Part shown: positions 1-64,000 of the stretch, one piece after another
Layout of the letters: each line of letters opens with the position of its first letter
How positions within the stretch are numbered: the stretch's first letter is position 1
NCBI GenBank assembly: GCA_020630335.1
Contig: JAHDBN010000002.1
Coordinates: 1 to 64,000, forward strand
Origin: Bacteriovoracaceae bacterium
Lineage (GTDB): Bacteria > Bdellovibrionota > Bacteriovoracia > Bacteriovoracales > Bacteriovoracaceae
Direction of reading: 5' to 3'
DNA length: 64,000 nt
The notes under the pieces: generated by a model
What the model was told of the DNA's origin: nothing
The model's database searches: none
What the model saw: only the letters and a program-made list of their open reading frames with translations
Position numbers and translations under genes: made by a program

Positions 1-144
1 GAAGAAAAGAAAAAAGCTGAAGAAAAGAAAAAAGCTGAAGAAAAGAAAAAAGCTGAAGAAAAGAAAAAAGCTGCAGAAGAGAAAAAAGCTGCAGAAGAGA
101 AAAAAGCTGCAGAAGAGAAAAAAGCTGCAGAAGAGAAAAAAGCT
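1..144 (+). repeat. 18-bp tandem repeat encoding the TolA-type helix
   Basis: Four copies of an 18-bp unit (gaagaaaagaaaaaagct) run from 1 to 72, then four copies of a variant (gcagaagagaaaaaagct) from 73 to 144. Each unit encodes six residues and copies within each block are identical, so the array was probably amplified recently and its copy number may vary. More copies may lie before the window. Confidence 0.9.
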
Positions 145-564
145 GCAGAAATAAGAAAAAAAAATGAAGAAGCTGCGAGTGCCTTAGATGATTTAGTGAG
201 AGCAGGGAATAAAGTTTCTAAGGGAGAAGCCATTGATTCTTCAGAAGAAGCAGATAATAAGCTCAAAAGTTCTATGGATGAATATGGAACAAAAGTTAAA
301 GAACTTGTTCGAGCAAATTGGAAATTACCTCCAAGCCTTAGAGAAAAAAACTTGAAATGCATCATAAGGCTGTTTATTGACCATGATGGTAAGGTACTTG
401 AGCAAGAAGTTTTAGAAGCTAGTGGCAATCCTGATTATGATGTATTTGTCAGTGAAGCTATTGAAATGTCAGCTCCCTTCCCTGCACCAGGAAAAGATGT
501 GAGAGATCACTTTAAAAATGGTAACCTAGCTATAATATTTCCTTCAAAAGGATTTGATGAATGA
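1..564 (+). CDS. TolA/TonB-like energy-transducer C-terminal part (5' truncated by window)
   Basis: The frame is open from the first base, so the N-terminus (expected membrane anchor) lies outside the window. Visible first is a highly charged Glu/Lys/Ala helix built from six-residue units of EEKKKA/AEEKKA type (about residues 1-50), typical of the long periplasmic helix of TolA. A compact C-terminal domain follows, with the pattern VRANWKLPP...IRLFIDHDGKV...SGNPDYD...APFPAP that fits the TolA/TonB C-terminal fold. The stop overlaps the tolB start by 4 bp, so the two are translationally coupled. Together with TolB it should link inner-membrane energy to the outer membrane during division. TolA is favoured over TonB because of tolB and the helix. 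No pal gene follows tolB. Confidence 0.8.
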   Translation, partial: EEKKKAEEKKKAEEKKKAEEKKKAAEEKKAAEEKKAAEEKKAAEEKKAAEIRKKNEEAASALDDLVRAGNKVSKGEAIDSSEEADNKLKSSMDEYGTKVKELVRANWKLPPSLREKNLKCIIRLFIDHDGKVLEQEVLEASGNPDYDVFVSEAIEMSAPFPAPGKDVRDHFKNGNLAIIFPSKGFDE

Positions 565-1829
565 AATTATTTATAACACTTATTTTTATCAATGTACTTT
601 CTTTTGCTCAAGACTATACAACTGTCTCGGTTGGAGGGGCTCAAGAAGCGGTAGAGAAAATAATTTTTTTAGCAATATCTTGTACTAATCAAAGTGATAT
701 AAATGCTAACAATATTATTGATAAAGACTTTAATTTTTACCAAGAGAAGTTAAGAGCAGACTTGAGATCTGCTAATTCAAGTTATAGTTCTAATTTAAAG
801 AAAATTGCCCAAGATGGATTTACAAAATTGGTAGAATTGAATTGTGCTTCTAGGAAAGTTGATATTTATAATACTCGTTCTAAAAGCTTTATTAAGTCTA
901 TAGCGTATCTTTCAGACTTTGGAGATTTGAGGACTCAGGCCCATGAAGTCTCTGATAATATTTATAAAACTTTATATAATCAAAAATCAATTTTTACATC
1001 TAAGATTACTTTTTCTTCTAGTGGAAGCTCAAAACTAAGAAGAACTAAGAAAGAACTTTTTGTTATGGATTTTGATGGAAGAAATTTAAAACAATTAACG
1101 AATCATAATGGGATTGTTTTATCTCCTGCTTTTTCTCATGATAACAAGAGAATCATTTATAGTTTGATTAAACCAGGTACACGAGACATCGTTCTTTATG
1201 AGTATGATCTTAGCTCAAAAAGTACGAAAGTTATGCTCGATAAAAAAGGACTCATCATAGGAGCGATTTATACAGCAGATGGGAGTGGAATTTATTTGAC
1301 TATTAGTCAGGGGAGAAATGCTGACGTCTATTATATGAATACTAGCACAAAGGCATTAAAACGAATTACAAGCCATCCAAGTTCAGATGTAGATCCAGCT
1401 ATAAATTATTCTGGAGATCTTATGAGCTTTCTTTCTGGGCGTTCTGGAAAGGCGAATGTTTACACAGTAAATCCATTGTTAGCAGGAGCGAAACCTAAAA
1501 GAATTAGTTTTGTGGGGAAATTTAATGCAAGCCCTAGGTTCTCGCCTGATGGGAAAGAAATTGTATTTTCATCATGGGTTGATAAAACTTTTGATTTGTA
1601 TAGAGTTTATGCCAATGGCCAAGGTATGGTCAGGTTAACTAAGAACTTTGGATCGAATGAAAGTCCTACCTACTCTGCTGACGGCCAATTTATCGCTTTT
1701 TCGTCGAAAAGAGTGATCAGTAGAGTGAAGGCCGACCAAAATGTATACATAATGACTCGTCTTGGTAAGATATTAGGACCAGTTACGCAAAACATTGGAC
1801 AGTGTACTTCTCCAAGGTTCTCTAACTAG
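561..1829 (+). CDS. tolB: TolB, Tol-Pal system periplasmic beta-propeller protein
   Basis: A 422-residue protein beginning with a short secretion signal (about residues 1-16, ending LSFAQ). Residues ~25-140 form the TolB N-terminal alpha/beta domain. From ~150 to the end there are repeated propeller blades with the PD40-type patterns FVMDFDGRN, PAFSHDNKRI, SPRFSPDGKEIVFSS and PTYSADGQFIAFSS. This architecture and length match TolB. It acts in the periplasm with Pal and TolA to keep the outer membrane attached during constriction. The start overlaps the upstream tolA-like stop by 4 bp (ATGA). A gap of about 140 bp follows before the next gene, and pal is not seen. Confidence 0.92.
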   Translation: MKLFITLIFINVLSFAQDYTTVSVGGAQEAVEKIIFLAISCTNQSDINANNIIDKDFNFYQEKLRADLRSANSSYSSNLKKIAQDGFTKLVELNCASRKVDIYNTRSKSFIKSIAYLSDFGDLRTQAHEVSDNIYKTLYNQKSIFTSKITFSSSGSSKLRRTKKELFVMDFDGRNLKQLTNHNGIVLSPAFSHDNKRIIYSLIKPGTRDIVLYEYDLSSKSTKVMLDKKGLIIGAIYTADGSGIYLTISQGRNADVYYMNTSTKALKRITSHPSSDVDPAINYSGDLMSFLSGRSGKANVYTVNPLLAGAKPKRISFVGKFNASPRFSPDGKEIVFSSWVDKTFDLYRVYANGQGMVRLTKNFGSNESPTYSADGQFIAFSSKRVISRVKADQNVYIMTRLGKILGPVTQNIGQCTSPRFSN

Positions 1830-1868
1830 TTAAAATTATTAGTATTATATGTAAAATTTTCAGTACCT

Positions 1869-1909
1869 GATAAAATTTATCTTGTAAATTTTTTACGCAC
1901 TGCTATACT
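1869..1909 (+). promoter_or_regulatory. Promoter with extended -10 and an upstream palindrome
   Basis: A -35-like TTGTAA (1882-1887) is separated by 16 bp from TATACT (1904-1909), which is preceded by TGC (1901-1903) to give an extended -10. A perfect 13-bp palindrome, GATAAA-a-TTTATC (1869-1881), abuts the -35 and could be an operator, perhaps for autoregulation by the downstream regulator. The predicted leader before the ATG at 1974 is about 58 nt. Confidence 0.5.
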
Positions 1910-1973
1910 GGTTAAGTATTGCGCTGTGCATATAAACTTTATAACTTTAATTTTGGGTATTAGGAGATTAGAC

Positions 1974-3455
1974 ATGACAAAAACAATTCTTAACGATTCG
2001 AGAAACAATGCAGTAGAAGCTTTATACTTAAGCCAACTTCAAGAGGATGTATTTTTTCCAGAACTATCTAGGCATATTAAGGATTTAGCAGGAAGTGATG
2101 TTGAGATCTATTTAAGCTATAATGATGAATCAACAAGATTAATTTCAAAAAATGGTAAAGCAATTAAAGATTCTAAACTTCTTGAAAGAGGTAAAGGGCC
2201 TTCAGGATATGTCGCTAAAACCAAAAGATTTTATTATAGCAATAATGTTTCACGAGATCCTGTATTTGCTTCTGTAAAAAGAAATAAAAATATTCAGTCA
2301 GAACTAATTGTACCTGTAAATGTATCAGGAAATGTGATTGCAACTATTCACCTTCAATCAAATGAAGATAAGAAGTTTTCTGAAAAAGATGCTCTTTTAA
2401 TAAGCGAGTTCTTAAAAGAAGCACATGTACCTTTAAGTAATATGAATCTTTATTTAATGGCGAAATATTTAAATAAAGAATTATTAGAAAAAGTTAAAGA
2501 TCAAAGAGATGAAGATGCTGGGATTAAGCAAGAAGCACAAAGAGTTGAAATGATCGGGAAAGATCCAGCTTTCTTAAAGTCATTATCTGTAGCATCTAGG
2601 GTAGCAAACCAAGATATTCCAGTTCTTATTCATGGAGAAGTTGGAGTAGGTAAAAGGTTATTAGGAAGAAAAATCCATTCTTTGAGTGAGAGAAAACACT
2701 CTGGTTATCAAATTATAGAATGTGCTTCACTTAATGATGAGAGTTTAGAGAAAGATATTTTTGGATGCTTAGAGAGAAAAGGATATTTAGAAATAGCAAA
2801 TAATGGAACAGTTCTTTTTAATGAAATTGGTCTTTTAAGTCCTAAACTTCAAGGAAAGATTTTTGATTTTCTTACGACTGGTAAGATTAATAGAGTAGGA
2901 GGATCAGAGAAAATCAATGTTAACGTAAGAGTTTTAGCAACTTCTAGAAAGCCTCTTATTGAATACGTAAATGAAGGAAAACTAAGAGAAGATTTATATT
3001 ATAGATTAGCAACAGTTCAGATAGATTTACCAAAACTTAAAGATAGAGGTGAAGATATTAAACTACTTGCGAATCATTTTTTAAATAATAACAAATCAGA
3101 AAAGAAGTTTTTAACAGCTCAAGCTACTGGTCAATTAGGGATTTTTCCTTGGGAAGCTAATGTGACTGAATTAAGAAATGCTATGGAAAGAACATATGCT
3201 TTATCTGAAGGTAAATTTGTAGAACAAATCGAAATGGCTGGATTTTCAAAGCCAGAAATTAAAGAAGAGCCTAAAACTAGAGAATTTGTTTTTGAGCCTA
3301 TTTCTTTATCTGAAATTGAAAAAAGACATATCTGTAAAACTCTAGAGTTTCACAATGGTAACAAGACAAGAGCTGCTAAATCTCTAGGAGTAACAGTGAA
3401 GACTCTTTATAATAAACTTCATAGCTATGGGTTAGTTACTAAGAATGTTCAATAA
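1974..3455 (+). CDS. GAF-AAA+-Fis transcriptional regulator lacking the GAFTGA loop
   Basis: A 493-residue protein. I use ATG 1974 because AGGAG lies at 1962-1966; an in-frame GTG at 1926 has no such site. Residues ~20-160 look like a GAF sensor domain. Residues ~190-415 are an AAA+ domain of the sigma-54 activator type, with Walker A GEVGVGKR (~221-228) and the arginine-finger region LREDLYYRLA. The C-terminal Fis-type helix-turn-helix is NKTRAAKSLGVTVKTLYNKL (~463-482). Two changes stand out: the stretch between IFG and the next strand reads IFGCLERKGYLE, so the GAFTGA loop is deleted, and Walker B reads VLFNEIG instead of xLFLDEIG. It probably does not remodel sigma-54 and may instead act as a repressor or a sigma-70-type activator, as known for TyrR-like proteins. 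Confidence 0.85.
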   Translation: MTKTILNDSRNNAVEALYLSQLQEDVFFPELSRHIKDLAGSDVEIYLSYNDESTRLISKNGKAIKDSKLLERGKGPSGYVAKTKRFYYSNNVSRDPVFASVKRNKNIQSELIVPVNVSGNVIATIHLQSNEDKKFSEKDALLISEFLKEAHVPLSNMNLYLMAKYLNKELLEKVKDQRDEDAGIKQEAQRVEMIGKDPAFLKSLSVASRVANQDIPVLIHGEVGVGKRLLGRKIHSLSERKHSGYQIIECASLNDESLEKDIFGCLERKGYLEIANNGTVLFNEIGLLSPKLQGKIFDFLTTGKINRVGGSEKINVNVRVLATSRKPLIEYVNEGKLREDLYYRLATVQIDLPKLKDRGEDIKLLANHFLNNNKSEKKFLTAQATGQLGIFPWEANVTELRNAMERTYALSEGKFVEQIEMAGFSKPEIKEEPKTREFVFEPISLSEIEKRHICKTLEFHNGNKTRAAKSLGVTVKTLYNKLHSYGLVTKNVQ

Positions 3456-3475
3456 GACTCAATAAATCTCCCTAT

Positions 3476-3503
3476 AGCCAGCTCTTTTTAGAGCTGGCTT
3501 TTT
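3476..3503 (+). terminator. Rho-independent terminator
   Basis: A perfect 9-bp stem, AGCCAGCTC/GAGCTGGCT (3476-3484 and 3491-3499), encloses a 6-nt loop, and the run of T through 3503 overlaps the end of the stem. It sits about 20 bp after the regulator stop and closes that transcription unit. Confidence 0.9.
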
Positions 3504-3605
3504 ACGTTTAAGGCCTTTTTTTTATGAATTCTCTGACAATTTGATCATTATTTTGTACAAATTCTCCTTCATCCAGTAAGCTAACCCGAGAACTTTGGAG
3601 ATAAA

Positions 3606-3821
3606 ATGGCACGTAAGAAAGGCTCAAAAAAAGCGAAGAAAAAGAAAGTTGACCCAGTTGTTAAGGCATTTAAAAATCAAGAAGAAATTAAAGATTTTTA
3701 TAGATTTGTAAATGATAATAACCTACGTCATGAATCAAAAGTAATAATGGAAACAATTCTAAGCCATATTGATCTTCCTAAAAAAAGAAAAACTCGAAAG
3801 TCTAAAGCAAAAACAAAATAA
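3606..3821 (+). CDS. Small Lys-rich basic protein, hypothetical
   Basis: A 71-residue protein with TTTGGAG placed well before the ATG. Both ends are strongly basic (KKGSKKAKKKK near the N-terminus, KKRKTRKSKAKTK at the C-terminus), and the middle (~18-55) is an amphipathic, mildly acidic helical stretch. I recognise no family. The charge pattern suggests nucleic-acid binding, for example a chromatin or ribosome associated role, but this is inference. It follows the terminator at 3476-3503 and precedes the HD-domain gene by 39 bp. Confidence 0.6.
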   Translation: MARKKGSKKAKKKKVDPVVKAFKNQEEIKDFYRFVNDNNLRHESKVIMETILSHIDLPKKRKTRKSKAKTK

Positions 3822-3860
3822 AACCCTTAAAATTATCTTGTCTACATCACGGAGGATGTT

Positions 3861-5288
3861 ATGAAATCAAAACATAAAAAGAAAAGACTCATTTATGATG
3901 TTCTTTATGGATTTATAAGATTAACTCCTATTGAGTGGGAAATTATTCATACACCTTTTTATCAGCGACTAAAATGGATTAAGCAATTAGGCTTTTCTTT
4001 TTATACTTATCCAGGCGCAGAACATTCAAGATTTGGGCATTCTCTTGGAGTCATGAATAACGCTGATTGTATTCTCAGACAAATAGGAGAAGGAGCAGAC
4101 GAAGAGGAACTCTACTCTGGGGTTTTGAAAACGAAAGAAGCCAAGGAGCATCAAAGTATAAGAATAGCTGCGTTACTTCATGATATTGGAACTTTTTGTT
4201 TTTCTCATACGATAGAGAATGCTTATATAAAATATTCAGAATCAAGTAATCAAAAAAAGAGAGAACAAAGAGATGATCATGAACACCTAGGTTCTTTTAT
4301 TATTAAAAGAACAGATACCAGAGGCGGAATTACTAGAATTTTAAAAGAAAATAATCTGGATGTTCAAAAAATTTCAGATTTAGTCAAAGGCATTGATTCG
4401 AATATTTTAGCAAATCAAGTTCTTCACTCTGAAGTTGATTGTGACCGAATGGATTATCTTTTAAGAGATGCTCATTATACAGGCCTTCAGTATGGAAAAT
4501 ATGATAGGGCCTATTTGCTAAACCATTTTCAAGTCAGAGAAGTTTCAGGAAATAAGATTTTAACAATTCATGAAAAAGCTATTAATTGTGTTCAAGATTT
4601 CTTGATATCTAGGTTTGCTTGGTATTCACAAGTTGTACGATCTGGACGAGGTGCCAAGTTTGATGCTCTGGCAGAGGAAGTTGCTTTTTATATGCTAAAA
4701 AATGGTTTGATTTATAAGTATGGAGAGTTATTAGAACTTATTGAACACGAACCTTCCAAGTTTTTTACCTATAATGATTCGTATTTTATGAATGTCTTGC
4801 AAGAGCATTACCATAAAGGAACCTTTGCAAAAGAACCGAGAATTTTGGATATGGTAGAATCATTACTTTTCTCAAGAAGTCCTATTCGGATTAAGCATGA
4901 AGCATTTAAACAAAGAATTTTAGATCAAAATAATATGAACGAAAATCAAAAAATCATGAAGAGGGCGAAGGATAAATTTCAAGAAATTTATGATTATGTC
5001 AAAAAACACGGAGATGAGACGTGTTGGATGATAGAAGATTTTCCTAAAAAAGATATCTACTTAGCAAAATCTCACAAGAGATTGGTGAAAGACACCTCTC
5101 AAACAAATCTTTTACTAGAAAGAGATCCAGTAAAAATTTGCTATTCTAGTGGAGAAGTCTATTTATTATCAAATCTAGACAATAACCTTGTAAGTAAGCT
5201 TCAAAATAGCGTAAATTTCATGCCTCACGTATTTTGCAATGAAAAAGCATATGCCTGCCTGAAAGACTCAGGTTTAATTGAAAGGTGA
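3861..5288 (+). CDS. HD-superfamily phosphohydrolase (dNTPase/SAMHD1-like)
   Basis: A 475-residue protein with GGAGG just before the ATG. The signature of the deoxynucleotide triphosphohydrolase-like HD group is clear: YPGAEHSRFGHSLGV (~51-65), ALLHDIGTFCFSHTIE (~103-118) with the HD pair, and EVDCDRMDYLLRDAHYTG (~192-209). The metal-binding His and Asp residues are all present. Family members hydrolyse dNTPs or related phosphate esters, and the exact substrate cannot be told from sequence. The C-terminal ~200 residues are less conserved. It stands alone, followed after 57 bp by ftsE. A role in nucleotide pool control is inference. Confidence 0.8.
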   Translation: MKSKHKKKRLIYDVLYGFIRLTPIEWEIIHTPFYQRLKWIKQLGFSFYTYPGAEHSRFGHSLGVMNNADCILRQIGEGADEEELYSGVLKTKEAKEHQSIRIAALLHDIGTFCFSHTIENAYIKYSESSNQKKREQRDDHEHLGSFIIKRTDTRGGITRILKENNLDVQKISDLVKGIDSNILANQVLHSEVDCDRMDYLLRDAHYTGLQYGKYDRAYLLNHFQVREVSGNKILTIHEKAINCVQDFLISRFAWYSQVVRSGRGAKFDALAEEVAFYMLKNGLIYKYGELLELIEHEPSKFFTYNDSYFMNVLQEHYHKGTFAKEPRILDMVESLLFSRSPIRIKHEAFKQRILDQNNMNENQKIMKRAKDKFQEIYDYVKKHGDETCWMIEDFPKKDIYLAKSHKRLVKDTSQTNLLLERDPVKICYSSGEVYLLSNLDNNLVSKLQNSVNFMPHVFCNEKAYACLKDSGLIER

Positions 5289-5345
5289 TTTCGTTTTACT
5301 ACCAATTCCTTCAAAGGGTAAAATAATATTACCAAGAGGGTAATT

Positions 5346-6047
5346 ATGCAGGTAGGAAATCTTAGTCCAAGACTTACGAACTCAGTTCATAAGTTTCAGA
5401 GTTTATTTAAAATATCTAATACAAATATTTTTATTAAAAAAAATATGATCTTGAATGATTTAAATCTAGATATCAATCCTGCAGATTTTATCTTTCTTAC
5501 CGGAAAGACAGGAGCAGGGAAAACAACTTTTTTAAATTTTTTGTGGGGAAAGTCAAAGAACTTAAAAATTAGTGGTGAAGTCATAAGGCCTGGAGATCAT
5601 TGTTTTATAGCTAAAGTTTTTCAAGATCTTCGTGTGTTTAATAATGAGACTATTATTGAAAATTTATTTTATGCCTATGATGAATTCATTTATGGAAGTG
5701 AAGAGAACTTTAAGAAAGAAATTTATCATTATGCCAAGATACTTGAGATAACGAAGCATTTAGAAAGTAAGCTCTCAGAGTGTTCTGGCGGAATATGTCA
5801 AAAAGTAGCGATACTTAGAGCTATTCTGAGTAGGGCAGATATTATTTTACTTGATGAACCTACAAGCTCTCTTGATCACGACAGCTCGATGATTATTTAT
5901 GATCTTTTAAAAATTTTAAACAAAAAAAACAAAGTGACGATTATATGGGCCACTCATGATAGTGAGTTAGTGAGAAAATTAAGTGGAAAAATTCTTCATA
6001 TTAAAAACAAAAGAATTCTAGATACAGGAAATACATGTTTTATTTAA
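5346..6047 (+). CDS. ftsE: FtsE-like ABC transporter ATPase
   Basis: A 233-residue ABC ATPase with Walker A GKTGAGKTT (~53), the signature CSGGICQK (~146, a variant of LSGGQ) and Walker B IILLDEPTSSLD (~166), followed by the switch histidine in WATHD. It lacks membrane segments. The next gene encodes an FtsX-like membrane partner that overlaps by 13 bp, and an EnvC-like coiled-coil protein follows, the standard order for the FtsEX-EnvC murein hydrolase activation system. In that system ATP hydrolysis in the cytoplasm drives a periplasmic activator at the septum. The N-terminus carries ~20 residues more than typical FtsE. Confidence 0.78.
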   Translation: MQVGNLSPRLTNSVHKFQSLFKISNTNIFIKKNMILNDLNLDINPADFIFLTGKTGAGKTTFLNFLWGKSKNLKISGEVIRPGDHCFIAKVFQDLRVFNNETIIENLFYAYDEFIYGSEENFKKEIYHYAKILEITKHLESKLSECSGGICQKVAILRAILSRADIILLDEPTSSLDHDSSMIIYDLLKILNKKNKVTIIWATHDSELVRKLSGKILHIKNKRILDTGNTCFI

Positions 6048-6835
6048 AGTTATTTATTAATGCTTTTTTAGAAAAAAAAGTGAACGCTATTATTTATAGT
6101 CTATCTTTTTTTATCATGCTAGGCGCTTTTTTGTATCAATCAGAAATAGCTTTGTTTGCCAGCAATACTTTATCGGTGAAGAGAAAAGCTCTTTCTTTTA
6201 AGATTGCTTACAGAGAAAACCAAATGACAAATGGATTTGAAGCTAAAATATTAAAAATCCCAGGAGTACTTAAAATTGTTCCTGTTCAGCAAGATTCGAT
6301 TAATAAGAATATTCAAAAAGTTCTTCTTAAGTATGATATTAATCAAGAACTCCTAAACCTAGAACGATTTCAAGGTCTAAAAATCATTCTTCACGAAGAT
6401 TTGAGTATCAAAAACCAAGAGATGGTAAGAACATACGTTTCTAAACTTTTAGCTAATACAAATTCTTTTGTTGCTCCACTCTCTGTTCCTAACCAAGATC
6501 TTTTAATACAGACAGGGAATTTTAGAGGAGTAAGCTTACAAGTATTGAAAATTTCAATGTTTATTGCCTTCTTAAGCTTTCTTATTTCATTTTATTTCAT
6601 GCTAATGAATCTATATAAAAAATCATTTATAGTAGAAAACTATCAGAGAAAAAAATATGTGGCCTTAAAATCATTAGCAATTGGGCATTCTCCGTTAATT
6701 TTTCTGTTACTATGGGGAATTTATAGTGAAAAATTTCAAAAAAGTTTCATCTTTCTCATTGCGATTTTATCTCTTGGGTTTATCTTAACAATAGTTACTA
6801 AGTCTCAAGAGAGAAATGGAAAAAGTAGCCTGTGA
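6035..6835 (+). CDS. ftsX: FtsX-like permease, divergent
   Basis: A 266-residue membrane protein. One predicted membrane helix near residues 18-42 is followed by an extracytoplasmic domain of about 120 residues, then three helices (~170-195, ~213-230, ~235-258). This 1+3 layout and the length match FtsX. Sequence conservation is low, so the name rests largely on the adjacent FtsE-like ATPase (13-bp overlap) and the EnvC-like protein (4-bp overlap). The extracytoplasmic loop would be the site that contacts the EnvC-like activator. Confidence 0.7.
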   Translation: MFYLKLFINAFLEKKVNAIIYSLSFFIMLGAFLYQSEIALFASNTLSVKRKALSFKIAYRENQMTNGFEAKILKIPGVLKIVPVQQDSINKNIQKVLLKYDINQELLNLERFQGLKIILHEDLSIKNQEMVRTYVSKLLANTNSFVAPLSVPNQDLLIQTGNFRGVSLQVLKISMFIAFLSFLISFYFMLMNLYKKSFIVENYQRKKYVALKSLAIGHSPLIFLLLWGIYSEKFQKSFIFLIAILSLGFILTIVTKSQERNGKSSL

Positions 6836-7839
6836 GATCTTTTTTAGTTGTCTTTATTTTTACGTTGAATCTGTCTGCAAAAAATACCGCATCTCTTCAA
6901 ATTAAAAATAAAATTAGCAAAGTAGATGAATCAATTTTTTCTGAAAAATCAGAAGTAAGAGAAGATCTAAGTAATTTAGAAAATGAAAATAATAAATATC
7001 TGACCTTCGTGAGAGTCAAAAAGAAAATAGAAACAAGAATTAATGAGATAGAAGATGCTTTATTAAAAAGTGATGAATTGCTTCTTAAAAAAAGAAGAAA
7101 ATTAACAAATGATATACTAGTTTTAAACTTACTTGATCATAAAGAAGCTTCTATTGAAGAAAAAATTGTAAGAAATAAGCTAGAAAGAAAGCTTGAAGCT
7201 AGCTTGAAAGAGTTAAAAAAATCCAATAGTAGCAAAAAAGAGCTGCTAGACGAAATTGATGAGTTTAAAACAAGGTTAAGCACAATTTCTCAAATTACAA
7301 ATGACTTACTCGTAGATGTACAAATAATAGAAAGAAAAACCTTGGAGAGAAAGAGTAGAATAAATAGCTTGTATGAAAAGAAAAATATACTTGAAGAAGA
7401 ACTCATAAATACTCAAGCAAATGAGATTTTCAAAAAAACTATTTCTCACGAAAAAATCAATGAATCAGAAGGGTTTCAGTTTCTTTTTCCTTTGAAAAAA
7501 TATGAAAGGGTAAAAAAGAAATCACCAGGAGTTGAGTTCATTACCAATCTTTCCCAGAAAGTCTATGCGATAGATTCAGGAACTGTTGCTTATAACGACG
7601 TGCTTGCTAATTTTGGAAAGATTATTATTCTAAAGCATAAAGATAATTTACGTTCTGTTTATTTAGGAGATTTTCAATCTAATATTACAAAAGGCGATAG
7701 TATAACGAAGGGAGAATCTCTTGGTCATATTCTTGAAGGAGAAAATCAAAAAATATACTTTGAGCTAAGAAGTGAAGAGAAACCTCTCGAATTAGAGAAG
7801 TATTATTCAATGAAAGAGTTTCAAAAAAGGCAATTATGA
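6832..7839 (+). CDS. EnvC-like murein hydrolase activator (degenerate LytM domain)
   Basis: A 335-residue protein starting with GTG in a GTGA overlap with the ftsX-like stop. It has a short signal peptide (about 1-16), a long coiled coil rich in Lys/Glu (~20-210) and a C-terminal M23/LytM-like domain (~235-325). The metal site is lost: the YxHL position reads VYLGDF and the HLHFE position reads KIYFELR. This is the pattern of EnvC-type proteins, which activate amidases rather than cut peptidoglycan themselves. It would be moved by FtsEX in the periplasm. The following peptidase gene overlaps its stop by 4 bp. Confidence 0.8.
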   Translation: MRSFLVVFIFTLNLSAKNTASLQIKNKISKVDESIFSEKSEVREDLSNLENENNKYLTFVRVKKKIETRINEIEDALLKSDELLLKKRRKLTNDILVLNLLDHKEASIEEKIVRNKLERKLEASLKELKKSNSSKKELLDEIDEFKTRLSTISQITNDLLVDVQIIERKTLERKSRINSLYEKKNILEEELINTQANEIFKKTISHEKINESEGFQFLFPLKKYERVKKKSPGVEFITNLSQKVYAIDSGTVAYNDVLANFGKIIILKHKDNLRSVYLGDFQSNITKGDSITKGESLGHILEGENQKIYFELRSEEKPLELEKYYSMKEFQKRQL

Positions 7840-8993
7840 AAAAAGTTTTATGTATAGTAGTTATTTCTGCAAGCTTACTTATTAGCAATGCTTATTCAAA
7901 GAAAACAAATAAGTTAAAAAGTTTAGATCTTTTTAACAAAGTGATCTATCTAATCGAAAAGAACTATTATAAGAATGTAGATTTTAATAAATTGATGGAA
8001 GGTGCAATGAAAGGAATGTTAAATTCCTTAGATCCGCATTCTACTTTTCTAGATAAAGATCTCTTTAAAAAAATGAAAGATGATACCGAGGGAGAATTCG
8101 GAGGGATAGGCGTTGAAGTTTCTTTTGATAAAGAAAAAGGTGTGATGTCTGTCATTAGTGCAATCGAAGGCTCACCAGCATTTAAATCAGGAATCATGAC
8201 TGGGGATTTAATTATTGAAATAAATCATCAAAATGTACTTGGAGAGAATTTAGAAAAAGCGATTGATTTAATGAAAGGAAAAATAGGTGAAACCTTGCAC
8301 CTAGGTGTTAGGCGAGGAAACCAGAAAAAAATCTTTCATCATGATATAAAAAGAGAAATTATAAAAATCGATCCAGTAAAATCCAAACTGGTAGATGGTT
8401 CTTACGGAGTTGTTCGTTTAGTACAGTTTCAAAAAAACTCAACACGTTATATTAAAAGTGCTTTGGAAGCGATGAGAAAGAAAATGAATGTCGATTTCAA
8501 TGGTATTGTTTTAGATCTAAGAGGAAATCCTGGCGGACTTTTAGATGAAGCCGTAGGAGTTGTATCATTATTTGTAGATAAAGGTATTGTTGTATCAACT
8601 GAATCTAGAGATCCTAATATCAAAGATATTAGATATATAAAGAAAACGATTAAAAAAGATCTCAAAACTCCTTTGGTTGTTTTACTTGATGGAGGGAGCG
8701 CTTCAGCTTCAGAGATCGTCGCAGGTGCAATACAAGATCATAAAAGAGGAAAGGTTTTAGGCCTTCAGAGTTATGGGAAAGGAACAGTACAAAGCATTAC
8801 TCCTATAGGTTCAGATATGGCCGTTAAATTAACGATTTCAGAATATCTTACGCCCAAGAAAAGAAAAATCGATAAATTAGGCATTACTCCAGATATTAAG
8901 CTTTCAGATTTGAGTTCTCAGAGCAAGAGAAATTATTTAAATGACAAGCAAATGTTATCTGCCATTAATTATCTTAAATCTCTAAAAAAATGA
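7836..8993 (+). CDS. C-terminal processing peptidase, S41 family
   Basis: A 385-residue protein with a signal sequence (about 1-21), an N-terminal helical region, a PDZ domain (~85-165, with GEFGGIGVEVSFD and SGIMTGDLIIEI) and an S41 catalytic domain. The catalytic serine region is GGSASASEIVAGA (~286-298) and the lysine region is SYGKGTVQ. It is a periplasmic serine protease of the CtpA/Prc type. Placement directly after ftsEX-envC (ATGA overlap) recurs in several Gram-negative lineages and suggests it controls turnover of cell-wall hydrolases or their activators; that link is inference from context. Confidence 0.88.
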   Translation: MKKVLCIVVISASLLISNAYSKKTNKLKSLDLFNKVIYLIEKNYYKNVDFNKLMEGAMKGMLNSLDPHSTFLDKDLFKKMKDDTEGEFGGIGVEVSFDKEKGVMSVISAIEGSPAFKSGIMTGDLIIEINHQNVLGENLEKAIDLMKGKIGETLHLGVRRGNQKKIFHHDIKREIIKIDPVKSKLVDGSYGVVRLVQFQKNSTRYIKSALEAMRKKMNVDFNGIVLDLRGNPGGLLDEAVGVVSLFVDKGIVVSTESRDPNIKDIRYIKKTIKKDLKTPLVVLLDGGSASASEIVAGAIQDHKRGKVLGLQSYGKGTVQSITPIGSDMAVKLTISEYLTPKKRKIDKLGITPDIKLSDLSSQSKRNYLNDKQMLSAINYLKSLKK

Positions 8994-9017
8994 TCTTAGC
9001 TCCTGTATATTAAATAT

Positions 9018-10271
9018 ATGGCAGATGCATTAAGTATTAGCGAATTATATAAAGAACTAAAATTTCATGTTGAAACAAGTTTTTCCTCTATGAAAATTTA
9101 TGGTGAGTTGGGAAGTTTTGTGAAATCTCAAGTTGGCCATTATTACTTTAGCCTAAAAGATGAAGAGTCATTAATTAACTGCGCATTGTTTCGATTTGAT
9201 GCCCAAGGAAATAAAGATTTAATCAGTATAAAAGAGGGAGATCAAGTCCTTATTACAGGGAAAGTTACCTTGTATAATAAAAGATCAAACGTTCAAATTA
9301 TAGTGAAATCAATAAAAGCGTTAAACAAGCAAGGCCTTTTAAAAGAAAAGTTTGAAAAATTAAAAATAAAACTTTCTAAGGAAGGACTTTTTGATGTTTC
9401 AAGAAAAAAAAGAATTCCAGCTAATCCCAAAAGAGTTGCAGTGATATCTTCTGTTAATGCTGCAGGCTTAACTGATTTCTTAACTATCATGAAGAGAAAT
9501 TGTTTTTTTTATGACTTGCTCGTTGTTCCTTGCTTAGTTCAAGGTGAGAAAGCTCCTGCTAGTATTAAAAGTGCTTTAAAGAAAGTTGAAGCTTTAGATG
9601 ATATTGACGTGGTTCTTTTAACTAGGGGAGGAGGGAGTTTAGAAGATCTTTGGTGTTATAATGACGAATCCTTGGTACGAATGATTTCAGAATATGAAAT
9701 TCCTATCATAACAGCAATTGGGCATGAAAGAGATAATAGCCTTGCTGACTTTTCTTCAGACTTGAGATTAGAAACACCATCAGCAGCTGCGGAATATCTT
9801 AGTCAAAACCAATCAGAACTCTTAAATGTCTTTGAAAGTTCCAAGAGATCTTTATCTCGTTTAAAAGAAACTCTGTTTAACACTTATCAGATGAAGCTAG
9901 AAAAATGCTCTCCTAAAAAATCCCTACAATATATTCTTGGGAAACATAATTATTACATGAAGAAGTTAAGAAAGAATTCTCCTCAGAACTTTCTAGAAAA
10001 AATAGATTATTACGGATTAGTTATGCGCTTAGAGGATTGCAGGAATAAATTTGATTCTCAAATACAAAATTTGCAAATGACTCTTAGAGGAAAGTTAAAT
10101 AGAATTGAAAGTGTTTTAAATACTACAAACCCTAAAAATGTTTTAAAGCGAGGTTTTAGTTATATATCGGTAGACGATAAAGTTATAGGAAGTCTAAAAG
10201 ATTTTAAGAAGAATGAAAGAGAGAAAGTTATTATTAATTTCCATGATGGGAAAAAAGAACTAAAGGGTTGA
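9018..10271 (+). CDS. xseA: Exodeoxyribonuclease VII large subunit
   Basis: A 417-residue protein with an N-terminal OB-fold domain (~8-105, FVKSQVGHYYFSLKDE and ALFRFDAQGN) and the catalytic core with VAVISSVNAAGLTDFL, LTRGGGSLEDLWCYND and AIGHERDNSLADFSSD, all standard for XseA. With XseB it degrades single-stranded DNA into short oligonucleotides. No xseB is visible in the window. There is no Shine-Dalgarno; TATATT at 9006-9011 lies 6 nt before the ATG, so a leaderless transcript is possible, although the gene also lies only 24 bp behind the S41 peptidase. Confidence 0.92.
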   Translation: MADALSISELYKELKFHVETSFSSMKIYGELGSFVKSQVGHYYFSLKDEESLINCALFRFDAQGNKDLISIKEGDQVLITGKVTLYNKRSNVQIIVKSIKALNKQGLLKEKFEKLKIKLSKEGLFDVSRKKRIPANPKRVAVISSVNAAGLTDFLTIMKRNCFFYDLLVVPCLVQGEKAPASIKSALKKVEALDDIDVVLLTRGGGSLEDLWCYNDESLVRMISEYEIPIITAIGHERDNSLADFSSDLRLETPSAAAEYLSQNQSELLNVFESSKRSLSRLKETLFNTYQMKLEKCSPKKSLQYILGKHNYYMKKLRKNSPQNFLEKIDYYGLVMRLEDCRNKFDSQIQNLQMTLRGKLNRIESVLNTTNPKNVLKRGFSYISVDDKVIGSLKDFKKNEREKVIINFHDGKKELKG

Positions 10272-10273
10272 TA

Positions 10274-11104
10274 GTGAAAAGTGTTATCAGTATTTTATTC
10301 CTAACTTTTTTAGTAAACGCAAAAACGCTTGTTATTAGTCCTGGGCATGTAGGATTTTTTGAAATAAAAAATTCTTCAAATTTAAAGCAAGGAGCTTATC
10401 TTCTTTGTGAAGATCAAGTTCATTTTCCTTTAATAACAGAAGAAAAAATCTCAGGTTATTTGGCAGAGTCCTATTTCTCAAAGCGCGATAGAGCTTTTTG
10501 CCAAGTATATAATGAATTTGGTAACCCTGTTAATTTGTCTTTAAATTTAAAAATACAACCTTTTAAATATAGAAAAGAATACTTAAAAGTAGATAAGAAG
10601 AAAGTTCATCCAAGTAAATCCAATCAAATAAGAATTAAAGAAGAAAAAAATCTGCTAGAAAGTATTTACGAGTTTAGTGAAAGTGAATATTTATTCAAAG
10701 AGCCTTTTTCAAGGCCCTTAAAGTCCAAAGTAACTAGTTCTTTTGGTAAGAAAAGAATTTTTAATAGAACTCATCAAACTCAACACTTGGGAACAGATTT
10801 TAGAGCAGCGTTGGGAAAAAATATTCCAGTCGCTAATACAGGAAGAGTAGTTTTAGTGAAGGACTTATTTTATTCCGGTAAAACCGTTATAGTTGATCAC
10901 GGCAAAGGAATTTTTACCTTATATGGGCATTTAAGTAAGGTTCATGTCGAAGAAGGACAATTAATAAGAAAGTTTCATATTGTAGGAGAGTCAGGATCAA
11001 CTGGTCGCTCAACGGCTCCACATCTTCATTGGGGAGCAATTATAAATGCTCATTTAGTAGATGGAATGACTCTTATCAAAGCAAGTGAAAGGCATTTTAG
11101 ATAA
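10274..11104 (+). CDS. M23 family metallopeptidase with intact zinc site
   Basis: A 276-residue protein. I prefer GTG 10274 because TAAAGGG sits 6 nt upstream; an in-frame TTG at 10268 is the alternative. It has a signal peptide (about 1-18), a ~130-residue N-terminal part of unknown type and a C-terminal LytM/M23 domain. All zinc and catalytic residues are present: HLGTD (~170), DHGKG with LYGHL (~209-218) and HLHWG (~250). It should cleave peptide cross-bridges of peptidoglycan in the periplasm, or of prey peptidoglycan if exported. It contrasts with the inactive LytM domain of the EnvC-like protein upstream. Confidence 0.85.
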   Translation: MKSVISILFLTFLVNAKTLVISPGHVGFFEIKNSSNLKQGAYLLCEDQVHFPLITEEKISGYLAESYFSKRDRAFCQVYNEFGNPVNLSLNLKIQPFKYRKEYLKVDKKKVHPSKSNQIRIKEEKNLLESIYEFSESEYLFKEPFSRPLKSKVTSSFGKKRIFNRTHQTQHLGTDFRAALGKNIPVANTGRVVLVKDLFYSGKTVIVDHGKGIFTLYGHLSKVHVEEGQLIRKFHIVGESGSTGRSTAPHLHWGAIINAHLVDGMTLIKASERHFR

Positions 11105-12555
11105 TGTCTTCTTTTCTTAGATCAGATATTTTTTCAAATACCCAATCTTTTCTAAGTTCTGGAATAGAAAAATTTATTCCTAAAAATCATGAAAATTCTT
11201 CTTCTGGGATAGAAGTTTATTTAAGCTCAGAAGATATTATAGAGCATAATGAGTATCGATTTCAAAGAGACAAACAAGAGTCGATACTAGAGTTTTTTTT
11301 AAGAGTTCATCTCAAAACTAATCAAATTGAAGGGAATCTTTATTCAGACTTTGAAAGTTTTCTTGAATCTAGTCGAGAACGTTTAGAATCTTTCAATCAA
11401 AATAAAATAGAATTATCTGAAGAAGAATCTTTAGAGTTGTCAGAGTTTTATAACAAACTATTAACTTATCAAGGCGAAAAACATCCCTTTCTTTATTTTT
11501 CATCTTTAATATCAAAAGGAGATATAGAAAAAGGGCAAATATTCTTTGATGATCCTTCATATTCAAACCAATATAATTTTCTTGATATTGAAAGTTTAAA
11601 AATAAATGGATTTAAATATTTTATTTTCTTGAATCAAAGAAAAGCTCTTCACCACTTACATGTCTGTCATCAGATAAAATTATTATTAGAAGATTTTTCT
11701 AACCAGACAACTGTTCCGATTGCTCTGTTTAATGCATTTGGGGATCTTTATTTACATAATAGAGCATACAGGGATTTGAATATTTTAGGTAACGAAACTA
11801 TAAAACTCTTAGAAAGTGATAGGTTAGAAAGAGAAGGGCAAGTATTTACTGTAAAGAAAGAAAAAATTGAAGTTGATAATGCTTTTTATACTCTTTTTGT
11901 TTTTATTAGAGAGATGAATTTTTCAGATAATTTTATTAATTCTGATGAGCTTGGAATCATTACAGGATCAATTGCTCATGAGCTTAACAATCCTATCGGA
12001 GGCATTCTCTCTGGAGTAGAAGTGTTATTGCTAATTTCTCAAGGGTTAAATGAGACTCAAAAAGATTTTCTCTCAGAAATTAAAAGCAGTGCTCTTCGTT
12101 GCAGTAAACTGGTTAAAACTTTTTTAGGGTTTTCCAAAAAAGTCTTGGTCGATGATGAGAATGTAAACTTTTCTGAAGCGATTGATCAAGCAGCTACACT
12201 ATTACGGACTCGTTTAGTTGAAAGTAATATCAATTTGAAAATCAACAAAGATAAACTCTCAGAAATTGATATTAAGAATCGTTCAGTATGGACGATGATT
12301 CTTTATATTATTTTTTCTAATCTTTTAAATATGGCCCTTAGAAACCAATTGATTACAGGAAAAAGTATAGGGAATATCGAGATATCATTTGAAAGCCTCA
12401 TGGGACGCGGGTTGAAAATGAATTTTGGAAATACTTATGAAAAGTCAGTATATGATGAGCTCTTGCTATCAACTTTCTTTTTTCATTTATTAGAAAAAGA
12501 GTCATTGAAGTTAGTCATGGAGAGCAATGAGTTAGTCTTTATAAATGATAATTAG
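11104..12555 (+). CDS. Histidine-kinase-like protein with degenerate ATPase domain
   Basis: A 483-residue protein without a signal peptide, starting in a TAATG overlap with the M23 gene. The N-terminal ~280 residues are a non-transmembrane region with possible sensor folds. Residues ~286-350 form a HisKA dimerisation helix pair with the phospho-acceptor motif AHELNNPIGG. The C-terminal ATPase domain is short and eroded: an N-box-like SNLLNMAL is present, but the DxGxG motif is replaced by MNFGN and no GTGLGL segment is found. It may be a kinase-dead scaffold or phosphotransfer partner. No response regulator is adjacent. The stop overlaps the convergent exonuclease gene by 17 bp. Confidence 0.7.
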   Translation: MSSFLRSDIFSNTQSFLSSGIEKFIPKNHENSSSGIEVYLSSEDIIEHNEYRFQRDKQESILEFFLRVHLKTNQIEGNLYSDFESFLESSRERLESFNQNKIELSEEESLELSEFYNKLLTYQGEKHPFLYFSSLISKGDIEKGQIFFDDPSYSNQYNFLDIESLKINGFKYFIFLNQRKALHHLHVCHQIKLLLEDFSNQTTVPIALFNAFGDLYLHNRAYRDLNILGNETIKLLESDRLEREGQVFTVKKEKIEVDNAFYTLFVFIREMNFSDNFINSDELGIITGSIAHELNNPIGGILSGVEVLLLISQGLNETQKDFLSEIKSSALRCSKLVKTFLGFSKKVLVDDENVNFSEAIDQAATLLRTRLVESNINLKINKDKLSEIDIKNRSVWTMILYIIFSNLLNMALRNQLITGKSIGNIEISFESLMGRGLKMNFGNTYEKSVYDELLLSTFFFHLLEKESLKLVMESNELVFINDN

Positions 12556-13807
12556 GGTAATCATCATTGGTATGTGTTAACAAAAATTCACCTAGTTGTT
12601 TAGAGTAGTTTTTTAAATCTTCTGGTGATAGTTTCTTTGAGAAACGAAGTGATTTTTTAGGGTGTTTTAAAATAGAGTTTAGTATTAGATCTTCAATTTT
12701 TCTTAACTCGTCATTCTTTCTGGGTTTTTGTGTTCTTTGTTTGGACATGAGATGAAAAGATTTTTTTACTTGCCCAGGAGCTTTAAAAATTTTAGGAGAT
12801 CTTAAACTAAGGTTTTTTGAATTTAGAATAATGAAATGATCTTTAATTATATGTGGTAGTAAGACATAATTAAATTTAGAGTAAGAAGATTCTAAGTCTC
12901 TTTCATAATTTAATTTTTGATATAAAGATTTTAAAACAAAATCTCTGTTTTCTTTTTCAATATTTAAAAAATAATCTTTAAACACTATTAATGCCTGGGA
13001 TAACGATCCTTGAAGTTGAATTGTTACTTTTTGATAATCCTTAGGAAATAAATTTTTTAGCTCTACTAGAGAAAAAAGATCTTTATGGTAGGGGATGACA
13101 CTTGTTAGAGATCCTTGAGCCCCTTTAAATGATAAGCAGTAGTAAAAGTTAGTTTGAGAGATTTCTGATAACTTTTTTTCTATAAAAGATGTATCTTTTG
13201 CATCTAAATGTATTCTATCCATTTCAAATTTATTTTTAGGATAATAGATTTGATTAATCTTTTTAATATTTTTAACGGCAAAGATTTCTAAAAATTTGAT
13301 AAGTATTTGAGCTGTCAAAACAGTATCCGATAGAGCTCTATGAGCATTTTTAAAATCGATATTAAAAAGATTAGCTAGATAGGTTAAATTCGATTTTTGT
13401 ATCTCAGGTAAGAGATGCTTTGTCATAATATGAGTACAGATAGATCTGTTTGCTAGTTTATCTCGGCCTAGTCTCGTTAAAACACTATTAAAAAATGGCA
13501 CATCAAAAGCAGCATTATGAGCAACTAGAATGTCATCTCCTATGAATGCTAGAATTTCATCAATAACATCTTCAATAAGCGGTTTATCTTTTAAGTCTTT
13601 TTGTTTGGTAGAGGTAAGTTTTTGAACATAAATAGGTATGTTGATTTCTGGGTTTATTCTAAATTCAAGAGAATCAGTGATTTCTAAATTTCTAATTCGC
13701 ACTAAACCAATTTCAAAAATTTTATCATTCTCGTGGTTTCCGCCAGTTGTCTCTAAGTCGATACAACAAAAATTAAGAGAAGAAACTAATGCTCTGGCAT
13801 CACTCAT
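12539..13807 (-). CDS. DEDDh 3'-5' exonuclease (DnaQ-like) with long C-terminal extension
   Basis: A 422-residue protein from the ATG at 13807, which shares one base with the stop of the nucleoside phosphorylase gene (TAATG). An in-frame TTG at 13816 is less likely. Residues ~10-175 hold the DnaQ-like fold with Exo I DLETTG, Exo II AHNAAFDVPFF and the Exo III-type HRALSDT, giving the complete DEDDh set. The C-terminal ~240 residues are basic and not recognised. The length exceeds a bare polymerase III epsilon subunit. Being last in an operon with two nucleoside phosphorylases, it may help recycle nucleic acid to nucleosides, but a replication or repair role is equally possible. Confidence 0.8.
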   Translation of the reverse strand: MSDARALVSSLNFCCIDLETTGGNHENDKIFEIGLVRIRNLEITDSLEFRINPEINIPIYVQKLTSTKQKDLKDKPLIEDVIDEILAFIGDDILVAHNAAFDVPFFNSVLTRLGRDKLANRSICTHIMTKHLLPEIQKSNLTYLANLFNIDFKNAHRALSDTVLTAQILIKFLEIFAVKNIKKINQIYYPKNKFEMDRIHLDAKDTSFIEKKLSEISQTNFYYCLSFKGAQGSLTSVIPYHKDLFSLVELKNLFPKDYQKVTIQLQGSLSQALIVFKDYFLNIEKENRDFVLKSLYQKLNYERDLESSYSKFNYVLLPHIIKDHFIILNSKNLSLRSPKIFKAPGQVKKSFHLMSKQRTQKPRKNDELRKIEDLILNSILKHPKKSLRFSKKLSPEDLKNYSKQLGEFLLTHTNDDYPNYHL

Positions 13808-14640
13808 TAAGAACAAAGTCCTAATAAAAAGTTTTTAACAAGTGTTGAAAATTTTTCCATTGCCTTGTTCGCTTCATGTTTGACATCGTTATGATCAAGG
13901 ATTTGATCAATAAGTCCTGCGCCATAATTAGTGATACAAGCAATTCCTAAAATCTTTAATCCAATATGTTTAGCAGCAATGGCTTCAGGAACAGTACTCA
14001 TTCCAACCATGTCACCACCAAGATTTCTAAACATTTTAATTTCAGCTGGCGTTTCATAACTAGGGCCTGCAACGTGAAAGTAAACTCCTTCATGAAGAGT
14101 AATTTCTTGTTTCAATGCAAGTTCTTTTAATGTTTCTCTAAATTCATTTAGATAAATTTCAGTCATATCAGGAAATCTTGGTCCCATTTCAATATTTTTA
14201 CCATGAAGAGGATTTCTTCCAGAGAAGTTAATATGATCTTTTATGACGACTAAATCTCCTGGTCTATAATTAGGATTTAAAGATCCAGAGGCATTTGTTA
14301 ATACCAAGTTTTCAACGCCACATAGTTTTAACGATCTTATAGGAAAGTTTATCTCATGATCTGAATGTCCTTCATAATAATGAAGCCTTCCTTTTTGAAA
14401 AACTACAGTAGAGCTTTTTATTTGAGCAAAAACTAATTCTCCAGAATGCCCAGAAACAGAAGGAGATTTGTAATGAGGAATATCTGAAAACTTAAGTGCA
14501 AATGATTTTTCAAAAGTATCAGCAAAAGGGCCAAGACCAGATCCAAGAACAACAAGTGTTTCAGGCTTTTGATAATCGTGTTTTTTTAATTCACTTAAGA
14601 TATAATCAGATGCAACTTGTAACTGTTCTAGATATTTCAT
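13807..14640 (-). CDS. Purine nucleoside phosphorylase (trimeric PNP type)
   Basis: A 277-residue protein with the family marks VLGSGLGPFADTF, GRLHYYEGH, TNASGSLNP, FHVAGPSYETPAEIKMF and MVGMSTVPEAIAAKH. These are the phosphate- and purine-binding segments of inosine/guanosine-type PNP. It cleaves purine (deoxy)nucleosides with phosphate to the free base and (deoxy)ribose 1-phosphate in the cytoplasm. It overlaps the upstream pyrimidine phosphorylase by 4 bp and the downstream exonuclease by 1 bp, so the three are clearly one operon. Confidence 0.93.
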   Translation of the reverse strand: MKYLEQLQVASDYILSELKKHDYQKPETLVVLGSGLGPFADTFEKSFALKFSDIPHYKSPSVSGHSGELVFAQIKSSTVVFQKGRLHYYEGHSDHEINFPIRSLKLCGVENLVLTNASGSLNPNYRPGDLVVIKDHINFSGRNPLHGKNIEMGPRFPDMTEIYLNEFRETLKELALKQEITLHEGVYFHVAGPSYETPAEIKMFRNLGGDMVGMSTVPEAIAAKHIGLKILGIACITNYGAGLIDQILDHNDVKHEANKAMEKFSTLVKNFLLGLCS

Positions 14641-15947
14641 ATTTTTAATACCTTTGAAATAAGTTTTGGTTTTTGAACCTTGGACTTACTAATAGAAATG
14701 ATGTCCTCTTGAAAATCTTTTACAATTTTTTTTACTAAAGGATTTTGTTTCGCATGATGATATATTGTAAGTATCGGCTCACCTTTTTTTATTTTATCAC
14801 CAATTTTTTTATGAAAATCAAATCCAACACTATGATCAATTTTTTGGCCAGTAACTTTACGACCTCCACCTAGATCTACCAATCTTAATCCTATCTCTGC
14901 ATTTTTAAATGATGAAAGGTATCCATTACTTTTAGCTTTAACTATTGTTTCTTTCTTTGCCACTTTTAAATTATCAAGACTTGCTAATTTCCCACCTTGA
15001 GATTTAACAACCTTTCTGAAAATTTCATAAGCCTTTCCAGATTTAATAGCATCCCTACATTTCACTCTTGCCTCTTTTACAGTCTTTGCTTTCTTCGCGA
15101 GTAAAACCATATAAGCAGCCAGTTCAACACTTAAATCAGTTAAATCTTTTGGGCCTTCACCTTTTAGAGTTTGTACGGATTCAAGTATTTCAAGAGAGTT
15201 TCCAACTTTATTTCCAAGAGGTTGAGACATATCGGTAAGTAGGGCAGCGGCACTTTTGTTAAACTGCTTAGCTGTTCCCAAAATTGATTTTGCAAGCTCC
15301 GTTGCTCTCTTGGGAGTTTTCATGAATGAGCCAGAACCTGTTTTTATATCCATGACTATTCCATTAGCTCCCTCTGCTAATTTTTTAGACATAATAGAAG
15401 CAGTAATTAGTGGAATCGATTCAATGGTTGCTGTTACGTCACGAATACTATAGATGAGTCCATCGGCAGGAGCGATTTTTTTTGTTTGAGCACTCAACAC
15501 AAAATCATTTTTTTTAAGTAGCTCCTTAAATTTCTTTGAATTAATTGCAGTTTTAAAACCTTCAATGGATTCTACTTTATCTATCGTTCCACCAGTATGG
15601 CCAAGTCCACGTCCAGCAATCATAGGAACCTTTACTCCACAAGCAGCGGCAATTGGCCCTAAGATAAATGATGCCTTATCTCCAATCCCACCAGTTGAAT
15701 GTTTATCTACATAATGAGCTCCACTAAATTTTAATTTTTCTCCACTATCAAGCATAACTTTAGTGAGATGTGCAGTTTCTTCAGTAGTCATACCATTTAG
15801 ATAGATAGCCATTAATAACGCAGAGAGTTGGTATTTATGAACTTTTCCTGAAACACAAGATTCAACGAACCATTTGATTTCTTCAAAACTTAATTCTTTC
15901 TTATTTTTCTTAGAAGCTATGATGTTATAGGCTGTAAAATCGCTCAT
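14637..15947 (-). CDS. Thymidine/pyrimidine-nucleoside phosphorylase
   Basis: A 436-residue protein with the glycosyltransferase family 3 and PYNP domain order. Visible motifs are the glycine-rich phosphate site VDKHSTGGIGDKASF and the family signature MIAGRGLGHTGGTIDK, followed by SGSFMK and the C-terminal PYNP domain around LRLVDLGGGRKVTGQKID. The enzyme converts pyrimidine nucleosides to base plus (deoxy)ribose 1-phosphate; whether it is DeoA or Pdp cannot be settled here. AGGGA lies 5 nt before the ATG. It is the first gene of the leftward operon and is divergent from nupC. Confidence 0.92.
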   Translation of the reverse strand: MSDFTAYNIIASKKNKKELSFEEIKWFVESCVSGKVHKYQLSALLMAIYLNGMTTEETAHLTKVMLDSGEKLKFSGAHYVDKHSTGGIGDKASFILGPIAAACGVKVPMIAGRGLGHTGGTIDKVESIEGFKTAINSKKFKELLKKNDFVLSAQTKKIAPADGLIYSIRDVTATIESIPLITASIMSKKLAEGANGIVMDIKTGSGSFMKTPKRATELAKSILGTAKQFNKSAAALLTDMSQPLGNKVGNSLEILESVQTLKGEGPKDLTDLSVELAAYMVLLAKKAKTVKEARVKCRDAIKSGKAYEIFRKVVKSQGGKLASLDNLKVAKKETIVKAKSNGYLSSFKNAEIGLRLVDLGGGRKVTGQKIDHSVGFDFHKKIGDKIKKGEPILTIYHHAKQNPLVKKIVKDFQEDIISISKSKVQKPKLISKVLKI

Positions 15948-16049
15948 TTAATCCCTAATGTTTAAAAAGACATATTATATGATTTGATTCCTTAAGTCAT
16001 ATGAAAATTCTTCTTGAAAGCAGAGCATAAACGTAATAAAAACCATAAC

Positions 16050-17264
16050 ATGGATAGATTAATTTCAGTATTAGGTCTTTTTGTTTTTTTACTTATAGCT
16101 TTTCTTTTAAGTTCTGATCGAAAATCGATTAATTGGCGCTTGGTAATAACAGGTGTTTTGTCTCAATTCCTACTCGCATTAATCATTTTAAAAACAGATT
16201 TAGGTTTGAATTTTTTTGCTGGAGCAAAAGATATGTTCCAAGCAATTATGGATTATACAGATGAAGGATCAAAGTTTATTTTTGGTGGACTACATAACCA
16301 GGAAAAAATTGGTTTTTCTTTTGCTGTGATGGTGCTTCCCACAATTATTTTTATGAGTACTTTGATGAGTGTTCTTTATCACATGGGAGTGATGCAAAAA
16401 GTTGTTCAGTTTTTTGCATGGGTTATGATGAAAATCATGGGAACTTCTGGAGCTGAGTCTTTAAGTGCAGCGGCGAATATATTCTTAGGACAAACTGAAG
16501 CTCCACTTACTGTAAAACCTTATATTGATGATATGACAAAGTCTGAATTAATGGCATTAATGACTGGTGGTATGGCCACTGTCGCTGGCGGTGTTTTAGC
16601 TGCTTATGTTGGACTTGGAATTAATGCAGGTCACCTGCTTGCTGCCTCAGTAATGTCAGCACCTGCTGCATTAGTATGTGCAAAGCTTTTAGTTCCAGAA
16701 ATGAGTAAATCCAAAACAGCAGGAAACGTAACTCTAAAATTTGAAAAAACATCTGTGAACTTAATTGAAGCGGCGGCTAATGGTGCAGCAGAAGGATTAA
16801 AGCTAGCCGTTAATGTAGGTGCTATGCTTTTAGCTTTTATCGCTTTGATTGCCTTGCTAAATGGTTTACTTGCACTTTTTGGAAGTTTCATCGGCGTTCC
16901 AGGATTGAGCTTTGAATTGATAATGGGATATCTCTTTATGCCAATCTCATTTGTTATGGGAGTTCCTTGGCACGAAGCTCATCAGGTAGGTGTTTTCTTG
17001 GCCAAGAAATTAGTTCTTAATGAGTTTGTAGCTTATTTAGATTTAAACGCTGTAAAAGATACTCTCTCTGAGCGTTCAGTAATTATATCTACTTATGCTC
17101 TTTGTGGGTTTGCTAATTTTAGTTCTATTGCGATTCAGGTTGGTGGCATTGGGACAATTGCTCCTCAAAGAAAGAGTGATCTTGCTAAATTAGGTGTTAA
17201 ATCATTAGTAGGTGGAACTCTTGCTTGCTTGATGACCGCTACTATTGCCGGAATTTTGATTTAG
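16050..17264 (+). CDS. nupC: NupC-type concentrative nucleoside transporter
   Basis: A 404-residue integral membrane protein. I place the start at ATG 16050 because the protein then begins MDRLISVLGLF, matching the start of known NupC proteins; an in-frame TTG at 16014 is possible. It has about ten hydrophobic segments. Conserved CNT features include NIFLGQTEAPLTVKP (~151-165), the central glycine-rich segment, GVPWHEAHQVG and LCGFANFSSIAIQVGG. It imports nucleosides with cations across the inner membrane. It is divergent from the phosphorylase operon, so uptake and cleavage of nucleosides are encoded back to back. Confidence 0.92.
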   Translation: MDRLISVLGLFVFLLIAFLLSSDRKSINWRLVITGVLSQFLLALIILKTDLGLNFFAGAKDMFQAIMDYTDEGSKFIFGGLHNQEKIGFSFAVMVLPTIIFMSTLMSVLYHMGVMQKVVQFFAWVMMKIMGTSGAESLSAAANIFLGQTEAPLTVKPYIDDMTKSELMALMTGGMATVAGGVLAAYVGLGINAGHLLAASVMSAPAALVCAKLLVPEMSKSKTAGNVTLKFEKTSVNLIEAAANGAAEGLKLAVNVGAMLLAFIALIALLNGLLALFGSFIGVPGLSFELIMGYLFMPISFVMGVPWHEAHQVGVFLAKKLVLNEFVAYLDLNAVKDTLSERSVIISTYALCGFANFSSIAIQVGGIGTIAPQRKSDLAKLGVKSLVGGTLACLMTATIAGILI

Positions 17265-17340
17265 AAAACATTTCTCTCAAGTATTTTGATCATTTTTCTT
17301 AAGCAAACATAAATCTTATTATTTTATTATAATTAATTTC

Positions 17341-18366
17341 ATGGCTAAACTTTTAATCCTTGTCTTTACTTATAATATTTATGCTTTGAATTTTTGTGAA
17401 AAAGCTTTAACTTTTTTTCGTTCTAATCCTCAAATTCAAAATTATTCAGAGTCTTATCATAAACTCAAGGATGTCTCTTACAAGGATCATGTCTTAATTA
17501 CTAAAAGTAAAAATAACGTTATAGAAGCTTATGTTGAAGGGGCAACTACTAAGACTATTCGTATAAGTGTTGATTCAAAAATAAAAGAAATTAAATTAAA
17601 AAACATCGAAGAGATTACAATTTTAAAAAAAAATACAGATGAAAGTTTAAAGTCTAAAAAATTTGAGAGAGTGCAAAAATATTTCAAGCAGAAAGATTCA
17701 GAACTAAAAACATGGACTGTCCTTAAGGATAAGAAACTAGAAGAAATTCAATTAATTAAAACTTTATCAAAAGAAGAAAAGATAAAGAAAATGCTTGAAG
17801 CATCTGCTGATTTAAGAGCTTTAATTAAAGAAAAATTTGGAATTGATCGAATAGGATATCATTTTAACTTGCATGGCGGAGCTGCAATTGACTATGTTAA
17901 TGCAGGAGGAATTAGAGTAGGTGTAAGTGATCCGGCTGCTCAGTATGGAATACTTGATAGAAACTTTGATCCTAGACCTAAAGTTTTCTTTTTCGATAGT
18001 AAATATGTAGACGATTATAAAGTTTTGAATGAAGCGAATCCTGCAAACACATTCGGAGGAGGGCGAATGGGAAATATACTCATGCTTTTCGACTTAAATA
18101 GCTCCTTTATAAAAAAAGCTGAATCAGAGAATGGAATTTTAAGTAGAAATGAAATTTCGATTACTTATAAACCTGAATGGTTAAAAGCTCAAAATGAGAA
18201 AAATGAGCTTCAAGGTAGTGTAGGAATACTTGCTAAAGATTTCTTGGCTTATCCTTTTCATGTTTTTGAAGATACAAAAAAACTTTTAGGCCTGAGAAAG
18301 CTTTCAAGAGATGAGGAAACCTACGCGCACATCCTATTTCTTCAAGAGTTCTTTCGCTCTATTTAA
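17341..18366 (+). CDS. Secreted protein of unknown function
   Basis: A 341-residue protein with a signal-like N-terminus (about 1-16). The middle (~90-165) is Lys/Glu-rich and helical. The C-terminal half contains GYHFNLHGGAAIDYVNAGG, KVFFFDSKY and a glycine-rich FGGGRMGN. I do not recognise a family. The order of a His-containing strand, a helix ending in a Gly-Ile turn and a later aromatic strand loosely recalls ADP-ribosyltransferase folds, but no diagnostic triad can be assigned. TATAAT at 17328-17333 lies 7 nt before the ATG and no Shine-Dalgarno is present, suggesting a leaderless message. Confidence 0.55.
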   Translation: MAKLLILVFTYNIYALNFCEKALTFFRSNPQIQNYSESYHKLKDVSYKDHVLITKSKNNVIEAYVEGATTKTIRISVDSKIKEIKLKNIEEITILKKNTDESLKSKKFERVQKYFKQKDSELKTWTVLKDKKLEEIQLIKTLSKEEKIKKMLEASADLRALIKEKFGIDRIGYHFNLHGGAAIDYVNAGGIRVGVSDPAAQYGILDRNFDPRPKVFFFDSKYVDDYKVLNEANPANTFGGGRMGNILMLFDLNSSFIKKAESENGILSRNEISITYKPEWLKAQNEKNELQGSVGILAKDFLAYPFHVFEDTKKLLGLRKLSRDEETYAHILFLQEFFRSI

Positions 18367-18425
18367 AATTTATTTAATTGCTTAGTTTTCTGGATGTAGT
18401 CCAAGACTTCCCGTATAGTCGTAAC

Positions 18426-20009
18426 ATGCCAAAAGAACTGATTATTAACGAAACATATAATGAATGTAGGATTGCTCTACTAGAAAACGATGAGGTCTTA
18501 GAACTTCATATTGATAGATTTAAGGGACATAACCTTAAAAATTATCCTCTTGTCGGAAATATCTATCAAGGTAAAGTTGTTCGGGTTCTTCCTGGAATGC
18601 AATCTGCGTTTGTAGATATTGGAACAGATAGAGCTGCTTTTCTTTATATTGATGATGCTTATATCCCAACTCTTGAAGAGCAAAGAGAGATGGCCGAAAA
18701 AATTCGAGAGTATCAAGCTGAATTAGAAGCAAAACCTGGAAAGATCATTCATGATGAGATGAGTACTTTATCAGAGACAGTTGATTTAAAGTTTAGACCA
18801 AATGTAAAAATCCAAGACGTCTTAAAAGAAGGACAAACAATATTAGTCCAGGTTGCTAAAGAGCCTATCTCTACAAAAGGGCCTAGAGTAACAAGACATA
18901 TTACCTTAGCTGGTAGACATATTGTTTTCATGCCTTTTATTGAGCATGTTGGAGTCTCAAGAAGAATTGAAACTGAAGAAGAGAGAGAAAGGTTAAAAGA
19001 AGTTCTTGATTCTATTAAGCAGGAAGGAAAAGGGATTATTGCAAGAACTGTCGCTGAAGGACAGTCTTATAAAACTCTTAAAGCTGATTACAATGTTCTT
19101 CATAAGTCTTGGAAAGATATTCAGAAAAAATTAACTAAAGCAAAAGTTCCCTCAAGAGTTCATGTTGATTTGAATTTCTTGCAAAGAACTCTTAGAGATA
19201 TCGCTGATGATAATTTAGATAAAATTATTGTAGATAATAAATCTACTCAAAAACAGGTAGAAAAGTTTATCCAAAAATATGTTCCAGAAATGAAAGGAAA
19301 GGTTAAGCTTTTTTCTGAAGAGAAGCCTATCTTTGATCATTACGGGGTGGACCTTGAAATAGAAAGGGCCTTAAGTGATAAAGTGTTTTTAAAGTCAGGT
19401 GGCTCTTTAAATATTGATCAAACCGAAGCATTAGTTTCTGTAGATGTAAACACTGGAAGATTTGTAGGAAAGAAGAGTTTAGAAGAAACAATTTATAGAA
19501 CAAACTTGGAAGCAGTAAAAGAAATTGCTTACCAGTTACGTTTAAGAAACTGTGGTGGCCTTATCATTATTGATTTTATTGATATGGAAAAACTAGAACA
19601 CAGAGAGCAAGTTTATCAAACTCTATTAGATGCATTAAAAAAAGATCGTTCAAAAACAAAAGTTCTTCCGATATCTGAATTAGGTCTAGTTGAAATGACT
19701 AGAAAAAGAACAAGAGACACATTAGTAAGAACAATGTGCGAGCCTTGTCCTTATTGCGAAGGAACAGGGAAAATTAAATCTGTTATGACTGTTTGCTTAG
19801 AAGTTATAAGAGAAGTTTTAAAAACTGTAGCTAAGCCTGGTAAAAATAAAATTCAAGTTTTTGCTCACCCTGAAGTCTGCGCTCGAATTACAAGTGATGA
19901 GTTTGGAATCCCAGAATATGTAGAAGAAACATTTCAAAAAAGTCTAACTGTTAGAGCTGATAATAATTATCATGTTGAGCAGTATGAGATTTATTCTAAT
20001 GATTATTAA
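18426..20009 (+). CDS. rng: Ribonuclease G/E family endoribonuclease
   Basis: A 527-residue protein from the ATG at 18426, giving the usual RNase G start MPKELIINETYNECRIALLE. It has an N-terminal S1 domain (~38-130), a 5' sensor/RNase H-like region and the catalytic DNase I-like domain with VDVNTGRFVG and IIIDFIDME holding the metal-binding aspartates. The zinc-link CPYCEGTG follows. Length fits RNase G rather than RNase E, since the long scaffold tail is absent. It processes rRNA and starts mRNA decay. TATAGT (18414-18419) is exactly 6 nt before the ATG and no Shine-Dalgarno is seen. Confidence 0.9.
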   Translation: MPKELIINETYNECRIALLENDEVLELHIDRFKGHNLKNYPLVGNIYQGKVVRVLPGMQSAFVDIGTDRAAFLYIDDAYIPTLEEQREMAEKIREYQAELEAKPGKIIHDEMSTLSETVDLKFRPNVKIQDVLKEGQTILVQVAKEPISTKGPRVTRHITLAGRHIVFMPFIEHVGVSRRIETEEERERLKEVLDSIKQEGKGIIARTVAEGQSYKTLKADYNVLHKSWKDIQKKLTKAKVPSRVHVDLNFLQRTLRDIADDNLDKIIVDNKSTQKQVEKFIQKYVPEMKGKVKLFSEEKPIFDHYGVDLEIERALSDKVFLKSGGSLNIDQTEALVSVDVNTGRFVGKKSLEETIYRTNLEAVKEIAYQLRLRNCGGLIIIDFIDMEKLEHREQVYQTLLDALKKDRSKTKVLPISELGLVEMTRKRTRDTLVRTMCEPCPYCEGTGKIKSVMTVCLEVIREVLKTVAKPGKNKIQVFAHPEVCARITSDEFGIPEYVEETFQKSLTVRADNNYHVEQYEIYSNDY

Positions 20010-20027
20010 AGAACTTAGAGTTTAATT

Positions 20028-20336
20028 TTAACTCCTGCAAAAAACTTGAAACCCACGAAGTTTAGTTTTTAACTTTAATACTTCTACATTCTTAATAAGA
20101 TTCTTTTTATTTAAGATAAATCTTTGTTTTTTAATTTCTTTTATGGAAACTTTGAGAGTCTCATTATCTTCAATTGTAAGATACATTCTAAATTGATCGT
20201 TTTGAGTAATACTTAACCTTGAGTTTTTAGCTACTTGGGTAAGCTGAACTTGATTTTTCTCAATGTTAATTAACTGGCAAGTTGTGCTTGAGAAAAGATT
20301 GATAGAAATAAAAAATATGATACTTGTAATTTTCAT
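20028..20336 (-). CDS. Small secreted protein, hypothetical
   Basis: A 102-residue protein with a signal peptide (about 1-19, ISINLFSSTTCQ). A cysteine near the end of the hydrophobic stretch could be a weak lipobox, but the surrounding residues are not ideal. The remainder is basic and strand-rich and matches no family I know. GGAG lies just upstream of the ATG. It is convergent with rng, with an 18-bp gap. Confidence 0.55.
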   Translation of the reverse strand: MKITSIIFFISINLFSSTTCQLINIEKNQVQLTQVAKNSRLSITQNDQFRMYLTIEDNETLKVSIKEIKKQRFILNKKNLIKNVEVLKLKTKLRGFQVFCRS

Positions 20337-20497
20337 TGTTTCTCCTTTGCCTACTTCAACTTTTATCTACTAAGCGAGCTCTTATTATAGCTCCATGCTC
20401 ATAGCTGATGAATATATGGGATATAATTCAATTAATTAGCAAGTAAATGTGGCATTTTTGAGGTAGAAGCAGATGATACCAATTTATCTATATTGAC

Positions 20498-21091
20498 TTA
20501 ATAATACTTGATATCTGAATCAATACACTCAGAGTCACTCTTAGAAACACCATGTGCATCTCCACCTATATAGCCAATTGTAATATGAGGATAATACTTT
20601 AGAGGCGAGCTAATAAGATGTCCCTTAGGTCGATTAACTGCTTTTTTATAAATCTTTGATCTAATTGATTGAGCAGGAGTTCTCACAACAAGAAAATAAA
20701 CTATATTTCCATTTTTTTTGCTTACCTGCCTAGCAAGACAGTGAACTTTAAATGGAAGAGTAAGAACTTCTTTCGAATAATCATCGATCATTTCTTCTGT
20801 TGGATAAGTTAAATCAAGTCCAATTCTACCCATATTGGCAAAACGAGTTCTTCCTTCAGGTGGAGTGATGATTGTAATATGAGCTTCTTTTCGATCTTCT
20901 AGTTTATGCTGATACTTCTCTAGGATGTGTTTTTTGATTTTATTGACCGCTAAATAATTTAGAGGTTGAATTAATGTACCATCTTTTGAGAATTGGTGAT
21001 CATAATCTTTTTCGGGGATGTAGATTTTTTCAGAAATCCAAACTTGAGAGTAAGAGAAAAATGATAGGAGCAAAGTAAGTAAATAAATCAT
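20498..21091 (-). CDS. Secreted 2H-phosphoesterase-like protein
   Basis: A 197-residue protein with a signal peptide (about 1-16, SFFSYSQ). Two HxTx-like motifs, AHITIITPPEG (~69-79) and YPHITIGYIGGDAHG (~166-180), are about 97 residues apart, with a buried-strand context typical of the 2H superfamily (2'-5' RNA ligase/cyclic phosphodiesterase-like). The position usually Thr is Ile in the HITI pattern, so activity is not assured. The family acts on 2'-5' bonds or 2',3'-cyclic phosphates; a secreted member might process RNA fragments in the periplasm or in prey. No Shine-Dalgarno; TATACT lies 8 nt before the start (minus strand). Confidence 0.6.
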   Translation of the reverse strand: MIYLLTLLLSFFSYSQVWISEKIYIPEKDYDHQFSKDGTLIQPLNYLAVNKIKKHILEKYQHKLEDRKEAHITIITPPEGRTRFANMGRIGLDLTYPTEEMIDDYSKEVLTLPFKVHCLARQVSKKNGNIVYFLVVRTPAQSIRSKIYKKAVNRPKGHLISSPLKYYPHITIGYIGGDAHGVSKSDSECIDSDIKYY

Positions 21092-21324
21092 GAATTCTCA
21101 GTATAATGAGTCTGATTTTGAATCAAGACCTTTCAGGTTTTCTCAATTGTAAATTTTCAAAAACTTCCTTAATTTAAGAATGTAGTCGTTTAACAGCAAT
21201 GAGTTCGATTTGATCCTACTTAGCGATATTTACTTATTTATCAAAATTAGCTAAAGTCATCAAACATTCAAATAACTCGCTCACGACGATTAGCGTCATG
21301 GGCCAACAGACCAGGAGTGCACTT

Positions 21325-21933
21325 ATGATTTATGAAACAGCATTTGTTTTAAAGCCGTCTTGTACTGATGATGTAGCAGGAAAAATGAAGGAATTCATTT
21401 CAAAGCTTATCACAGATAACAAAGGCGAAGTTCTCGTTAATGATGATTGGGGACTAAGAAATTTTGCTCAAGCTACTAGCAAGGGTGAAACGAAAGGAAA
21501 GTTTTACTACCTAATGTTTTCAGGTGATGGAACTTTTAACACTGAAATTGATAGAAAAATGAAACTATCAGAAGATGTTTTAAAGTGGATTACTGTTAGT
21601 CTTGGACCTGAATCGAAAAAAGATTCAATCATTAAGACTTATCAGAATCCAAACAATGAAGTGACTGATAAAGATAGAATCAAGTCTGAAAAAGAAAAGA
21701 AAATCTCTTCTAAGACTAGATCTTGTTGGTTCTCAGCAAACAAAACTCAACCTGATTGGAAAGATCCTTCAAGCTATAAGTGGCTTGTTAATGAATTTGG
21801 AAAAATTACTCCAGGTAGAGCTACAGGACTTAGACCTCGTTACCAAACTATGGCAACAACAGCTATTAAGAGAGCGAGAACGATGGGAATGATTTCTTAT
21901 CAGTCTAATAAAGTTAGCACGAGAGTTCAGTAA
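21325..21933 (+). CDS. Fused ribosomal protein bS6-bS18
   Basis: A 202-residue protein from ATG 21325, chosen because AGGAG lies 7 nt upstream; an in-frame ATG at 21298 has no such site. Residues 1-~100 are bS6 (MIYETAFVLKPS, WGLRNFAQATS, KGKFYYLMFSG). A charged linker (~105-128) leads without any stop into bS18 (~129-195), recognised by SCWFSANKTQPDW, FGKITPGRATGLRPRYQ and TAIKRARTMGMISY. S6 and S18 normally come from separate rpsF and rpsR genes and bind each other 1:1 in the 30S platform. The next genes are yybS-like, rplI and dnaB, the usual surroundings of rpsF-rpsR, so nothing else fills the rpsR slot. Confidence 0.9.
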   Translation: MIYETAFVLKPSCTDDVAGKMKEFISKLITDNKGEVLVNDDWGLRNFAQATSKGETKGKFYYLMFSGDGTFNTEIDRKMKLSEDVLKWITVSLGPESKKDSIIKTYQNPNNEVTDKDRIKSEKEKKISSKTRSCWFSANKTQPDWKDPSSYKWLVNEFGKITPGRATGLRPRYQTMATTAIKRARTMGMISYQSNKVSTRVQ

Positions 21934-21947
21934 AAGGTTTATAGATA

Positions 21948-22904
21948 GTGAAAGAAAATAATCCAAAACCAACGAAGTTATTTGTCTTAGGAATGATGTT
22001 TTTCATTTTTAATTTTGCACAAGTGACTGCTATTTTTGCTCCAGTTCCGCTGGTGGTAGCAGCCTTAGCTTTTGATCGTAAAAAATCTTACTCACTTGGC
22101 TTAATGGTTTTAGGAGCTCTTTATGTATGCTCAGCTTATCTTTTTGGAAACTTGAGTCCTTTCGCAACAGGTGTGTATACATTTTTTGTGGGAATAATGG
22201 TCTCAGAATGTTTTCTTAGAGGGTTTCATCCGATGAAGTCTATCTTGATTTTAGGTATGCTCATTTTAACAACGGCGGGAAGTCTGAGTGGTTTGGCAGT
22301 TAGCCAAGGTTTTTCTTTTAGTAAATATATAGAAGAATCCTTAGTAACAACTAAGACTATGTTAGAGAGTAATAAAGAATTCAAAAAAGAAGATATGGAG
22401 CGCTTAAATCTAGTCGAGTTTTTAGGAAATCCTAAAGAGTCGGCGAGTTTAGTTTTAAAGAAACTACCATTATACTTTATTGGATTTGTTTTCTTATCAT
22501 TATGGGGAATCTTTTATTTTATTCTAAGATCTTATCATTTTTTCTCAAGACCAGAGTATTTAAAGTACTCAGAAGAGGTTTTGAAAAACTTTAAAATGTC
22601 TGATTATTTCATCTTTCCTGTAGCTTTATGTTTAGGGTTACTTCTTTATGGAGAGAAGCTTGGAGCCAATTATCCGTATATTGGCGAAGTAGGTTTATTT
22701 CTCATGGGAATATTCTACTTTATGCAAGGCTTTGGAATAGCAATGACGTATTTTGATAACATGGGAATTAAAGGAATTTTTAGAACAATTATTTTAATGG
22801 TTTTATTGATAATTGCTCCTTTATTTCTTTGTTCATTAGGATTATTTGATACGTGGTTTGATTTTAGAAAAAAGAATAAAAAAAATATTAGAAAATCGAG
22901 TTAA
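21948..22904 (+). CDS. YybS-like (DUF2232) membrane protein
   Basis: A 318-residue protein starting with GTG, 14 bp after the S6-S18 gene. There are about eight hydrophobic segments grouped at ~10-130 and ~170-305, with a soluble loop (~120-165). Sequence similarity is limited, but length, topology and its location between the S6/S18 gene and rplI match the YybS/DUF2232 family found in that operon in other bacteria. Function is unknown. It lies 18 bp before rplI. Confidence 0.65.
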   Translation: MKENNPKPTKLFVLGMMFFIFNFAQVTAIFAPVPLVVAALAFDRKKSYSLGLMVLGALYVCSAYLFGNLSPFATGVYTFFVGIMVSECFLRGFHPMKSILILGMLILTTAGSLSGLAVSQGFSFSKYIEESLVTTKTMLESNKEFKKEDMERLNLVEFLGNPKESASLVLKKLPLYFIGFVFLSLWGIFYFILRSYHFFSRPEYLKYSEEVLKNFKMSDYFIFPVALCLGLLLYGEKLGANYPYIGEVGLFLMGIFYFMQGFGIAMTYFDNMGIKGIFRTIILMVLLIIAPLFLCSLGLFDTWFDFRKKNKKNIRKSS

Positions 22905-22922
22905 AAATTATAGGAGTTTAAA

Positions 22923-23495
22923 ATGAAAGTAATATTAACTGAAAAAGTTAAAAGTTTAGGAAGCGTTGGTGAAATTCACAACGTTAGTGCTGGTTATGCT
23001 AGAAACTTTTTATTTCCTCAAAAGCTTGCAATGCTTGCTGATGAAGGGAATACAAAAGCTTTAGAAGACCAGAAGAAAGCTTTATCTAAAAAAATGGATG
23101 AAGAAAAAAGCGGAGCAACAGCTTGCAAAGCAAAGCTTGATGGAAAAACTATTACAGTAGAAAAGAAAGTTGGTGGAAGTGGGCGTCTTTTTGGAACAGT
23201 TACTGCAAATGAAGTAGCTCTTCTTTTAAATAAAGAAGGAATTGAAGTAGAAAAGAGACAGATTTTAATTGAAAATCCAATTAAGCAATTAGGAACTTTT
23301 GAAATCAAAGCTAAACTTTTTCAAGATGTTGAAGCAACTTTTAATGTAAAAGTAGAAAAAGATGCTAAGCAGATCGAAGAAGATAAGAAAAAAGCAGAAA
23401 TGAAAGCAAAAGCTCCTAAAGTAGAGAAAAAAGTTGAAGCGACTGAAGAAGAAGCTAATGCTGAGGAAACTGCTACTGAAGAAGCTGCTGAGTAA
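22923..23495 (+). CDS. rplI: Ribosomal protein bL9 with acidic tail
   Basis: A 190-residue protein with TAGGAG before the ATG. The N-terminal L9 domain is clear ([19 protein letters not shown] and [14 protein letters not shown]), as is the connecting helix and the C-terminal domain (~70-148, [16 protein letters not shown]). Typical L9 ends near 150 residues; here ~40 extra residues, rich in Glu, Ala and Lys, form a low-complexity tail of unknown role. Part of the S6-S18/yybS-like/rplI/dnaB operon. Confidence 0.95.
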
Positions 23496-23498
23496 TTT

Positions 23499-24839
23499 AT
23501 GATTAAGGAGATGCCTCACGACATTCTCTCAGAGAAATCCTTGTTGGGGTGTCTTCTTATCGATTCAAAATGCTATGACATAATATCTGAAGCGAATCTA
23601 GATGCGGATGATTTTTATGATCCCAGACACCAACATATCTTTAGGGCCATTACTGAACTTCACACTGACTCGGCTGCTATTGATTATATTTCTGTTTGCT
23701 CTAAGTTAAGTGACTTTGGAAAGCTAGAAGCTATAGGTGGGAAGAGTTTTGTCTTAGAGTTGATACAAGATCAAGCAACCATCGTTCATGTCGAGCATTA
23801 CGCTAGAACGGTTAAAGATAAATCTCTTGTTAGGGGAATTATTAGAACTGCATCTAGAGTTATTGAAACAGGATCAAAGTTTACAGGGAATGTTTCTGAT
23901 TATATTTCTGAGGTTGAATCAAGTTTTTTTGAACTTACCTCTGAAACGAGAACTGGTGGATTAAGGCCCTTAAAAACATTTTTAAAAGAAAATTTAAAAG
24001 AGCTTGAGAATGGTAATAGAAATGCTGGAGAAATCAGTGGATTACCTACAGGATTCATAGGCTTAGATAAAAAACTTTTAGGAATGCAACCTGGTCAATT
24101 AATTGTTCTCGCAGCAAGGCCCGGAGTAGGTAAGACTGCACTTGGTTTAACGGTTGGAATCAACTCAGTAAAAGCTACAGGTTTACCAACAGTTATCTTT
24201 TCTTTGGAGATGTTAGGCCCAGAGCTTTCTAGAAGATTATTATCTTCAGAAGCTAGCGTTGACTCTGATAGATTACGGACAAAAAACTTTCTTGATACAG
24301 ATTTAAAAAACTTAAGCCAAGCAATGAGTACTATTGGAAAATTGCCTTTTTATATTAATGATGCAGCTGATATCAATTTATTAGATATGAAAAGTCAGTG
24401 TCGAAAAATCAAACTAGAACAAGGCCTTGGGTTAATCATTATTGACTACCTTCAATTAATGCAAGGGCATAGCAAGACTCAAAGTCGAGAACAGCAAATC
24501 TCTGAAATCTCCAGAGGCTTAAAAAACTTAGCCAAAGAATTAGAATGTCCCATTATAGCAATGTCTCAGCTAAATAGAGCTGTCGAATCAAGGCCAGATA
24601 AAAGGCCATTAATTTCAGATCTAAGAGAATCAGGTTCTATTGAGCAAGATGCAGATATTGTCATGATGATTTATAGAGATGAGATGTATAATCCTGACTC
24701 AAAAGATAAGGGAATAGCAGAGGTTATTATTGCTAAAAACAGATCTGGAGAGCGAGGAACAGTAAGACTTGCTTGGATAGGTTCTCAAACGAAGTTTGCT
24801 CCTTTAGAATATCATCAAGACGAACAAACAGCTCATTAA
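23499..24839 (+). CDS. dnaB: Replicative DNA helicase DnaB
   Basis: A 446-residue protein. The N-terminal domain (~1-115) begins with PHDILSEKSLLGCLLID; the RecA-like motor (~165-440) has Walker A AARPGVGKTALG (~204-215), LIIIDYLQLM (~312-321) and the conserved DLRESGSIEQDADIV. It unwinds DNA at the fork as a hexamer. I keep ATG 23499, 3 bp after rplI; a second ATG at 23511 is directly abutted by AAGGAG with no spacing, so it is less likely. The pabB-like gene starts inside its stop codon (TAATG). Confidence 0.95.
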   Translation: MIKEMPHDILSEKSLLGCLLIDSKCYDIISEANLDADDFYDPRHQHIFRAITELHTDSAAIDYISVCSKLSDFGKLEAIGGKSFVLELIQDQATIVHVEHYARTVKDKSLVRGIIRTASRVIETGSKFTGNVSDYISEVESSFFELTSETRTGGLRPLKTFLKENLKELENGNRNAGEISGLPTGFIGLDKKLLGMQPGQLIVLAARPGVGKTALGLTVGINSVKATGLPTVIFSLEMLGPELSRRLLSSEASVDSDRLRTKNFLDTDLKNLSQAMSTIGKLPFYINDAADINLLDMKSQCRKIKLEQGLGLIIIDYLQLMQGHSKTQSREQQISEISRGLKNLAKELECPIIAMSQLNRAVESRPDKRPLISDLRESGSIEQDADIVMMIYRDEMYNPDSKDKGIAEVIIAKNRSGERGTVRLAWIGSQTKFAPLEYHQDEQTAH

Positions 24840-26032
24840 TGATAAATATTTTAGAGACATTACATTCTTCTTTTTATTTTAAGAATAAAAAAAAGCATTT
24901 TATTTGTTATGATCCACAAATAGCCTTTATCTATTATAAAAACTATCGAATAAATCTACTAACTGAAGTTAAAGAAGAGTATTCAATTGAAAATTTTTTA
25001 AAAGAACTAAAAAATAAAAAACTTCATAAAAGAAAAAAATTCCCACAGGTCTATCACTTTTTTTATGAATTAGGTCATTTACTAGCGAGTGGTTTAGATA
25101 TAGATGAAGAAACACCTTTAGCTGCTCATATTATTTATAGAAAATATAGATACTCCAATTATCAAATGAGTCTAAAAGAAAACTTAATTAATAAGAGTAA
25201 GTTTAAAGGCTTAGATGAGAATAATTTTAAAAAATCTTTTGAAAAGATTCAGAATCACTTAAAAGATGGGGATTGTTATCAGGTAAATTTCACCTATAAA
25301 GATCTACTTGTATTTGACTCTGATCTTAGTCATCAAGAAGTCATTCATAAATTTTATAATAATAACAAGAAACTGGGCGCTTATGCTCATCATACGTATT
25401 TTCCTCATTTAGAAAAACTTGTTTTAAGCAATTCTCCTGAATGTTTGTTTCAAGTATATGAAAAAAAGAACAAATTACTCATTCATACTTTGCCTATTAA
25501 AGGGACAATGAGTTCAAAACTAAAATCGAATAAAGAAGAGCTTTTAGCTTCTAAGAAAAATGAAGGTGAGCTTTTTATGATTGTAGATTTATTAAGAAAC
25601 GATCTTGCTCGCATAGAAAAACCTAATGCTAAAGTATTATTTAAAAAGAAAATTTTAGAAGTACCAGGACTTTTTCATCTTTACTCTCGCATACAAACAG
25701 AAGTTTCAAAGAATGTGAATTTGTATGATCTACTTAAGGCGCTTTTTCCTGGTGGTAGTGTAACAGGTGCACCTAAAAAAAGAGTAATGAATATTATTAA
25801 GGAACTAGAAAGTGAAAACCGAGGATATTACTGTGGTTCGACTTATCTAGATTTTAAAAATATTAAAACTGCTAGTATAAATATTAGAACTGCTGAAATT
25901 GATTTAGATTCTAATTCCTTAAGTTATGGGACAGGTGGAGGAATTACTCTTAAAAGTAATCAAGATGATGAATACGAAGAGATGATTCTTAAACGAGAAA
26001 GCTTTTTAAAACTCTTAAACTCAAATAAATAA
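24839..26032 (+). CDS. pabB: Aminodeoxychorismate synthase component I (PabB)
   Basis: A 397-residue protein from the ATG that overlaps the dnaB stop by one base. The chorismate-binding domain shows GDCYQVNFTY, SPECLFQV, LPIKGTM, DLLRNDLARI, FPGGSVTGAPK and GYYCGSTYLDF. The Lys in PIKGT is characteristic of aminodeoxychorismate synthase rather than anthranilate synthase. It makes 4-amino-4-deoxychorismate for folate synthesis. The partners PabA and PabC are not in the window. The N-terminal ~120 residues are shorter and more divergent than in E. coli PabB. Confidence 0.85.
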   Translation: MINILETLHSSFYFKNKKKHFICYDPQIAFIYYKNYRINLLTEVKEEYSIENFLKELKNKKLHKRKKFPQVYHFFYELGHLLASGLDIDEETPLAAHIIYRKYRYSNYQMSLKENLINKSKFKGLDENNFKKSFEKIQNHLKDGDCYQVNFTYKDLLVFDSDLSHQEVIHKFYNNNKKLGAYAHHTYFPHLEKLVLSNSPECLFQVYEKKNKLLIHTLPIKGTMSSKLKSNKEELLASKKNEGELFMIVDLLRNDLARIEKPNAKVLFKKKILEVPGLFHLYSRIQTEVSKNVNLYDLLKALFPGGSVTGAPKKRVMNIIKELESENRGYYCGSTYLDFKNIKTASINIRTAEIDLDSNSLSYGTGGGITLKSNQDDEYEEMILKRESFLKLLNSNK

Positions 26033-26154
26033 TATCGATGTCACATATATAAATGTAAGTAATGGTTAATTACTAGTGTTTGACGTGATAACGCAAATCA
26101 TTAAGAATATTACAGTTATAAAAGTTAGCGTTTACTTGATACGGAGGTCAAGAA

Positions 26155-26349
26155 ATGGAAATAAACACGGATAGTTTAAAAAAGTTTTTCACTGAAACTA
26201 GTGTCAATGCTATTAGAAATAGCATGATGTCTCTTATAGATCTAGATTATTATAAAAATTTTTTATCAGAGAAAAAAGACTCAAAGCTAGAAGAATCTAG
26301 ACAATCAATGATGCAGTATTTAGATAAATCAAAATTTAAGGACAACTAG
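26155..26349 (+). CDS. Small protein, hypothetical
   Basis: A 64-residue protein, helical by composition, with no membrane segment or signal. CGGAGG lies 8 nt before the ATG, a strong ribosome binding site that supports it as a real gene. I do not recognise it. A TTGACG (26080-26085) lies upstream as a possible -35, without a convincing -10. The last 14 bp overlap the end of the convergent lipoprotein gene. Confidence 0.5.
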   Translation: MEINTDSLKKFFTETSVNAIRNSMMSLIDLDYYKNFLSEKKDSKLEESRQSMMQYLDKSKFKDN

Positions 26350-26575
26350 GCAGTTTTTCAAGTTTTAAGACATCATAATGTCCATTGAAAATCTTTTTTA
26401 AAAGACAAACCTGCTCTTCTCGGGCAGTCACAATGACATGTTCTTTCTGCACTGAATCAATCGGGAAATAGTTACTTATGACACTTCTTTCTTCTTTGGA
26501 TGAAGCTTTAATTTTCACGGTGTAAACCTTCTGATTTTGAGCACAAGCAAGTAAGATTAAAAGTATAAACTTCAT
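26336..26575 (-). CDS. Small lipoprotein, hypothetical
   Basis: A 79-residue protein with a very short hydrophobic leader ending in the lipobox LLAC (Cys at residue 11). The mature part is a compact basic/hydrophobic domain with two more cysteines (VCLLK and PSCP). No family recognised. It would be anchored to the periplasmic face of a membrane. It is convergent with the small gene at 26155. Confidence 0.5.
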   Translation of the reverse strand: MKFILLILLACAQNQKVYTVKIKASSKEERSVISNYFPIDSVQKEHVIVTAREEQVCLLKKIFNGHYDVLKLEKLPSCP

Positions 26576-26681
26576 CTTTTAAAGGTATAGCAAGATAAAA
26601 GTATTTAAAAGCATTAAGAATTTCATACAAGTATTTAATAATCAAGGAAGGTTTTTTGGTCTTTTTAGAATTATTAACTTT

Positions 26682-28238
26682 GTGTTTCTTTTTTTAGGAG
26701 CAAGTTATTGCTCAATGCTTTTAACCTATACAGGTAGAAGCCCTGTAAATATTTTTTATCTTTTCTTCTTTTTTATCTTAGTCCAAATTCTTGGAACAGT
26801 TGTACTGCTTTTCACTTTTGGATTCTTTGACAAAAACCCGCTTTTCATATTTTTTAAAAATTTATTTTTGAAAATTTTATCAGCTCTAGGGGTAATGAAA
26901 GAATTGATCACAGATGATCTTATCAGAAAAGAATTTTTAATAAATGGAATAGCTTTTTCAGTTGGTGGGATAATAGCGATTGTTTTAAAAGTGTTCTTTT
27001 CAGATATAGTTTTTGGTTGGAGTTCTTCTATTGAGATCTCTGCGATAGATATAAAAAAAATGATTAGCTTTATAAGCTTTCCGTGGAGTTTTTTTTGGGA
27101 ATCTGCTGTTCCAAGTCTTGAATTGATAGAAGAGTCTCATTACTTTAGAGTTAATTCAAAATTCTTTCTAGAAGAGATTAGAGATTTACAACAAATTAAA
27201 AAACTAGGACAGTGGTGGGAGTTTTTTGTTGCTTGCATCTTTTTTTATGGAATATTACCGCGCTTGTGTTTTTATCTTTTTGAAATATTAAGGCCCTCCA
27301 AGGTTAAATCAATTAAGAAGAAACTTTTCCAAAAAGATCCTGAAAAAGTCTTAGATTTATTCACATTTGAAAAAGATGAGACACTTTTTCTTCATTCAGT
27401 TGTTAATCTAATGCTTGAAAATGATGTTGAATTTGAAAAAGATTTTGATTTAAAATTAAAAAAAGAGAAATGGCTTGAAAAATTCAAAGAAGATTTAAAG
27501 AATAACCATGATTTTTCTCCTTATACATTTGAGCAAGTCTCAAAAACTCTAAGAACATCTATTCCTTTGAATAATGTTCAATGTCTTATTATGTTTTGTG
27601 AGCTTCTAACTTTTGAATCTTATGTTGATATAGGTGATAAGAGTGTGAAGTTTAATGAGAATAAAGGCCTCGATTTTCTAAGTAAGTTGGTAAGCCTCAA
27701 TGGTTCTCATGGATCAACTTTAAAAAAATATTCTGAAAGACTAAAGATGAATATTAAAGAGAATACTCCCAAGGGAATGCTTCAATCATGGTTAGGAGTA
27801 GCTTTACTAGGAGGAGCAGCAGCTGCACTTACAGGTGGGGTAGGACTTGCTGCAGTTAAAATTTTTGGACTTGTTTCTGTTGCAGCTAGAACTGCTGGTT
27901 TTCTTAAAATTGGAGGAGGATTATTAAATGCTCTTGGATTTGAAGAAGAAAAGAATATGATTGTGATGGGAGCAGGAAATATTCTTGGTGGCATAAGAGA
28001 ATCTTTTGATGAAATAGTTTATGAGAAGTATCTCAAGACAGAATCTATCGTCTTGAGAGATCTTGGCAAATTAGAAACTTATATAGACTTTAAATTTTTT
28101 GACCAAGAGCTTTTTGAAAAAATTGCTCCTAGCTTAAAAGAGCATTTATTAACTTTAAAAAAAGATTTATCTAAATTAGATATTACTCATTCAGATCATC
28201 TCTCTAAATACCTTAATAAGCTTTTAAACTATCTTTAG
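26682..28238 (+). CDS. DUF2868-like integral membrane protein
   Basis: A 518-residue protein starting at GTG 26682 or at ATG 26715 (AGGAG is 14 nt before the latter). A VNIFYLFFF segment opens the first membrane helix, and later WWEFFVACIFFYGILPRL resembles the WW...Y..LLPR pattern of DUF2868 proteins. Membrane helices lie near 22-48, 85-105 and 180-205. The middle is a soluble charged region (~215-360), and residues ~375-430 form a glycine/alanine-rich stretch (GGAAAALTGGVGLAAV) that looks membrane-inserting. Function unknown. The family often neighbours a DUF3482 GTPase, which is absent here. Confidence 0.5.
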   Translation: MFLFLGASYCSMLLTYTGRSPVNIFYLFFFFILVQILGTVVLLFTFGFFDKNPLFIFFKNLFLKILSALGVMKELITDDLIRKEFLINGIAFSVGGIIAIVLKVFFSDIVFGWSSSIEISAIDIKKMISFISFPWSFFWESAVPSLELIEESHYFRVNSKFFLEEIRDLQQIKKLGQWWEFFVACIFFYGILPRLCFYLFEILRPSKVKSIKKKLFQKDPEKVLDLFTFEKDETLFLHSVVNLMLENDVEFEKDFDLKLKKEKWLEKFKEDLKNNHDFSPYTFEQVSKTLRTSIPLNNVQCLIMFCELLTFESYVDIGDKSVKFNENKGLDFLSKLVSLNGSHGSTLKKYSERLKMNIKENTPKGMLQSWLGVALLGGAAAALTGGVGLAAVKIFGLVSVAARTAGFLKIGGGLLNALGFEEEKNMIVMGAGNILGGIRESFDEIVYEKYLKTESIVLRDLGKLETYIDFKFFDQELFEKIAPSLKEHLLTLKKDLSKLDITHSDHLSKYLNKLLNYL

Positions 28239-28290
28239 GAAAACTTTACCTTTAGCTGCAGAATGCGAGAAAAGCTGATAAAATAGAGGT

Positions 28291-28575
28291 ATGTACGTGA
28301 CGACGATAGGATTTTTATTACTTTTCGTATCTCTTCTGAACCTACTTTACCTTCAAATGTATTGGAAAATTATGAGCTCTTTTGATTCAATGAGAAATCT
28401 TTCTCAAGTATTGTTTTTTGTTTCTTGCTTCTTTCAAATCTCTATAGGTGGATTGATCTCTCCTGTTTGTTTTGGACTAGGGCTAATTTGTATTTACTTA
28501 AACGTTGTACATCATCTGGTAAGATTTACACTTTGTGAAGCTGAAGCTAATCAAGAAGATCATGAAGGCCTTTAA
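28291..28575 (+). CDS. Small membrane protein, hypothetical
   Basis: A 94-residue protein with about three hydrophobic segments (4-22, 40-56, 58-76) and a short acidic tail. No family recognised. TAAAAT (28279-28284) lies 6 nt before the ATG. An AGAGG sits directly before the start but is too close to act as a normal Shine-Dalgarno. The 3' end overlaps the convergent helicase gene by 29 bp. Confidence 0.5.
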   Translation: MYVTTIGFLLLFVSLLNLLYLQMYWKIMSSFDSMRNLSQVLFFVSCFFQISIGGLISPVCFGLGLICIYLNVVHHLVRFTLCEAEANQEDHEGL

Positions 28576-30544
28576 AAATATTGGCCTTGTATTCTTCTGC
28601 CTCTTTTTCACTTAAATGATTAAGAGTTGTTCTATCTTGTTTTGTATAATACTTATCAAGGTTTAAGAGAAAACGAGAAATATGCCGAGGGCTTTTCTTA
28701 TTATAGATTGTTCTTTCTTTACAATAAGTTAAATATACTTGCTCTTTTGCTCTTGTAATTCCAACGTAGCAAAGTCTTCTTTCTTCTTCGATGTCTTCAT
28801 TATTAATAATAGTTCTTTTATGTGGAAGTAATTCTTCTTCGACTCCAACCATAAATACATATTCAAACTCTAGGCCTTTAGATGAATGAAGAGTCATTAA
28901 GGTTACTTCATTTTTTTCTTCCTCATCTTCATCACCTTGGGCATCGGCGAGTAGAATCTTTTCAAGAAAATCTCTATGAATTGCATTACCTGTATATTTC
29001 GCTTCAAATCTACTCGCAGCTTCACCAAGAGAATAGAGAATATTTTTTCTTATCTCTATTTGCTTAGGACTATCGTAAAGTTTTGGAAGATACTCTATGT
29101 AACTGACTGAGTTAATAATGAGTTCAATGAATTCCTTTAAACTAAGGGCCTTGTACTTCTCTTTAAAATTTTCAATAATTTGAACAAATCTTTGCACCTT
29201 AGCATCTTCAAGAGAAAAACTCTGAAGAGTTTTATACAATGGCATTCTTTTTTCTTGAGATAAATTAAGGTATTTCTCCAAAGTCTTGATTCCTATACCT
29301 CTTGTGGGAACATTCAAAATTCTTCTAAGACTTATTTCATCAAAGTGATTAAGAACTAATGAATAATAAGCAATAATATCCTTTACCTCTTTTCTCTCAT
29401 AAAGTTTTTTGCCACCTAAAATACGATAGGGGACCATACTTAAACGGAGTTGATCTTCAAAGGGCGGAACTTGAGTGTTGGATCTATAAAGAATAGCAAT
29501 CTCGTTTAGAGATACGCCCTTTGATCTTAATTGCTCAATTTCATCTATAACGATTTGTGCTTCATGAGTACTATCAAGAGTCTGCCATAAAAAAGGTAAC
29601 TTCCCTGATGTCTTAGAACTCCATAAAGCCTTATCTTTTCTTGTTTTGTTTTCTTTTATTATAATATTTGATAAATCTAAAATCTGAGAGGTAGATCTAT
29701 AGTTTTCTTCTAACTTTACAACCGTACTATTTTTATAAAGAGATTCGAAATTTAGAATATTTGTAATATCAGCTCCTCTAAATTTATAAATTGATTGATC
29801 ATCATCACCAACAACACATATATTTTCATGTTCTTTTGTTAATGCTTTTAAGATATTAAATTGAATGGGATTTGTGTCTTGATACTCATCAACTGTGATG
29901 TATTTATATTTCTTGGAATACTTCGAAGCAAGATCAGGATTTTCTTCAAATAATTTATTCGTTAATAAGAGAATATCATCAAAATCGATGGCATTAAAAT
30001 ATTTCATTTTTTCAGTTATATACCCATAACAAAATTCGAGGGCTATGCAATAATCATCACTTTCATCGAACTCTAAAGTATGCTTGTATTGTTCAGGAGA
30101 AATATTCTTGTTTTTTAAATCACCCATCATAGAGAGAAGTGTTTGTTTATCAAAAGTTTTCCCGTTTTTTAAATGTTTTAATGCTTGTCTCAGAATACTT
30201 AATTGATCAGATCTATCATAAAGTGTGAAATTCTTCGTCATTCCTAATTTAGTAATTTCATCTCTTAAAATATTTAATCCAAGAGAGTGAAAAGTTAAAG
30301 TTAAAGGAGCTAGGCTTTTTCCTACAAGCTTTCTAATTCTTTCTCGCATTTCTTTTGCTGCTTTATTAGTAAATGTTAAAGCAAGAATAGTCTCAGGGTT
30401 TATATGATGATTTTTTATAAGATTCGCCATTCTGTAAGTAATGGTTCTCGTTTTTCCTGACCCTGCTCCCGCAAGGATTAATAAAGGCCCATTGACAACT
30501 GAAGCTGCCTCTTTTTGCTGAGAATTTAGTCCGTTTAAATTCAT
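28547..30544 (-). CDS. rep: Rep/UvrD-family superfamily 1A DNA helicase
   Basis: A 665-residue protein, close to the length of Rep. Motif Q/I: LNSQQKEAASVV and LAGAGSGKTRTI. Further motifs: LTFTNKAAKEMRERI (Ia), TVDEYQDTNPIQF (II), VVGDDDQSIYKFRGAD (III), LEENYRS (IV), LMTLHSSKGLEF (V) and EEERRLCYVGITRAK (VI). All ATPase motifs are intact. It unwinds DNA 3'-5', assisting replication forks or repair. Rep versus PcrA/UvrD cannot be fully resolved; the short length and missing C-terminal extension favour Rep. It follows the LysR gene on the same strand by 5 bp. Confidence 0.92.
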   Translation of the reverse strand: MNLNGLNSQQKEAASVVNGPLLILAGAGSGKTRTITYRMANLIKNHHINPETILALTFTNKAAKEMRERIRKLVGKSLAPLTLTFHSLGLNILRDEITKLGMTKNFTLYDRSDQLSILRQALKHLKNGKTFDKQTLLSMMGDLKNKNISPEQYKHTLEFDESDDYCIALEFCYGYITEKMKYFNAIDFDDILLLTNKLFEENPDLASKYSKKYKYITVDEYQDTNPIQFNILKALTKEHENICVVGDDDQSIYKFRGADITNILNFESLYKNSTVVKLEENYRSTSQILDLSNIIIKENKTRKDKALWSSKTSGKLPFLWQTLDSTHEAQIVIDEIEQLRSKGVSLNEIAILYRSNTQVPPFEDQLRLSMVPYRILGGKKLYERKEVKDIIAYYSLVLNHFDEISLRRILNVPTRGIGIKTLEKYLNLSQEKRMPLYKTLQSFSLEDAKVQRFVQIIENFKEKYKALSLKEFIELIINSVSYIEYLPKLYDSPKQIEIRKNILYSLGEAASRFEAKYTGNAIHRDFLEKILLADAQGDEDEEEKNEVTLMTLHSSKGLEFEYVFMVGVEEELLPHKRTIINNEDIEEERRLCYVGITRAKEQVYLTYCKERTIYNKKSPRHISRFLLNLDKYYTKQDRTTLNHLSEKEAEEYKANIFKGLHDLLD

Positions 30545-30549
30545 ATATC

Positions 30550-31419
30550 TTAAATCTTAAATGAAGATTTTAGATGATCTACTAAAAATTTAATAGAAGC
30601 AATAGATTTATTCTCTACTCGATAACTTAAATAAAATTCATCTTTAAAAGTAGGAGAGTTTGGTATTTTTACTAATTCTTTTGGTTTTAAGACTTTAACT
30701 ATTCGAGAAGGAATAATTCCAATTCCAACACCCTCACTAACCATTTCCGTAATGACTTCTAGGCTAGATGAACTAATTGTTCTTTGAATATGAATTTTTG
30801 ATTTGTTGAGTTTCTTTTTTAACTCTTGAGTTTGTGCGAGTTCTTCATCACAAATCAAAATAACTTGATTACTTTTTATTTGGTTGTTTTTAGTGTTTTT
30901 TTGGGACTTCCAAAAACAAACTTCATCAAAACCAAGTTTTTGTAAGATGAGATCAGGATGCTTTGTCGGATTTACAACTATTCCTAGATCAACTTGGAAA
31001 CTAATAATGGCCTCATTTATCTTTCTTGATAAATCATGGACAAGATTAATATTTAATTTTTGATGTTCTTCTAGAATAGTGCTTAGTGAGTGAGCAAGTG
31101 TGTGAATTGCGACAGAGGGATGAGCTCCTATCGTTATATTGCCTTGGACTTCATTCGCAATATTTAGTGCATTAGATTTAATTTGATCCCAAGCTGTTAG
31201 AAGGTACTTTGATTTTTGATAAATCTCTTTACCTGATTGAGTAAGTTCAACTCCTTTTTTGGATCTAAAAAAAAGATCTGTGCCTATCACATCTTCAAGT
31301 TTTTTAATGGATCTAGATAATGTGGGTTGGGTGATCCCCAAGCGTTCAGCTGCTCTTGAAAGGTTTTTAGTTTGAGCGGCTTCAATAAAATAGTTTAAAT
31401 CTGCAAAATTTTCAATCAT
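30550..31419 (-). CDS. LysR-family transcriptional regulator
   Basis: A 289-residue protein with the N-terminal winged helix (LNYFIEAAQTKNLSRAAERLGITQPTLSRSIKKLE) broken here as AAQTKNLSRAAERLG and QPTLSRSIKKLE, followed by a LysR substrate-binding domain (~90-285, with GVGIGIIPSRIV near 233). It is divergent from the intradiol dioxygenase gene, the usual position of a LysR regulator relative to its target. A perfect palindrome at 31434-31450 between the two genes is a candidate binding site. rep follows 5 bp downstream, so rep may be read from the same promoter. Confidence 0.9.
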   Translation of the reverse strand: MIENFADLNYFIEAAQTKNLSRAAERLGITQPTLSRSIKKLEDVIGTDLFFRSKKGVELTQSGKEIYQKSKYLLTAWDQIKSNALNIANEVQGNITIGAHPSVAIHTLAHSLSTILEEHQKLNINLVHDLSRKINEAIISFQVDLGIVVNPTKHPDLILQKLGFDEVCFWKSQKNTKNNQIKSNQVILICDEELAQTQELKKKLNKSKIHIQRTISSSSLEVITEMVSEGVGIGIIPSRIVKVLKPKELVKIPNSPTFKDEFYLSYRVENKSIASIKFLVDHLKSSFKI

Positions 31420-31433
31420 AGAAAAAATCTATC

Positions 31434-31450
31434 ATAAATATTCTATTTAT
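31434..31450. promoter_or_regulatory. Palindrome between LysR gene and dioxygenase gene
   Basis: ATAAATA-ttc-TATTTAT is a perfect 7-bp inverted repeat with a 3-nt centre. It contains a T-N11-A core of the type bound by LysR proteins and lies 15 bp before the regulator start and ~54 bp before the dioxygenase start. In AT-rich DNA some such palindromes occur by chance. Confidence 0.5.
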
Positions 31451-31503
31451 TCATTATCTTGGAATCAGTAAATCTTCTAATATTTACCTACAAGGAGATA
31501 AAA

Positions 31504-32142
31504 ATGAACAATAGAAGGAAATTTTTCAAGAAAACCATCATTGCAGCTTCAGGGCTTTTAGCATCAAAGAGTTTAGCTAGCAATTGTACTATTACCCCAG
31601 CTCAGACAGAAGGGCCTTTTTATCCTATTGATGAGCAATTAGATACTGATACAGACTTAGTATTCGTAAAGGGTTCCTCAAAAAAAGCATCAGGAGAGAT
31701 TGTCTATATTAAAGGACAGGTATTAGATCAATTTTGTAAACCTGTAAAAAACGCACTAGTTGAAATCTGGCAAGCGTGCGAGTCTGGAAAGTATAATCAT
31801 CCCAATGATCCTAACCCTGCTAAGTTAGATAGAAATTTTCAATATTGGGGTAAAGCTCTTAGTGATGATCTAGGTAGATACTCGTTTAGAACGATTATCC
31901 CTGGTTCTTACCCAGCAACCAATACATGGAATCGTCCACCTCACGTACATTTTAAAATTTCACAAAGAGGTTACGAAATTTTGACAACACAAATGTACTT
32001 TAAAGGGCATCATTTAAATAAAAACGACAAGATTTTGAAGTCTCTTTCTAAATCAGAGAAAGAAAATGTACTTGTTGATTTTGAAGGTGAAAAAAACAAA
32101 AAAGTAGGAATATTTAACATTACACTTAATCAAATTTTTTAA
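31504..32142 (+). CDS. Tat-exported intradiol ring-cleavage dioxygenase-like protein
   Basis: A 212-residue protein; ATG 31504 is chosen because AAGGAGATAAAA precedes it. The N-terminus NRRKFFKKTIIAASGLLA is a twin-arginine signal. The dioxygenase fold shows TEGPFYP, GQVLDQFCKPVKNALVEIWQ, GKYNHPND, PGSYPA and RPPHVHFKI. The two tyrosines (GKYN, GSYP) and two histidines (HVH) match the Fe(III) ligands of protocatechuate/catechol dioxygenases. It would act in the periplasm, unlike classic cytoplasmic enzymes. No other aromatic catabolism genes are present, so the substrate is open. A DoxX-like gene follows 11 bp later. Confidence 0.85.
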   Translation: MNNRRKFFKKTIIAASGLLASKSLASNCTITPAQTEGPFYPIDEQLDTDTDLVFVKGSSKKASGEIVYIKGQVLDQFCKPVKNALVEIWQACESGKYNHPNDPNPAKLDRNFQYWGKALSDDLGRYSFRTIIPGSYPATNTWNRPPHVHFKISQRGYEILTTQMYFKGHHLNKNDKILKSLSKSEKENVLVDFEGEKNKKVGIFNITLNQIF

Positions 32143-32153
32143 AGGAGTGAAAA

Positions 32154-32558
32154 ATGATTAATAGAATTAAAGCGATGAAGAGAATTGATATAATAGAGTT
32201 GATAATGAGGCTTTGGCTTGGTTATATTTTAATTATTAACTCAAGGATTGGAGTAACAGTACCACTTGAAAGTTTAGGGATGAGTGAAGATATGCTCTCA
32301 ATATTTCAAAGTTTATGGAAAACAAACTTCTTAATGCATTCTGCAAAACTTGTAGAGTTAATTGCGGGGATTTGTTTAATCTTTAATTTTTATGTGCCAG
32401 TAGTATTATTAGCTTTAATACCAGTAGTTTTTAATATCTATGGGATACATATATTCTTATTTGAGAACTACTTCAGTAAAGGTTTAGTAATGATGCTTAT
32501 TTGCTGTTTTTTAGTCTGGAGACATAAGGTGAAGTTTTATCCTTTGTTTCAAAAATAA
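32154..32558 (+). CDS. DoxX-like four-helix membrane protein
   Basis: A 134-residue membrane protein with four hydrophobic segments (~15-32, ~58-78, ~82-100, ~108-122) and the DoxX-like stretch AKLVELIAGICLIFNFYVPV. AGGAG precedes the ATG. It follows the dioxygenase by 11 bp and is probably in the same operon. DoxX-type proteins are linked to redox or oxidative stress membrane functions in other species; here the function is inference from context only. Confidence 0.6.
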   Translation: MINRIKAMKRIDIIELIMRLWLGYILIINSRIGVTVPLESLGMSEDMLSIFQSLWKTNFLMHSAKLVELIAGICLIFNFYVPVVLLALIPVVFNIYGIHIFLFENYFSKGLVMMLICCFLVWRHKVKFYPLFQK

Positions 32559-32593
32559 AAAAGAGAGCATTTTTTATTCTATTGCTTTTTATT

Positions 32594-32620
32594 CCTTGTT
32601 AGAAAAAATCTAGCAAGGAG
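32594..32620 (+). promoter_or_regulatory. Hairpin covering the Shine-Dalgarno of the next gene
   Basis: CCTTGTTAGA (32594-32603) pairs with TCTAGCAAGG (32609-32618) across an AAAAA loop; nine pairs are Watson-Crick and one is G-U. The 3' arm holds most of AAGGAG (32615-32620), the ribosome binding site 6 nt before the ATG at 32627. In the folded RNA the site would be hidden. It has no T-run after it, so a terminator is less likely. Confidence 0.6.
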
Positions 32621-32626
32621 TTCTTA

Positions 32627-33055
32627 ATGATAAATTCATTAAAATATGTTACAATGTTAGTGGAGACAGGTTTTACTCAAGAGCAATCTGAGGAGACTAT
32701 AAATATAATCTTTGATGCTATGGATAAGAACTTTGCAACAAAATCAGATATTAAAATTTTAAGAGAAGATACTAAATCTTCTTTTAGAGAGTTTCGCTTG
32801 GAAATGGATTCAAGATTTGAGAAGTTTCGAGCTGAGATGGACTCGCGATTTGATAAAGTTCATGCTGAGATGGATGCACGTTTTGATAAAGTTCATGCGG
32901 AAATGGATTCACGCTTTGATAAAGTTGATAATGAATTTCGACTATTAAGACAAGAAATGAAGACAGGTTTTCAGCTTCATTTCTATAAAACAGTCATCTC
33001 CTTAGGTTTAATAGTGACTTTTGCTGATAAGATCAAGGCCATGATATTTAATTAA
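32627..33055 (+). CDS. DUF1640-like coiled-coil membrane protein
   Basis: A 142-residue protein. Residues 1-45 (LKYVTMLVETGFTQEQSEE and KNFATKSDIKIL) match the DUF1640/CCDC90-like pattern. Residues ~57-100 are four 11-residue coiled-coil repeats (consensus xAEMDSRFDKV). A C-terminal hydrophobic segment (~123-138) would anchor it in a membrane. Function is unknown in bacteria. Its Shine-Dalgarno lies in a stable hairpin (32594-32620), suggesting regulated translation. Confidence 0.65.
   Translation: MINSLKYVTMLVETGFTQEQSEETINIIFDAMDKNFATKSDIKILREDTKSSFREFRLEMDSRFEKFRAEMDSRFDKVHAEMDARFDKVHAEMDSRFDKVDNEFRLLRQEMKTGFQLHFYKTVISLGLIVTFADKIKAMIFN
32795..32926 (+). repeat. Four 33-bp in-frame repeats (11-residue hendecads)
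   Basis: Four consecutive 33-bp units encode RLEMDSRFEKF, RAEMDSRFDKV, HAEMDARFDKV and HAEMDSRFDKV. The protein period of 11 is typical of a hendecad coiled coil. DNA copies differ mostly at third positions, so the array is older than the one at 1-144. Confidence 0.85.
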
Positions 33056-33150
33056 GTAATCTAAACTTATTTCAACTAAATAAGATCCTTTCATTTTCCT
33101 TCTATTGAAAATCCTTATAATAAAGTCATTTAAGATTAAGGAGATTTAAG

Positions 33151-34548
33151 ATGGAAATGAGAATTGAAAAAGATTCAATGGGTGAGGTGAAAGTTCCGAA
33201 GAATGCTTATTATCAAGCGCAGACACAAAGAGCTGTAGATAATTTTCCTATCTCTGGAATCAAGATGAAGAGTTCTATTATAAAATCTTTAGGGCTTGTG
33301 AAATATTGTGCTGCTGTTGCAAATGAAGAACTGGGGTTAGTTCCTAAAAATATTGCTGCTTTAATTAAAGAAGCATCAGAAGAGGTGATTTCAGGAAAAT
33401 TAAACGAACATTTTCCAATTGATATTTACCAAACGGGTTCAGGAACTTCTTCAAATATGAATGCGAATGAAGTTATTTCTAGTAGGGCCAATGAAATTGC
33501 TAAGGAAAAAAACTTAGATCTTTTTGTTCATCCAAACGATCATGTGAACTTTGGACAAAGCTCTAATGATGTTTTCCCTACAGCTCTTAGAGTTGCTGCG
33601 ATGATGATGACTCATGAAATATTAATCCCCGGCATGAATACACTTCATGGCTCTTTATTAAAAAAAGGTGAAGAGTATAAAGATATAGTAAAAACTGGTA
33701 GAACTCATTTAATGGATGCAATGCCTGTTACTTTTAAGCAGACTTTTGGAGGTTATGCTAGACAAGTTGAACTTGGAATACAGAGAGTGAATGCTTCTTT
33801 GAAAAGAGTAATGGAGCTTCCTCAAGGAGGAACTGCTGTAGGGACTGGTATTAACACTCATGCTGATTTCGGAGTAAAGTTTGCAAAAGCGATGAGTAAA
33901 AAAACTAATATTGACTTTGTAGAGGCCCAAAACCACTTTGAAGCTCAAGCAACCGTAGATGCACCCGCAGAACTTAGTGCTATGCTTAAAACTTATGCTA
34001 CTTCTTTACTAAAGATTGCTAATGATTTTCGTTGGATGAACTCTGGACCAAATTCAGGTATAGGAGATATTGTATTAGCTGCTCTCCAGCCAGGATCTTC
34101 AATTATGCCAGGAAAAGTGAATCCTGTAATAGAAGAATCTGTTTGTATGGTTTGTGCTCAAGCCATAGGGAACGATACGACAGTTTCGATTGCTGCTCAG
34201 TCAGGAAATTTTGAATTAAATGTGATGTTTCCAGTTGTTGCTCATAACTTGCTAGAGTCAATTGAGCTTTTAGGAAAAGTAAGTAGAAACTTTGCTGAAA
34301 GATCAGTGAATCTTTTAAACATCAATCTTGAAAATGTTGCAGACAAAGTGAATAAAAATCCAATTTTAGTGACAGCTTTGAATCCTTTAATAGGTTATGA
34401 TCTTGCAGCTAAAATTGCTAAGAAAGCATATAAGGAAAAAAGAGCATTGTTAGAAGTAGCAAAAGAGATGTGCGACTTAAGTGAAACTGAATTAAAAGCA
34501 GCTCTTGACCCCATGAAGATGACTCTTGGCGGATTTGTTGGGAAGTAA
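33151..34548 (+). CDS. fumC: Class II fumarate hydratase
   Basis: A 465-residue protein with AAGGAGA before the ATG and a TATAAT (33116-33121) further upstream. It starts with the family pattern RIEKDSMGEVKVP and continues with QTGSGTSSNMNANEV, HPNDHVNFGQSSNDVFP, GRTHLMDAMPVTF and the fumarase/aspartase signature GSSIMPGKVN (~317). The C-terminal segment TALNPLIGYDLAAKIAKKA fits fumarase better than aspartase. It hydrates fumarate to malate in the citric acid cycle. The next reading frame begins inside its last 23 bp. Confidence 0.88.
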   Translation: MEMRIEKDSMGEVKVPKNAYYQAQTQRAVDNFPISGIKMKSSIIKSLGLVKYCAAVANEELGLVPKNIAALIKEASEEVISGKLNEHFPIDIYQTGSGTSSNMNANEVISSRANEIAKEKNLDLFVHPNDHVNFGQSSNDVFPTALRVAAMMMTHEILIPGMNTLHGSLLKKGEEYKDIVKTGRTHLMDAMPVTFKQTFGGYARQVELGIQRVNASLKRVMELPQGGTAVGTGINTHADFGVKFAKAMSKKTNIDFVEAQNHFEAQATVDAPAELSAMLKTYATSLLKIANDFRWMNSGPNSGIGDIVLAALQPGSSIMPGKVNPVIEESVCMVCAQAIGNDTTVSIAAQSGNFELNVMFPVVAHNLLESIELLGKVSRNFAERSVNLLNINLENVADKVNKNPILVTALNPLIGYDLAAKIAKKAYKEKRALLEVAKEMCDLSETELKAALDPMKMTLGGFVGK

Positions 34549-35140
34549 AAAGAAAACTTTCTCTGAAGCTTGTGAAAGAAACAAAGCCCCAATATTAGAA
34601 GTTTTATCTAAGTATACTAAAGATAAGTTAGATCTTTTAGAGATTGGTAGTGGTAATGGACAGCATGCGTGCTTTTTTGCAGAAAACTTACCCAATATTT
34701 ATTGGCATACGAGTGATAGGCGTGAAAATCATTCTGAAATTCAAGCTTGGATAAAAGAAAAAAAACTTAGTAATTTAAAGTATCCTTTAGAGTTTGAAAT
34801 AGGAAAGGATGCTTTCCCTAAGCAAAGTTTTGATATCGTTTTTACCGCTAATACTTTTCATATTATGAGTTGGAAAAAAGTCAAAACTTTAATGCGTCTT
34901 TTAGATAAGGGATTAAAAAAGAAAAATGTAAGCGTTCTCATTTATGGTCCCTTTAATTATCATGGTAAGTTTACAAGTGAGAGTAATGAAAATTTTGATA
35001 AGCTGCTTAAATCAAGAGATCCTAGTTCGGGAATTCGATCTTTTGAGGATGTTTCTTCCAACATGCTCAAGAATAACTTTTTTCTTTTAGAAGATATTGA
35101 GATGCCTGCAAATAATCGCTTGCTAGTGTTTTCTCGCTAG
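34526..35140 (+). CDS. DUF938-type SAM-dependent methyltransferase
   Basis: Up to 204 residues; the start is uncertain because no ATG exists near the N-terminus. TTG 34526 and TTG 34538 (with GGCGGA just upstream) are options, both inside fumC. The class I methyltransferase motif LLEIGSGNGQHACFFAE, preceded by ACERNKAPILEVL and followed by WHTSDRRENHSEI, is the DUF938 signature; VFTANTFHIMSW is the post-motif. The substrate is unknown. A possible terminator follows at 35145-35166. Confidence 0.75.
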   Translation: MADLLGSKKKTFSEACERNKAPILEVLSKYTKDKLDLLEIGSGNGQHACFFAENLPNIYWHTSDRRENHSEIQAWIKEKKLSNLKYPLEFEIGKDAFPKQSFDIVFTANTFHIMSWKKVKTLMRLLDKGLKKKNVSVLIYGPFNYHGKFTSESNENFDKLLKSRDPSSGIRSFEDVSSNMLKNNFFLLEDIEMPANNRLLVFSR

Positions 35141-35144
35141 AGAG

Positions 35145-35166
35145 CTGACCGCTTGCGTTAGTTTTT
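35145..35166 (+). terminator. Possible Rho-independent terminator
   Basis: CTGACCG and CGTTAG can pair with one bulged C and one G-U pair around a CTTG loop, followed by TTTTT (35162-35166). It lies 4 bp after the methyltransferase stop. The stem is weak. Confidence 0.35.
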
Positions 35167-35205
35167 AGCATGGAGATTTTAACTAGCAAATTATAATATT
35201 CTTTC

Positions 35206-36612
35206 ATGAAATTAATCTTTGTTCTATTTTTCTCTCTTCATCTTTTTTCTCAATCTAAAAAAGATCTTTCAATAAAGGCCCAGAAGGATTTCTTAAACCT
35301 TCATTTCTTTGAAAATGGCAGAGGAATGACTATCAGTCCTAATATTTCAAAATATTTAAGTATGTTTAGATTAACGAATGATGACTTAAAAAAAATACCT
35401 AGATGGAAAAAATCAATTTATAAAAAAATTTTAGAAGATAGATATGGATTAAATGTATTAGATGATCAGGTAGCAGGTCTTTTTAATGTGAAATATAAAA
35501 ACATGGACGTTGGAGTTCTAGGATGTGTCGCTTGTCATGGAGGTAAAGCCGCTGGACAATTTGTGGCTGGACTTGGAAACAAAATTGTTGATGTATATAA
35601 AATTGGAGTCGATGCGAAGAGAATTCAAAGTACATGGGGAAGATTTCATAATAATCCTGATTTTAAAGAAATTCATAAGGTTGCCATGAATTTCTCTAAT
35701 GTCATTTCTGATTCAAGCATTTCAAACTTAACTAGAGGACTTATTCCGGATTCAGTAATTAAAACATATTTTTATAAAGAGGCGGGAGTTGATTATAAAG
35801 GTCAAATCTCTAGGGCTCAAGTTAAAGTTCCTCATCTTTGGGGATTAAAAGAAAAACGAAAAACTGGTATTTTCTGGGGAGCAGAGTTTAATGGTGATGA
35901 GATTGGTTGGGAATTTGGCGCAGAACTTTTCGCTAGTGATAGTGCCGAGCATTTTAAAGCAGTTTTACCTAAGCTAAGATCAAGTGTTAAGAATATAGTC
36001 TATAAATTTCAAGCTCCAGAGTATCCTTTCGAGGTAGATGAAAAGTTAGCAGCACAGGGGAAAAAGATTTTTAATACGAGTTGTTTTAAATGTCATGGTG
36101 TGCATAACAGAGGATTAGATGGTTATCCGATTTATCATCAGCCTAAGTTTATCCCTGTCCGAGTAAGTAAAACTGATGATGACAGATTGAAGGATTTTGA
36201 TCGCTATATTGGCCTTGTCCAATCAAGCTCAGTTTCTGATATTTTGAAATTAAATATTAGAAAGGAAATGGGATACGTGGCACCTAATCTCTGGGGGATT
36301 TGGTCTCGGTTTCCTTATCTTCATAATGCTTCGGTTCCTACTCTTGATGCACTTATGAGAGAGCCTCAAAAAAGACCTCAAGTTTTTAGTATGTTTGATG
36401 CTGGGGAGAAATATCGATTCGATCAAAAGAAGATTGGGCTGACTCTTCCTAAAAGACGAAAACAAATGCTAGCGAAGGCGAAAGCTGGAGATCGAAATAT
36501 TTACTATACCAAGCGAGAAGGGCATTCAAATTCAGGGCATTATTATAAGTTTATGGCCCAATTTACCGAAAATGACATAAAATCTTTAGTAGAGTACATG
36601 AAAACTTTATAA
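35206..36612 (+). CDS. Secreted di-haem c-type cytochrome (RoxA/peroxidase-like)
   Basis: A 468-residue protein with a signal peptide (about 1-15). Two haem c sites are seen: CVACH (~107) and CFKCH (~293). Between and after them are PHLWGLKEKRK and the FPYLHNASVPTLDALM motif, typical of the cytochrome c peroxidase/RoxA/MauG-like group. It should carry out periplasmic or extracellular redox chemistry; the substrate is not predictable. TATAAT (35192-35197) lies 8 nt before the ATG and no Shine-Dalgarno is present. No cytochrome maturation genes are nearby. Confidence 0.8.
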   Translation: MKLIFVLFFSLHLFSQSKKDLSIKAQKDFLNLHFFENGRGMTISPNISKYLSMFRLTNDDLKKIPRWKKSIYKKILEDRYGLNVLDDQVAGLFNVKYKNMDVGVLGCVACHGGKAAGQFVAGLGNKIVDVYKIGVDAKRIQSTWGRFHNNPDFKEIHKVAMNFSNVISDSSISNLTRGLIPDSVIKTYFYKEAGVDYKGQISRAQVKVPHLWGLKEKRKTGIFWGAEFNGDEIGWEFGAELFASDSAEHFKAVLPKLRSSVKNIVYKFQAPEYPFEVDEKLAAQGKKIFNTSCFKCHGVHNRGLDGYPIYHQPKFIPVRVSKTDDDRLKDFDRYIGLVQSSSVSDILKLNIRKEMGYVAPNLWGIWSRFPYLHNASVPTLDALMREPQKRPQVFSMFDAGEKYRFDQKKIGLTLPKRRKQMLAKAKAGDRNIYYTKREGHSNSGHYYKFMAQFTENDIKSLVEYMKTL

Positions 36613-36719
36613 TAACTTTCTTAAATTTTTAACTGTTTAACCTTTTAACACATTTTGTAACCTTTTTATGTTCATCTTTTGAAACATATCTTGCTGGTAT
36701 TATTAAAAGAGGAGATAAA

Positions 36720-37469
36720 ATGAAAAAAACTCTACTTATTTTGCTAGTACTTTTAGGTATGAATAATTTTGCTCAAGAAGATAGAAAGCGTTTAACTGAA
36801 GATGATGTTAGAGCAAGAATGAAAAACTTATTAAGGGCTGATCTACTTTCAGTTTCAGCAGGATCTGAGTTTCAAAATATAGAAGTTTTAGACATTGATT
36901 TTACTCAGTTCTATTCAGAGAATCCAGACGATGTTGGTATTGCTGCTAATGGATTATTTGGATTTGAAAGTTTATACGAAAATAACACTAAATCTAAGAG
37001 ACTAACAGTAGCTGCCGAACTATTGGGCTCAGCTATTGTTCTTGATAACATCTTATTAGGAATTGTCTTGATAGAGCCTGGATACTTTTCTGTGCAAGAT
37101 AAAAAAAGTGAGAAGCAATATGGTGGTTTTGCAATGGGAGGAAAAGTTTTACTCGGATTTAGTGATAAATTTCTTACTACTATTGCTTGGAAAAGAACAT
37201 TTCGTACAGAAAATTATTCTTTAGTTAGAGCACATGGAACTTACTGTATAACTGATAAAATTAAAATTACGGCAGAGAAGTGCGTTTATACAGGAAATTA
37301 TGGAAATAAAAAGATAGATCTTGAATTGTCTGAGAGTAGTTATTTCAACATTGAAGCATTATACGAAGTGCATAGAGGTCGAAATGTTGAAGCAGGCTTG
37401 AATTTTCATAATAGAAATGAAGCAGGAAAGCTAAGTGTAGGTGCAACATTAAAAATGAGATTGTTTTAA
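36720..37469 (+). CDS. Secreted/outer-membrane protein, hypothetical
   Basis: A 249-residue protein with AGAGGAG before the ATG and a signal peptide (about 1-18, GMNNFAQ). The mature part alternates hydrophobic and polar residues in many short strands and ends with KMRLF, a terminal Phe as in outer-membrane beta-barrels. No family recognised. The preceding TGGTATTAT (36695-36703) is an extended -10 candidate. It is followed 31 bp later by a similar smaller protein gene. Confidence 0.55.
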   Translation: MKKTLLILLVLLGMNNFAQEDRKRLTEDDVRARMKNLLRADLLSVSAGSEFQNIEVLDIDFTQFYSENPDDVGIAANGLFGFESLYENNTKSKRLTVAAELLGSAIVLDNILLGIVLIEPGYFSVQDKKSEKQYGGFAMGGKVLLGFSDKFLTTIAWKRTFRTENYSLVRAHGTYCITDKIKITAEKCVYTGNYGNKKIDLELSESSYFNIEALYEVHRGRNVEAGLNFHNRNEAGKLSVGATLKMRLF

Positions 37470-37500
37470 TTAATTTATATTTCAAAAGGAGAAAGATTAC

Positions 37501-38034
37501 ATGAAAAAATTAGTATTATTGTTTTTAGTTAGTGGCTTAGCTCAATCACAAAGTCTTATTAAAAAGTATTTAAAATGGAATACATTTGAAGCTGGTCATT
37601 TAAAAATTCAACGAGATAATGGTAATGTTGAGAACGTTTTTACGTTTAGCCCCCTTTCGATTGGAGCAGGTACAGACCTAGGTTTGTCATGGGGAAATGA
37701 TGATATAGCTCTTCTTTCTGGAGAGTTAGATGTAGCTCTTAAAGCAATTGATTTATCTGGTGTTGAAACTGCTACTAAACATTTAGATTGGAAAGTACAT
37801 GCGAAAGCTTCAATCTTAGCAAATCTCCATTCTTCGTTAAAGCTTGGTTATGTAAGATATCTTTCATTTGATGAATCAATAAAAACAAAAAATGGATATA
37901 GACTAAGATTTCAATGGAGTCCTATTATATGGGAAAACAGTGAGATTACTTCAGGTTATATTTTTGTTGATTTAGAAGGATATGAGAGTTTAGTACCATC
38001 TTTATTTACAGTAGGAACTAAAGGCTACTTTTAA
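37501..38034 (+). CDS. Secreted beta-rich protein, hypothetical
   Basis: A 177-residue protein with AAAGGAG upstream and a signal peptide (about 1-16). It is strand-rich, with segments such as TFSPLSIGAGTDLGLSWG and LRFQWSPIIW, and ends in KGYF; an aromatic C-terminus suggests an outer-membrane beta-barrel or a periplasmic relative. No family recognised. It shares strand-like composition with the upstream gene and probably its operon. The last 4 bp overlap the convergent ppk2 gene. Confidence 0.5.
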   Translation: MKKLVLLFLVSGLAQSQSLIKKYLKWNTFEAGHLKIQRDNGNVENVFTFSPLSIGAGTDLGLSWGNDDIALLSGELDVALKAIDLSGVETATKHLDWKVHAKASILANLHSSLKLGYVRYLSFDESIKTKNGYRLRFQWSPIIWENSEITSGYIFVDLEGYESLVPSLFTVGTKGYF

Positions 38035-38912
38035 TCTTTAAGCAATAGGGCCTTTGAGGCCCTAAGCTTTTCTTTTTCTTCTTTAGAAACTCTAGGGTAG
38101 TGCATAGGCATATTTTTTAAATAAGTATTTACAATCTTTGCTACAATTAAACGTATATTTTTTTTATCATCAGCAGGAATAACAAACCAAGGAGCTCTAG
38201 GAGTTGAAGTTGCTTTTATAGCATCTTCATAAGCTTTCATATATTTGGGCCATAACTTTCTCTCTTCTATATCAGCAGCTGAAAATTTCCAATTTTTTGA
38301 AGGAACATTTATCCTTCTCAAAAATCTTTCTTTTTGCTCGTCCTTTGAAATATTTAAAAAGAATTTTAAGATATGAGTACCATTTCGTTGTAAGTGATCT
38401 TCATAATCTTTAATCGATTTATATCTACTTTTCCATACAGAGCTTAAGTTTTTAGTTAAATGCTTGGGGAGCTTTTGATGCTTGGTTAATATTTCATTTC
38501 TAACTTTTACTATTAGAACTTCTTCATAATAGGATCTATTGAAAATTCCAACTTCACCTCTTCTGGGAAGCTTTCTTGTTGTTCTCCATAAAAAATCGTG
38601 ATCAAGTTCTCTGTCTGATGGTTTTTTAAATGATGAAACTTTGACTCCAATGGGATTCATTCCAGAAAAAACATGTTTGATAGTACTATCTTTTCCAGCG
38701 GCATCCATTGCTTGAAAAACTAAGAGTAAAGAGAACCTATCATGAGCGTAGAGTTTATTTTGAAGATCAAAATTCTCTTCCTTCAAGTCTTCAAGCTTTT
38801 TCTTGTAGTCTTTAATATCGTCATAGAAAGGTTGAATAGATGTCTTTCTATTTTTGATTTTGAAACTACTTGGCTTGGATATTTTATAATCAGAGATTTT
38901 AAATTTTTTCAT
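38031..38912 (-). CDS. Polyphosphate kinase 2 family protein
   Basis: A 293-residue protein with the PPK2 core: QAMDAAGKDSTIKHVFSGMN (Walker A type GKDST), IFNRSYYEEVLIVKV (Walker B region with NRSYYE), RNGTHILKFFLNISKDEQ (lid) and RAPWFVIPADDK. The length is that of a one-domain PPK2. The enzyme transfers phosphate between polyphosphate and nucleoside mono- or diphosphates; the subclass is not settled. It is divergent from the polyprenyl synthase gene. Confidence 0.9.
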   Translation of the reverse strand: MKKFKISDYKISKPSSFKIKNRKTSIQPFYDDIKDYKKKLEDLKEENFDLQNKLYAHDRFSLLLVFQAMDAAGKDSTIKHVFSGMNPIGVKVSSFKKPSDRELDHDFLWRTTRKLPRRGEVGIFNRSYYEEVLIVKVRNEILTKHQKLPKHLTKNLSSVWKSRYKSIKDYEDHLQRNGTHILKFFLNISKDEQKERFLRRINVPSKNWKFSAADIEERKLWPKYMKAYEDAIKATSTPRAPWFVIPADDKKNIRLIVAKIVNTYLKNMPMHYPRVSKEEKEKLRASKALLLKD

Positions 38913-38988
38913 AATCTATTTTAACTGGATTCAGGATGTAGAGCAAAAAGTCACTTTTATTTAGAAGAATATTTTGCTACTTTCTCTT

Positions 38989-39774
38989 ATGTCTTTTCAT
39001 GAACGATTTATCGAATATGTAAACAAAAGCTTTTTAAAAACTGACAAGTTGTCTTCAGCTATTCATTACTCTTTACTCCCTGCGGGCAAACTTTTTAGAC
39101 CCAATTTATTCTTATCCTTATGTAGAGACCTTAAGATTTCAAACCTTACTCTAGATTATTTTGGACTCTTTTTAGAATATCATCATGTCTATACTTTAAT
39201 TCATGATGATCTTCCCTGCATGGATGACGATGATTTTAGACGAGGAAAGGAATCTACTCATAAAAAATTTAATGAAGGGATTGCAGTACTAGCAGGAGAT
39301 GCATTACTAAATGAATCATATCATATGCTTGGTAAATTAGATTGTGCCAAAGAGAAAGAGTTCATAACGGAAGTTTCTGAGCTCTTGGGGTATAAAGGAT
39401 TAATCCTGGGACAAGTTTTAGATCTCTATGAAGATGTTAAAGACATTAAAGATATTATTTCACTTCACACCCTAAAAACAGCGAGACTTATCCAGTGTGC
39501 CTGTCTAGGAGCGTATCATTTCTCTGATTTAGAAAACCCACTTGAGAAAGAAAATTTTTTAAAATTTGGACTTAATGTCGGAATGTTTTTTCAAATAGAA
39601 GATGATCTCGAAGATTATAATCAGGGAGAAAGAAAAACTTCTAATATTTTTGTAAACTATGAGAGTCAAGCGCACAAGATTCTAGAAAAATCGAAAATAG
39701 AAATTAAAAAATTTCTTGATGAAAAAAGGTTTTTCGTTACTAAGCAATATTTAAAAAATTTCAGAGAAGTTTGA
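38989..39774 (+). CDS. Polyprenyl diphosphate synthase (farnesyl/geranylgeranyl type)
   Basis: A 261-residue protein from ATG 38989; an in-frame TTG at 38974 is less likely. The first aspartate-rich motif is HDDLPCMDDDDFRRG (~72-86) and the second is QIEDDLEDY (~203), both complete. HYSLLPAGKLFRP near the N-terminus is also typical. It makes farnesyl or geranylgeranyl diphosphate for quinones and undecaprenyl lipids. It is a little shorter than the usual ~300 residues, and the helix after the second motif is short. The 3' end overlaps a convergent lipoprotein gene by 24 bp. Confidence 0.88.
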   Translation: MSFHERFIEYVNKSFLKTDKLSSAIHYSLLPAGKLFRPNLFLSLCRDLKISNLTLDYFGLFLEYHHVYTLIHDDLPCMDDDDFRRGKESTHKKFNEGIAVLAGDALLNESYHMLGKLDCAKEKEFITEVSELLGYKGLILGQVLDLYEDVKDIKDIISLHTLKTARLIQCACLGAYHFSDLENPLEKENFLKFGLNVGMFFQIEDDLEDYNQGERKTSNIFVNYESQAHKILEKSKIEIKKFLDEKRFFVTKQYLKNFREV

Positions 39775-40545
39775 TTTCTTAAAATTCTTGCTTAGGTCTG
39801 AGTAATTAACCTTTTTATTGAGAATGTTTTTAGAGTCTGGAAAACTTTTAAGCTTAATTATTTTTCTTAAACCGATAGATTGGTGAAATTGAGAAAATAT
39901 AGTTTTAGGAGTAGAAGAGTTTAAATTATAAGAGCTCTTTGAGCCACTTTTTACTGATACAAGTAATGAGGGTAAGGTTTCTTGATCTAAACTAACGATG
40001 ATTTGTTTTGCATCGGTTACTTGTTCGAAGTTCTCTTTTGCTAAAATCTCAGAATCTTTATCTAGAAACTGCAAGACAAATCGTTGCTTGTCTTTTGTTT
40101 TAAAAACTTTCACATTGCGAACTTTTTTTAGAAGTGAAGAGAAGTAATTTACTGAGAAGTTTTTATAATCAATGAAAGAAAATTCTTTTTTAAATTCAGA
40201 ATTTTTAGCTAACGTTGCTTGGCTGCAAGCACCTCCACTTAGTATTCTTTTACTAATAATATAATGATTAATAACTTTTTGATTTTCAGTTTTGATATTT
40301 TTTTGAGTAGTTGACGAAATTTTACAATGTACAAGCTTTCCATTGATTAATAGAGGCTCAGTTTGAGTAAGATCAAAATCTAATCGAGTTATCTTAGAAG
40401 AATCTTGGAGAGTTATCTCTTCCAAGGCCTTCAAAAAATCTTCACTACTGACTTCATCTAAGTTCTCAGGGGATAAAGAGAATTTAAGTGAGCTTTGAAA
40501 GTCACTACAGGAAAATAAAAAAAATGTAAGTATGATAAATTTCAT
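39751..40545 (-). CDS. Lipoprotein, hypothetical
   Basis: A 264-residue protein. I start at the ATG at 40545, which gives a clean lipoprotein leader MKFIILTFFLFSCSDF with the lipobox LFSC; longer in-frame extensions upstream have no signal. The rest is a strand-rich, Lys/Ser-rich domain with no recognised family. TACAAT is 6 nt before the ATG on the minus strand, with TTGTTT 16 bp further, suggesting a leaderless message. It is divergent from rpoH. Confidence 0.6.
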   Translation of the reverse strand: MKFIILTFFLFSCSDFQSSLKFSLSPENLDEVSSEDFLKALEEITLQDSSKITRLDFDLTQTEPLLINGKLVHCKISSTTQKNIKTENQKVINHYIISKRILSGGACSQATLAKNSEFKKEFSFIDYKNFSVNYFSSLLKKVRNVKVFKTKDKQRFVLQFLDKDSEILAKENFEQVTDAKQIIVSLDQETLPSLLVSVKSGSKSSYNLNSSTPKTIFSQFHQSIGLRKIIKLKSFPDSKNILNKKVNYSDLSKNFKKSNFSEIF

Positions 40546-40551
40546 CTTTAT

Positions 40552-40579
40552 ATTGTAATCTATATATAGGTTTAAACAA
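40552..40579 (-). promoter_or_regulatory. Leaderless-type promoter for the lipoprotein gene
   Basis: On the minus strand TTGTTT (40574-40579) is followed after 16 bp by TACAAT (40552-40557), and 6 nt later by the ATG at 40545. Transcription would then begin at or beside the start codon; no Shine-Dalgarno is present. Confidence 0.45.
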
Positions 40580-40644
40580 TATCGTGAACACTTTTTCATT
40601 GAGTCTTGACATTGCAAGTCATTTTTATCATTTTGTAGTTGATT

Positions 40645-41553
40645 ATGAGTGAAGATAAAAAAAATTTATTACCTAGTGTTTTAGAACCTAGAGAGGTTGT
40701 AAAAACCTCAAAGGAAGTAAGCATTGGAGATCCTCTTAAGGCTTACCTAAAAGAGGTTTCTAAATATCGCTTGTTAAGCCCAGAAGAAGAAAAAGAGTTA
40801 ACTCTTAAGCTTCATGAGACAGGAGAGCTTGAAGTTGCAAAAAAATTAGTTCTGGCAAATCTTAGATTAGTCGTCAAAATCGCAATGGAGTATAAGAAGG
40901 CCCATCAAAATGTTATGGATCTTATCCAAGAAGGTAATATGGGGCTCATGAAAGCGGTATCAAAGTTTGATCCGAGTAAAGGAGCTAAACTTTCTTATTA
41001 TGCTAGCTGGTGGATCAAATCTTATATTTTAAAATTTATTCTTGATAATTTTAAGCTCGTTAAGATTGGGACAACTGCTGATCAAAAAAAGCTTTTCTAT
41101 AACTTAATGAAAGAGAAAGAGCGTTTAATTAAGCAGGGGATTGAGCCAAGCGTAAAACTCATATCAAAGAATTTAGATGTTTCTGAAAAATCAGTCATTG
41201 AGATGGAGAAAAGATTGGGATCTGAAGGAGCTGAAATAAGTATTGATAGATCTCCTCTAGATGCAGATAACGCACCAAGCCTTCACGAAATTATCCCATC
41301 AAATGATGAGTCCTTAGATGAAGAGCTCGCTCATAGACAAGGTCTTGAAATATTAAAAGATAACTTAGATGCTTTCTTAGCCGATTTAAAGCCAAGAGAT
41401 AGAGATATATTTGAAAAGAGATTATTAGAAGAAGTTCCACCATCGCTTCAAAAAATTGCTGATGAGTATGGAGTGTCTAGAGAGCGAATCAGGCAAATCG
41501 AAGCTAGGCTATTAGGTAAGCTGAAGCTTTACATGAAAGATCACTTAAGATAG
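40645..41553 (+). CDS. rpoH: RNA polymerase sigma factor RpoH (sigma-32 type)
   Basis: A 302-residue protein from ATG 40645. Region 1.2/2.1 has DPLKAYLKEVSKYRLLSPEEE, region 2 has LVLANLRLVVKIAMEY and DLIQEGNMGLMKAVSKFDPS, followed by YASWWIKSYILKF. The RpoH box is visible as QKKLFYNL, and region 4 ends with the helix-turn-helix PSLQKIADEYGVSRERIRQIE. This box and the length identify the heat-shock sigma factor group. A TTGACA (40606-40611) upstream may be a -35, but no good -10 pairs with it. Confidence 0.9.
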   Translation: MSEDKKNLLPSVLEPREVVKTSKEVSIGDPLKAYLKEVSKYRLLSPEEEKELTLKLHETGELEVAKKLVLANLRLVVKIAMEYKKAHQNVMDLIQEGNMGLMKAVSKFDPSKGAKLSYYASWWIKSYILKFILDNFKLVKIGTTADQKKLFYNLMKEKERLIKQGIEPSVKLISKNLDVSEKSVIEMEKRLGSEGAEISIDRSPLDADNAPSLHEIIPSNDESLDEELAHRQGLEILKDNLDAFLADLKPRDRDIFEKRLLEEVPPSLQKIADEYGVSRERIRQIEARLLGKLKLYMKDHLR

Positions 41554-41626
41554 TTTAAGAGCACTTTTATTAACCTTTTACTCGGTTAGAATAAATTATT
41601 CATACTGGGTTTTATGGAGAAACATT

Positions 41627-41893
41627 ATGTTAACACTAGCACAAAAGAAAAACATCATCGCAAAATTTGGTAAAACACCAACAGACTCAGGATCTCCTGA
41701 AGTTCAGGTTGCTCTTCTTACTGAAAAAATTAAGTACTTAACGGATCACTTTGCTGATCACAAGCATGACTATCATTCAAAAAGAGGAATGATGAAAATG
41801 ATTGGTAAAAGAAGAAGATTCTTAAGATTTATCCAAAATCAAGATATGGATAGATATAAGAAGCTTATTTCTGAACTTGGCTTAAGAAAGTAA
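41627..41893 (+). CDS. rpsO: Ribosomal protein uS15
   Basis: An 88-residue protein with the full S15 sequence pattern (GSPEVQVALLTEKIKYLTDHF, HDYHSKRGMMKMIGKRRRFL), ending LISELGLRK. It binds 16S rRNA in the platform, near S6-S18. A terminator follows at 41923. In many bacteria pnp is next; here three other genes intervene. Confidence 0.97.
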   Translation: MLTLAQKKNIIAKFGKTPTDSGSPEVQVALLTEKIKYLTDHFADHKHDYHSKRGMMKMIGKRRRFLRFIQNQDMDRYKKLISELGLRK

Positions 41894-41922
41894 TTTCAAG
41901 ATTTACATTTGTTAATACAGAA

Positions 41923-41946
41923 GGGAGTCGTTAGGCTCTCTTTTTT
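41923..41946 (+). terminator. Rho-independent terminator after rpsO
   Basis: GGGAGTC (41923-41929) and GGCTCTC (41934-41940) form a 7-bp stem with two G-U pairs and a GTTA loop, followed by TTTTTT (41941-41946). It separates rpsO from the regulator gene that follows. Confidence 0.75.
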
Positions 41947-41968
41947 ATTGTAAAAAATTCATACTGAT

Positions 41969-41998
41969 CCAAAAAGTGGAACACTTTGTTCCAAAAAG
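41969..41998. promoter_or_regulatory. Operator candidate upstream of the TIGR02147 regulator
   Basis: A perfect 17-bp palindrome TGGAACA-ctt-TGTTCCA (41977-41993) is flanked by direct repeats CCAAAAAG at 41969-41976 and 41991-41998, exactly 22 bp apart (about two helix turns). Downstream are TTGATT (42000-42005) and TAGATT (42023-42028) with a 17-bp spacer. Autoregulation by the adjacent gene product is the simplest reading. Confidence 0.6.
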
Positions 41999-42037
41999 CT
42001 TGATTCTCGTTTTGTTTCATATTAGATTGACCTCGAA

Positions 42038-42802
42038 ATGATTGAAGCAAATACATACAAAGATTTATTAAACGAAGAATTGCTAGAGAGAGTTCAAAAA
42101 AATCCTAGTTATTCTAAAAGAGCTTTTGCTAAACTTTTAGGCTTGTCGCCAGGAGCTTTAAGTGAAATTCTGAATGGAAAAAGAAAACTTACTCAAAAAG
42201 CAGCTCTTAAAATCTCTAAAGCTTTAGGTTATACACACGCTGAAATTGAAAAATTAAAAGAAATGATTTTTCAGGAAAATGAAGGAATAGAAGTTGAAAA
42301 GCAAGAAGCAAAGAAAGTTAAGACATTAAATTCAGATTACTCTTTTATTATTTCTCAATGGTATTGTTTTGGAATTTTAAACTTAGTTCAAACAAAGAAT
42401 TTCAGGTGGGATAACTCGTGGATAGCAAAAAGATTAGGAATCTCAATCTTTGAAGTGAAAATGGCTATTGAAAAGTTAGTAAAAGCTGGGTTAGTAAATT
42501 TTTCAGGTAAGAAGTATGAAATCATTAATGATGTCATAGAAACGACACAAGACTTGCCATCTAAAGCAATTAAAAGTTTTCATCAATCAATGTTGGAAAA
42601 AGGTATTTCAGCTCTTCATGAACAGAAAGTAGAAGAGAGGGAGATTTCTGGGGTCAGCTTTTGCATCGATTCTCAGGATCTTAAAAAAATAAAAAATGAG
42701 ATAAGAGATTTTCAAGATTATTTATCAGGAAAATATAATAAAAATAAAAATGCAGATGATGTTTATCATCTGGAATCAGTATTTATAAAGGTATCTCAGT
42801 AA
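42038..42802 (+). CDS. TIGR02147-family transcriptional regulator
   Basis: A 254-residue protein. The N-terminal helix-turn-helix reads YSKRAFAKLLGLSPGALSEI, followed by LNGKRKLTQKAALKISKAL. The C-terminal ~150 residues fit DUF4423, with WYCFGILNLVQ and a second winged-helix-like part (AKRLGISIFEVKMAIEKLV). The family is known mainly from Bdellovibrio and Fibrobacter relatives. No Shine-Dalgarno is evident. It precedes a HExxH/beta-barrel gene by 8 bp and probably controls that operon, with 41969-41998 as candidate operator. Confidence 0.8.
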   Translation: MIEANTYKDLLNEELLERVQKNPSYSKRAFAKLLGLSPGALSEILNGKRKLTQKAALKISKALGYTHAEIEKLKEMIFQENEGIEVEKQEAKKVKTLNSDYSFIISQWYCFGILNLVQTKNFRWDNSWIAKRLGISIFEVKMAIEKLVKAGLVNFSGKKYEIINDVIETTQDLPSKAIKSFHQSMLEKGISALHEQKVEEREISGVSFCIDSQDLKKIKNEIRDFQDYLSGKYNKNKNADDVYHLESVFIKVSQ

Positions 42803-42810
42803 AGGGGGCA

Positions 42811-44193
42811 ATGGTGAGATTTATATTAATAGCAATTTTTTTCTTAATAATGTTAATAGGGAATGTGCATGCAATTACTAAAGTTGGTAATGGAAATGAC
42901 GGGGATGATCTTCAGTCTTATGAAGAAATAGTAGAAGGACCAATTCTAATTAGTAAATATAAGACATTAGAACTTTTAAAGAAGTTGAATGTTAATTCGG
43001 TACCTCATTTAAGTAACCTTTTGCCTGAAGTGAGAAATTCAAAACTTTTAATGGCAAAGAAAAATTTATCTAAAGAAAAAATTAAAGAAATGGGTGGGTA
43101 TGAAGGAGAAAAGCAAATATATGCAAGAACTTTTCCGAAGGAAAACGCATCGACTAGATTTTTTCCTATAGCAAAAAAACTCAATGAATCTCAATTAATT
43201 GCTCTTCATATTCATGAAGCGTTACATAGAGCATTACCATCTAGAATTAGAAAGAATGAAGAGTCTGTAGAGCGAATAACAGAAGCTATTGTTGATCCAT
43301 CGAGTAGTAATGATTTAATAACAAAAATTGTTTCAAATGAAATGAACGGAAATGCCAAGGTAGTTGGCGATAAGGAAGAAAGCTATGAAAATGTGAGTTT
43401 TGATAAATACGATAAATCAGTTGTGGAAAAATCAAAACTGAACAATCCTTCAACAATTGGATTCGAGCAAAGTTTTCTTTTTAATGATGGAGTAAAATCA
43501 AATAATACTGTTAATGGGATAACAAAAATAAATAGCTATCTTTATCCTTTTGGAAAAAACAGAAAAGTTTTTGGATTGGGTTTAGACCTGAATATTCTTC
43601 AAATGGAAAACGATACCTACCTAGGGCCATTAGGAATATCTGGAAGAGGTTTAGTTTTTACCAAAAGAGGTTTTGATGTTGAGCTTTTCGGGAAAGCTAA
43701 TATAAATACTATCTCTGACTCTGAGTTTACTGATTCATATCTAGGTAGAGATACCTTTACTGCAGGAGTAGGGATTCGCTATGAAACATCAAATTTTTAT
43801 GTGCAAAATGATCTTGGGTATACTTTGAAGTCAGATACTGAGCAGGGAGTTGGTCCAACAATCATCAATTACTCCTTTGGGGACATTATTTCAACTAAGC
43901 TTAAACTAGGGAAGTCAATCAAGAATTGGAATTTAGGCTTATTAACCGAAGTATATTTAATGAATGAATCTATAGAAAAGGATGATTCTGGTTATTTTGA
44001 TAGACAAGATAACTTAAGATTAGTCACTTTAGGGCCAGAGGTTTCTTATGACTTTGACTCAGTCCAAGTCTTTGGAAAGTTTAGATATAAACTTGATTCA
44101 ACAGACAATGTATCTTTAGAGAAATTAGGAAACATAACAAGTTTTGGTGCTGGAGATGGAAGTTTATCTCTTGGACTTAAGTATAAATTTTAG
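42811..44193 (+). CDS. Exported HExxH-motif protein with C-terminal beta-barrel
   Basis: A 460-residue protein with a signal peptide (about 1-21, IGNVHA). An N-terminal domain (~25-200) includes LHIHEALHRALPSR with a HExxH zinc-type motif (HEALH, ~135-139) and a downstream glutamate in EESVERITEAI (~147-157) that could be the third ligand. The C-terminal ~240 residues alternate strands (for example GLGLDLNILQM, FTAGVGIRYE, FRYKLDSTDN) and end in SLGLKYKF, a terminal Phe typical of outer-membrane barrels. I know no named family for the combination. It may be an outer-membrane-anchored peptidase, but catalysis is unproven. AAGGGGG sits just before the ATG. Confidence 0.65.
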   Translation: MVRFILIAIFFLIMLIGNVHAITKVGNGNDGDDLQSYEEIVEGPILISKYKTLELLKKLNVNSVPHLSNLLPEVRNSKLLMAKKNLSKEKIKEMGGYEGEKQIYARTFPKENASTRFFPIAKKLNESQLIALHIHEALHRALPSRIRKNEESVERITEAIVDPSSSNDLITKIVSNEMNGNAKVVGDKEESYENVSFDKYDKSVVEKSKLNNPSTIGFEQSFLFNDGVKSNNTVNGITKINSYLYPFGKNRKVFGLGLDLNILQMENDTYLGPLGISGRGLVFTKRGFDVELFGKANINTISDSEFTDSYLGRDTFTAGVGIRYETSNFYVQNDLGYTLKSDTEQGVGPTIINYSFGDIISTKLKLGKSIKNWNLGLLTEVYLMNESIEKDDSGYFDRQDNLRLVTLGPEVSYDFDSVQVFGKFRYKLDSTDNVSLEKLGNITSFGAGDGSLSLGLKYKF

Positions 44194-44201
44194 GAGAAAA
44201 A

Positions 44202-44891
44202 ATGAAAAAACTATTAAGAGTTTTATTTTTATTATTCATAAGTTGTGGAGTTGACGTAGTTGAATTCGAAACACAAGTAGTAGAACCAGTAGATATTATA
44301 AAGAAAATATCTTATGGGAAAAATAATTTGTTAGATAAAAGTTTATATCATCAAAATAGCTATGGGATCAATTACGAGAATAGATTACTTCTCAAATTTA
44401 AAAAACTATTAGATGTCCAAGGGAATATAGAAGCTAATCCAACTGATCGAGTTTTTATTGATGTGAAACTAATCGATCAAAGACAAAATTTAAATTCACT
44501 TAAGTTGTGTCCTCTACAAACGAATTGGACATTTCATGCTACTTGGAACTTTAGGTCCCAGACAAGAAAATGGAATAACGTAGGTGGAGATATTAATAAT
44601 TTTGAATGTGTTGAAGGGAAAAAATTTGATACTGTTTTTGATCAAGCTATAAAAGAATCTAATCAATCTCACTATGTTGATAGCGATGATAGAATTGTTT
44701 TTGATATAACAGAAAGTATTCTTGGGTATGTAAAAGGTGGAAATCAAAATTTCGGATGGATTTTAATTAATAATGATCAGACCACTTATATTTATGGAGA
44801 AGGGCTTGCCATTGGAAGTTTGGGAGCTCCAAGGCTTTATTGGACCGAAAGAGATAGTGTACTAGTTTCAACTTGGAAATTAAGAAGATAA
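44202..44891 (+). CDS. Lipoprotein with DNRLRE-like domain
   Basis: A 229-residue protein with a lipobox FISCG (Cys at ~15). The mature part contains ENRLLLKFKKLL, WTFHATWNF, RIVFDITESILGYV and GAPRLYWTE, an order that resembles DNRLRE-type beta-sandwich domains often found on surface proteins. It follows the HExxH/barrel gene by 8 bp and would sit at the outer membrane beside it. Function unknown; partnership with the barrel protein is inferred from the operon. Confidence 0.55.
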   Translation: MKKLLRVLFLLFISCGVDVVEFETQVVEPVDIIKKISYGKNNLLDKSLYHQNSYGINYENRLLLKFKKLLDVQGNIEANPTDRVFIDVKLIDQRQNLNSLKLCPLQTNWTFHATWNFRSQTRKWNNVGGDINNFECVEGKKFDTVFDQAIKESNQSHYVDSDDRIVFDITESILGYVKGGNQNFGWILINNDQTTYIYGEGLAIGSLGAPRLYWTERDSVLVSTWKLRR

Positions 44892-44912
44892 TTCGTTATT
44901 GATACGAAAAGA

Positions 44913-44959
44913 GCTACTAGAAGCTATTCTGGTAGCTTTACTCCCTGCTTTGAAGCAGG
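44913..44959 (+). promoter_or_regulatory. Two consecutive RNA hairpins before pnp
   Basis: The first stem, GCTACTAGAA (44913-44922) with TTCTGGTAGC (44927-44936), has ten pairs including one G-U and a GCTA loop. The second, CCTGCT (44944-44949) with AGCAGG (44954-44959), has a TTGA loop. Neither is followed by a strong T-run. They may act as weak terminators or as processing sites in the long 240-bp gap before pnp, where RNase III-type autoregulation is known in other bacteria. Confidence 0.5.
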
Positions 44960-45131
44960 TATAACTATAATTGAGATCTTGGTATTTTAAGGATATATAG
45001 TGATTTAACTTCGCTTATTTCACTATCTATCTTTCTAAATTTCAAGATTTCATAACATTTATTTTAATATCAAGAGTTCCTTTAGGAGCTTTGTATATAT
45101 TAAGACTATTTAAACACCTTGGAGGTTATGC

Positions 45132-47249
45132 GTGTTAAACAATAAACAAGAATTTACAATTGAATACGGTGGAAAAACCGTTATTTTAGAAACAGGTCGT
45201 CTGGCCAAGCAAACAGATGGAGCAGTTTTGGTTACATGTGGAGGAACACAAGTTCTTTCGACAGTTTGCTCAGCAACAGAAGCAAATCCAGGACAGGATT
45301 TCTTTCCACTTCTAGTTGATTATAAAGAAAAATTTTACTCAGCAGGAAAGTTTCTTGGTGGGTTTAGAAAAAGAGAAGGTCGACCGAGTGATCAAGAAAT
45401 TCTTTTAATGAGAATGATTGATAGACCTTTTAGGCCAATGTTTCCTAAAGGATATTTTAACGAAACAATTATTATGAATCAGGTTTTATCTTATGATAAG
45501 GACTGTGATCCTCAGATTCTTGCAGGTCTTGGAGCAGCTTCTTGTCTTGCTATTTCTGATATTCCTTTTGAGGCACCAGTTGGGTTTGCTAAAATTGGTT
45601 ATAAAGATGGAAAGTATATTTTTAATCCAAGCCATGAAGAACTTGCTGATAGTGAACTAGATATGATTGTAGCAGCAAGTGAAGAAGCGATCTTAATGGT
45701 TGAAGGTGAAGCTCATGAATTATCAGAAGAAGTCATGCTAGGAGCGATTAGTCATGCTCATACTGAAATCAAAAAATTCTGTAAGGGCCTAGCTGATATG
45801 AAAGCTAAGGTTGGAAAGCCAACGAGAGCTTTCGAATCGACAACTTCAAATGATACTTTGTTAAAAACTGTCGCTGAAGATTTTAAAGGTAAAGCAAGAG
45901 AGTTACTTTCTATTACTGATAAAACAAAAAGATCAAAAACTATTAAGGCCTTAACAAAAGAAGTTGAAGGTGTTCTTAAAGAAAATCCAAGTAAGTATGG
46001 ATTAACCGAAGATGATAACTTCGGAAAAGAAGCTTACGCAGGTGTTGATGAGCTTCTTTACGAGATGATGAGAGGTGATATCCTAAATGAAGATAAAAGA
46101 ATCGGTGGAAGGGGCTTAACAGAAGTTAGAGCAATCGAAACTGAAGTTGGATTTTTAAATAAGGTTCATGGTTCAGCTCTATTCACTAGAGGTGAAACTC
46201 AAGTTATGGGTGCTGCTACTATTGGTTCAAAAGATGGTGCTCAATTAGTTGAAGATCTTAATGGAGTTGAGTTTCAATCATTTTACTTGCATTACACATT
46301 TGCACCATTTTGTGTTGGTGAGGCAAGAGGTTATAGAGGCGTAGGAAGAAGAGAAGTTGGTCACGGAAACCTTGCAGAAAGAGCTCTTAAAAATATGATT
46401 GCTGATGAGAATCCATACACTATTAGAGTTGCTTGTGAAGTTTTAGAATCTAACGGATCAAGTTCAATGGGTTCAGTTTGTTCTGGATCGATGGCATTAA
46501 TGGATGCTGGTGTAAAAATGAAAGCTCCAGTTGCTGGTATTGCAATGGGACTTATTAAAGATGGATCTAACTACAAGATTTTAACAGACATCCTAGGAGA
46601 TGAAGATCACCTTGGAGATATGGATTTTAAAGTTGCAGGTACTAAAGATGGTATCACTGCGATTCAAATGGACATTAAAATCACTGGTATTAATGAAGAA
46701 ATTTTATCTAAAGCAATGACTCAAGCAAAAGATGGAAGACTTCATATATTAGCAGAAATGGAAAAAACAATTAATTCTACAAGATCAGATCTTAAAGATT
46801 TCTCTCCAAGAATTGCAGAGATTAAGGTTAAGCCAGATCAGATTGGAATGGTTATTGGGCCAGGTGGTAAAAATATTAAAGCTCTTCAAGAGAATTTCAG
46901 TGTTAAAGTTGAATGTAATGATGATGGAACAGTAAAAATTCTTGGTGATAGCAAGAAAAATGTTGATGATGCGATTGTGACTCTTGATATGAACATTAAC
47001 GGACCGAAAATTGGTGAAGATTACGATGCAGTAGTTGTGACAATTAAAGAATATGGTGCATTTGTTGATATTATGCCAGGAGTTAGTGGATTAGTTCATG
47101 TTTCAGAAATGGCAGAAGAAAGAGTTAATGATGTAAATGAGTATGTAAGTGAAGGTGACAAGGTTAAAGTTAGAGTGCTTGATAAAGATAAATTTGGAAA
47201 AACGAAATTATCTATTAAAGCAATTGCTCCGCTTACTAAAAAAGCTTAA
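45132..47249 (+). CDS. pnp: Polynucleotide phosphorylase
   Basis: A 705-residue protein starting at GTG 45132 with GGAGG (45121-45125) 6 nt upstream; an out-of-frame ATG at 45128 opens only a five-codon frame. Two RNase PH domains are seen (FYSAGKFLGGFRKREGRP, GSALFTRGETQVMGA, GSSSMGSVCSGSMALMDAG), then a KH domain (IGMVIGPGGKNIK, ~571) and an S1 domain (~623-695, GAFVDIMPGVSGLVH). It degrades RNA 3'-5' by phosphorolysis. It is separated from rpsO by a three-gene insertion. dut follows directly. Confidence 0.97.
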   Translation: MLNNKQEFTIEYGGKTVILETGRLAKQTDGAVLVTCGGTQVLSTVCSATEANPGQDFFPLLVDYKEKFYSAGKFLGGFRKREGRPSDQEILLMRMIDRPFRPMFPKGYFNETIIMNQVLSYDKDCDPQILAGLGAASCLAISDIPFEAPVGFAKIGYKDGKYIFNPSHEELADSELDMIVAASEEAILMVEGEAHELSEEVMLGAISHAHTEIKKFCKGLADMKAKVGKPTRAFESTTSNDTLLKTVAEDFKGKARELLSITDKTKRSKTIKALTKEVEGVLKENPSKYGLTEDDNFGKEAYAGVDELLYEMMRGDILNEDKRIGGRGLTEVRAIETEVGFLNKVHGSALFTRGETQVMGAATIGSKDGAQLVEDLNGVEFQSFYLHYTFAPFCVGEARGYRGVGRREVGHGNLAERALKNMIADENPYTIRVACEVLESNGSSSMGSVCSGSMALMDAGVKMKAPVAGIAMGLIKDGSNYKILTDILGDEDHLGDMDFKVAGTKDGITAIQMDIKITGINEEILSKAMTQAKDGRLHILAEMEKTINSTRSDLKDFSPRIAEIKVKPDQIGMVIGPGGKNIKALQENFSVKVECNDDGTVKILGDSKKNVDDAIVTLDMNINGPKIGEDYDAVVVTIKEYGAFVDIMPGVSGLVHVSEMAEERVNDVNEYVSEGDKVKVRVLDKDKFGKTKLSIKAIAPLTKKA

Positions 47250-47723
47250 ATGATTGTAAAGATAAAGAAATTAGAAAATTTCGATCCTAAGCTTTCTCTG
47301 CCAGTATATGGATCAGAGGAAGCTGCTGGTGCTGATGTGAGAGCATGCTTAACTTCTAATTCTCTAGAAGTTAAGCCTTTTGAGCGAGTTCTTATTCCAA
47401 CAGGGTTAAGTTTTGAAATACCAAAAGGATTTGAAATTCAGGTTAGGCCGAGATCTGGACTTAGTTATAAAACAGGCTTAGTAATTGTGAACTCACCTGG
47501 GACGATTGATAGTGATTACAGAGGAGAGTTGAAGATAATTATTTCAAACTTTTCAAATAAAACTGAAACCATAGAGCACGGTTTAAGAATAGCCCAACTA
47601 GTTTTAGCACCTGTCAGTAGAATGAAAATAAAGGAAGATGATCTTAACACCACATCAAGAGGTGAGAATGGATTTGGATCTACAGGGATGAATGAAATAA
47701 ATTCAAAGGAAATTAACTCATGA
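47250..47723 (+). CDS. dut: dUTP diphosphatase
   Basis: A 157-residue protein that begins the base after the pnp stop. Trimeric dUTPase motifs 1-5 are present: EEAAGADVRA, VRPRSGLS, NSPGTIDSDYRGEL, GLRIAQLVLAPV and the C-terminal SRGENGFGSTG. It converts dUTP to dUMP and pyrophosphate. The next gene overlaps by 4 bp, so pnp, dut, the PHA-type gene and ferredoxin are one operon. Confidence 0.96.
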   Translation: MIVKIKKLENFDPKLSLPVYGSEEAAGADVRACLTSNSLEVKPFERVLIPTGLSFEIPKGFEIQVRPRSGLSYKTGLVIVNSPGTIDSDYRGELKIIISNFSNKTETIEHGLRIAQLVLAPVSRMKIKEDDLNTTSRGENGFGSTGMNEINSKEINS

Positions 47724-48004
47724 GTTTAAAATTGGATTACAAAAAAGCAAAATCTAAAGAAGAAGCGTATAAGAAAATAAAGAAAGAAATCACACCTAAG
47801 CTTCTTGCAAAATATAATGTAGATGCTGATATTATTTATGATGATGAGAATTGTTCAATACGAGCAAAGGGAGATAGTTTTTCTTTTGATCTTGATTGCT
47901 ATGATGATGGAATTAGAGGAGATCTTTCTCTAGGCTTTTTATTAAGGCCTTTTAAAGGAAAAGTTCTAGAGTCTCTAGAGAAGAAATTAAAGAGAATTGT
48001 GTAA
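47720..48004 (+). CDS. PHA-granule-regulator-like small protein
   Basis: A 94-residue protein overlapping dut by 4 bp and ferredoxin by 1 bp. It begins KLDYKKAKSKEEAYKKI and ends with SLGFLLRPFKGKVLESLEKKL, matching the overall pattern of the small polyhydroxyalkanoic acid system family (helix, strands, then a Leu-Gly-x-x-Leu-x-Pro-x-K segment). No PHA synthesis genes are present, so the name describes the family and not a proven role. Confidence 0.5.
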   Translation: MSLKLDYKKAKSKEEAYKKIKKEITPKLLAKYNVDADIIYDDENCSIRAKGDSFSFDLDCYDDGIRGDLSLGFLLRPFKGKVLESLEKKLKRIV

Positions 48005-48429
48005 TGGCAAAGTTAACTATAATGCCTCAGAAGATGACTATAGAAGTATCAGAAGCAGATACTTTACTTAGTTCTTTAAAAAAATCTGGGTTAAGTATTA
48101 AATCTAGTTGTGGAGGTTGTGCTAGTTGTGGTGATTGCATAATTGAAGTGTTAGCTGGAGATGAGTTCTTATCAGAGCAGACTTTTGAAGAAACGAAGCT
48201 TTTGGGTAATATATTTCACATCACTAAAGAAAGGCTTAGTTGCCAAACTAAAATCACTGGAGATGTTATTATCAATATTGAAAAACATAAGCAAAAAGAA
48301 GTGGCTAAAGTTAGGAAGACTCAATTAAGGAAAAGCAAAGATATCGAGCAAAAGGTTCGAGAACCTCGGGAACCTAGAGATATTGGGTTTAAAAAACCTA
48401 AGAAATTCAAATTCTCTGAAGAAGAGTAG
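48004..48429 (+). CDS. [2Fe-2S] ferredoxin
   Basis: A 141-residue protein. The cluster-binding cysteines are in SSCGGCASCGDCIIEV (~35-50), with the fourth ligand in RLSCQTKI (~79-86). The beta-grasp start LTIMPQKMTIEV is typical. A strongly charged C-terminal tail (~100-141, KVRKTQLRKSKD and EPREPRD) is unusual for a ferredoxin and might mediate docking. The electron-transfer partner is unknown. Last gene of the pnp operon. Confidence 0.85.
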   Translation: MAKLTIMPQKMTIEVSEADTLLSSLKKSGLSIKSSCGGCASCGDCIIEVLAGDEFLSEQTFEETKLLGNIFHITKERLSCQTKITGDVIINIEKHKQKEVAKVRKTQLRKSKDIEQKVREPREPRDIGFKKPKKFKFSEEE

Positions 48430-48589
48430 TTTATACTTTTTTTATGAATCTTATAACATACCGATGAAGCGGACATGCCTTTTTTTTTAGTCGAAATTTA
48501 GAAGTCAGCGATAGATCTTTTTCAAGGTTTTATTTTAAAGAAAAAAAATATATATGAAGTAAATTCAATAGCTTGCAGGTAGTTTATAG

Positions 48590-48620
48590 TCAAAACTCAA
48601 TATTTAGCGTTGAGTTTTGA
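48590..48620. promoter_or_regulatory. 11-bp perfect inverted repeat before the WYL-like gene
   Basis: TCAAAACTCAA (48590-48600) and TTGAGTTTTGA (48610-48620) are exact complements around the loop TATTTAGCG. The repeat ends 15 bp before the ATG at 48636 and just before a -10-like TAAACT (48623-48628), so it would cover the promoter. It has no T-run. An operator is more likely than a terminator. Confidence 0.55.
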
Positions 48621-48635
48621 GTTAAACTGATCAGC

Positions 48636-49190
48636 ATGGAATTAACAAGTGGTTTTAAAGATTTACACCTTATTGATCAGTGCATTCAACACGATCTAAC
48701 TTTATATATTGAAACATATAACAAAACTCAGCAAATGATTATCCCGAGAGCAATGTATTATCTTAAGGATAAACTTTGTATTTTTTTTGAAGACCCTAAA
48801 AATGAAGTTTTTGATTTTATACCAATAGACGAGATTAAGAAGTTTGAAAAACACCCTTTGAAATTTAATTTAAAATTTCACAAAACCCAAGCTAGGAAAA
48901 TGATTTCGGCTATTTTTTCAAAAGAAAGTAATAGAAAGAGAGTTGTCGTTAAATTGAACAAAAATATCTCTGTTAAAAGCCTTGATCCTGATTTACTTTA
49001 TTTCGAAGAAGAAAGTTTAGTTGAGGGAACTCACGGTATGATTTGGTCTGCTAATGTAGAAGTTGGCTCATCATTGATGTCATGGTTAGCTATTCAGCAT
49101 ATTAAGTATGATTTAGAGATTATTTCACCAGTATCACTGAAGGAAGATTTTCAACACTTCATTGAGATTACACTCGTTAGAGCTGCTTAA
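48636..49190 (+). CDS. Stand-alone WYL-domain-like protein
   Basis: A 184-residue protein without signal or helix-turn-helix. Residues ~30-75 (MIIPRAMYYLKDKLCIFF and DFIPIDEIKKF) resemble a WYL fold, and ~95-182 (VVVKLNKN, EEESLVEGTHGMIWSANV, SWLAIQHIKYDLEIISP, LKEDFQHFIE) resemble the WYL C-terminal extension. Full-length WYL regulators usually carry an N-terminal DNA-binding domain, which is absent here. The fold assignment is by pattern only. A perfect inverted repeat sits over its promoter region. Confidence 0.5.
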   Translation: MELTSGFKDLHLIDQCIQHDLTLYIETYNKTQQMIIPRAMYYLKDKLCIFFEDPKNEVFDFIPIDEIKKFEKHPLKFNLKFHKTQARKMISAIFSKESNRKRVVVKLNKNISVKSLDPDLLYFEEESLVEGTHGMIWSANVEVGSSLMSWLAIQHIKYDLEIISPVSLKEDFQHFIEITLVRAA

Positions 49191-49218
49191 TTATAGGGAA
49201 TAAGATGATTTCCTCTTA

Positions 49219-49247
49219 TTGAGTAGTATTTCTTATAGATTTATAAT
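49219..49247 (+). promoter_or_regulatory. Sigma-70-type promoter, leaderless
   Basis: TTGAGT (49219-49224), a 17-bp spacer and TATAAT (49242-49247), then GAACTT and the ATG at 49254. The expected transcription start is the A of the ATG, and no Shine-Dalgarno exists. A weaker stem, AATAAGA/TCTTATT (49199-49220), overlaps the -35. Confidence 0.7.
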
Positions 49248-49253
49248 GAACTT

Positions 49254-50873
49254 ATGAAATATTTAATTTTAGGTTTAGTAATCCTTATCGGATGTGGTGA
49301 TACTCAGAGCTCATTGAAATACGATGGTTTAGACAAAATAGGTGTTGGAAAAGAAGAAAATGTGCCCGATGGAGCAAAATTTAGTTCTTTATACCCTCTG
49401 GATTGGGAAGCAGGGTTTAAAAATCTAGAAGGAGAATATCTACAAGATTATTCCTATGCTGGATACAAAAATTCAGAAGTGAGCATATCATATAAAGTGA
49501 ACCAAAATTTCAATGTACTTTCTTATGGAGCTGACAAGACAGGACTAAATGATTCATCTGGTGCTATAGCTCAAGCAATAGCAGCTGCTGAAGCAAATCA
49601 AGGAGGTATTGTTTATTTTCCTAATGGACAGTATCTCATTAAAAACTTAATTAAAATAACGAAAAGTAATGTTGTTCTTCTCGGAGAGTCTAGTGAAAAT
49701 ACTAAACTTTATTTTAATATTAATGGAAATTTAACAGATAAACATAATATTTCCTTTGAACCTTCAAACTATCAATCTATTTTTGTCTCCAATCTCACTA
49801 GAGATGCATTAGTCTTTGATAAAAGTATTAACTTAGATTCTTTGAATGGATTAGAGAAGGGAGATGACATCATCATTGGAGCAAAAATTAGTACAGATTT
49901 TCAATTAGATCATTCTATGCAGTCATACTGGACAATTCCCAAAGATAAATGGAGGCCTTTCTTTAGACGAAATGTTTTATCTGCTAATCCTGGTTCTAAA
50001 AGTGTGGAGTTTAAAGTACCCGTTCGTTACGATTTAAAAATCAGGGATGAGGCGAGTGTATATAAAGAAACAGGATTAATTCAAAATTGTGGAGTTAGCA
50101 ATCTAAGTCTTTCTAATGCGAGTACTCTTGCTAATGCAGAGGCGAGCAATAGACATCATTTGATAAAAATGTTTCATGCTAAGAATTGCTTTATAAAAAA
50201 TGTAAAAACATATGCAGGGAAGTCAGGGGAAGACAAGCATCTGCAATCAGGCGGGATCTTGATTAGCAATTCAAAAAATATCACCATCCAAGATTCTGAC
50301 ATAAGGAAGGCTCAAAATATTCAAGGTGGTGGGAATGGGTATCTTTATGAAATCCTTCAAAGTAATGAGGTGCTCGTGAAAAATTCTAAAGGTTTTGAAG
50401 GAAGGCATAATTTCATACAAAATTGGGACTTCAGTACAAATGGTTGTGTCTTTTTAAATGTTCACAGCTCAGGTGGGAAATCTAGAAATAATGGTTTTTT
50501 AATTGATAGTTACTCAGAGTTTCATCACTCCTTAGCTTTAGCCAATTTAATTGATTCTTCAACCTTGGATGATGGCTGGGTCGTATGGAATAGAAAGTCT
50601 GAAAGCTCTAACTCGGGACATGCAGGAACTCAGAATGTTTTTTGGAATACAGCTGGAAATGGCAAGATTATTTCTTATCAGTTTGGGAAAGGATATATAA
50701 TTGGAACGGCTCCAAGCATTGAAGTAAAAATTGATTCCAGTAAAGACCCTCTTCATAATCTCATGGGGAGAGGAGAGAATACCCAGCCTTTAGACATCGT
50801 TGAACTTGAAGGGGAGGCTCAAAATCTTTACCCTCAATCACTTTTTCTTCATCAGCTATCTAAGCGCTTATAG
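49254..50873 (+). CDS. Lipoprotein with pectate-lyase-3-type right-handed beta-helix
   Basis: A 539-residue protein with a lipobox LIGCG (Cys ~15). After ~80 residues comes the Pectate_lyase_3 start FNVLSYGADKTGLNDSSGAI, then GGIVYFPNGQYLI and VVLLGESSENTKL, followed by repeated short strands with runs of Asn/Ser (for example GGILISNSKNITIQDSDI) that form the helix coils to ~470. It probably binds or cuts a polysaccharide at the cell surface. Catalytic residues cannot be assigned. It stands alone with its own promoter. Confidence 0.75.
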   Translation: MKYLILGLVILIGCGDTQSSLKYDGLDKIGVGKEENVPDGAKFSSLYPLDWEAGFKNLEGEYLQDYSYAGYKNSEVSISYKVNQNFNVLSYGADKTGLNDSSGAIAQAIAAAEANQGGIVYFPNGQYLIKNLIKITKSNVVLLGESSENTKLYFNINGNLTDKHNISFEPSNYQSIFVSNLTRDALVFDKSINLDSLNGLEKGDDIIIGAKISTDFQLDHSMQSYWTIPKDKWRPFFRRNVLSANPGSKSVEFKVPVRYDLKIRDEASVYKETGLIQNCGVSNLSLSNASTLANAEASNRHHLIKMFHAKNCFIKNVKTYAGKSGEDKHLQSGGILISNSKNITIQDSDIRKAQNIQGGGNGYLYEILQSNEVLVKNSKGFEGRHNFIQNWDFSTNGCVFLNVHSSGGKSRNNGFLIDSYSEFHHSLALANLIDSSTLDDGWVVWNRKSESSNSGHAGTQNVFWNTAGNGKIISYQFGKGYIIGTAPSIEVKIDSSKDPLHNLMGRGENTQPLDIVELEGEAQNLYPQSLFLHQLSKRL

Positions 50874-50943
50874 CTTCATTGTGTTTTTTTAGACTTTTGA
50901 TATGATGAGTTGAAAAGAGAGCTTAACTCTAGTAAAAACATGT

Positions 50944-52320
50944 ATGGTTGAGAATCAAGAAGTTATAACGCTAGGCGACTTAGAGTTTCCCAAACGAACT
51001 GTTTGGATGAAAACTTATGGCTGTCAGATGAATTATCATGATAGTGAAAGAATTTTTAGTCATTTAGAAAAATTAAATTTCACACCTACTCAGGATCAAG
51101 AGCATGCTGATCTTTTAATCTTTAATACTTGTGCAGTCAGAGATCTTGCTAATCAAAAGTTCTACTCTCACCTTGGAGAGACGAAAAGAATAAAACAAGC
51201 TGATAAAAGTAAGAAAATCGCGATCTGTGGTTGTATTGCTCAAACTGATGGTAAAGAACTTCTCAAAAAATATCCACAATTAGACTTTGCTTTTGGAACT
51301 GATGTTATTGATAGCATCAATGACTTTGTTTACAGAACCTATGCTGGAGATAATAAGTTTCATGTCAATACGTGGAATAAAGGAAGTGATTATTCTATTG
51401 AAACGAAGATTACTCATGGAACACCACAAGCTTTTGTAAATATTATTAAAGGATGTGATAAGTTTTGTTCTTATTGTATTGTTCCTTTTACAAGAGGTAG
51501 AGAAAAGTCAAGACGACTAAAAGAAGTTGTTGATGATGTGAGAAAACTTGTTGAGTACTCTGGAATAGAAGAGATTACTTTACTTGGTCAAAACGTAAAT
51601 TCTTACGGAAAAGAGAATAAAGAATCATTGGCGATGTTAATCCAAGCTTTAGATGAAGTGAATGGATTAGAGTTAATAAGATATACAACAAGTCATCCTT
51701 ATGATGTTAGTGATGAATTAATATCAGTGCATGGAAGTGCAAAAAAGTTATCTAATCATTTGCACCTTCCTGTTCAGTCAGGATCTAATACTGTTTTACA
51801 AAGAATGTTGAGAGAATACACTTCTGAACATTACTTAAGTCTTTTAGAAAAACTTAGATTATCTAATCCTGAAATTGTTATTTCTAGTGATATTATTGCT
51901 GGCTTTCCTAATGAAACAGAAGCAGAACATAGAGATACACTAAAACTTTTAGACCAAGCTCAATTTGACTTTATTTACTCTTATGCTTTTTCTGCAAGAA
52001 ACGGAACAAAAGCTTCAAGAATGGATGATATTTTAGATCGAGATATAAGAGGAAGAAGATTAAGAGAAATTCAAGCTTACCAATTAGATATTCAAAAGAA
52101 AGTTCGATCTAAAATGATTGGAAAAACCTACAAAACTTTGATCACAGGAAAAAATACGATGAAAGGTGTAGAGAAGTGGAAAGGAAGAACGAATTGTTCT
52201 CGGATTGTTCACTTAGAAGATAAGAGAGATCTAAAATGGGCATGGTGCGATGTTAAAATCACTCAAGCGACTGCACTATCATGCCAAGGTGAAATAGTAT
52301 CAATTCATAAACAAAGATGA
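50944..52320 (+). CDS. miaB: tRNA-2-methylthio-N6-dimethylallyladenosine synthase MiaB
   Basis: A 458-residue protein. The UPF0004 domain has KTYGCQMNYHDSERI, FNTCAVRD and ICGCIAQTD (three cluster cysteines); the radical SAM domain has IIKGCDKFCSYCIVPFTRG with CxxxCxxC; and a C-terminal TRAM domain follows (~385-455). All cluster ligands are present. It methylthiolates A37 of tRNAs. TATGAT (50901-50906) with TTGTGT 16 bp upstream is a plausible promoter. The next three genes overlap or abut, forming an operon. Confidence 0.95.
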   Translation: MVENQEVITLGDLEFPKRTVWMKTYGCQMNYHDSERIFSHLEKLNFTPTQDQEHADLLIFNTCAVRDLANQKFYSHLGETKRIKQADKSKKIAICGCIAQTDGKELLKKYPQLDFAFGTDVIDSINDFVYRTYAGDNKFHVNTWNKGSDYSIETKITHGTPQAFVNIIKGCDKFCSYCIVPFTRGREKSRRLKEVVDDVRKLVEYSGIEEITLLGQNVNSYGKENKESLAMLIQALDEVNGLELIRYTTSHPYDVSDELISVHGSAKKLSNHLHLPVQSGSNTVLQRMLREYTSEHYLSLLEKLRLSNPEIVISSDIIAGFPNETEAEHRDTLKLLDQAQFDFIYSYAFSARNGTKASRMDDILDRDIRGRRLREIQAYQLDIQKKVRSKMIGKTYKTLITGKNTMKGVEKWKGRTNCSRIVHLEDKRDLKWAWCDVKITQATALSCQGEIVSIHKQR

Positions 52321-52676
52321 AGCCTCTTTTTTTAGTTTTAGGATTTATAAGTCTCGGATTAGGGCTAGCGGGTGCTTTTCTTCCTGTTTTACCGACTACT
52401 CCTTTTGCTATTTTAGCTGCTTATTTTTTTTCTAAATCATCTCCTAAGTGGCATCAATATGTATTAGATATGCCAGCAATAGGGCCATTAGTGAAAGATT
52501 GGAATACTTATAAAGTAATTAGGCCCAAAGCAAAAGTTCTTAGTTTACTCACAATCGTTCTAGTTATGGGATCTAGTATCTATTTTAAAAAACCTTCAAG
52601 TTTAGTTACAATCTTGATGATACTCATAGGTTGTTCTGTGAGTACATTTATAATAACGAGAAAATCCTATAGATGA
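52317..52676 (+). CDS. DUF454/YbaN-like membrane protein
   Basis: A 119-residue inner-membrane protein that overlaps miaB by 4 bp. The family pattern GFISLGLGLAGAFLPVLPTTPF followed by AAYFFSKSSPKWH is unmistakable and here is split as LGLGLAGAFLPVLPTTPF; hydrophobic segments lie near 4-40 and 75-110. Function unknown. The next gene overlaps by 4 bp. Confidence 0.88.
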   Translation: MKPLFLVLGFISLGLGLAGAFLPVLPTTPFAILAAYFFSKSSPKWHQYVLDMPAIGPLVKDWNTYKVIRPKAKVLSLLTIVLVMGSSIYFKKPSSLVTILMILIGCSVSTFIITRKSYR

Positions 52677-53719
52677 AAAAAATCTTACTTATCTCTCTTT
52701 TACTTCTAACGGGCTGTGCGAAGTTGAGCTATCTTGTAGAGCAAGGTTTAGGTCAGTTAAAACTCCAGTGGAGAGGGAAGAAAATTTCCAAAGTCTTAAA
52801 AGATCCTAAAATCTCAAATGAAATAAAAAATAAAATAAAAGATATTCAAACTTATAAAAAATATTTTTATGATTATTTTCAAAGAGAAGAATCTGATATT
52901 TATTCAAAGGTAACTTTTTTAGAAGGGAAGGCAGTCACTCATTTAGTAATTGTTTCTTATTTTGATAAAGTTGAGCCTTTAAAGACTTCGTTTCCCTTTT
53001 ATGGATCTTTTCCATATTTGGGATTTTTTAAAGAAAAATCAGCTTTGAAATATCAAGAGAAAATGAAGAATAAAGATTTTCATACTTACAAAAGACCTGT
53101 GAGTGCTTATTCAACTCTTGGAAGTTTAGAAGATAGAATCTTATCAAGTTTTTTTTCTTTTAATAAGTATGACTTAGCAGAATTAATTTTTCATGAACTT
53201 TTTCACACTATATTTTTTGTAAAATCTAATGTGGATTTAAATGAAAATCTTGCAAATTATTTTGGAAAGGAAATGATGTATGAGTATTTTGCTGATGATA
53301 AAGATTTTCTCGATAAAAGGTCTAAAAAAGAAGAGAAAAACAAAGAGATCAGACAGTTTTTAGTAAAACAAATTAATGATTATAAGAAATTTTTAAGTGA
53401 ACGTATCCCTAAGGATTTAGAAGATAGCTATAATAATTTGAATCAATTTTTATCAGAAGAGTTTAGGCCTAAAGCTGAAAAGAAATGTAAAAAACTTGAA
53501 ATTGAGTCAAGAAACTGTTTTTTATTAAAACAAAAATGGAATAATGCTTCCTTTGCAGCTTTTATGACCTATGAAGAAAAAGGTGAATTTATAGGAAAGC
53601 TTCGAGTTAAGAACCAATTCAATATAAAAGAATTTTTGGTATTCTTGGAAAAAAAATATAATCAATATAAAAAGCTAGACCTTGAAGGTAGTTTTACAAC
53701 GTATTTGGAAAAATTATAA
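52673..53719 (+). CDS. Putative zinc aminopeptidase lipoprotein (DUF2265-like)
   Basis: A 348-residue protein with lipobox LLTGC (Cys ~15). The start of the mature part (LSYLVEQGLGQLKLQWRG), PFYGSFPYLGFF, SAYSTLGSLEDRI and the zinc motif FHELFHTIFFV with HExxH (~176) followed by LNENLANYFG match the predicted aminopeptidase family PF10023. It would hydrolyse peptides in the periplasm. It overlaps the DUF454 gene by 4 bp and the GshB-like gene by 1 bp. Confidence 0.8.
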   Translation: MKKILLISLLLLTGCAKLSYLVEQGLGQLKLQWRGKKISKVLKDPKISNEIKNKIKDIQTYKKYFYDYFQREESDIYSKVTFLEGKAVTHLVIVSYFDKVEPLKTSFPFYGSFPYLGFFKEKSALKYQEKMKNKDFHTYKRPVSAYSTLGSLEDRILSSFFSFNKYDLAELIFHELFHTIFFVKSNVDLNENLANYFGKEMMYEYFADDKDFLDKRSKKEEKNKEIRQFLVKQINDYKKFLSERIPKDLEDSYNNLNQFLSEEFRPKAEKKCKKLEIESRNCFLLKQKWNNASFAAFMTYEEKGEFIGKLRVKNQFNIKEFLVFLEKKYNQYKKLDLEGSFTTYLEKL

Positions 53720-54663
53720 TGAGACATATTTTTCTTCTTGATCCTTTGGAGCAATTAAAACCTTATAAAGACTCCTCTTTAATGATGGCCCTTACTTGTA
53801 AAGAATTAGGTATTGAAACGTATCTTTTATTTATAGACGATTATCATATTCACTCTCAAGAAAGTCCTTCGTTAAAAGTTCATCACTTCTCAGGGAAAAT
53901 TAGAAAAGATTTTTTCATGGAAGCTATAGAGCTAGAGGCGAGCAAAAGTATCAAACTTGAAAAAAATGATGTTTTTCACTTTAGGCCTGATCCTCCTGTA
54001 GATGCAAAATATCTAAATCTTGCTTGGATGACTCAGTATTTAAAAGAAAAAATAGGCTTTAGAGTCGTTAATGATCCAATGGGAGCGATAAGTTATAATG
54101 AGAAGTTATTAAGCTTTAAAGAAGAAAATTCATTAGAATCTGTTGTGTCAAATCAATTTGAAGTTTTTAAAAACTTTTCTGAAACATTAATACAGAAAAA
54201 CATTGAAGAATTTATAGTAAAGCCTTTGAATCTTTTCTCTGGAATAGGTGTTGAGAAGTATCATGTTAAAGAGCTTGAGAAGTTAGAACTACGATTAAGT
54301 AAAAGTAATGATTTGTTATTAATGCAACCTTTTGATGAACGTATTAATGCTGGAGAAGTACGTTCTATTTTTTGGGAATCTAGTCATTTAGGCTCCGTCT
54401 TAAAAATCCCAAAAGCAGGATCAATTCTTTCGAATACTTCCCAAGGATCTTCTATAAGAGAAGTAAGTATAGATGAAAAATTATTAGATCAATGTGAAAA
54501 AATCTGTAATGAACTATTAGATTTTGGCGTAAAGTTAGTTGCTTTTGATATTTTAGCTGGGAATATCTCAGAAGTGAACATTACATGTCCTAGCTTACTT
54601 GTTGAGTTATCTCATATTTATAAAGAAAATAAGTGCTTAGAGATAATAAAATCTCTAAGCTAG
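53719..54663 (+). CDS. gshB: Glutathione synthetase-like ATP-grasp protein
   Basis: A 314-residue protein. GshB-like signs are VFHFRPDPPVDAKYL, VNDPMGAISYNEKLL, the ATP-grasp strand FIVKPLNLFSGIGVEKY, GEVRSIFWESS and the C-terminal AFDILAGNISEVNITCP. It would join gamma-glutamylcysteine and glycine. The glycine-rich loop is shorter than in E. coli GshB and no gshA is in the window, so another ATP-grasp substrate is possible. It ends in a perfect hairpin shared with the convergent gene. Confidence 0.7.
   Translation: MRHIFLLDPLEQLKPYKDSSLMMALTCKELGIETYLLFIDDYHIHSQESPSLKVHHFSGKIRKDFFMEAIELEASKSIKLEKNDVFHFRPDPPVDAKYLNLAWMTQYLKEKIGFRVVNDPMGAISYNEKLLSFKEENSLESVVSNQFEVFKNFSETLIQKNIEEFIVKPLNLFSGIGVEKYHVKELEKLELRLSKSNDLLLMQPFDERINAGEVRSIFWESSHLGSVLKIPKAGSILSNTSQGSSIREVSIDEKLLDQCEKICNELLDFGVKLVAFDILAGNISEVNITCPSLLVELSHIYKENKCLEIIKSLS
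54635..54660. terminator. Bidirectional terminator-like hairpin
   Basis: GCTTAGAGAT (54635-54644) and ATCTCTAAGC (54651-54660) pair perfectly around AATAAA. It lies in the last codons of the GshB-like gene and just beyond the stop of the convergent lipoprotein gene. No strong T-run follows on either side, so efficiency is uncertain. Confidence 0.45.
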
Positions 54664-54668
54664 ATTTA

Positions 54669-55616
54669 TTAGAATCGAGAGTGACCTTTGAAGAATTCAG
54701 TTCTATTAGTTGCAATTTGAAGTACAATTCTCCAGCAATCAGATCTTTTAACATTAAATTCAGCAGGACAATAGTGCTCACCCTCACCACCTTGCTGGCA
54801 TCTTAGATCCGATCGTACATCTGAAATCTCAAACACAGTGAAATGATCTTCATTTGCAACTCCAGCTGGAACTGCTCTCTGTGGTACTTTAATAATTCCA
54901 CCACATTGATTTAATTCTATAGGGTCAGTCGTTGTGATAAAAGACGGACCACCTACGATAGACCATTTTCCTGTAATCGTATTTCTTACGACTGAATGAC
55001 TAGTTATAGTAAATCTTAACCTAGAATAAGGAAATGGACTTTTATGTGCATCAACATTTCTTTCATAACATCCATGAACATCATCCGCTGGAAATAGTTG
55101 AGGTAAGACTTTCATTCTCAAATAGATTGGTCCATCATTACTAAGAAGCGCTCTTTCATGTTCAAATGTTTCATTAAAGCTATAAAGTTCCATAAATTTT
55201 CCACTAACAGGATCTCTATATTTGCCATTATTAGGATCATTCTGGTTATTAGGATTATTAAAAACATGCTCAGCCAAAGGAGGAAGGCCAGCTCTGTAAC
55301 TAACATCATTTCCACCTTGTCCTGCAATACCAGATAATGTGATATCTCTAGTATAGATTCGATCAAGAGGAATCGCGCCTTCTGAATTCGCTCTATCATC
55401 ATACCCATCAAGAGCTGCTTCACCTGTACAGCTTTCTATGCTTGAACCTCCACCAGATTCTGTACCACCTGTTCTCACGGGAGGATCACCTCCAAGTTGA
55501 CCACCACTAGTTTCTTCAATGGCAGGCCCGCGATTTACGACGCTTGATCCTGGTTCTTTAGTACATGAAAATATGAATAAAAAAGTTAGAGCAATAAGAC
55601 TGATTGTTTTCATCAA
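54669..55616 (-). CDS. Lipoprotein, hypothetical
   Basis: A 315-residue protein with lipobox FIFSC (Cys ~18), then a Gly/Ser/Pro-rich flexible stretch (~25-62) that may span the periplasm or extend outwards. The mature domain has several cysteines (ESCTGEAA, HGCYERN, LNQCGG, LRCQQGG, HYCPAEF, SDCWRI), consistent with disulphides. No family recognised. AAGGA lies before the start. It is convergent with the GshB-like gene, with a hairpin between. Confidence 0.6.
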   Translation of the reverse strand: MMKTISLIALTFLFIFSCTKEPGSSVVNRGPAIEETSGGQLGGDPPVRTGGTESGGGSSIESCTGEAALDGYDDRANSEGAIPLDRIYTRDITLSGIAGQGGNDVSYRAGLPPLAEHVFNNPNNQNDPNNGKYRDPVSGKFMELYSFNETFEHERALLSNDGPIYLRMKVLPQLFPADDVHGCYERNVDAHKSPFPYSRLRFTITSHSVVRNTITGKWSIVGGPSFITTTDPIELNQCGGIIKVPQRAVPAGVANEDHFTVFEISDVRSDLRCQQGGEGEHYCPAEFNVKRSDCWRIVLQIATNRTEFFKGHSRF

Positions 55617-55734
55617 GAAATCCTTTTCTTTAAATATGTCTTTATTATTTTAAGAGACTTTAGCGATTATCTCAAGAGCTAGGTAAAACTTGATAAGTAA
55701 AGTTTTAGAAAAATCTTTTTGTTAAGATATAGAG

Positions 55735-56370
55735 GTGAGAACAGATACAGACATTAGAATTGAGCTTGGCTATAGAGTCCCTGTGATGGTGACAAATATG
55801 ATTCAGTTAGGGATGTGCTTGTCATTTGATCATGATGTAAGTTTTGATTTAATTAATAAATCTATCAATGCTTTATCAATCAAAAAAATATCAGAGAAGG
55901 GTTTTAGCGTTCATAAGAAAAATAAAAATAAAGATTTAGTAGGATTAGAAGAGAGTGCCTATCTCTTTCAACGCATGATTTATTTTTATAAAAAAGATTA
56001 TTTAACAAATTTAAAAGTAAACCCTAAGAATAAATTTGAAAATTTAGGATGGGAAGAAAGAGCTCTTTGCAGTTTGAAATATGTTTTGGACTTATCTTCT
56101 GATGAACTCATCAATATTCTAGGGTGTTCTTTTAAGGAATATTCGGTGATGTGTAATTCGATAGAAAGAATGTTTCTATCTTCAATTGGAAACGTGGGAC
56201 ATACCAGCAATAAAGATTTATATAAATCCAGTCTTGCAAGTTTTCATCGCTATAGGCACGAATTTAAAGATGAAGTCTATCAGGAAATAAAAAACTTTAT
56301 TCCTGTTTATTCTTTTATCTCAAGAGATTACCTGAAGCTGAAGTTGAGGCTTTCGGAGGCGGTGGGCTAG
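55735..56370 (+). CDS. Unknown protein with a sigma-region-4-like segment
   Basis: A 211-residue protein starting with GTG. TAAGAT (55723-55728) lies 6 nt before the start and there is no proper Shine-Dalgarno. Residues ~103-147 (LGWEERALCSLKYVLDLS, DELINILGCSFKEYSVMC) resemble the region-4 helix-turn-helix of small sigma factors, but no region 2 is identifiable, so function is open. The 3' end overlaps the convergent TonB-like gene by 56 bp, a long overlap. Confidence 0.5.
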   Translation: MRTDTDIRIELGYRVPVMVTNMIQLGMCLSFDHDVSFDLINKSINALSIKKISEKGFSVHKKNKNKDLVGLEESAYLFQRMIYFYKKDYLTNLKVNPKNKFENLGWEERALCSLKYVLDLSSDELINILGCSFKEYSVMCNSIERMFLSSIGNVGHTSNKDLYKSSLASFHRYRHEFKDEVYQEIKNFIPVYSFISRDYLKLKLRLSEAVG

Positions 56371-57247
56371 GATTAATTCTTAGTGTGTAAAATATTTCGA
56401 ATTCATTTCTTTCATTTAGCAATAGCTTTGGTGGATTAGGGATTGATTTAATATCATGAATGGCCTTATTAAAGAAATTACGATGAAGTTTTCTTTTGCC
56501 AGCTTCTATAGTTAATACTCGCGTTAGATTTCCTGCATAGTCATAAGTAACTTTTAGAGTAATAAGGTCATCTCTTTGATCTACAGGAAGAGGTTGATTG
56601 GGTTGTGAGTTTGTATGCTTAATTAAGGTTGAAAGACAGCTATTAATAAAACGAGTTCTCACTCTTTTATAAAATTGATTTAACTTTGCTTTAACTTGTT
56701 CACTTGCTGAAGCAGGGATGCTTTTAGGGAGCTGAAAGCCTGTTTGATATCCTGCACGCTGCTTGAAAGATTGAATCATTTTTCTAGCTCTTAAATCTAA
56801 GTATTTTTTATCAAGTCCTTCATCGATTTGAGCATCTCTGTAAGCTTGCTTATAAGCTGCTTCTTTTTTCATGCTTTCTTTTGCTTTAGAGAACATATCC
56901 GAAAATTGAATCATTTTAGTGAAGTTTTTATTAGTATTTGAAGAATCTACTTTTATTTCAGAATTTTTTTTTGCTATATTTGGTAATTTTTTATTGCTAA
57001 GAGAAGAATAGGAAAAACTCCTTAAGCTAGGAGTTTTTTGTTTCATCCTAGACTTAGGAGATCCAAGAGGTAGAATTTGAATACTTTTTTCTTTTAAATG
57101 AATATGAGTAATAGATGGAGTAATTCTTATTTTTTGCTCTGCGTTGCCATGGTAGTTTAGATATAGTACTATTGTGTGCGAAATTAGAACTAGCATAGCA
57201 GCAAGAACTAAGGATTTTACAAAAGTCATATTTCTTTCTTGAGACAT
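56315..57247 (-). CDS. TonB/AgmX-type protein with membrane anchor
   Basis: A 310-residue protein. A single membrane helix (~11-30) follows a short cytoplasmic start. The middle is a charged, helical and Ser-rich linker (~45-195). The C-terminal domain (~195-300) has RTRFINSCLSTLIKH, LITLKVTYDYAGNLTRV and FFNKAIHDIKSIPNPP, which fits the TonB/TolA C-terminal fold. A proline-rich tail ends the protein. It would transmit inner-membrane energy to the envelope, but no ExbB/ExbD genes are nearby. Confidence 0.65.
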   Translation of the reverse strand: MSQERNMTFVKSLVLAAMLVLISHTIVLYLNYHGNAEQKIRITPSITHIHLKEKSIQILPLGSPKSRMKQKTPSLRSFSYSSLSNKKLPNIAKKNSEIKVDSSNTNKNFTKMIQFSDMFSKAKESMKKEAAYKQAYRDAQIDEGLDKKYLDLRARKMIQSFKQRAGYQTGFQLPKSIPASASEQVKAKLNQFYKRVRTRFINSCLSTLIKHTNSQPNQPLPVDQRDDLITLKVTYDYAGNLTRVLTIEAGKRKLHRNFFNKAIHDIKSIPNPPKLLLNERNEFEIFYTLRINPSPPPPKASTSASGNLLR

Positions 57248-57375
57248 ATAAATATTCTCTACTATATAGAGGAAATTTTTACCACTCTAATGACATTTAC
57301 TATCATAAAGATGACAATATTAGTGAAGTATGGGATTTCCCACACTAACATGGAAGTTATCGGGAGTATATTCAC

Positions 57376-58962
57376 GTGAAGAAAAACACAGGGAATTTGT
57401 TTTATTTTTTATCTATTGTAACTTTAACTGCTCTTGTTGGAGTTTGTGGCTATTTTTATAAAGCTCAAGTTCATCAATCAAAAGCTTTAGGGAAAATTAG
57501 AAACGGAAGTCATATTTGTACTTCAAGAGTTTCTCAAAGTTTTATTTCATTTGCTGCTGGATCATTTTCTGCATTAAGTTTAGAAGATAGATTTTTATCT
57601 ACGACTGATGAATGTTTTGAAAGCATTGATAGTAAGACAAAATCAATAGCTACAAGCTTTGCAACATTAACAACAGAAATGTATGACGAGTTTTTACAAT
57701 TCAAAAACTTAGTGAGAAATACTGAATCAAGAACTTCAAGCGTTCAAAAATCTTTTAATAAGATTGATAAATTAAAATATACCTTAGGTGTAAAACTTAC
57801 GAAATCTATACGTGAAATAGATACAAGGAAAAATATTTTAAAGATTGGTTTTATTGGGCTCTTATGTTTGCTGGGCTTTGTAGCAATTACGTTTTTAATG
57901 GTTTGGAGAAAATTTTCTAGAACTTTAAATGAAATTGAAGAGGAAGCTAAGTTTATTGTTGATGATTTAGGGGCTAATAGTGCTCGAATAGAAAGATTGG
58001 TAGAGAGGGTATTAAACTTTGCGAATGTTCCAGTTCTTAAAAATTTATATTTAGACTATCAAACTTATGTGAACGAAACGAGGGCCTATAGTATTGAGGG
58101 TATGAATCATCAAACTGTTGATTTTCAAGGTGAAGCACCAGCTCTTTCAACTCTTGAAGATGATTATGTCGTTAAAGTTTTTGATTTGAAAAAAGAGGAA
58201 GAGAATTTATCTGAAATAGAAAGTGAAGTTTCAAGCTTAGATCAAGAAGTTAAAGCAGATAAAATAGAATTAAGTGATATTGTAGAAAAATCTGAAAAAG
58301 TAAACTCAGAGCAAGATACTGAAGTTGAAAGCGAAAAAGATATAGTGATTCACGCTAAAGAAAAAAATGAAAAATCTTTTAAGAAGTCGATTTCTGAAGT
58401 TACGAGAGCCTTTCTAAGAAACACTCCTGACTCAGGGCTTACCTGGGAGTTTTCAAGCGAGTATATAGATTTTTCTTTAATGAAAAACACTGAAGAGTTT
58501 GTTCATATTTTACACGCACTTGTAGCAAGGTATCACAAGGGATTTATTGATTCTGATACAGATATGAACTCGAGATACATTCAAGTCAACAAAGTAATCA
58601 AAGATGGAGATGTTGTTGTTGAGTTTTCAGGAAAGAATTTATTGTTTAATACTGCAGAGCTGGAATATTTCAATACCTCTGATCCAAGTTTTAAGAAGTT
58701 GGTAGATATTAACTTTATCATGCTTCATAAACTCGCTATGAGTGTAAATTCTGATGTTGAAGTTCAAAATACTTTTACAGAAGATGGAGAAAGAATAGCC
58801 ATAATTAAAATATATTTACCTTTGATTTTTACTAATATTACTAGAGAGTTTAGCGAGTCAGAAAGTAAAGGGCCTAAAGCAAAGAAATCTATGCTAAATA
58901 GGGTTTTAAAGGGCAGCAAGAAGCAAATCAGTAAAAGGCTTAAAAAAGAGACAACTGTCTAG
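57376..58962 (+). CDS. Membrane protein with sensor-kinase-like layout
   Basis: A 528-residue protein starting at GTG with CGGGAG ten nt upstream. Two membrane helices (~7-27 and ~158-176) bracket a helical periplasmic domain. Inside the cell come a helical linker, a Glu/Lys-rich region (~260-345) and a C-terminal domain (~355-490) that resembles a histidine-kinase-type ATPase by strand/helix order and the ending IIKIYLPL, but no phospho-acceptor His and no ATP-binding motif are visible. It may be a degenerate sensor. It is divergent from the TonB-like gene, and a tail of basic residues closes it. Confidence 0.5.
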   Translation: MKKNTGNLFYFLSIVTLTALVGVCGYFYKAQVHQSKALGKIRNGSHICTSRVSQSFISFAAGSFSALSLEDRFLSTTDECFESIDSKTKSIATSFATLTTEMYDEFLQFKNLVRNTESRTSSVQKSFNKIDKLKYTLGVKLTKSIREIDTRKNILKIGFIGLLCLLGFVAITFLMVWRKFSRTLNEIEEEAKFIVDDLGANSARIERLVERVLNFANVPVLKNLYLDYQTYVNETRAYSIEGMNHQTVDFQGEAPALSTLEDDYVVKVFDLKKEEENLSEIESEVSSLDQEVKADKIELSDIVEKSEKVNSEQDTEVESEKDIVIHAKEKNEKSFKKSISEVTRAFLRNTPDSGLTWEFSSEYIDFSLMKNTEEFVHILHALVARYHKGFIDSDTDMNSRYIQVNKVIKDGDVVVEFSGKNLLFNTAELEYFNTSDPSFKKLVDINFIMLHKLAMSVNSDVEVQNTFTEDGERIAIIKIYLPLIFTNITREFSESESKGPKAKKSMLNRVLKGSKKQISKRLKKETTV

Positions 58963-59089
58963 AATCACTGATTTTTATTTCTAAAATTTTCTAAAATTTT
59001 GATTTCTTCTCATGACATAAACCGAGTATTCTAATATACTTTCCGAACTTACAATTTCACGAAATTTATAAGTAATTTTAGGGAGAAAA

Positions 59090-61897
59090 GTGTTGAGAAA
59101 AAGGAATTTTACTGCTCAATCATGGCTTGGTTTGGATAAAACTAAGACCGATGAAGAACTACTTGCATCAAGTAGTGAGCAAGATAATACTCCTTACCTC
59201 GCTTCGTTTCATTTAAAGAAAAAGCAATGTAATTCTGCTGATGAACGCTCTAGGTTTCCTTTACAGAATCTTGATTTAGAATGGTTATCTGAGAATCTTT
59301 TATCAAAAGTTGGTTATCTTTACTCTCAAGCGTTAAATCTTTTTAGCTCAGAGGTGTTGGAGAGTTTGTTAAAAAACCATGCCTTACTATCAAAGCTTAA
59401 AAATGACTTGTATGAAGAGTTTTTAGGGTTTTGTCATGATGAAGCAATCACGTTATTAGTGAATGATAGCTATGATTTTGTTGCTCATATTAAAAATTTA
59501 AAAGAATCAGAGTATCAAAAAGAAATAAAGTGTTTTCTTCAGCAATATTCTACCAAGGTAGCTAGTTTTTATCTTATGAAGCTAAGACTTGTAAGGATTT
59601 TGTCATTACAAGATGGAGAAGAATTAAGAGATTTAGAACTTTTGTCCTTAAATAATTTATTTCTTAAGCATTTCAAGAAAAATACAACTAGTGAGTTCAA
59701 ATCTTCTTTTTTGCAAACGAATATTTATAGTTGGTATTCTCCTCAGGCTAAGTTCATTCAGGAGATCTCTAGTTTTTTTGAAAGTTCGGGAAGCTTATCT
59801 TTTCAAGAAATCCAGTTTGTTTTATCACGTAAAATTAGTTTTTTTACTCTTAAATCTAATGCACTTTCTCATAAAAACTTTGGTTTGTTTTTAAATTCCG
59901 TACTTATTAATTTTATTGATTGGTTAGAGGATAGATCTCATTCAAAGACTCGAGATGAATTAAGTATTTTGAGTACTAAGTTCATGGGAGATTCAATTAT
60001 TGATCTGGGTAATGCTTTTTGGTTAGCTCAGCATAGTAATTCTTATTTTAAATGGAATGTTTTGTTATGCCCGACTTTCCAAACTGCGAAGAAACAAAAG
60101 AATTGCTTTTTTAGACTATGTAATGAAATAGAGTTTTATACATTTCTTGTGAAAATTTCATCTTTTTATTCAAAGTCTACGAAAAAATTTCTTAGTAAAT
60201 GTGCTCAAGATTATTATGTTAATACCAAAGAGACTTTTCAAGGCCAACCTTCATTTAGTTTTACTCAGGAAGAAAATAAGGAAAATAGTAGTTATAATAG
60301 ATTAGTTCTTTCTCTTTTAAATCTTCCAAGCTCTAATTCATGGCACTTTGTTACTAAAAAGATAAAAGAAAATTTAAATACTTTAAAAGATTCGGGCTAT
60401 CTTGTCTTATTGACGACACAAAACTTATTTGTTCCTTCACAGAAAAATCAGTTAGAAAAACTTTTGAAAAAAATCGAGATACGTTGCTCTTTTGATTTAC
60501 AAGAAATAAAGGGAAAAGGAGAGATCCCTGCATATATTTATGTTATCAAGAAGAATTGCTCAAAACTTTTAAATATAAAAGAAAGATCAGTTTGTTATAA
60601 TTTTAAATTTAACGGTGAGCTCGATTCAATTAATAAATTCAATGAATTTACTGATGAGCTTAACTTTTTCTGGGAAAAGTATTTTACCGAAATTCCTCCT
60701 TTCGTTCACAGATCTTTTAATGATAAACAGCTACAGTTTTTTCAGAATGTTATAGTGGACGGTAAACTAATTGAGTCAGGAGATGAAAAGTCTAGAATTA
60801 CTCACCCTTCATTTATGAAAAATATGATGAAGAACTGTGTTCCTTTTCATTCCTTTTTTCACTTGGCCTCTATAAAAGAATTTTCACAGAACAAATATAC
60901 TGATCAAATGAATTTTGAACAAGAAGCGAATGTCTTCCTCGAGAAATCTAGTGATGAGCTTGTCTTGCTTTTGAATTTTAGCCAATCAGAAAGTCGTGGT
61001 ATTGAAATTATCCATAAAGATCTTTTGCTTTCAAAGATTGATAATTACGGTACTACAGATTGTTATTACTATCGACTTATACCGAAGACGAATAATTTAA
61101 ACTTAAACTTATTTAGAGAATATTTTGAATCCAGTATAGGAAAGCAGTTAGCTGAAGTTTCAGCTATGGGAAGCTATAACCAAGCAAAATCAAGAGTGTT
61201 AAACTTGTATATCCCTAAAATCTTTAATGAAGAATTTAATATTAAAGCAGAACTTTATTCAGTTTTTAGTTTTATGGAACAATCAGAAGATGAGATCTCG
61301 GCATGTGGATCAAGTAGTCTTTTGGAAAAGTATAACAGTGCTGAAAAATTTTTTGAAATCTGTAAAGAAAGTAAAGAAGTGCATTCTTTATTGTCTTATT
61401 TAAGCTATTTTAAGATTTCACTTTCGAATATATTAAAGAAAACAGAGTTGTTAGAGAAAGACTTAGGAAAAATCGATTATTCCTTGATGATATTTAGAGA
61501 GCGTTTGCTTTCTTTTCAGATGGCGAAGATTTACCCAAACAATAGTGAAGTGTTCATCGAGTTTCTAGGTAGCTCATTAGAAGTTATCAACGCTCCACTT
61601 GCTTCGGTCAACCTTTCATTTAAGGATGAAAAAGGCATAGTTACTCTTTCTTCAACCGAAGGCGAAGTTTTAAAGATTCACTCTGATAAGTATCTGGCAA
61701 GCTTTATGAAATTTTTGTTTGTAGGTATGAAAGATATGAAAATTTCAGACTTGTTAAAATCAATGAAGGTTCCAAGTAATCAAGCTATTCAAGGTTTAGT
61801 AACTAATTTCTTTAAAACAAAAGAGCACTACCAAGATCTTTATTCTCGAGTTGACTCTGAAATTAATCAGACACTAAGACATCTTATTTCTTTGTAA
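59090..61897 (+). CDS. 935-residue protein with DNA-methyltransferase-like features, degenerate
   Basis: A 935-residue protein starting at GTG 59090 (GGGAG upstream) or TTG 59093. No signal or membrane segment. The N-terminal ~250 residues are helical. Residues ~400-485 recall N6-adenine methyltransferases: LLNLPSSNSWHF where NPPY would be, then a helix, GYLVLLTTQNLFV and AYIYVIKKN. Later SSIGKQLAEVSAMGSYNQAK and LNLYIPKIF recall target-recognition domains. No NPPY or SAM-binding FxGxG motif is kept, so it is probably not an active methylase. A ChaN-like gene follows 4 bp later. Confidence 0.45.
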   Translation: MLRKRNFTAQSWLGLDKTKTDEELLASSSEQDNTPYLASFHLKKKQCNSADERSRFPLQNLDLEWLSENLLSKVGYLYSQALNLFSSEVLESLLKNHALLSKLKNDLYEEFLGFCHDEAITLLVNDSYDFVAHIKNLKESEYQKEIKCFLQQYSTKVASFYLMKLRLVRILSLQDGEELRDLELLSLNNLFLKHFKKNTTSEFKSSFLQTNIYSWYSPQAKFIQEISSFFESSGSLSFQEIQFVLSRKISFFTLKSNALSHKNFGLFLNSVLINFIDWLEDRSHSKTRDELSILSTKFMGDSIIDLGNAFWLAQHSNSYFKWNVLLCPTFQTAKKQKNCFFRLCNEIEFYTFLVKISSFYSKSTKKFLSKCAQDYYVNTKETFQGQPSFSFTQEENKENSSYNRLVLSLLNLPSSNSWHFVTKKIKENLNTLKDSGYLVLLTTQNLFVPSQKNQLEKLLKKIEIRCSFDLQEIKGKGEIPAYIYVIKKNCSKLLNIKERSVCYNFKFNGELDSINKFNEFTDELNFFWEKYFTEIPPFVHRSFNDKQLQFFQNVIVDGKLIESGDEKSRITHPSFMKNMMKNCVPFHSFFHLASIKEFSQNKYTDQMNFEQEANVFLEKSSDELVLLLNFSQSESRGIEIIHKDLLLSKIDNYGTTDCYYYRLIPKTNNLNLNLFREYFESSIGKQLAEVSAMGSYNQAKSRVLNLYIPKIFNEEFNIKAELYSVFSFMEQSEDEISACGSSSLLEKYNSAEKFFEICKESKEVHSLLSYLSYFKISLSNILKKTELLEKDLGKIDYSLMIFRERLLSFQMAKIYPNNSEVFIEFLGSSLEVINAPLASVNLSFKDEKGIVTLSSTEGEVLKIHSDKYLASFMKFLFVGMKDMKISDLLKSMKVPSNQAIQGLVTNFFKTKEHYQDLYSRVDSEINQTLRHLISL

Positions 61898-61901
61898 TTT
61901 T

Positions 61902-63452
61902 ATGACTAGTCTTTTTGAATTTCAAAAAAATATTTTTTCCATAATGAAAGAACGGGCCCTGGAATACGAGGGAGAAACTTCAGAAGAACTCTTGGACTTT
62001 AGAAGGAATTTAGAGCTCTATGCCCAAAGAGAGACCTTGAGTGTCAGTGAAAAAGAACTTTTTAATGATTTATCAGTCGCTGATATCATCTACTTGGGAG
62101 ATTTTCATACTTTTGATCAAAATGTAAAAAATCTCATGAGGTTAGTGAAGCATTTATTTAGTCATAGCCAAGGCTTGGTTATTGGACTTGAAATGATTGA
62201 TTTTGAAAATTTTAGCACTTTAAATTCTTACCTACTAGGAGATTTAACTGAATTTGAGTTTCTAGAGCAGATCAATTATTCACAGTCATGGAGATTTCCT
62301 TGGAGTCATTATAAAGAAATTTTTGATTTTTGTATAAAGAATAAAGTTTCTCTTGTTCCTTTAAACTCTAAAGGTAGTTTAGCTGAAAGAGAGGACTTTG
62401 CAGCGAATGTTATAAAAGAAGAAAAAGAAAAACATCCCAATAAGAGTTTCTTGATTTTATTTGGAGAGCTTCACTTAGCTCCTAATAAATTACCTCTGAG
62501 AGTAAAGGAGGTGATTGGAGATGGGGTGAATTCTTTAATCATCCATCAAAATCTCGATCAGACTTATTGGAATTCACTTGATCATGAAGAAAAAGTAGAT
62601 GATTTTCAAATATTAAAATTTAGTAATGAAGAATATTGTCTGATTTCATCTCCTCCCTGGATGAAATATGAAAGTATGTGTTATTGGTTTGAAGGACTTA
62701 TGGATGATGTTGAGTTTGAGCTTCATGAATATATTGTTTCTAAAGGCTATAAGCTTTTTTCAGAAAACCCTCAGGATTCTTTTGTTGAAATCAAGACCAG
62801 AATTTATAGTTTTTTAGGAATTAAAAATTTAGAGTTTGATCAAAATGTTTATGATCATAAATCTCTTGATTATGTTAAAAGTCTAAGTGAAAAGTCTTCA
62901 TTTACAAAAATATATGAAGAATGTTTGACTCACAACCACTCTTTTTGCTCTCTCGATGGAAAGTTTATCTATTGCGCGAACTACTCAATAAATGAAGTGG
63001 CTAGATTAGCGGGGTTTGATCTCGTTTTGCGATCATTTGATAAACAAGAGCTTCTTGTAAAAGATAAACAATTCTTGGGTCTCTTTTTAATTCATGCGCA
63101 TCTAGTATCTTATTTAATAGCCAAAATCTTAAATCCCTTTTTAAAGTGTGATCTTTATCTTGATTTAGAAAAGAAAAAACAAGGAAAAGAGTTATTAACC
63201 TTCATCCGAAATCCTGATTTAGATACTTTTGATCATCTACAAGATGTTTTTAATTTTTCAAAGATACTAGGTTCATTAATTGGTGATTATGTCTATGGAG
63301 TCTTAGATGCTGATCAGGTTAAACTTGGTCTAGGAACTAAGATTTTAAAAGATTATATAGAGATTGATTATTTAAAATCTAATTTATTTTTGATTCTAAA
63401 GAATTATTTATCTAAAAAAGAATTAAAACTTCAAAAGAAAAGAGTTTTTTAA
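61902..63452 (+). CDS. ChaN-like domain protein, cytoplasmic
   Basis: A 516-residue protein without a signal. Residues ~60-215 match the ChaN/haem-binding uptake family: IIYLGDFHTFDQNVKNL, IGLEMIDFENFSTL, LNSYLLGDLTEFEFLEQI, WRFPWSHYKEIFDFC and ILFGELHLAP. The C-terminal ~300 residues are not recognised. Typical ChaN proteins are exported lipoproteins, so a cytoplasmic, doubled-length version is unusual. It lies 4 bp after the 935-residue protein gene and overlaps dtd by one base, so the three appear co-transcribed. Confidence 0.65.
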   Translation: MTSLFEFQKNIFSIMKERALEYEGETSEELLDFRRNLELYAQRETLSVSEKELFNDLSVADIIYLGDFHTFDQNVKNLMRLVKHLFSHSQGLVIGLEMIDFENFSTLNSYLLGDLTEFEFLEQINYSQSWRFPWSHYKEIFDFCIKNKVSLVPLNSKGSLAEREDFAANVIKEEKEKHPNKSFLILFGELHLAPNKLPLRVKEVIGDGVNSLIIHQNLDQTYWNSLDHEEKVDDFQILKFSNEEYCLISSPPWMKYESMCYWFEGLMDDVEFELHEYIVSKGYKLFSENPQDSFVEIKTRIYSFLGIKNLEFDQNVYDHKSLDYVKSLSEKSSFTKIYEECLTHNHSFCSLDGKFIYCANYSINEVARLAGFDLVLRSFDKQELLVKDKQFLGLFLIHAHLVSYLIAKILNPFLKCDLYLDLEKKKQGKELLTFIRNPDLDTFDHLQDVFNFSKILGSLIGDYVYGVLDADQVKLGLGTKILKDYIEIDYLKSNLFLILKNYLSKKELKLQKKRVF

Positions 63453-63886
63453 TGAAATGTGTTGTACAGAGAGTGCTAGAGGCATCTTGTGTTGTGGATA
63501 ATCAAGTGATTTCAACTATTAATCAAGGATTAGTTGTTTTTACCTGTTTTGAAAAAGGTGACTCCCAACAAGAAATTGAAAAATGTGTTTATAAAGTTTT
63601 AAACTTGCGAATTTTTGATGATTTAGATGGAAAAATGAATTTAAGTATTAAAGATATACAAGGGGGGATTCTTCACATTAGTCAGTTTACTTTATCTTGG
63701 TCTGGAGAAAAAGGTCACCGACCAAGTTTTGAAAAATCAATGCCTGCAAGAGAAGCGAACTTGAAATATGAATTATTAACAAGAGAATTTCAAAAAGAAA
63801 TCAATTGCTCTAAAGGTGTCTTCGGGGGAGATATGAAGATTTCTTTAATTAATGATGGGCCTGTGACCTTTCATTTGGAGTTTTAA
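63452..63886 (+). CDS. dtd: D-aminoacyl-tRNA deacylase
   Basis: A 144-residue protein with MKCVVQRVLEASCVVD, LHISQFTLSWSGEKGHRPSF and the C-terminal GVFGGDMKISLINDGPVT, the two active-site segments of Dtd. It removes D-amino acids from tRNA. The stretch between SQFTL and RPSF is slightly divergent. The stop overlaps the next start by one base (TAATG). Confidence 0.93.
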   Translation: MKCVVQRVLEASCVVDNQVISTINQGLVVFTCFEKGDSQQEIEKCVYKVLNLRIFDDLDGKMNLSIKDIQGGILHISQFTLSWSGEKGHRPSFEKSMPAREANLKYELLTREFQKEINCSKGVFGGDMKISLINDGPVTFHLEF

Positions 63887-64000
63887 TGGGAATTAGATTA
63901 CTAGGAGGCTTTGCAAAAAACTTTGAAATCGAAACACCTAGAAACTTCATAGCGAGACCAACCTTGAGTCAGTTAAAAAGAAAGATTTTTGATAGAATTC
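63886..64000 (+). CDS. rsmD: RsmD-like 16S rRNA methyltransferase, N-terminal part (cut by window)
   Basis: The first 38 codons are visible, from the ATG overlapping the dtd stop, with TTGGAG upstream. MGIRLLGGFAKNFEIETP followed by ARPTLSQLKRKIFD matches the start of RsmD (R-I-I-x-G-x-...-RPT-x-x-x-x-x-x-x-F). RsmD methylates G966 of 16S rRNA. Only the N-terminus is present; the SAM-binding motifs lie beyond the window. Confidence 0.7.
   Translation, partial: MGIRLLGGFAKNFEIETPRNFIARPTLSQLKRKIFDRI

Follow-up and report, generated by a model that had tools for sequence, protein, structure and literature searches.

In 84 genomes of the class Bacteriovoracia (phylum Bdellovibrionota), the ribosomal proteins S6 and S18, which are normally adjoining but separate proteins, are encoded in a single reading frame. 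We think it likely that this chain had one origin, that it serves the 30S subunit as one piece, and that it represses its own synthesis via its own leader RNA. A search of the openly accessible literature turned up no published S6-S18 fusion. We describe the fusion in a window from a Bacteriovoracaceae bacterium (the whole stretch of 64,000 nucleotides that was analysed; assembly GCA_020630335.1, contig JAHDBN010000002.1), where the relevant features are the following.

21271..21327, + strand: leader RNA, detected by model R1 at 51.2 bits and supported by covariation and fold
21275-21278 with 21315-21318, + strand: outer helix of the leader
21279-21287 with 21295-21303, + strand: inner hairpin of the leader
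21311-21312, + strand: bulge of the leader, with the conserved CC
21313..21317, + strand: Shine-Dalgarno sequence AGGAG, some of it base-paired in the outer leader helix (from the sequence)
21325..21933, + strand: bS6-bS18 fusion gene, 202 codons plus stop (translation, Pfam, NCBIfam)
21325..21615, + strand: bS6 domain, residues 1 to about 97 (PF01250; best Foldseek matches are bS6 chains)
21616..21717, + strand: bS6 tail motif KTYQNP, then the variable charged linker (clade-wide lengths; model)
21718..21930, + strand: bS18 domain, residues 132-202, zinc ligands lost (PF01084)
21948..22904, + strand: DUF2232 membrane protein, next in the operon (PF09991, 61 bits)
22923..23495, + strand: rplI, encoding bL9 (PF03948 and PF01281)
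23499..24839, + strand: dnaB (open reading frame and conserved order; named from its sequence, without a family search)

Translation of 21325-21933 on the forward strand gives 202 amino acids without an internal stop. Pfam places Ribosomal_S6 (PF01250) at residues 3-91 (67.1 bits against a cut-off of 27) and Ribosomal_S18 (PF01084) at residues 140-189 (52.1 bits against a cut-off of 21). The NCBIfam equivalog models for both proteins also exceed their cut-offs in this one chain (TIGR00166 for S6, 46.3 vs 42.9; TIGR00165 for S18, 49.8 vs 38.75). We favour the ATG at 21325 as the start codon over the ATG at 21298 (the start in the list of open reading frames), since AGGAG precedes the former, separated from it by seven bases.

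These searches bear out the first-pass annotation, which had read the frame as a complete bS6 domain, a linker of about 24 residues and a complete bS18 domain. The linker length stands for the variable charged part (about 20-25 residues), but not for the distance between the domains, which in the window protein is about 48 residues by Pfam and about 34 by clade-wide HMMs; part of this region is a conserved bS6 tail (KxYxxP). Over the 84 genomes, the inter-domain region spans 31-47 amino acids (median 40) and contains a stop in none, and the homologues are 197-214 amino acids long. Acidic residues make up about 22% of the linker region clade-wide, and basic residues about 20%. The annotation was also right that the fusion enforces stoichiometry, since one reading frame means that S6 and S18 are synthesised 1:1.

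An AlphaFold model of the fusion (56 sequences; pLDDT 85, pTM 0.81) shows a bS6 fold, linker helices at residues 96-105 and 115-131, and the bS18 helices. The linker is modelled with lower confidence, with ten-residue blocks of 62-83. With Foldseek, the first half aligns to bS6 of many ribosomes, mostly with TM-scores of 0.77-0.89 by target length.

The fusion is followed on the same strand by DUF2232 (termed yybS-like in the annotation), rplI and dnaB, with gaps of 14, 18 and 3 bases. This is the order that had been claimed, and it is constant across the fused loci. The whole window assembly (98.35% complete) contains one S6 match and one S18 match, both in the fusion frame; a separate rpsR, whose absence from its usual place the annotation had noted, was sought across this genome without success. 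A sigma-70 promoter scan upstream of the fusion gave no match. The product of the divergent gene upstream (20498-21091, reverse strand) resembles 2H phosphoesterases (2H-SAK, 42 bits). As a separate observation, the window bL9 has a long charged C-terminal tail (23358-23495). Such tails have a median of about 45 amino acids class-wide and reach 112, some being clipped by locus ends, in genomes with and without the fusion; two outgroups have a bL9 tail of only 3 amino acids.

To see how widespread the fusion is, as the annotation had suggested, we read the loci of related genomes directly, and found both domains in a single frame in the 84 Bacteriovoracia genomes, three of which (G104, G043 and G046) are assembled into about 1, 2 and 5 contigs, respectively. 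An S18 match is present in 118 of 129 genomes of the class, always one per genome, and in all 73 of those with at least 90% completeness and at most 5% contamination. Two loci (G110 and G120) are clipped by contig ends; on a different G120 contig, the S6 part continues without a change of frame through the linker and into the start of S18. Among the S18 matches listed for other families of the phylum, all lie in short frames of 74-155 codons and are therefore unfused. One genome of another family (G326) has two S18 matches, on separate contigs.

Separate genes also occur among relatives. The outgroups G288 and G312 have the same operon with rpsF and rpsR as separate genes, and five members of the family (G059, G060, G061, G065 and G020) likewise have both. 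In these separate-gene relatives, rpsF and rpsR are closely spaced, and the separate rpsR has an acidic/polar N-terminal extension that ends in DKDRRMFSRKKSCWF or similar, and so resembles how the fusion linker ends on its C-terminal side. A further locus (L039, in G071) is fusion-like and lacks the zinc ligands, with an in-frame TAA in the linker (about 4298-4302, reverse strand) and no start codon between this TAA and the S18 domain. The stop may be a draft-genome error or a real break.

The annotation had also proposed that the fusion may replace leader-based autoregulation, which our results do not support. In E. coli, rpsF is repressed by the S6:S18 complex, and by neither protein alone (PMC4647458). 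The S6:S18 operator, a CCG bulge between a stem and a hairpin, lies ahead of rpsF (PMC10931766); it is described in Matelska 2013, Fu 2014 and Babina 2015, as cited in PMC4647458. Residues K60 and R63 of E. coli S18 contact the two conserved cytosines of the operator (PMC4647458), and their equivalents (K182 and R185 in the window fusion) are kept in 84/84 fused proteins. The Rfam model of this leader (RF02893, RpsF_leader) had zero matches among 369 genomes of the phylum. It matched E. coli at 110 bits, the one match among 14 control genomes, and is hence a narrow model.

After RpsF_leader gave no match, a covariance model (R1) was built from Bacteriovoracia leaders. It detects held-out leaders at nearly every fused locus and, in a whole-genome scan, finds the leader in 101 of 126 genomes of the class, nearly always once. 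The aligned regions ahead of the start codon share the motif ACUCGCUC...GGGC...UCCAGGAG, and a CC stands immediately before the Shine-Dalgarno sequence in 76 of the 84 fused loci (two of the other eight are clipped by contig ends). Single-sequence folding is weak (z of -1.29 for 75 nt and -1.90 for 106 nt), and the case for the leader hence rests on covariation; the 106-nt fold contains both leader helices. Across the 25 leaders on which R1 is based, 83.5% of cells pair in the 13-pair structure, and changes on both sides of a pair occur in 48 cells, compared with 19 after shuffling and no more than 17 when the controls were slid. Double changes affect six of the nine inner-hairpin pairs. The outer helix is imperfect, with pair 6-55 forming in 14 and pair 8-53 in 17 of the 25 sequences.

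This leader shares with the rpsF leader of RF02893 its position, a hairpin, a bulge with a conserved CC, and an outer helix that contains the Shine-Dalgarno sequence. It differs in that the bulge is mostly CCA rather than CCG, and the outer helix CUC:GAG rather than CCUU:AAGG. As RF02893 is unmatched, assignment to the operator rests on architecture and on intermediates, and we regard the Bacteriovoracia leader as probably a divergent S6:S18 operator rather than an established member of that family. One intermediate is a leader before the separate rpsF of G065 (L038, 28.5 bits with R1), which indicates that the leader does not depend on the fusion and is probably older than it. A second copy of the leader in G074 (contig C102, L117) scores 26.4 bits and has the canonical CCG bulge and CCUU:AAGG outer helix. 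The L117 gene (238-835, reverse strand) is a separate, divergent rpsF that accompanies the fusion in a draft genome, and may be contamination or a true second S6. The second leader copy of G077 (contig C76; L116, 8300-10800) is a relic that precedes truncated first codons of the fusion, the two together lying at about 509-700; the next open reading frame in L116 (1116-1625) looks ORF6N-domain-like by eye.

The missing Rfam match could also mean that the leader has nothing to do with S6:S18 binding, and that it serves some other regulator or merely tunes initiation. We find this improbable, as the hairpin, the CC bulge and the helix covering the Shine-Dalgarno sequence match the description of the S6:S18 operator (PMC10931766), and R1 also detects the leaders of the separate rpsF genes in L038 and L117, the latter canonical.

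We infer that the chain stays uncleaved, works whole in the ribosome and binds its own leader. One polypeptide would then provide the 30S platform with bS6 as well as bS18. We expect it to fold into an S6:S18 pair that needs no assembly from two chains, and to be taken up by the 30S subunit in the way known for the heterodimer elsewhere. Whenever it outnumbers 16S rRNA, the fusion would bind the leader of its own mRNA and stabilise the helix covering the Shine-Dalgarno sequence, blocking translation. Since a single-chain repressor needs no pairing, such feedback would act on one concentration and not two. On balance, we lean towards the uncleaved fusion being normal in the 30S subunit across most members of the class, as an autorepressor on a retained operator, with the loss of the bS18 zinc site being coincident.

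The fusion might instead be a precursor from which cleavage of the linker releases S6 and S18 as separate proteins, like the eukaryotic fusions of ubiquitin and ribosomal proteins. A variable, charged linker of lower model confidence could admit proteases, and the length of the linker region varies (31-47 amino acids). However, no conserved cleavage motif is seen in the 56 aligned proteins: between P109 in the bS6 tail and C134 in bS18, there are zero invariant residues, which disfavours a sequence-specific cut and leaves a general protease as a possible agent. The linker is also predicted by AlphaFold to be partly helical. We therefore consider cleavage unlikely. It is far less plausible still that free bS18 is additionally made by internal initiation in the linker. 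While an in-frame ATG is found in 36 of the 84 linkers, six of them with an upstream Shine-Dalgarno-like match, the window linker has no ATG, and a start codon combined with a Shine-Dalgarno-like match occurs in only 8/84 linkers, vs 76/84 at the real start. Finally, a stop codon lost to sequencing error, a caveat raised by the annotation, or to an assembly artefact can practically be dismissed: draft and metagenome assemblies are numerous in the set, but the uninterrupted frame recurs in 84 genomes, G104, G043 and G046 among them, with a stop-free linker region of 31-47 codons.

In the tree built from DUF2232, L9 and DnaB, the earliest branch is that of G059-G061, and the placement of G065, G020 and G071 near the base is poorly resolved. 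Forcing all fused rows and G071 into one clade is not rejected (p-AU 0.287). The simplest reading of these sequences is one fusion event, by losing the short gap between the two genes. Most likely, this single origin lies near the base of Bacteriovoracia, and loss of the gap between neighbouring rpsF and rpsR would have made the bS6 tail run directly into the extension at the bS18 N-terminus. G065 or G020 may have split the genes again later. The CxxC...CxxH pattern of the zinc site is found in bS18 of 5/5 separate-gene relatives (L035, L036, L037, L038 and L040) and in 0/84 fused bS18. Given the poor resolution at the base of the tree and the possibility of a later split, this association between fusion and zinc loss involves few independent events.

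An uncut chain would also affect modification. RimI modifies the N-terminus of bS18. RimK modifies the C-terminus of bS6 (PMC10931766). The uncut fusion has neither a free bS6 C-terminus nor a free bS18 N-terminus, and hence neither end modification would be possible on it. The presence of RimK is of no use as a correlate of a free bS6 C-terminus: RimK-family genes over the cut-off are present in 84 of 126 genomes of the class, many of them fused, and the family has other substrates; the window genome has no RimK-family gene over the cut-off.

If fixed in most of a class, a fusion that joins two core ribosomal proteins would rank as a rare alteration of ribosomal protein composition, and it is a clear clade marker inside Bacteriovoracia. 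It would also serve as a natural experiment on whether there are situations in which S6 and S18 must act apart, be it in assembly, modification or regulation, and would make a known two-protein repressor available as one chain. Compared with the bS6:bS18 heterodimer, the fusion shares both complete domains and the RNA-contact residues equivalent to K60 and R63, but joins them covalently through the 31-47 residue region. The zinc site recalls ribosomal proteins that exist in a zinc-containing (C+) and a zinc-free (C-) form, since the separate-gene bS18 has CxxC...CxxH and the fused one has lost these ligands, although here the loss accompanies the fusion and not a zinc-regulated second copy. 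Ubiquitin-S27a and ubiquitin-L40 of eukaryotes are likewise ribosomal proteins made within a fusion. However, their partner is non-ribosomal and is cleaved off, while the two halves of the S6-S18 fusion are neighbours in the ribosome.
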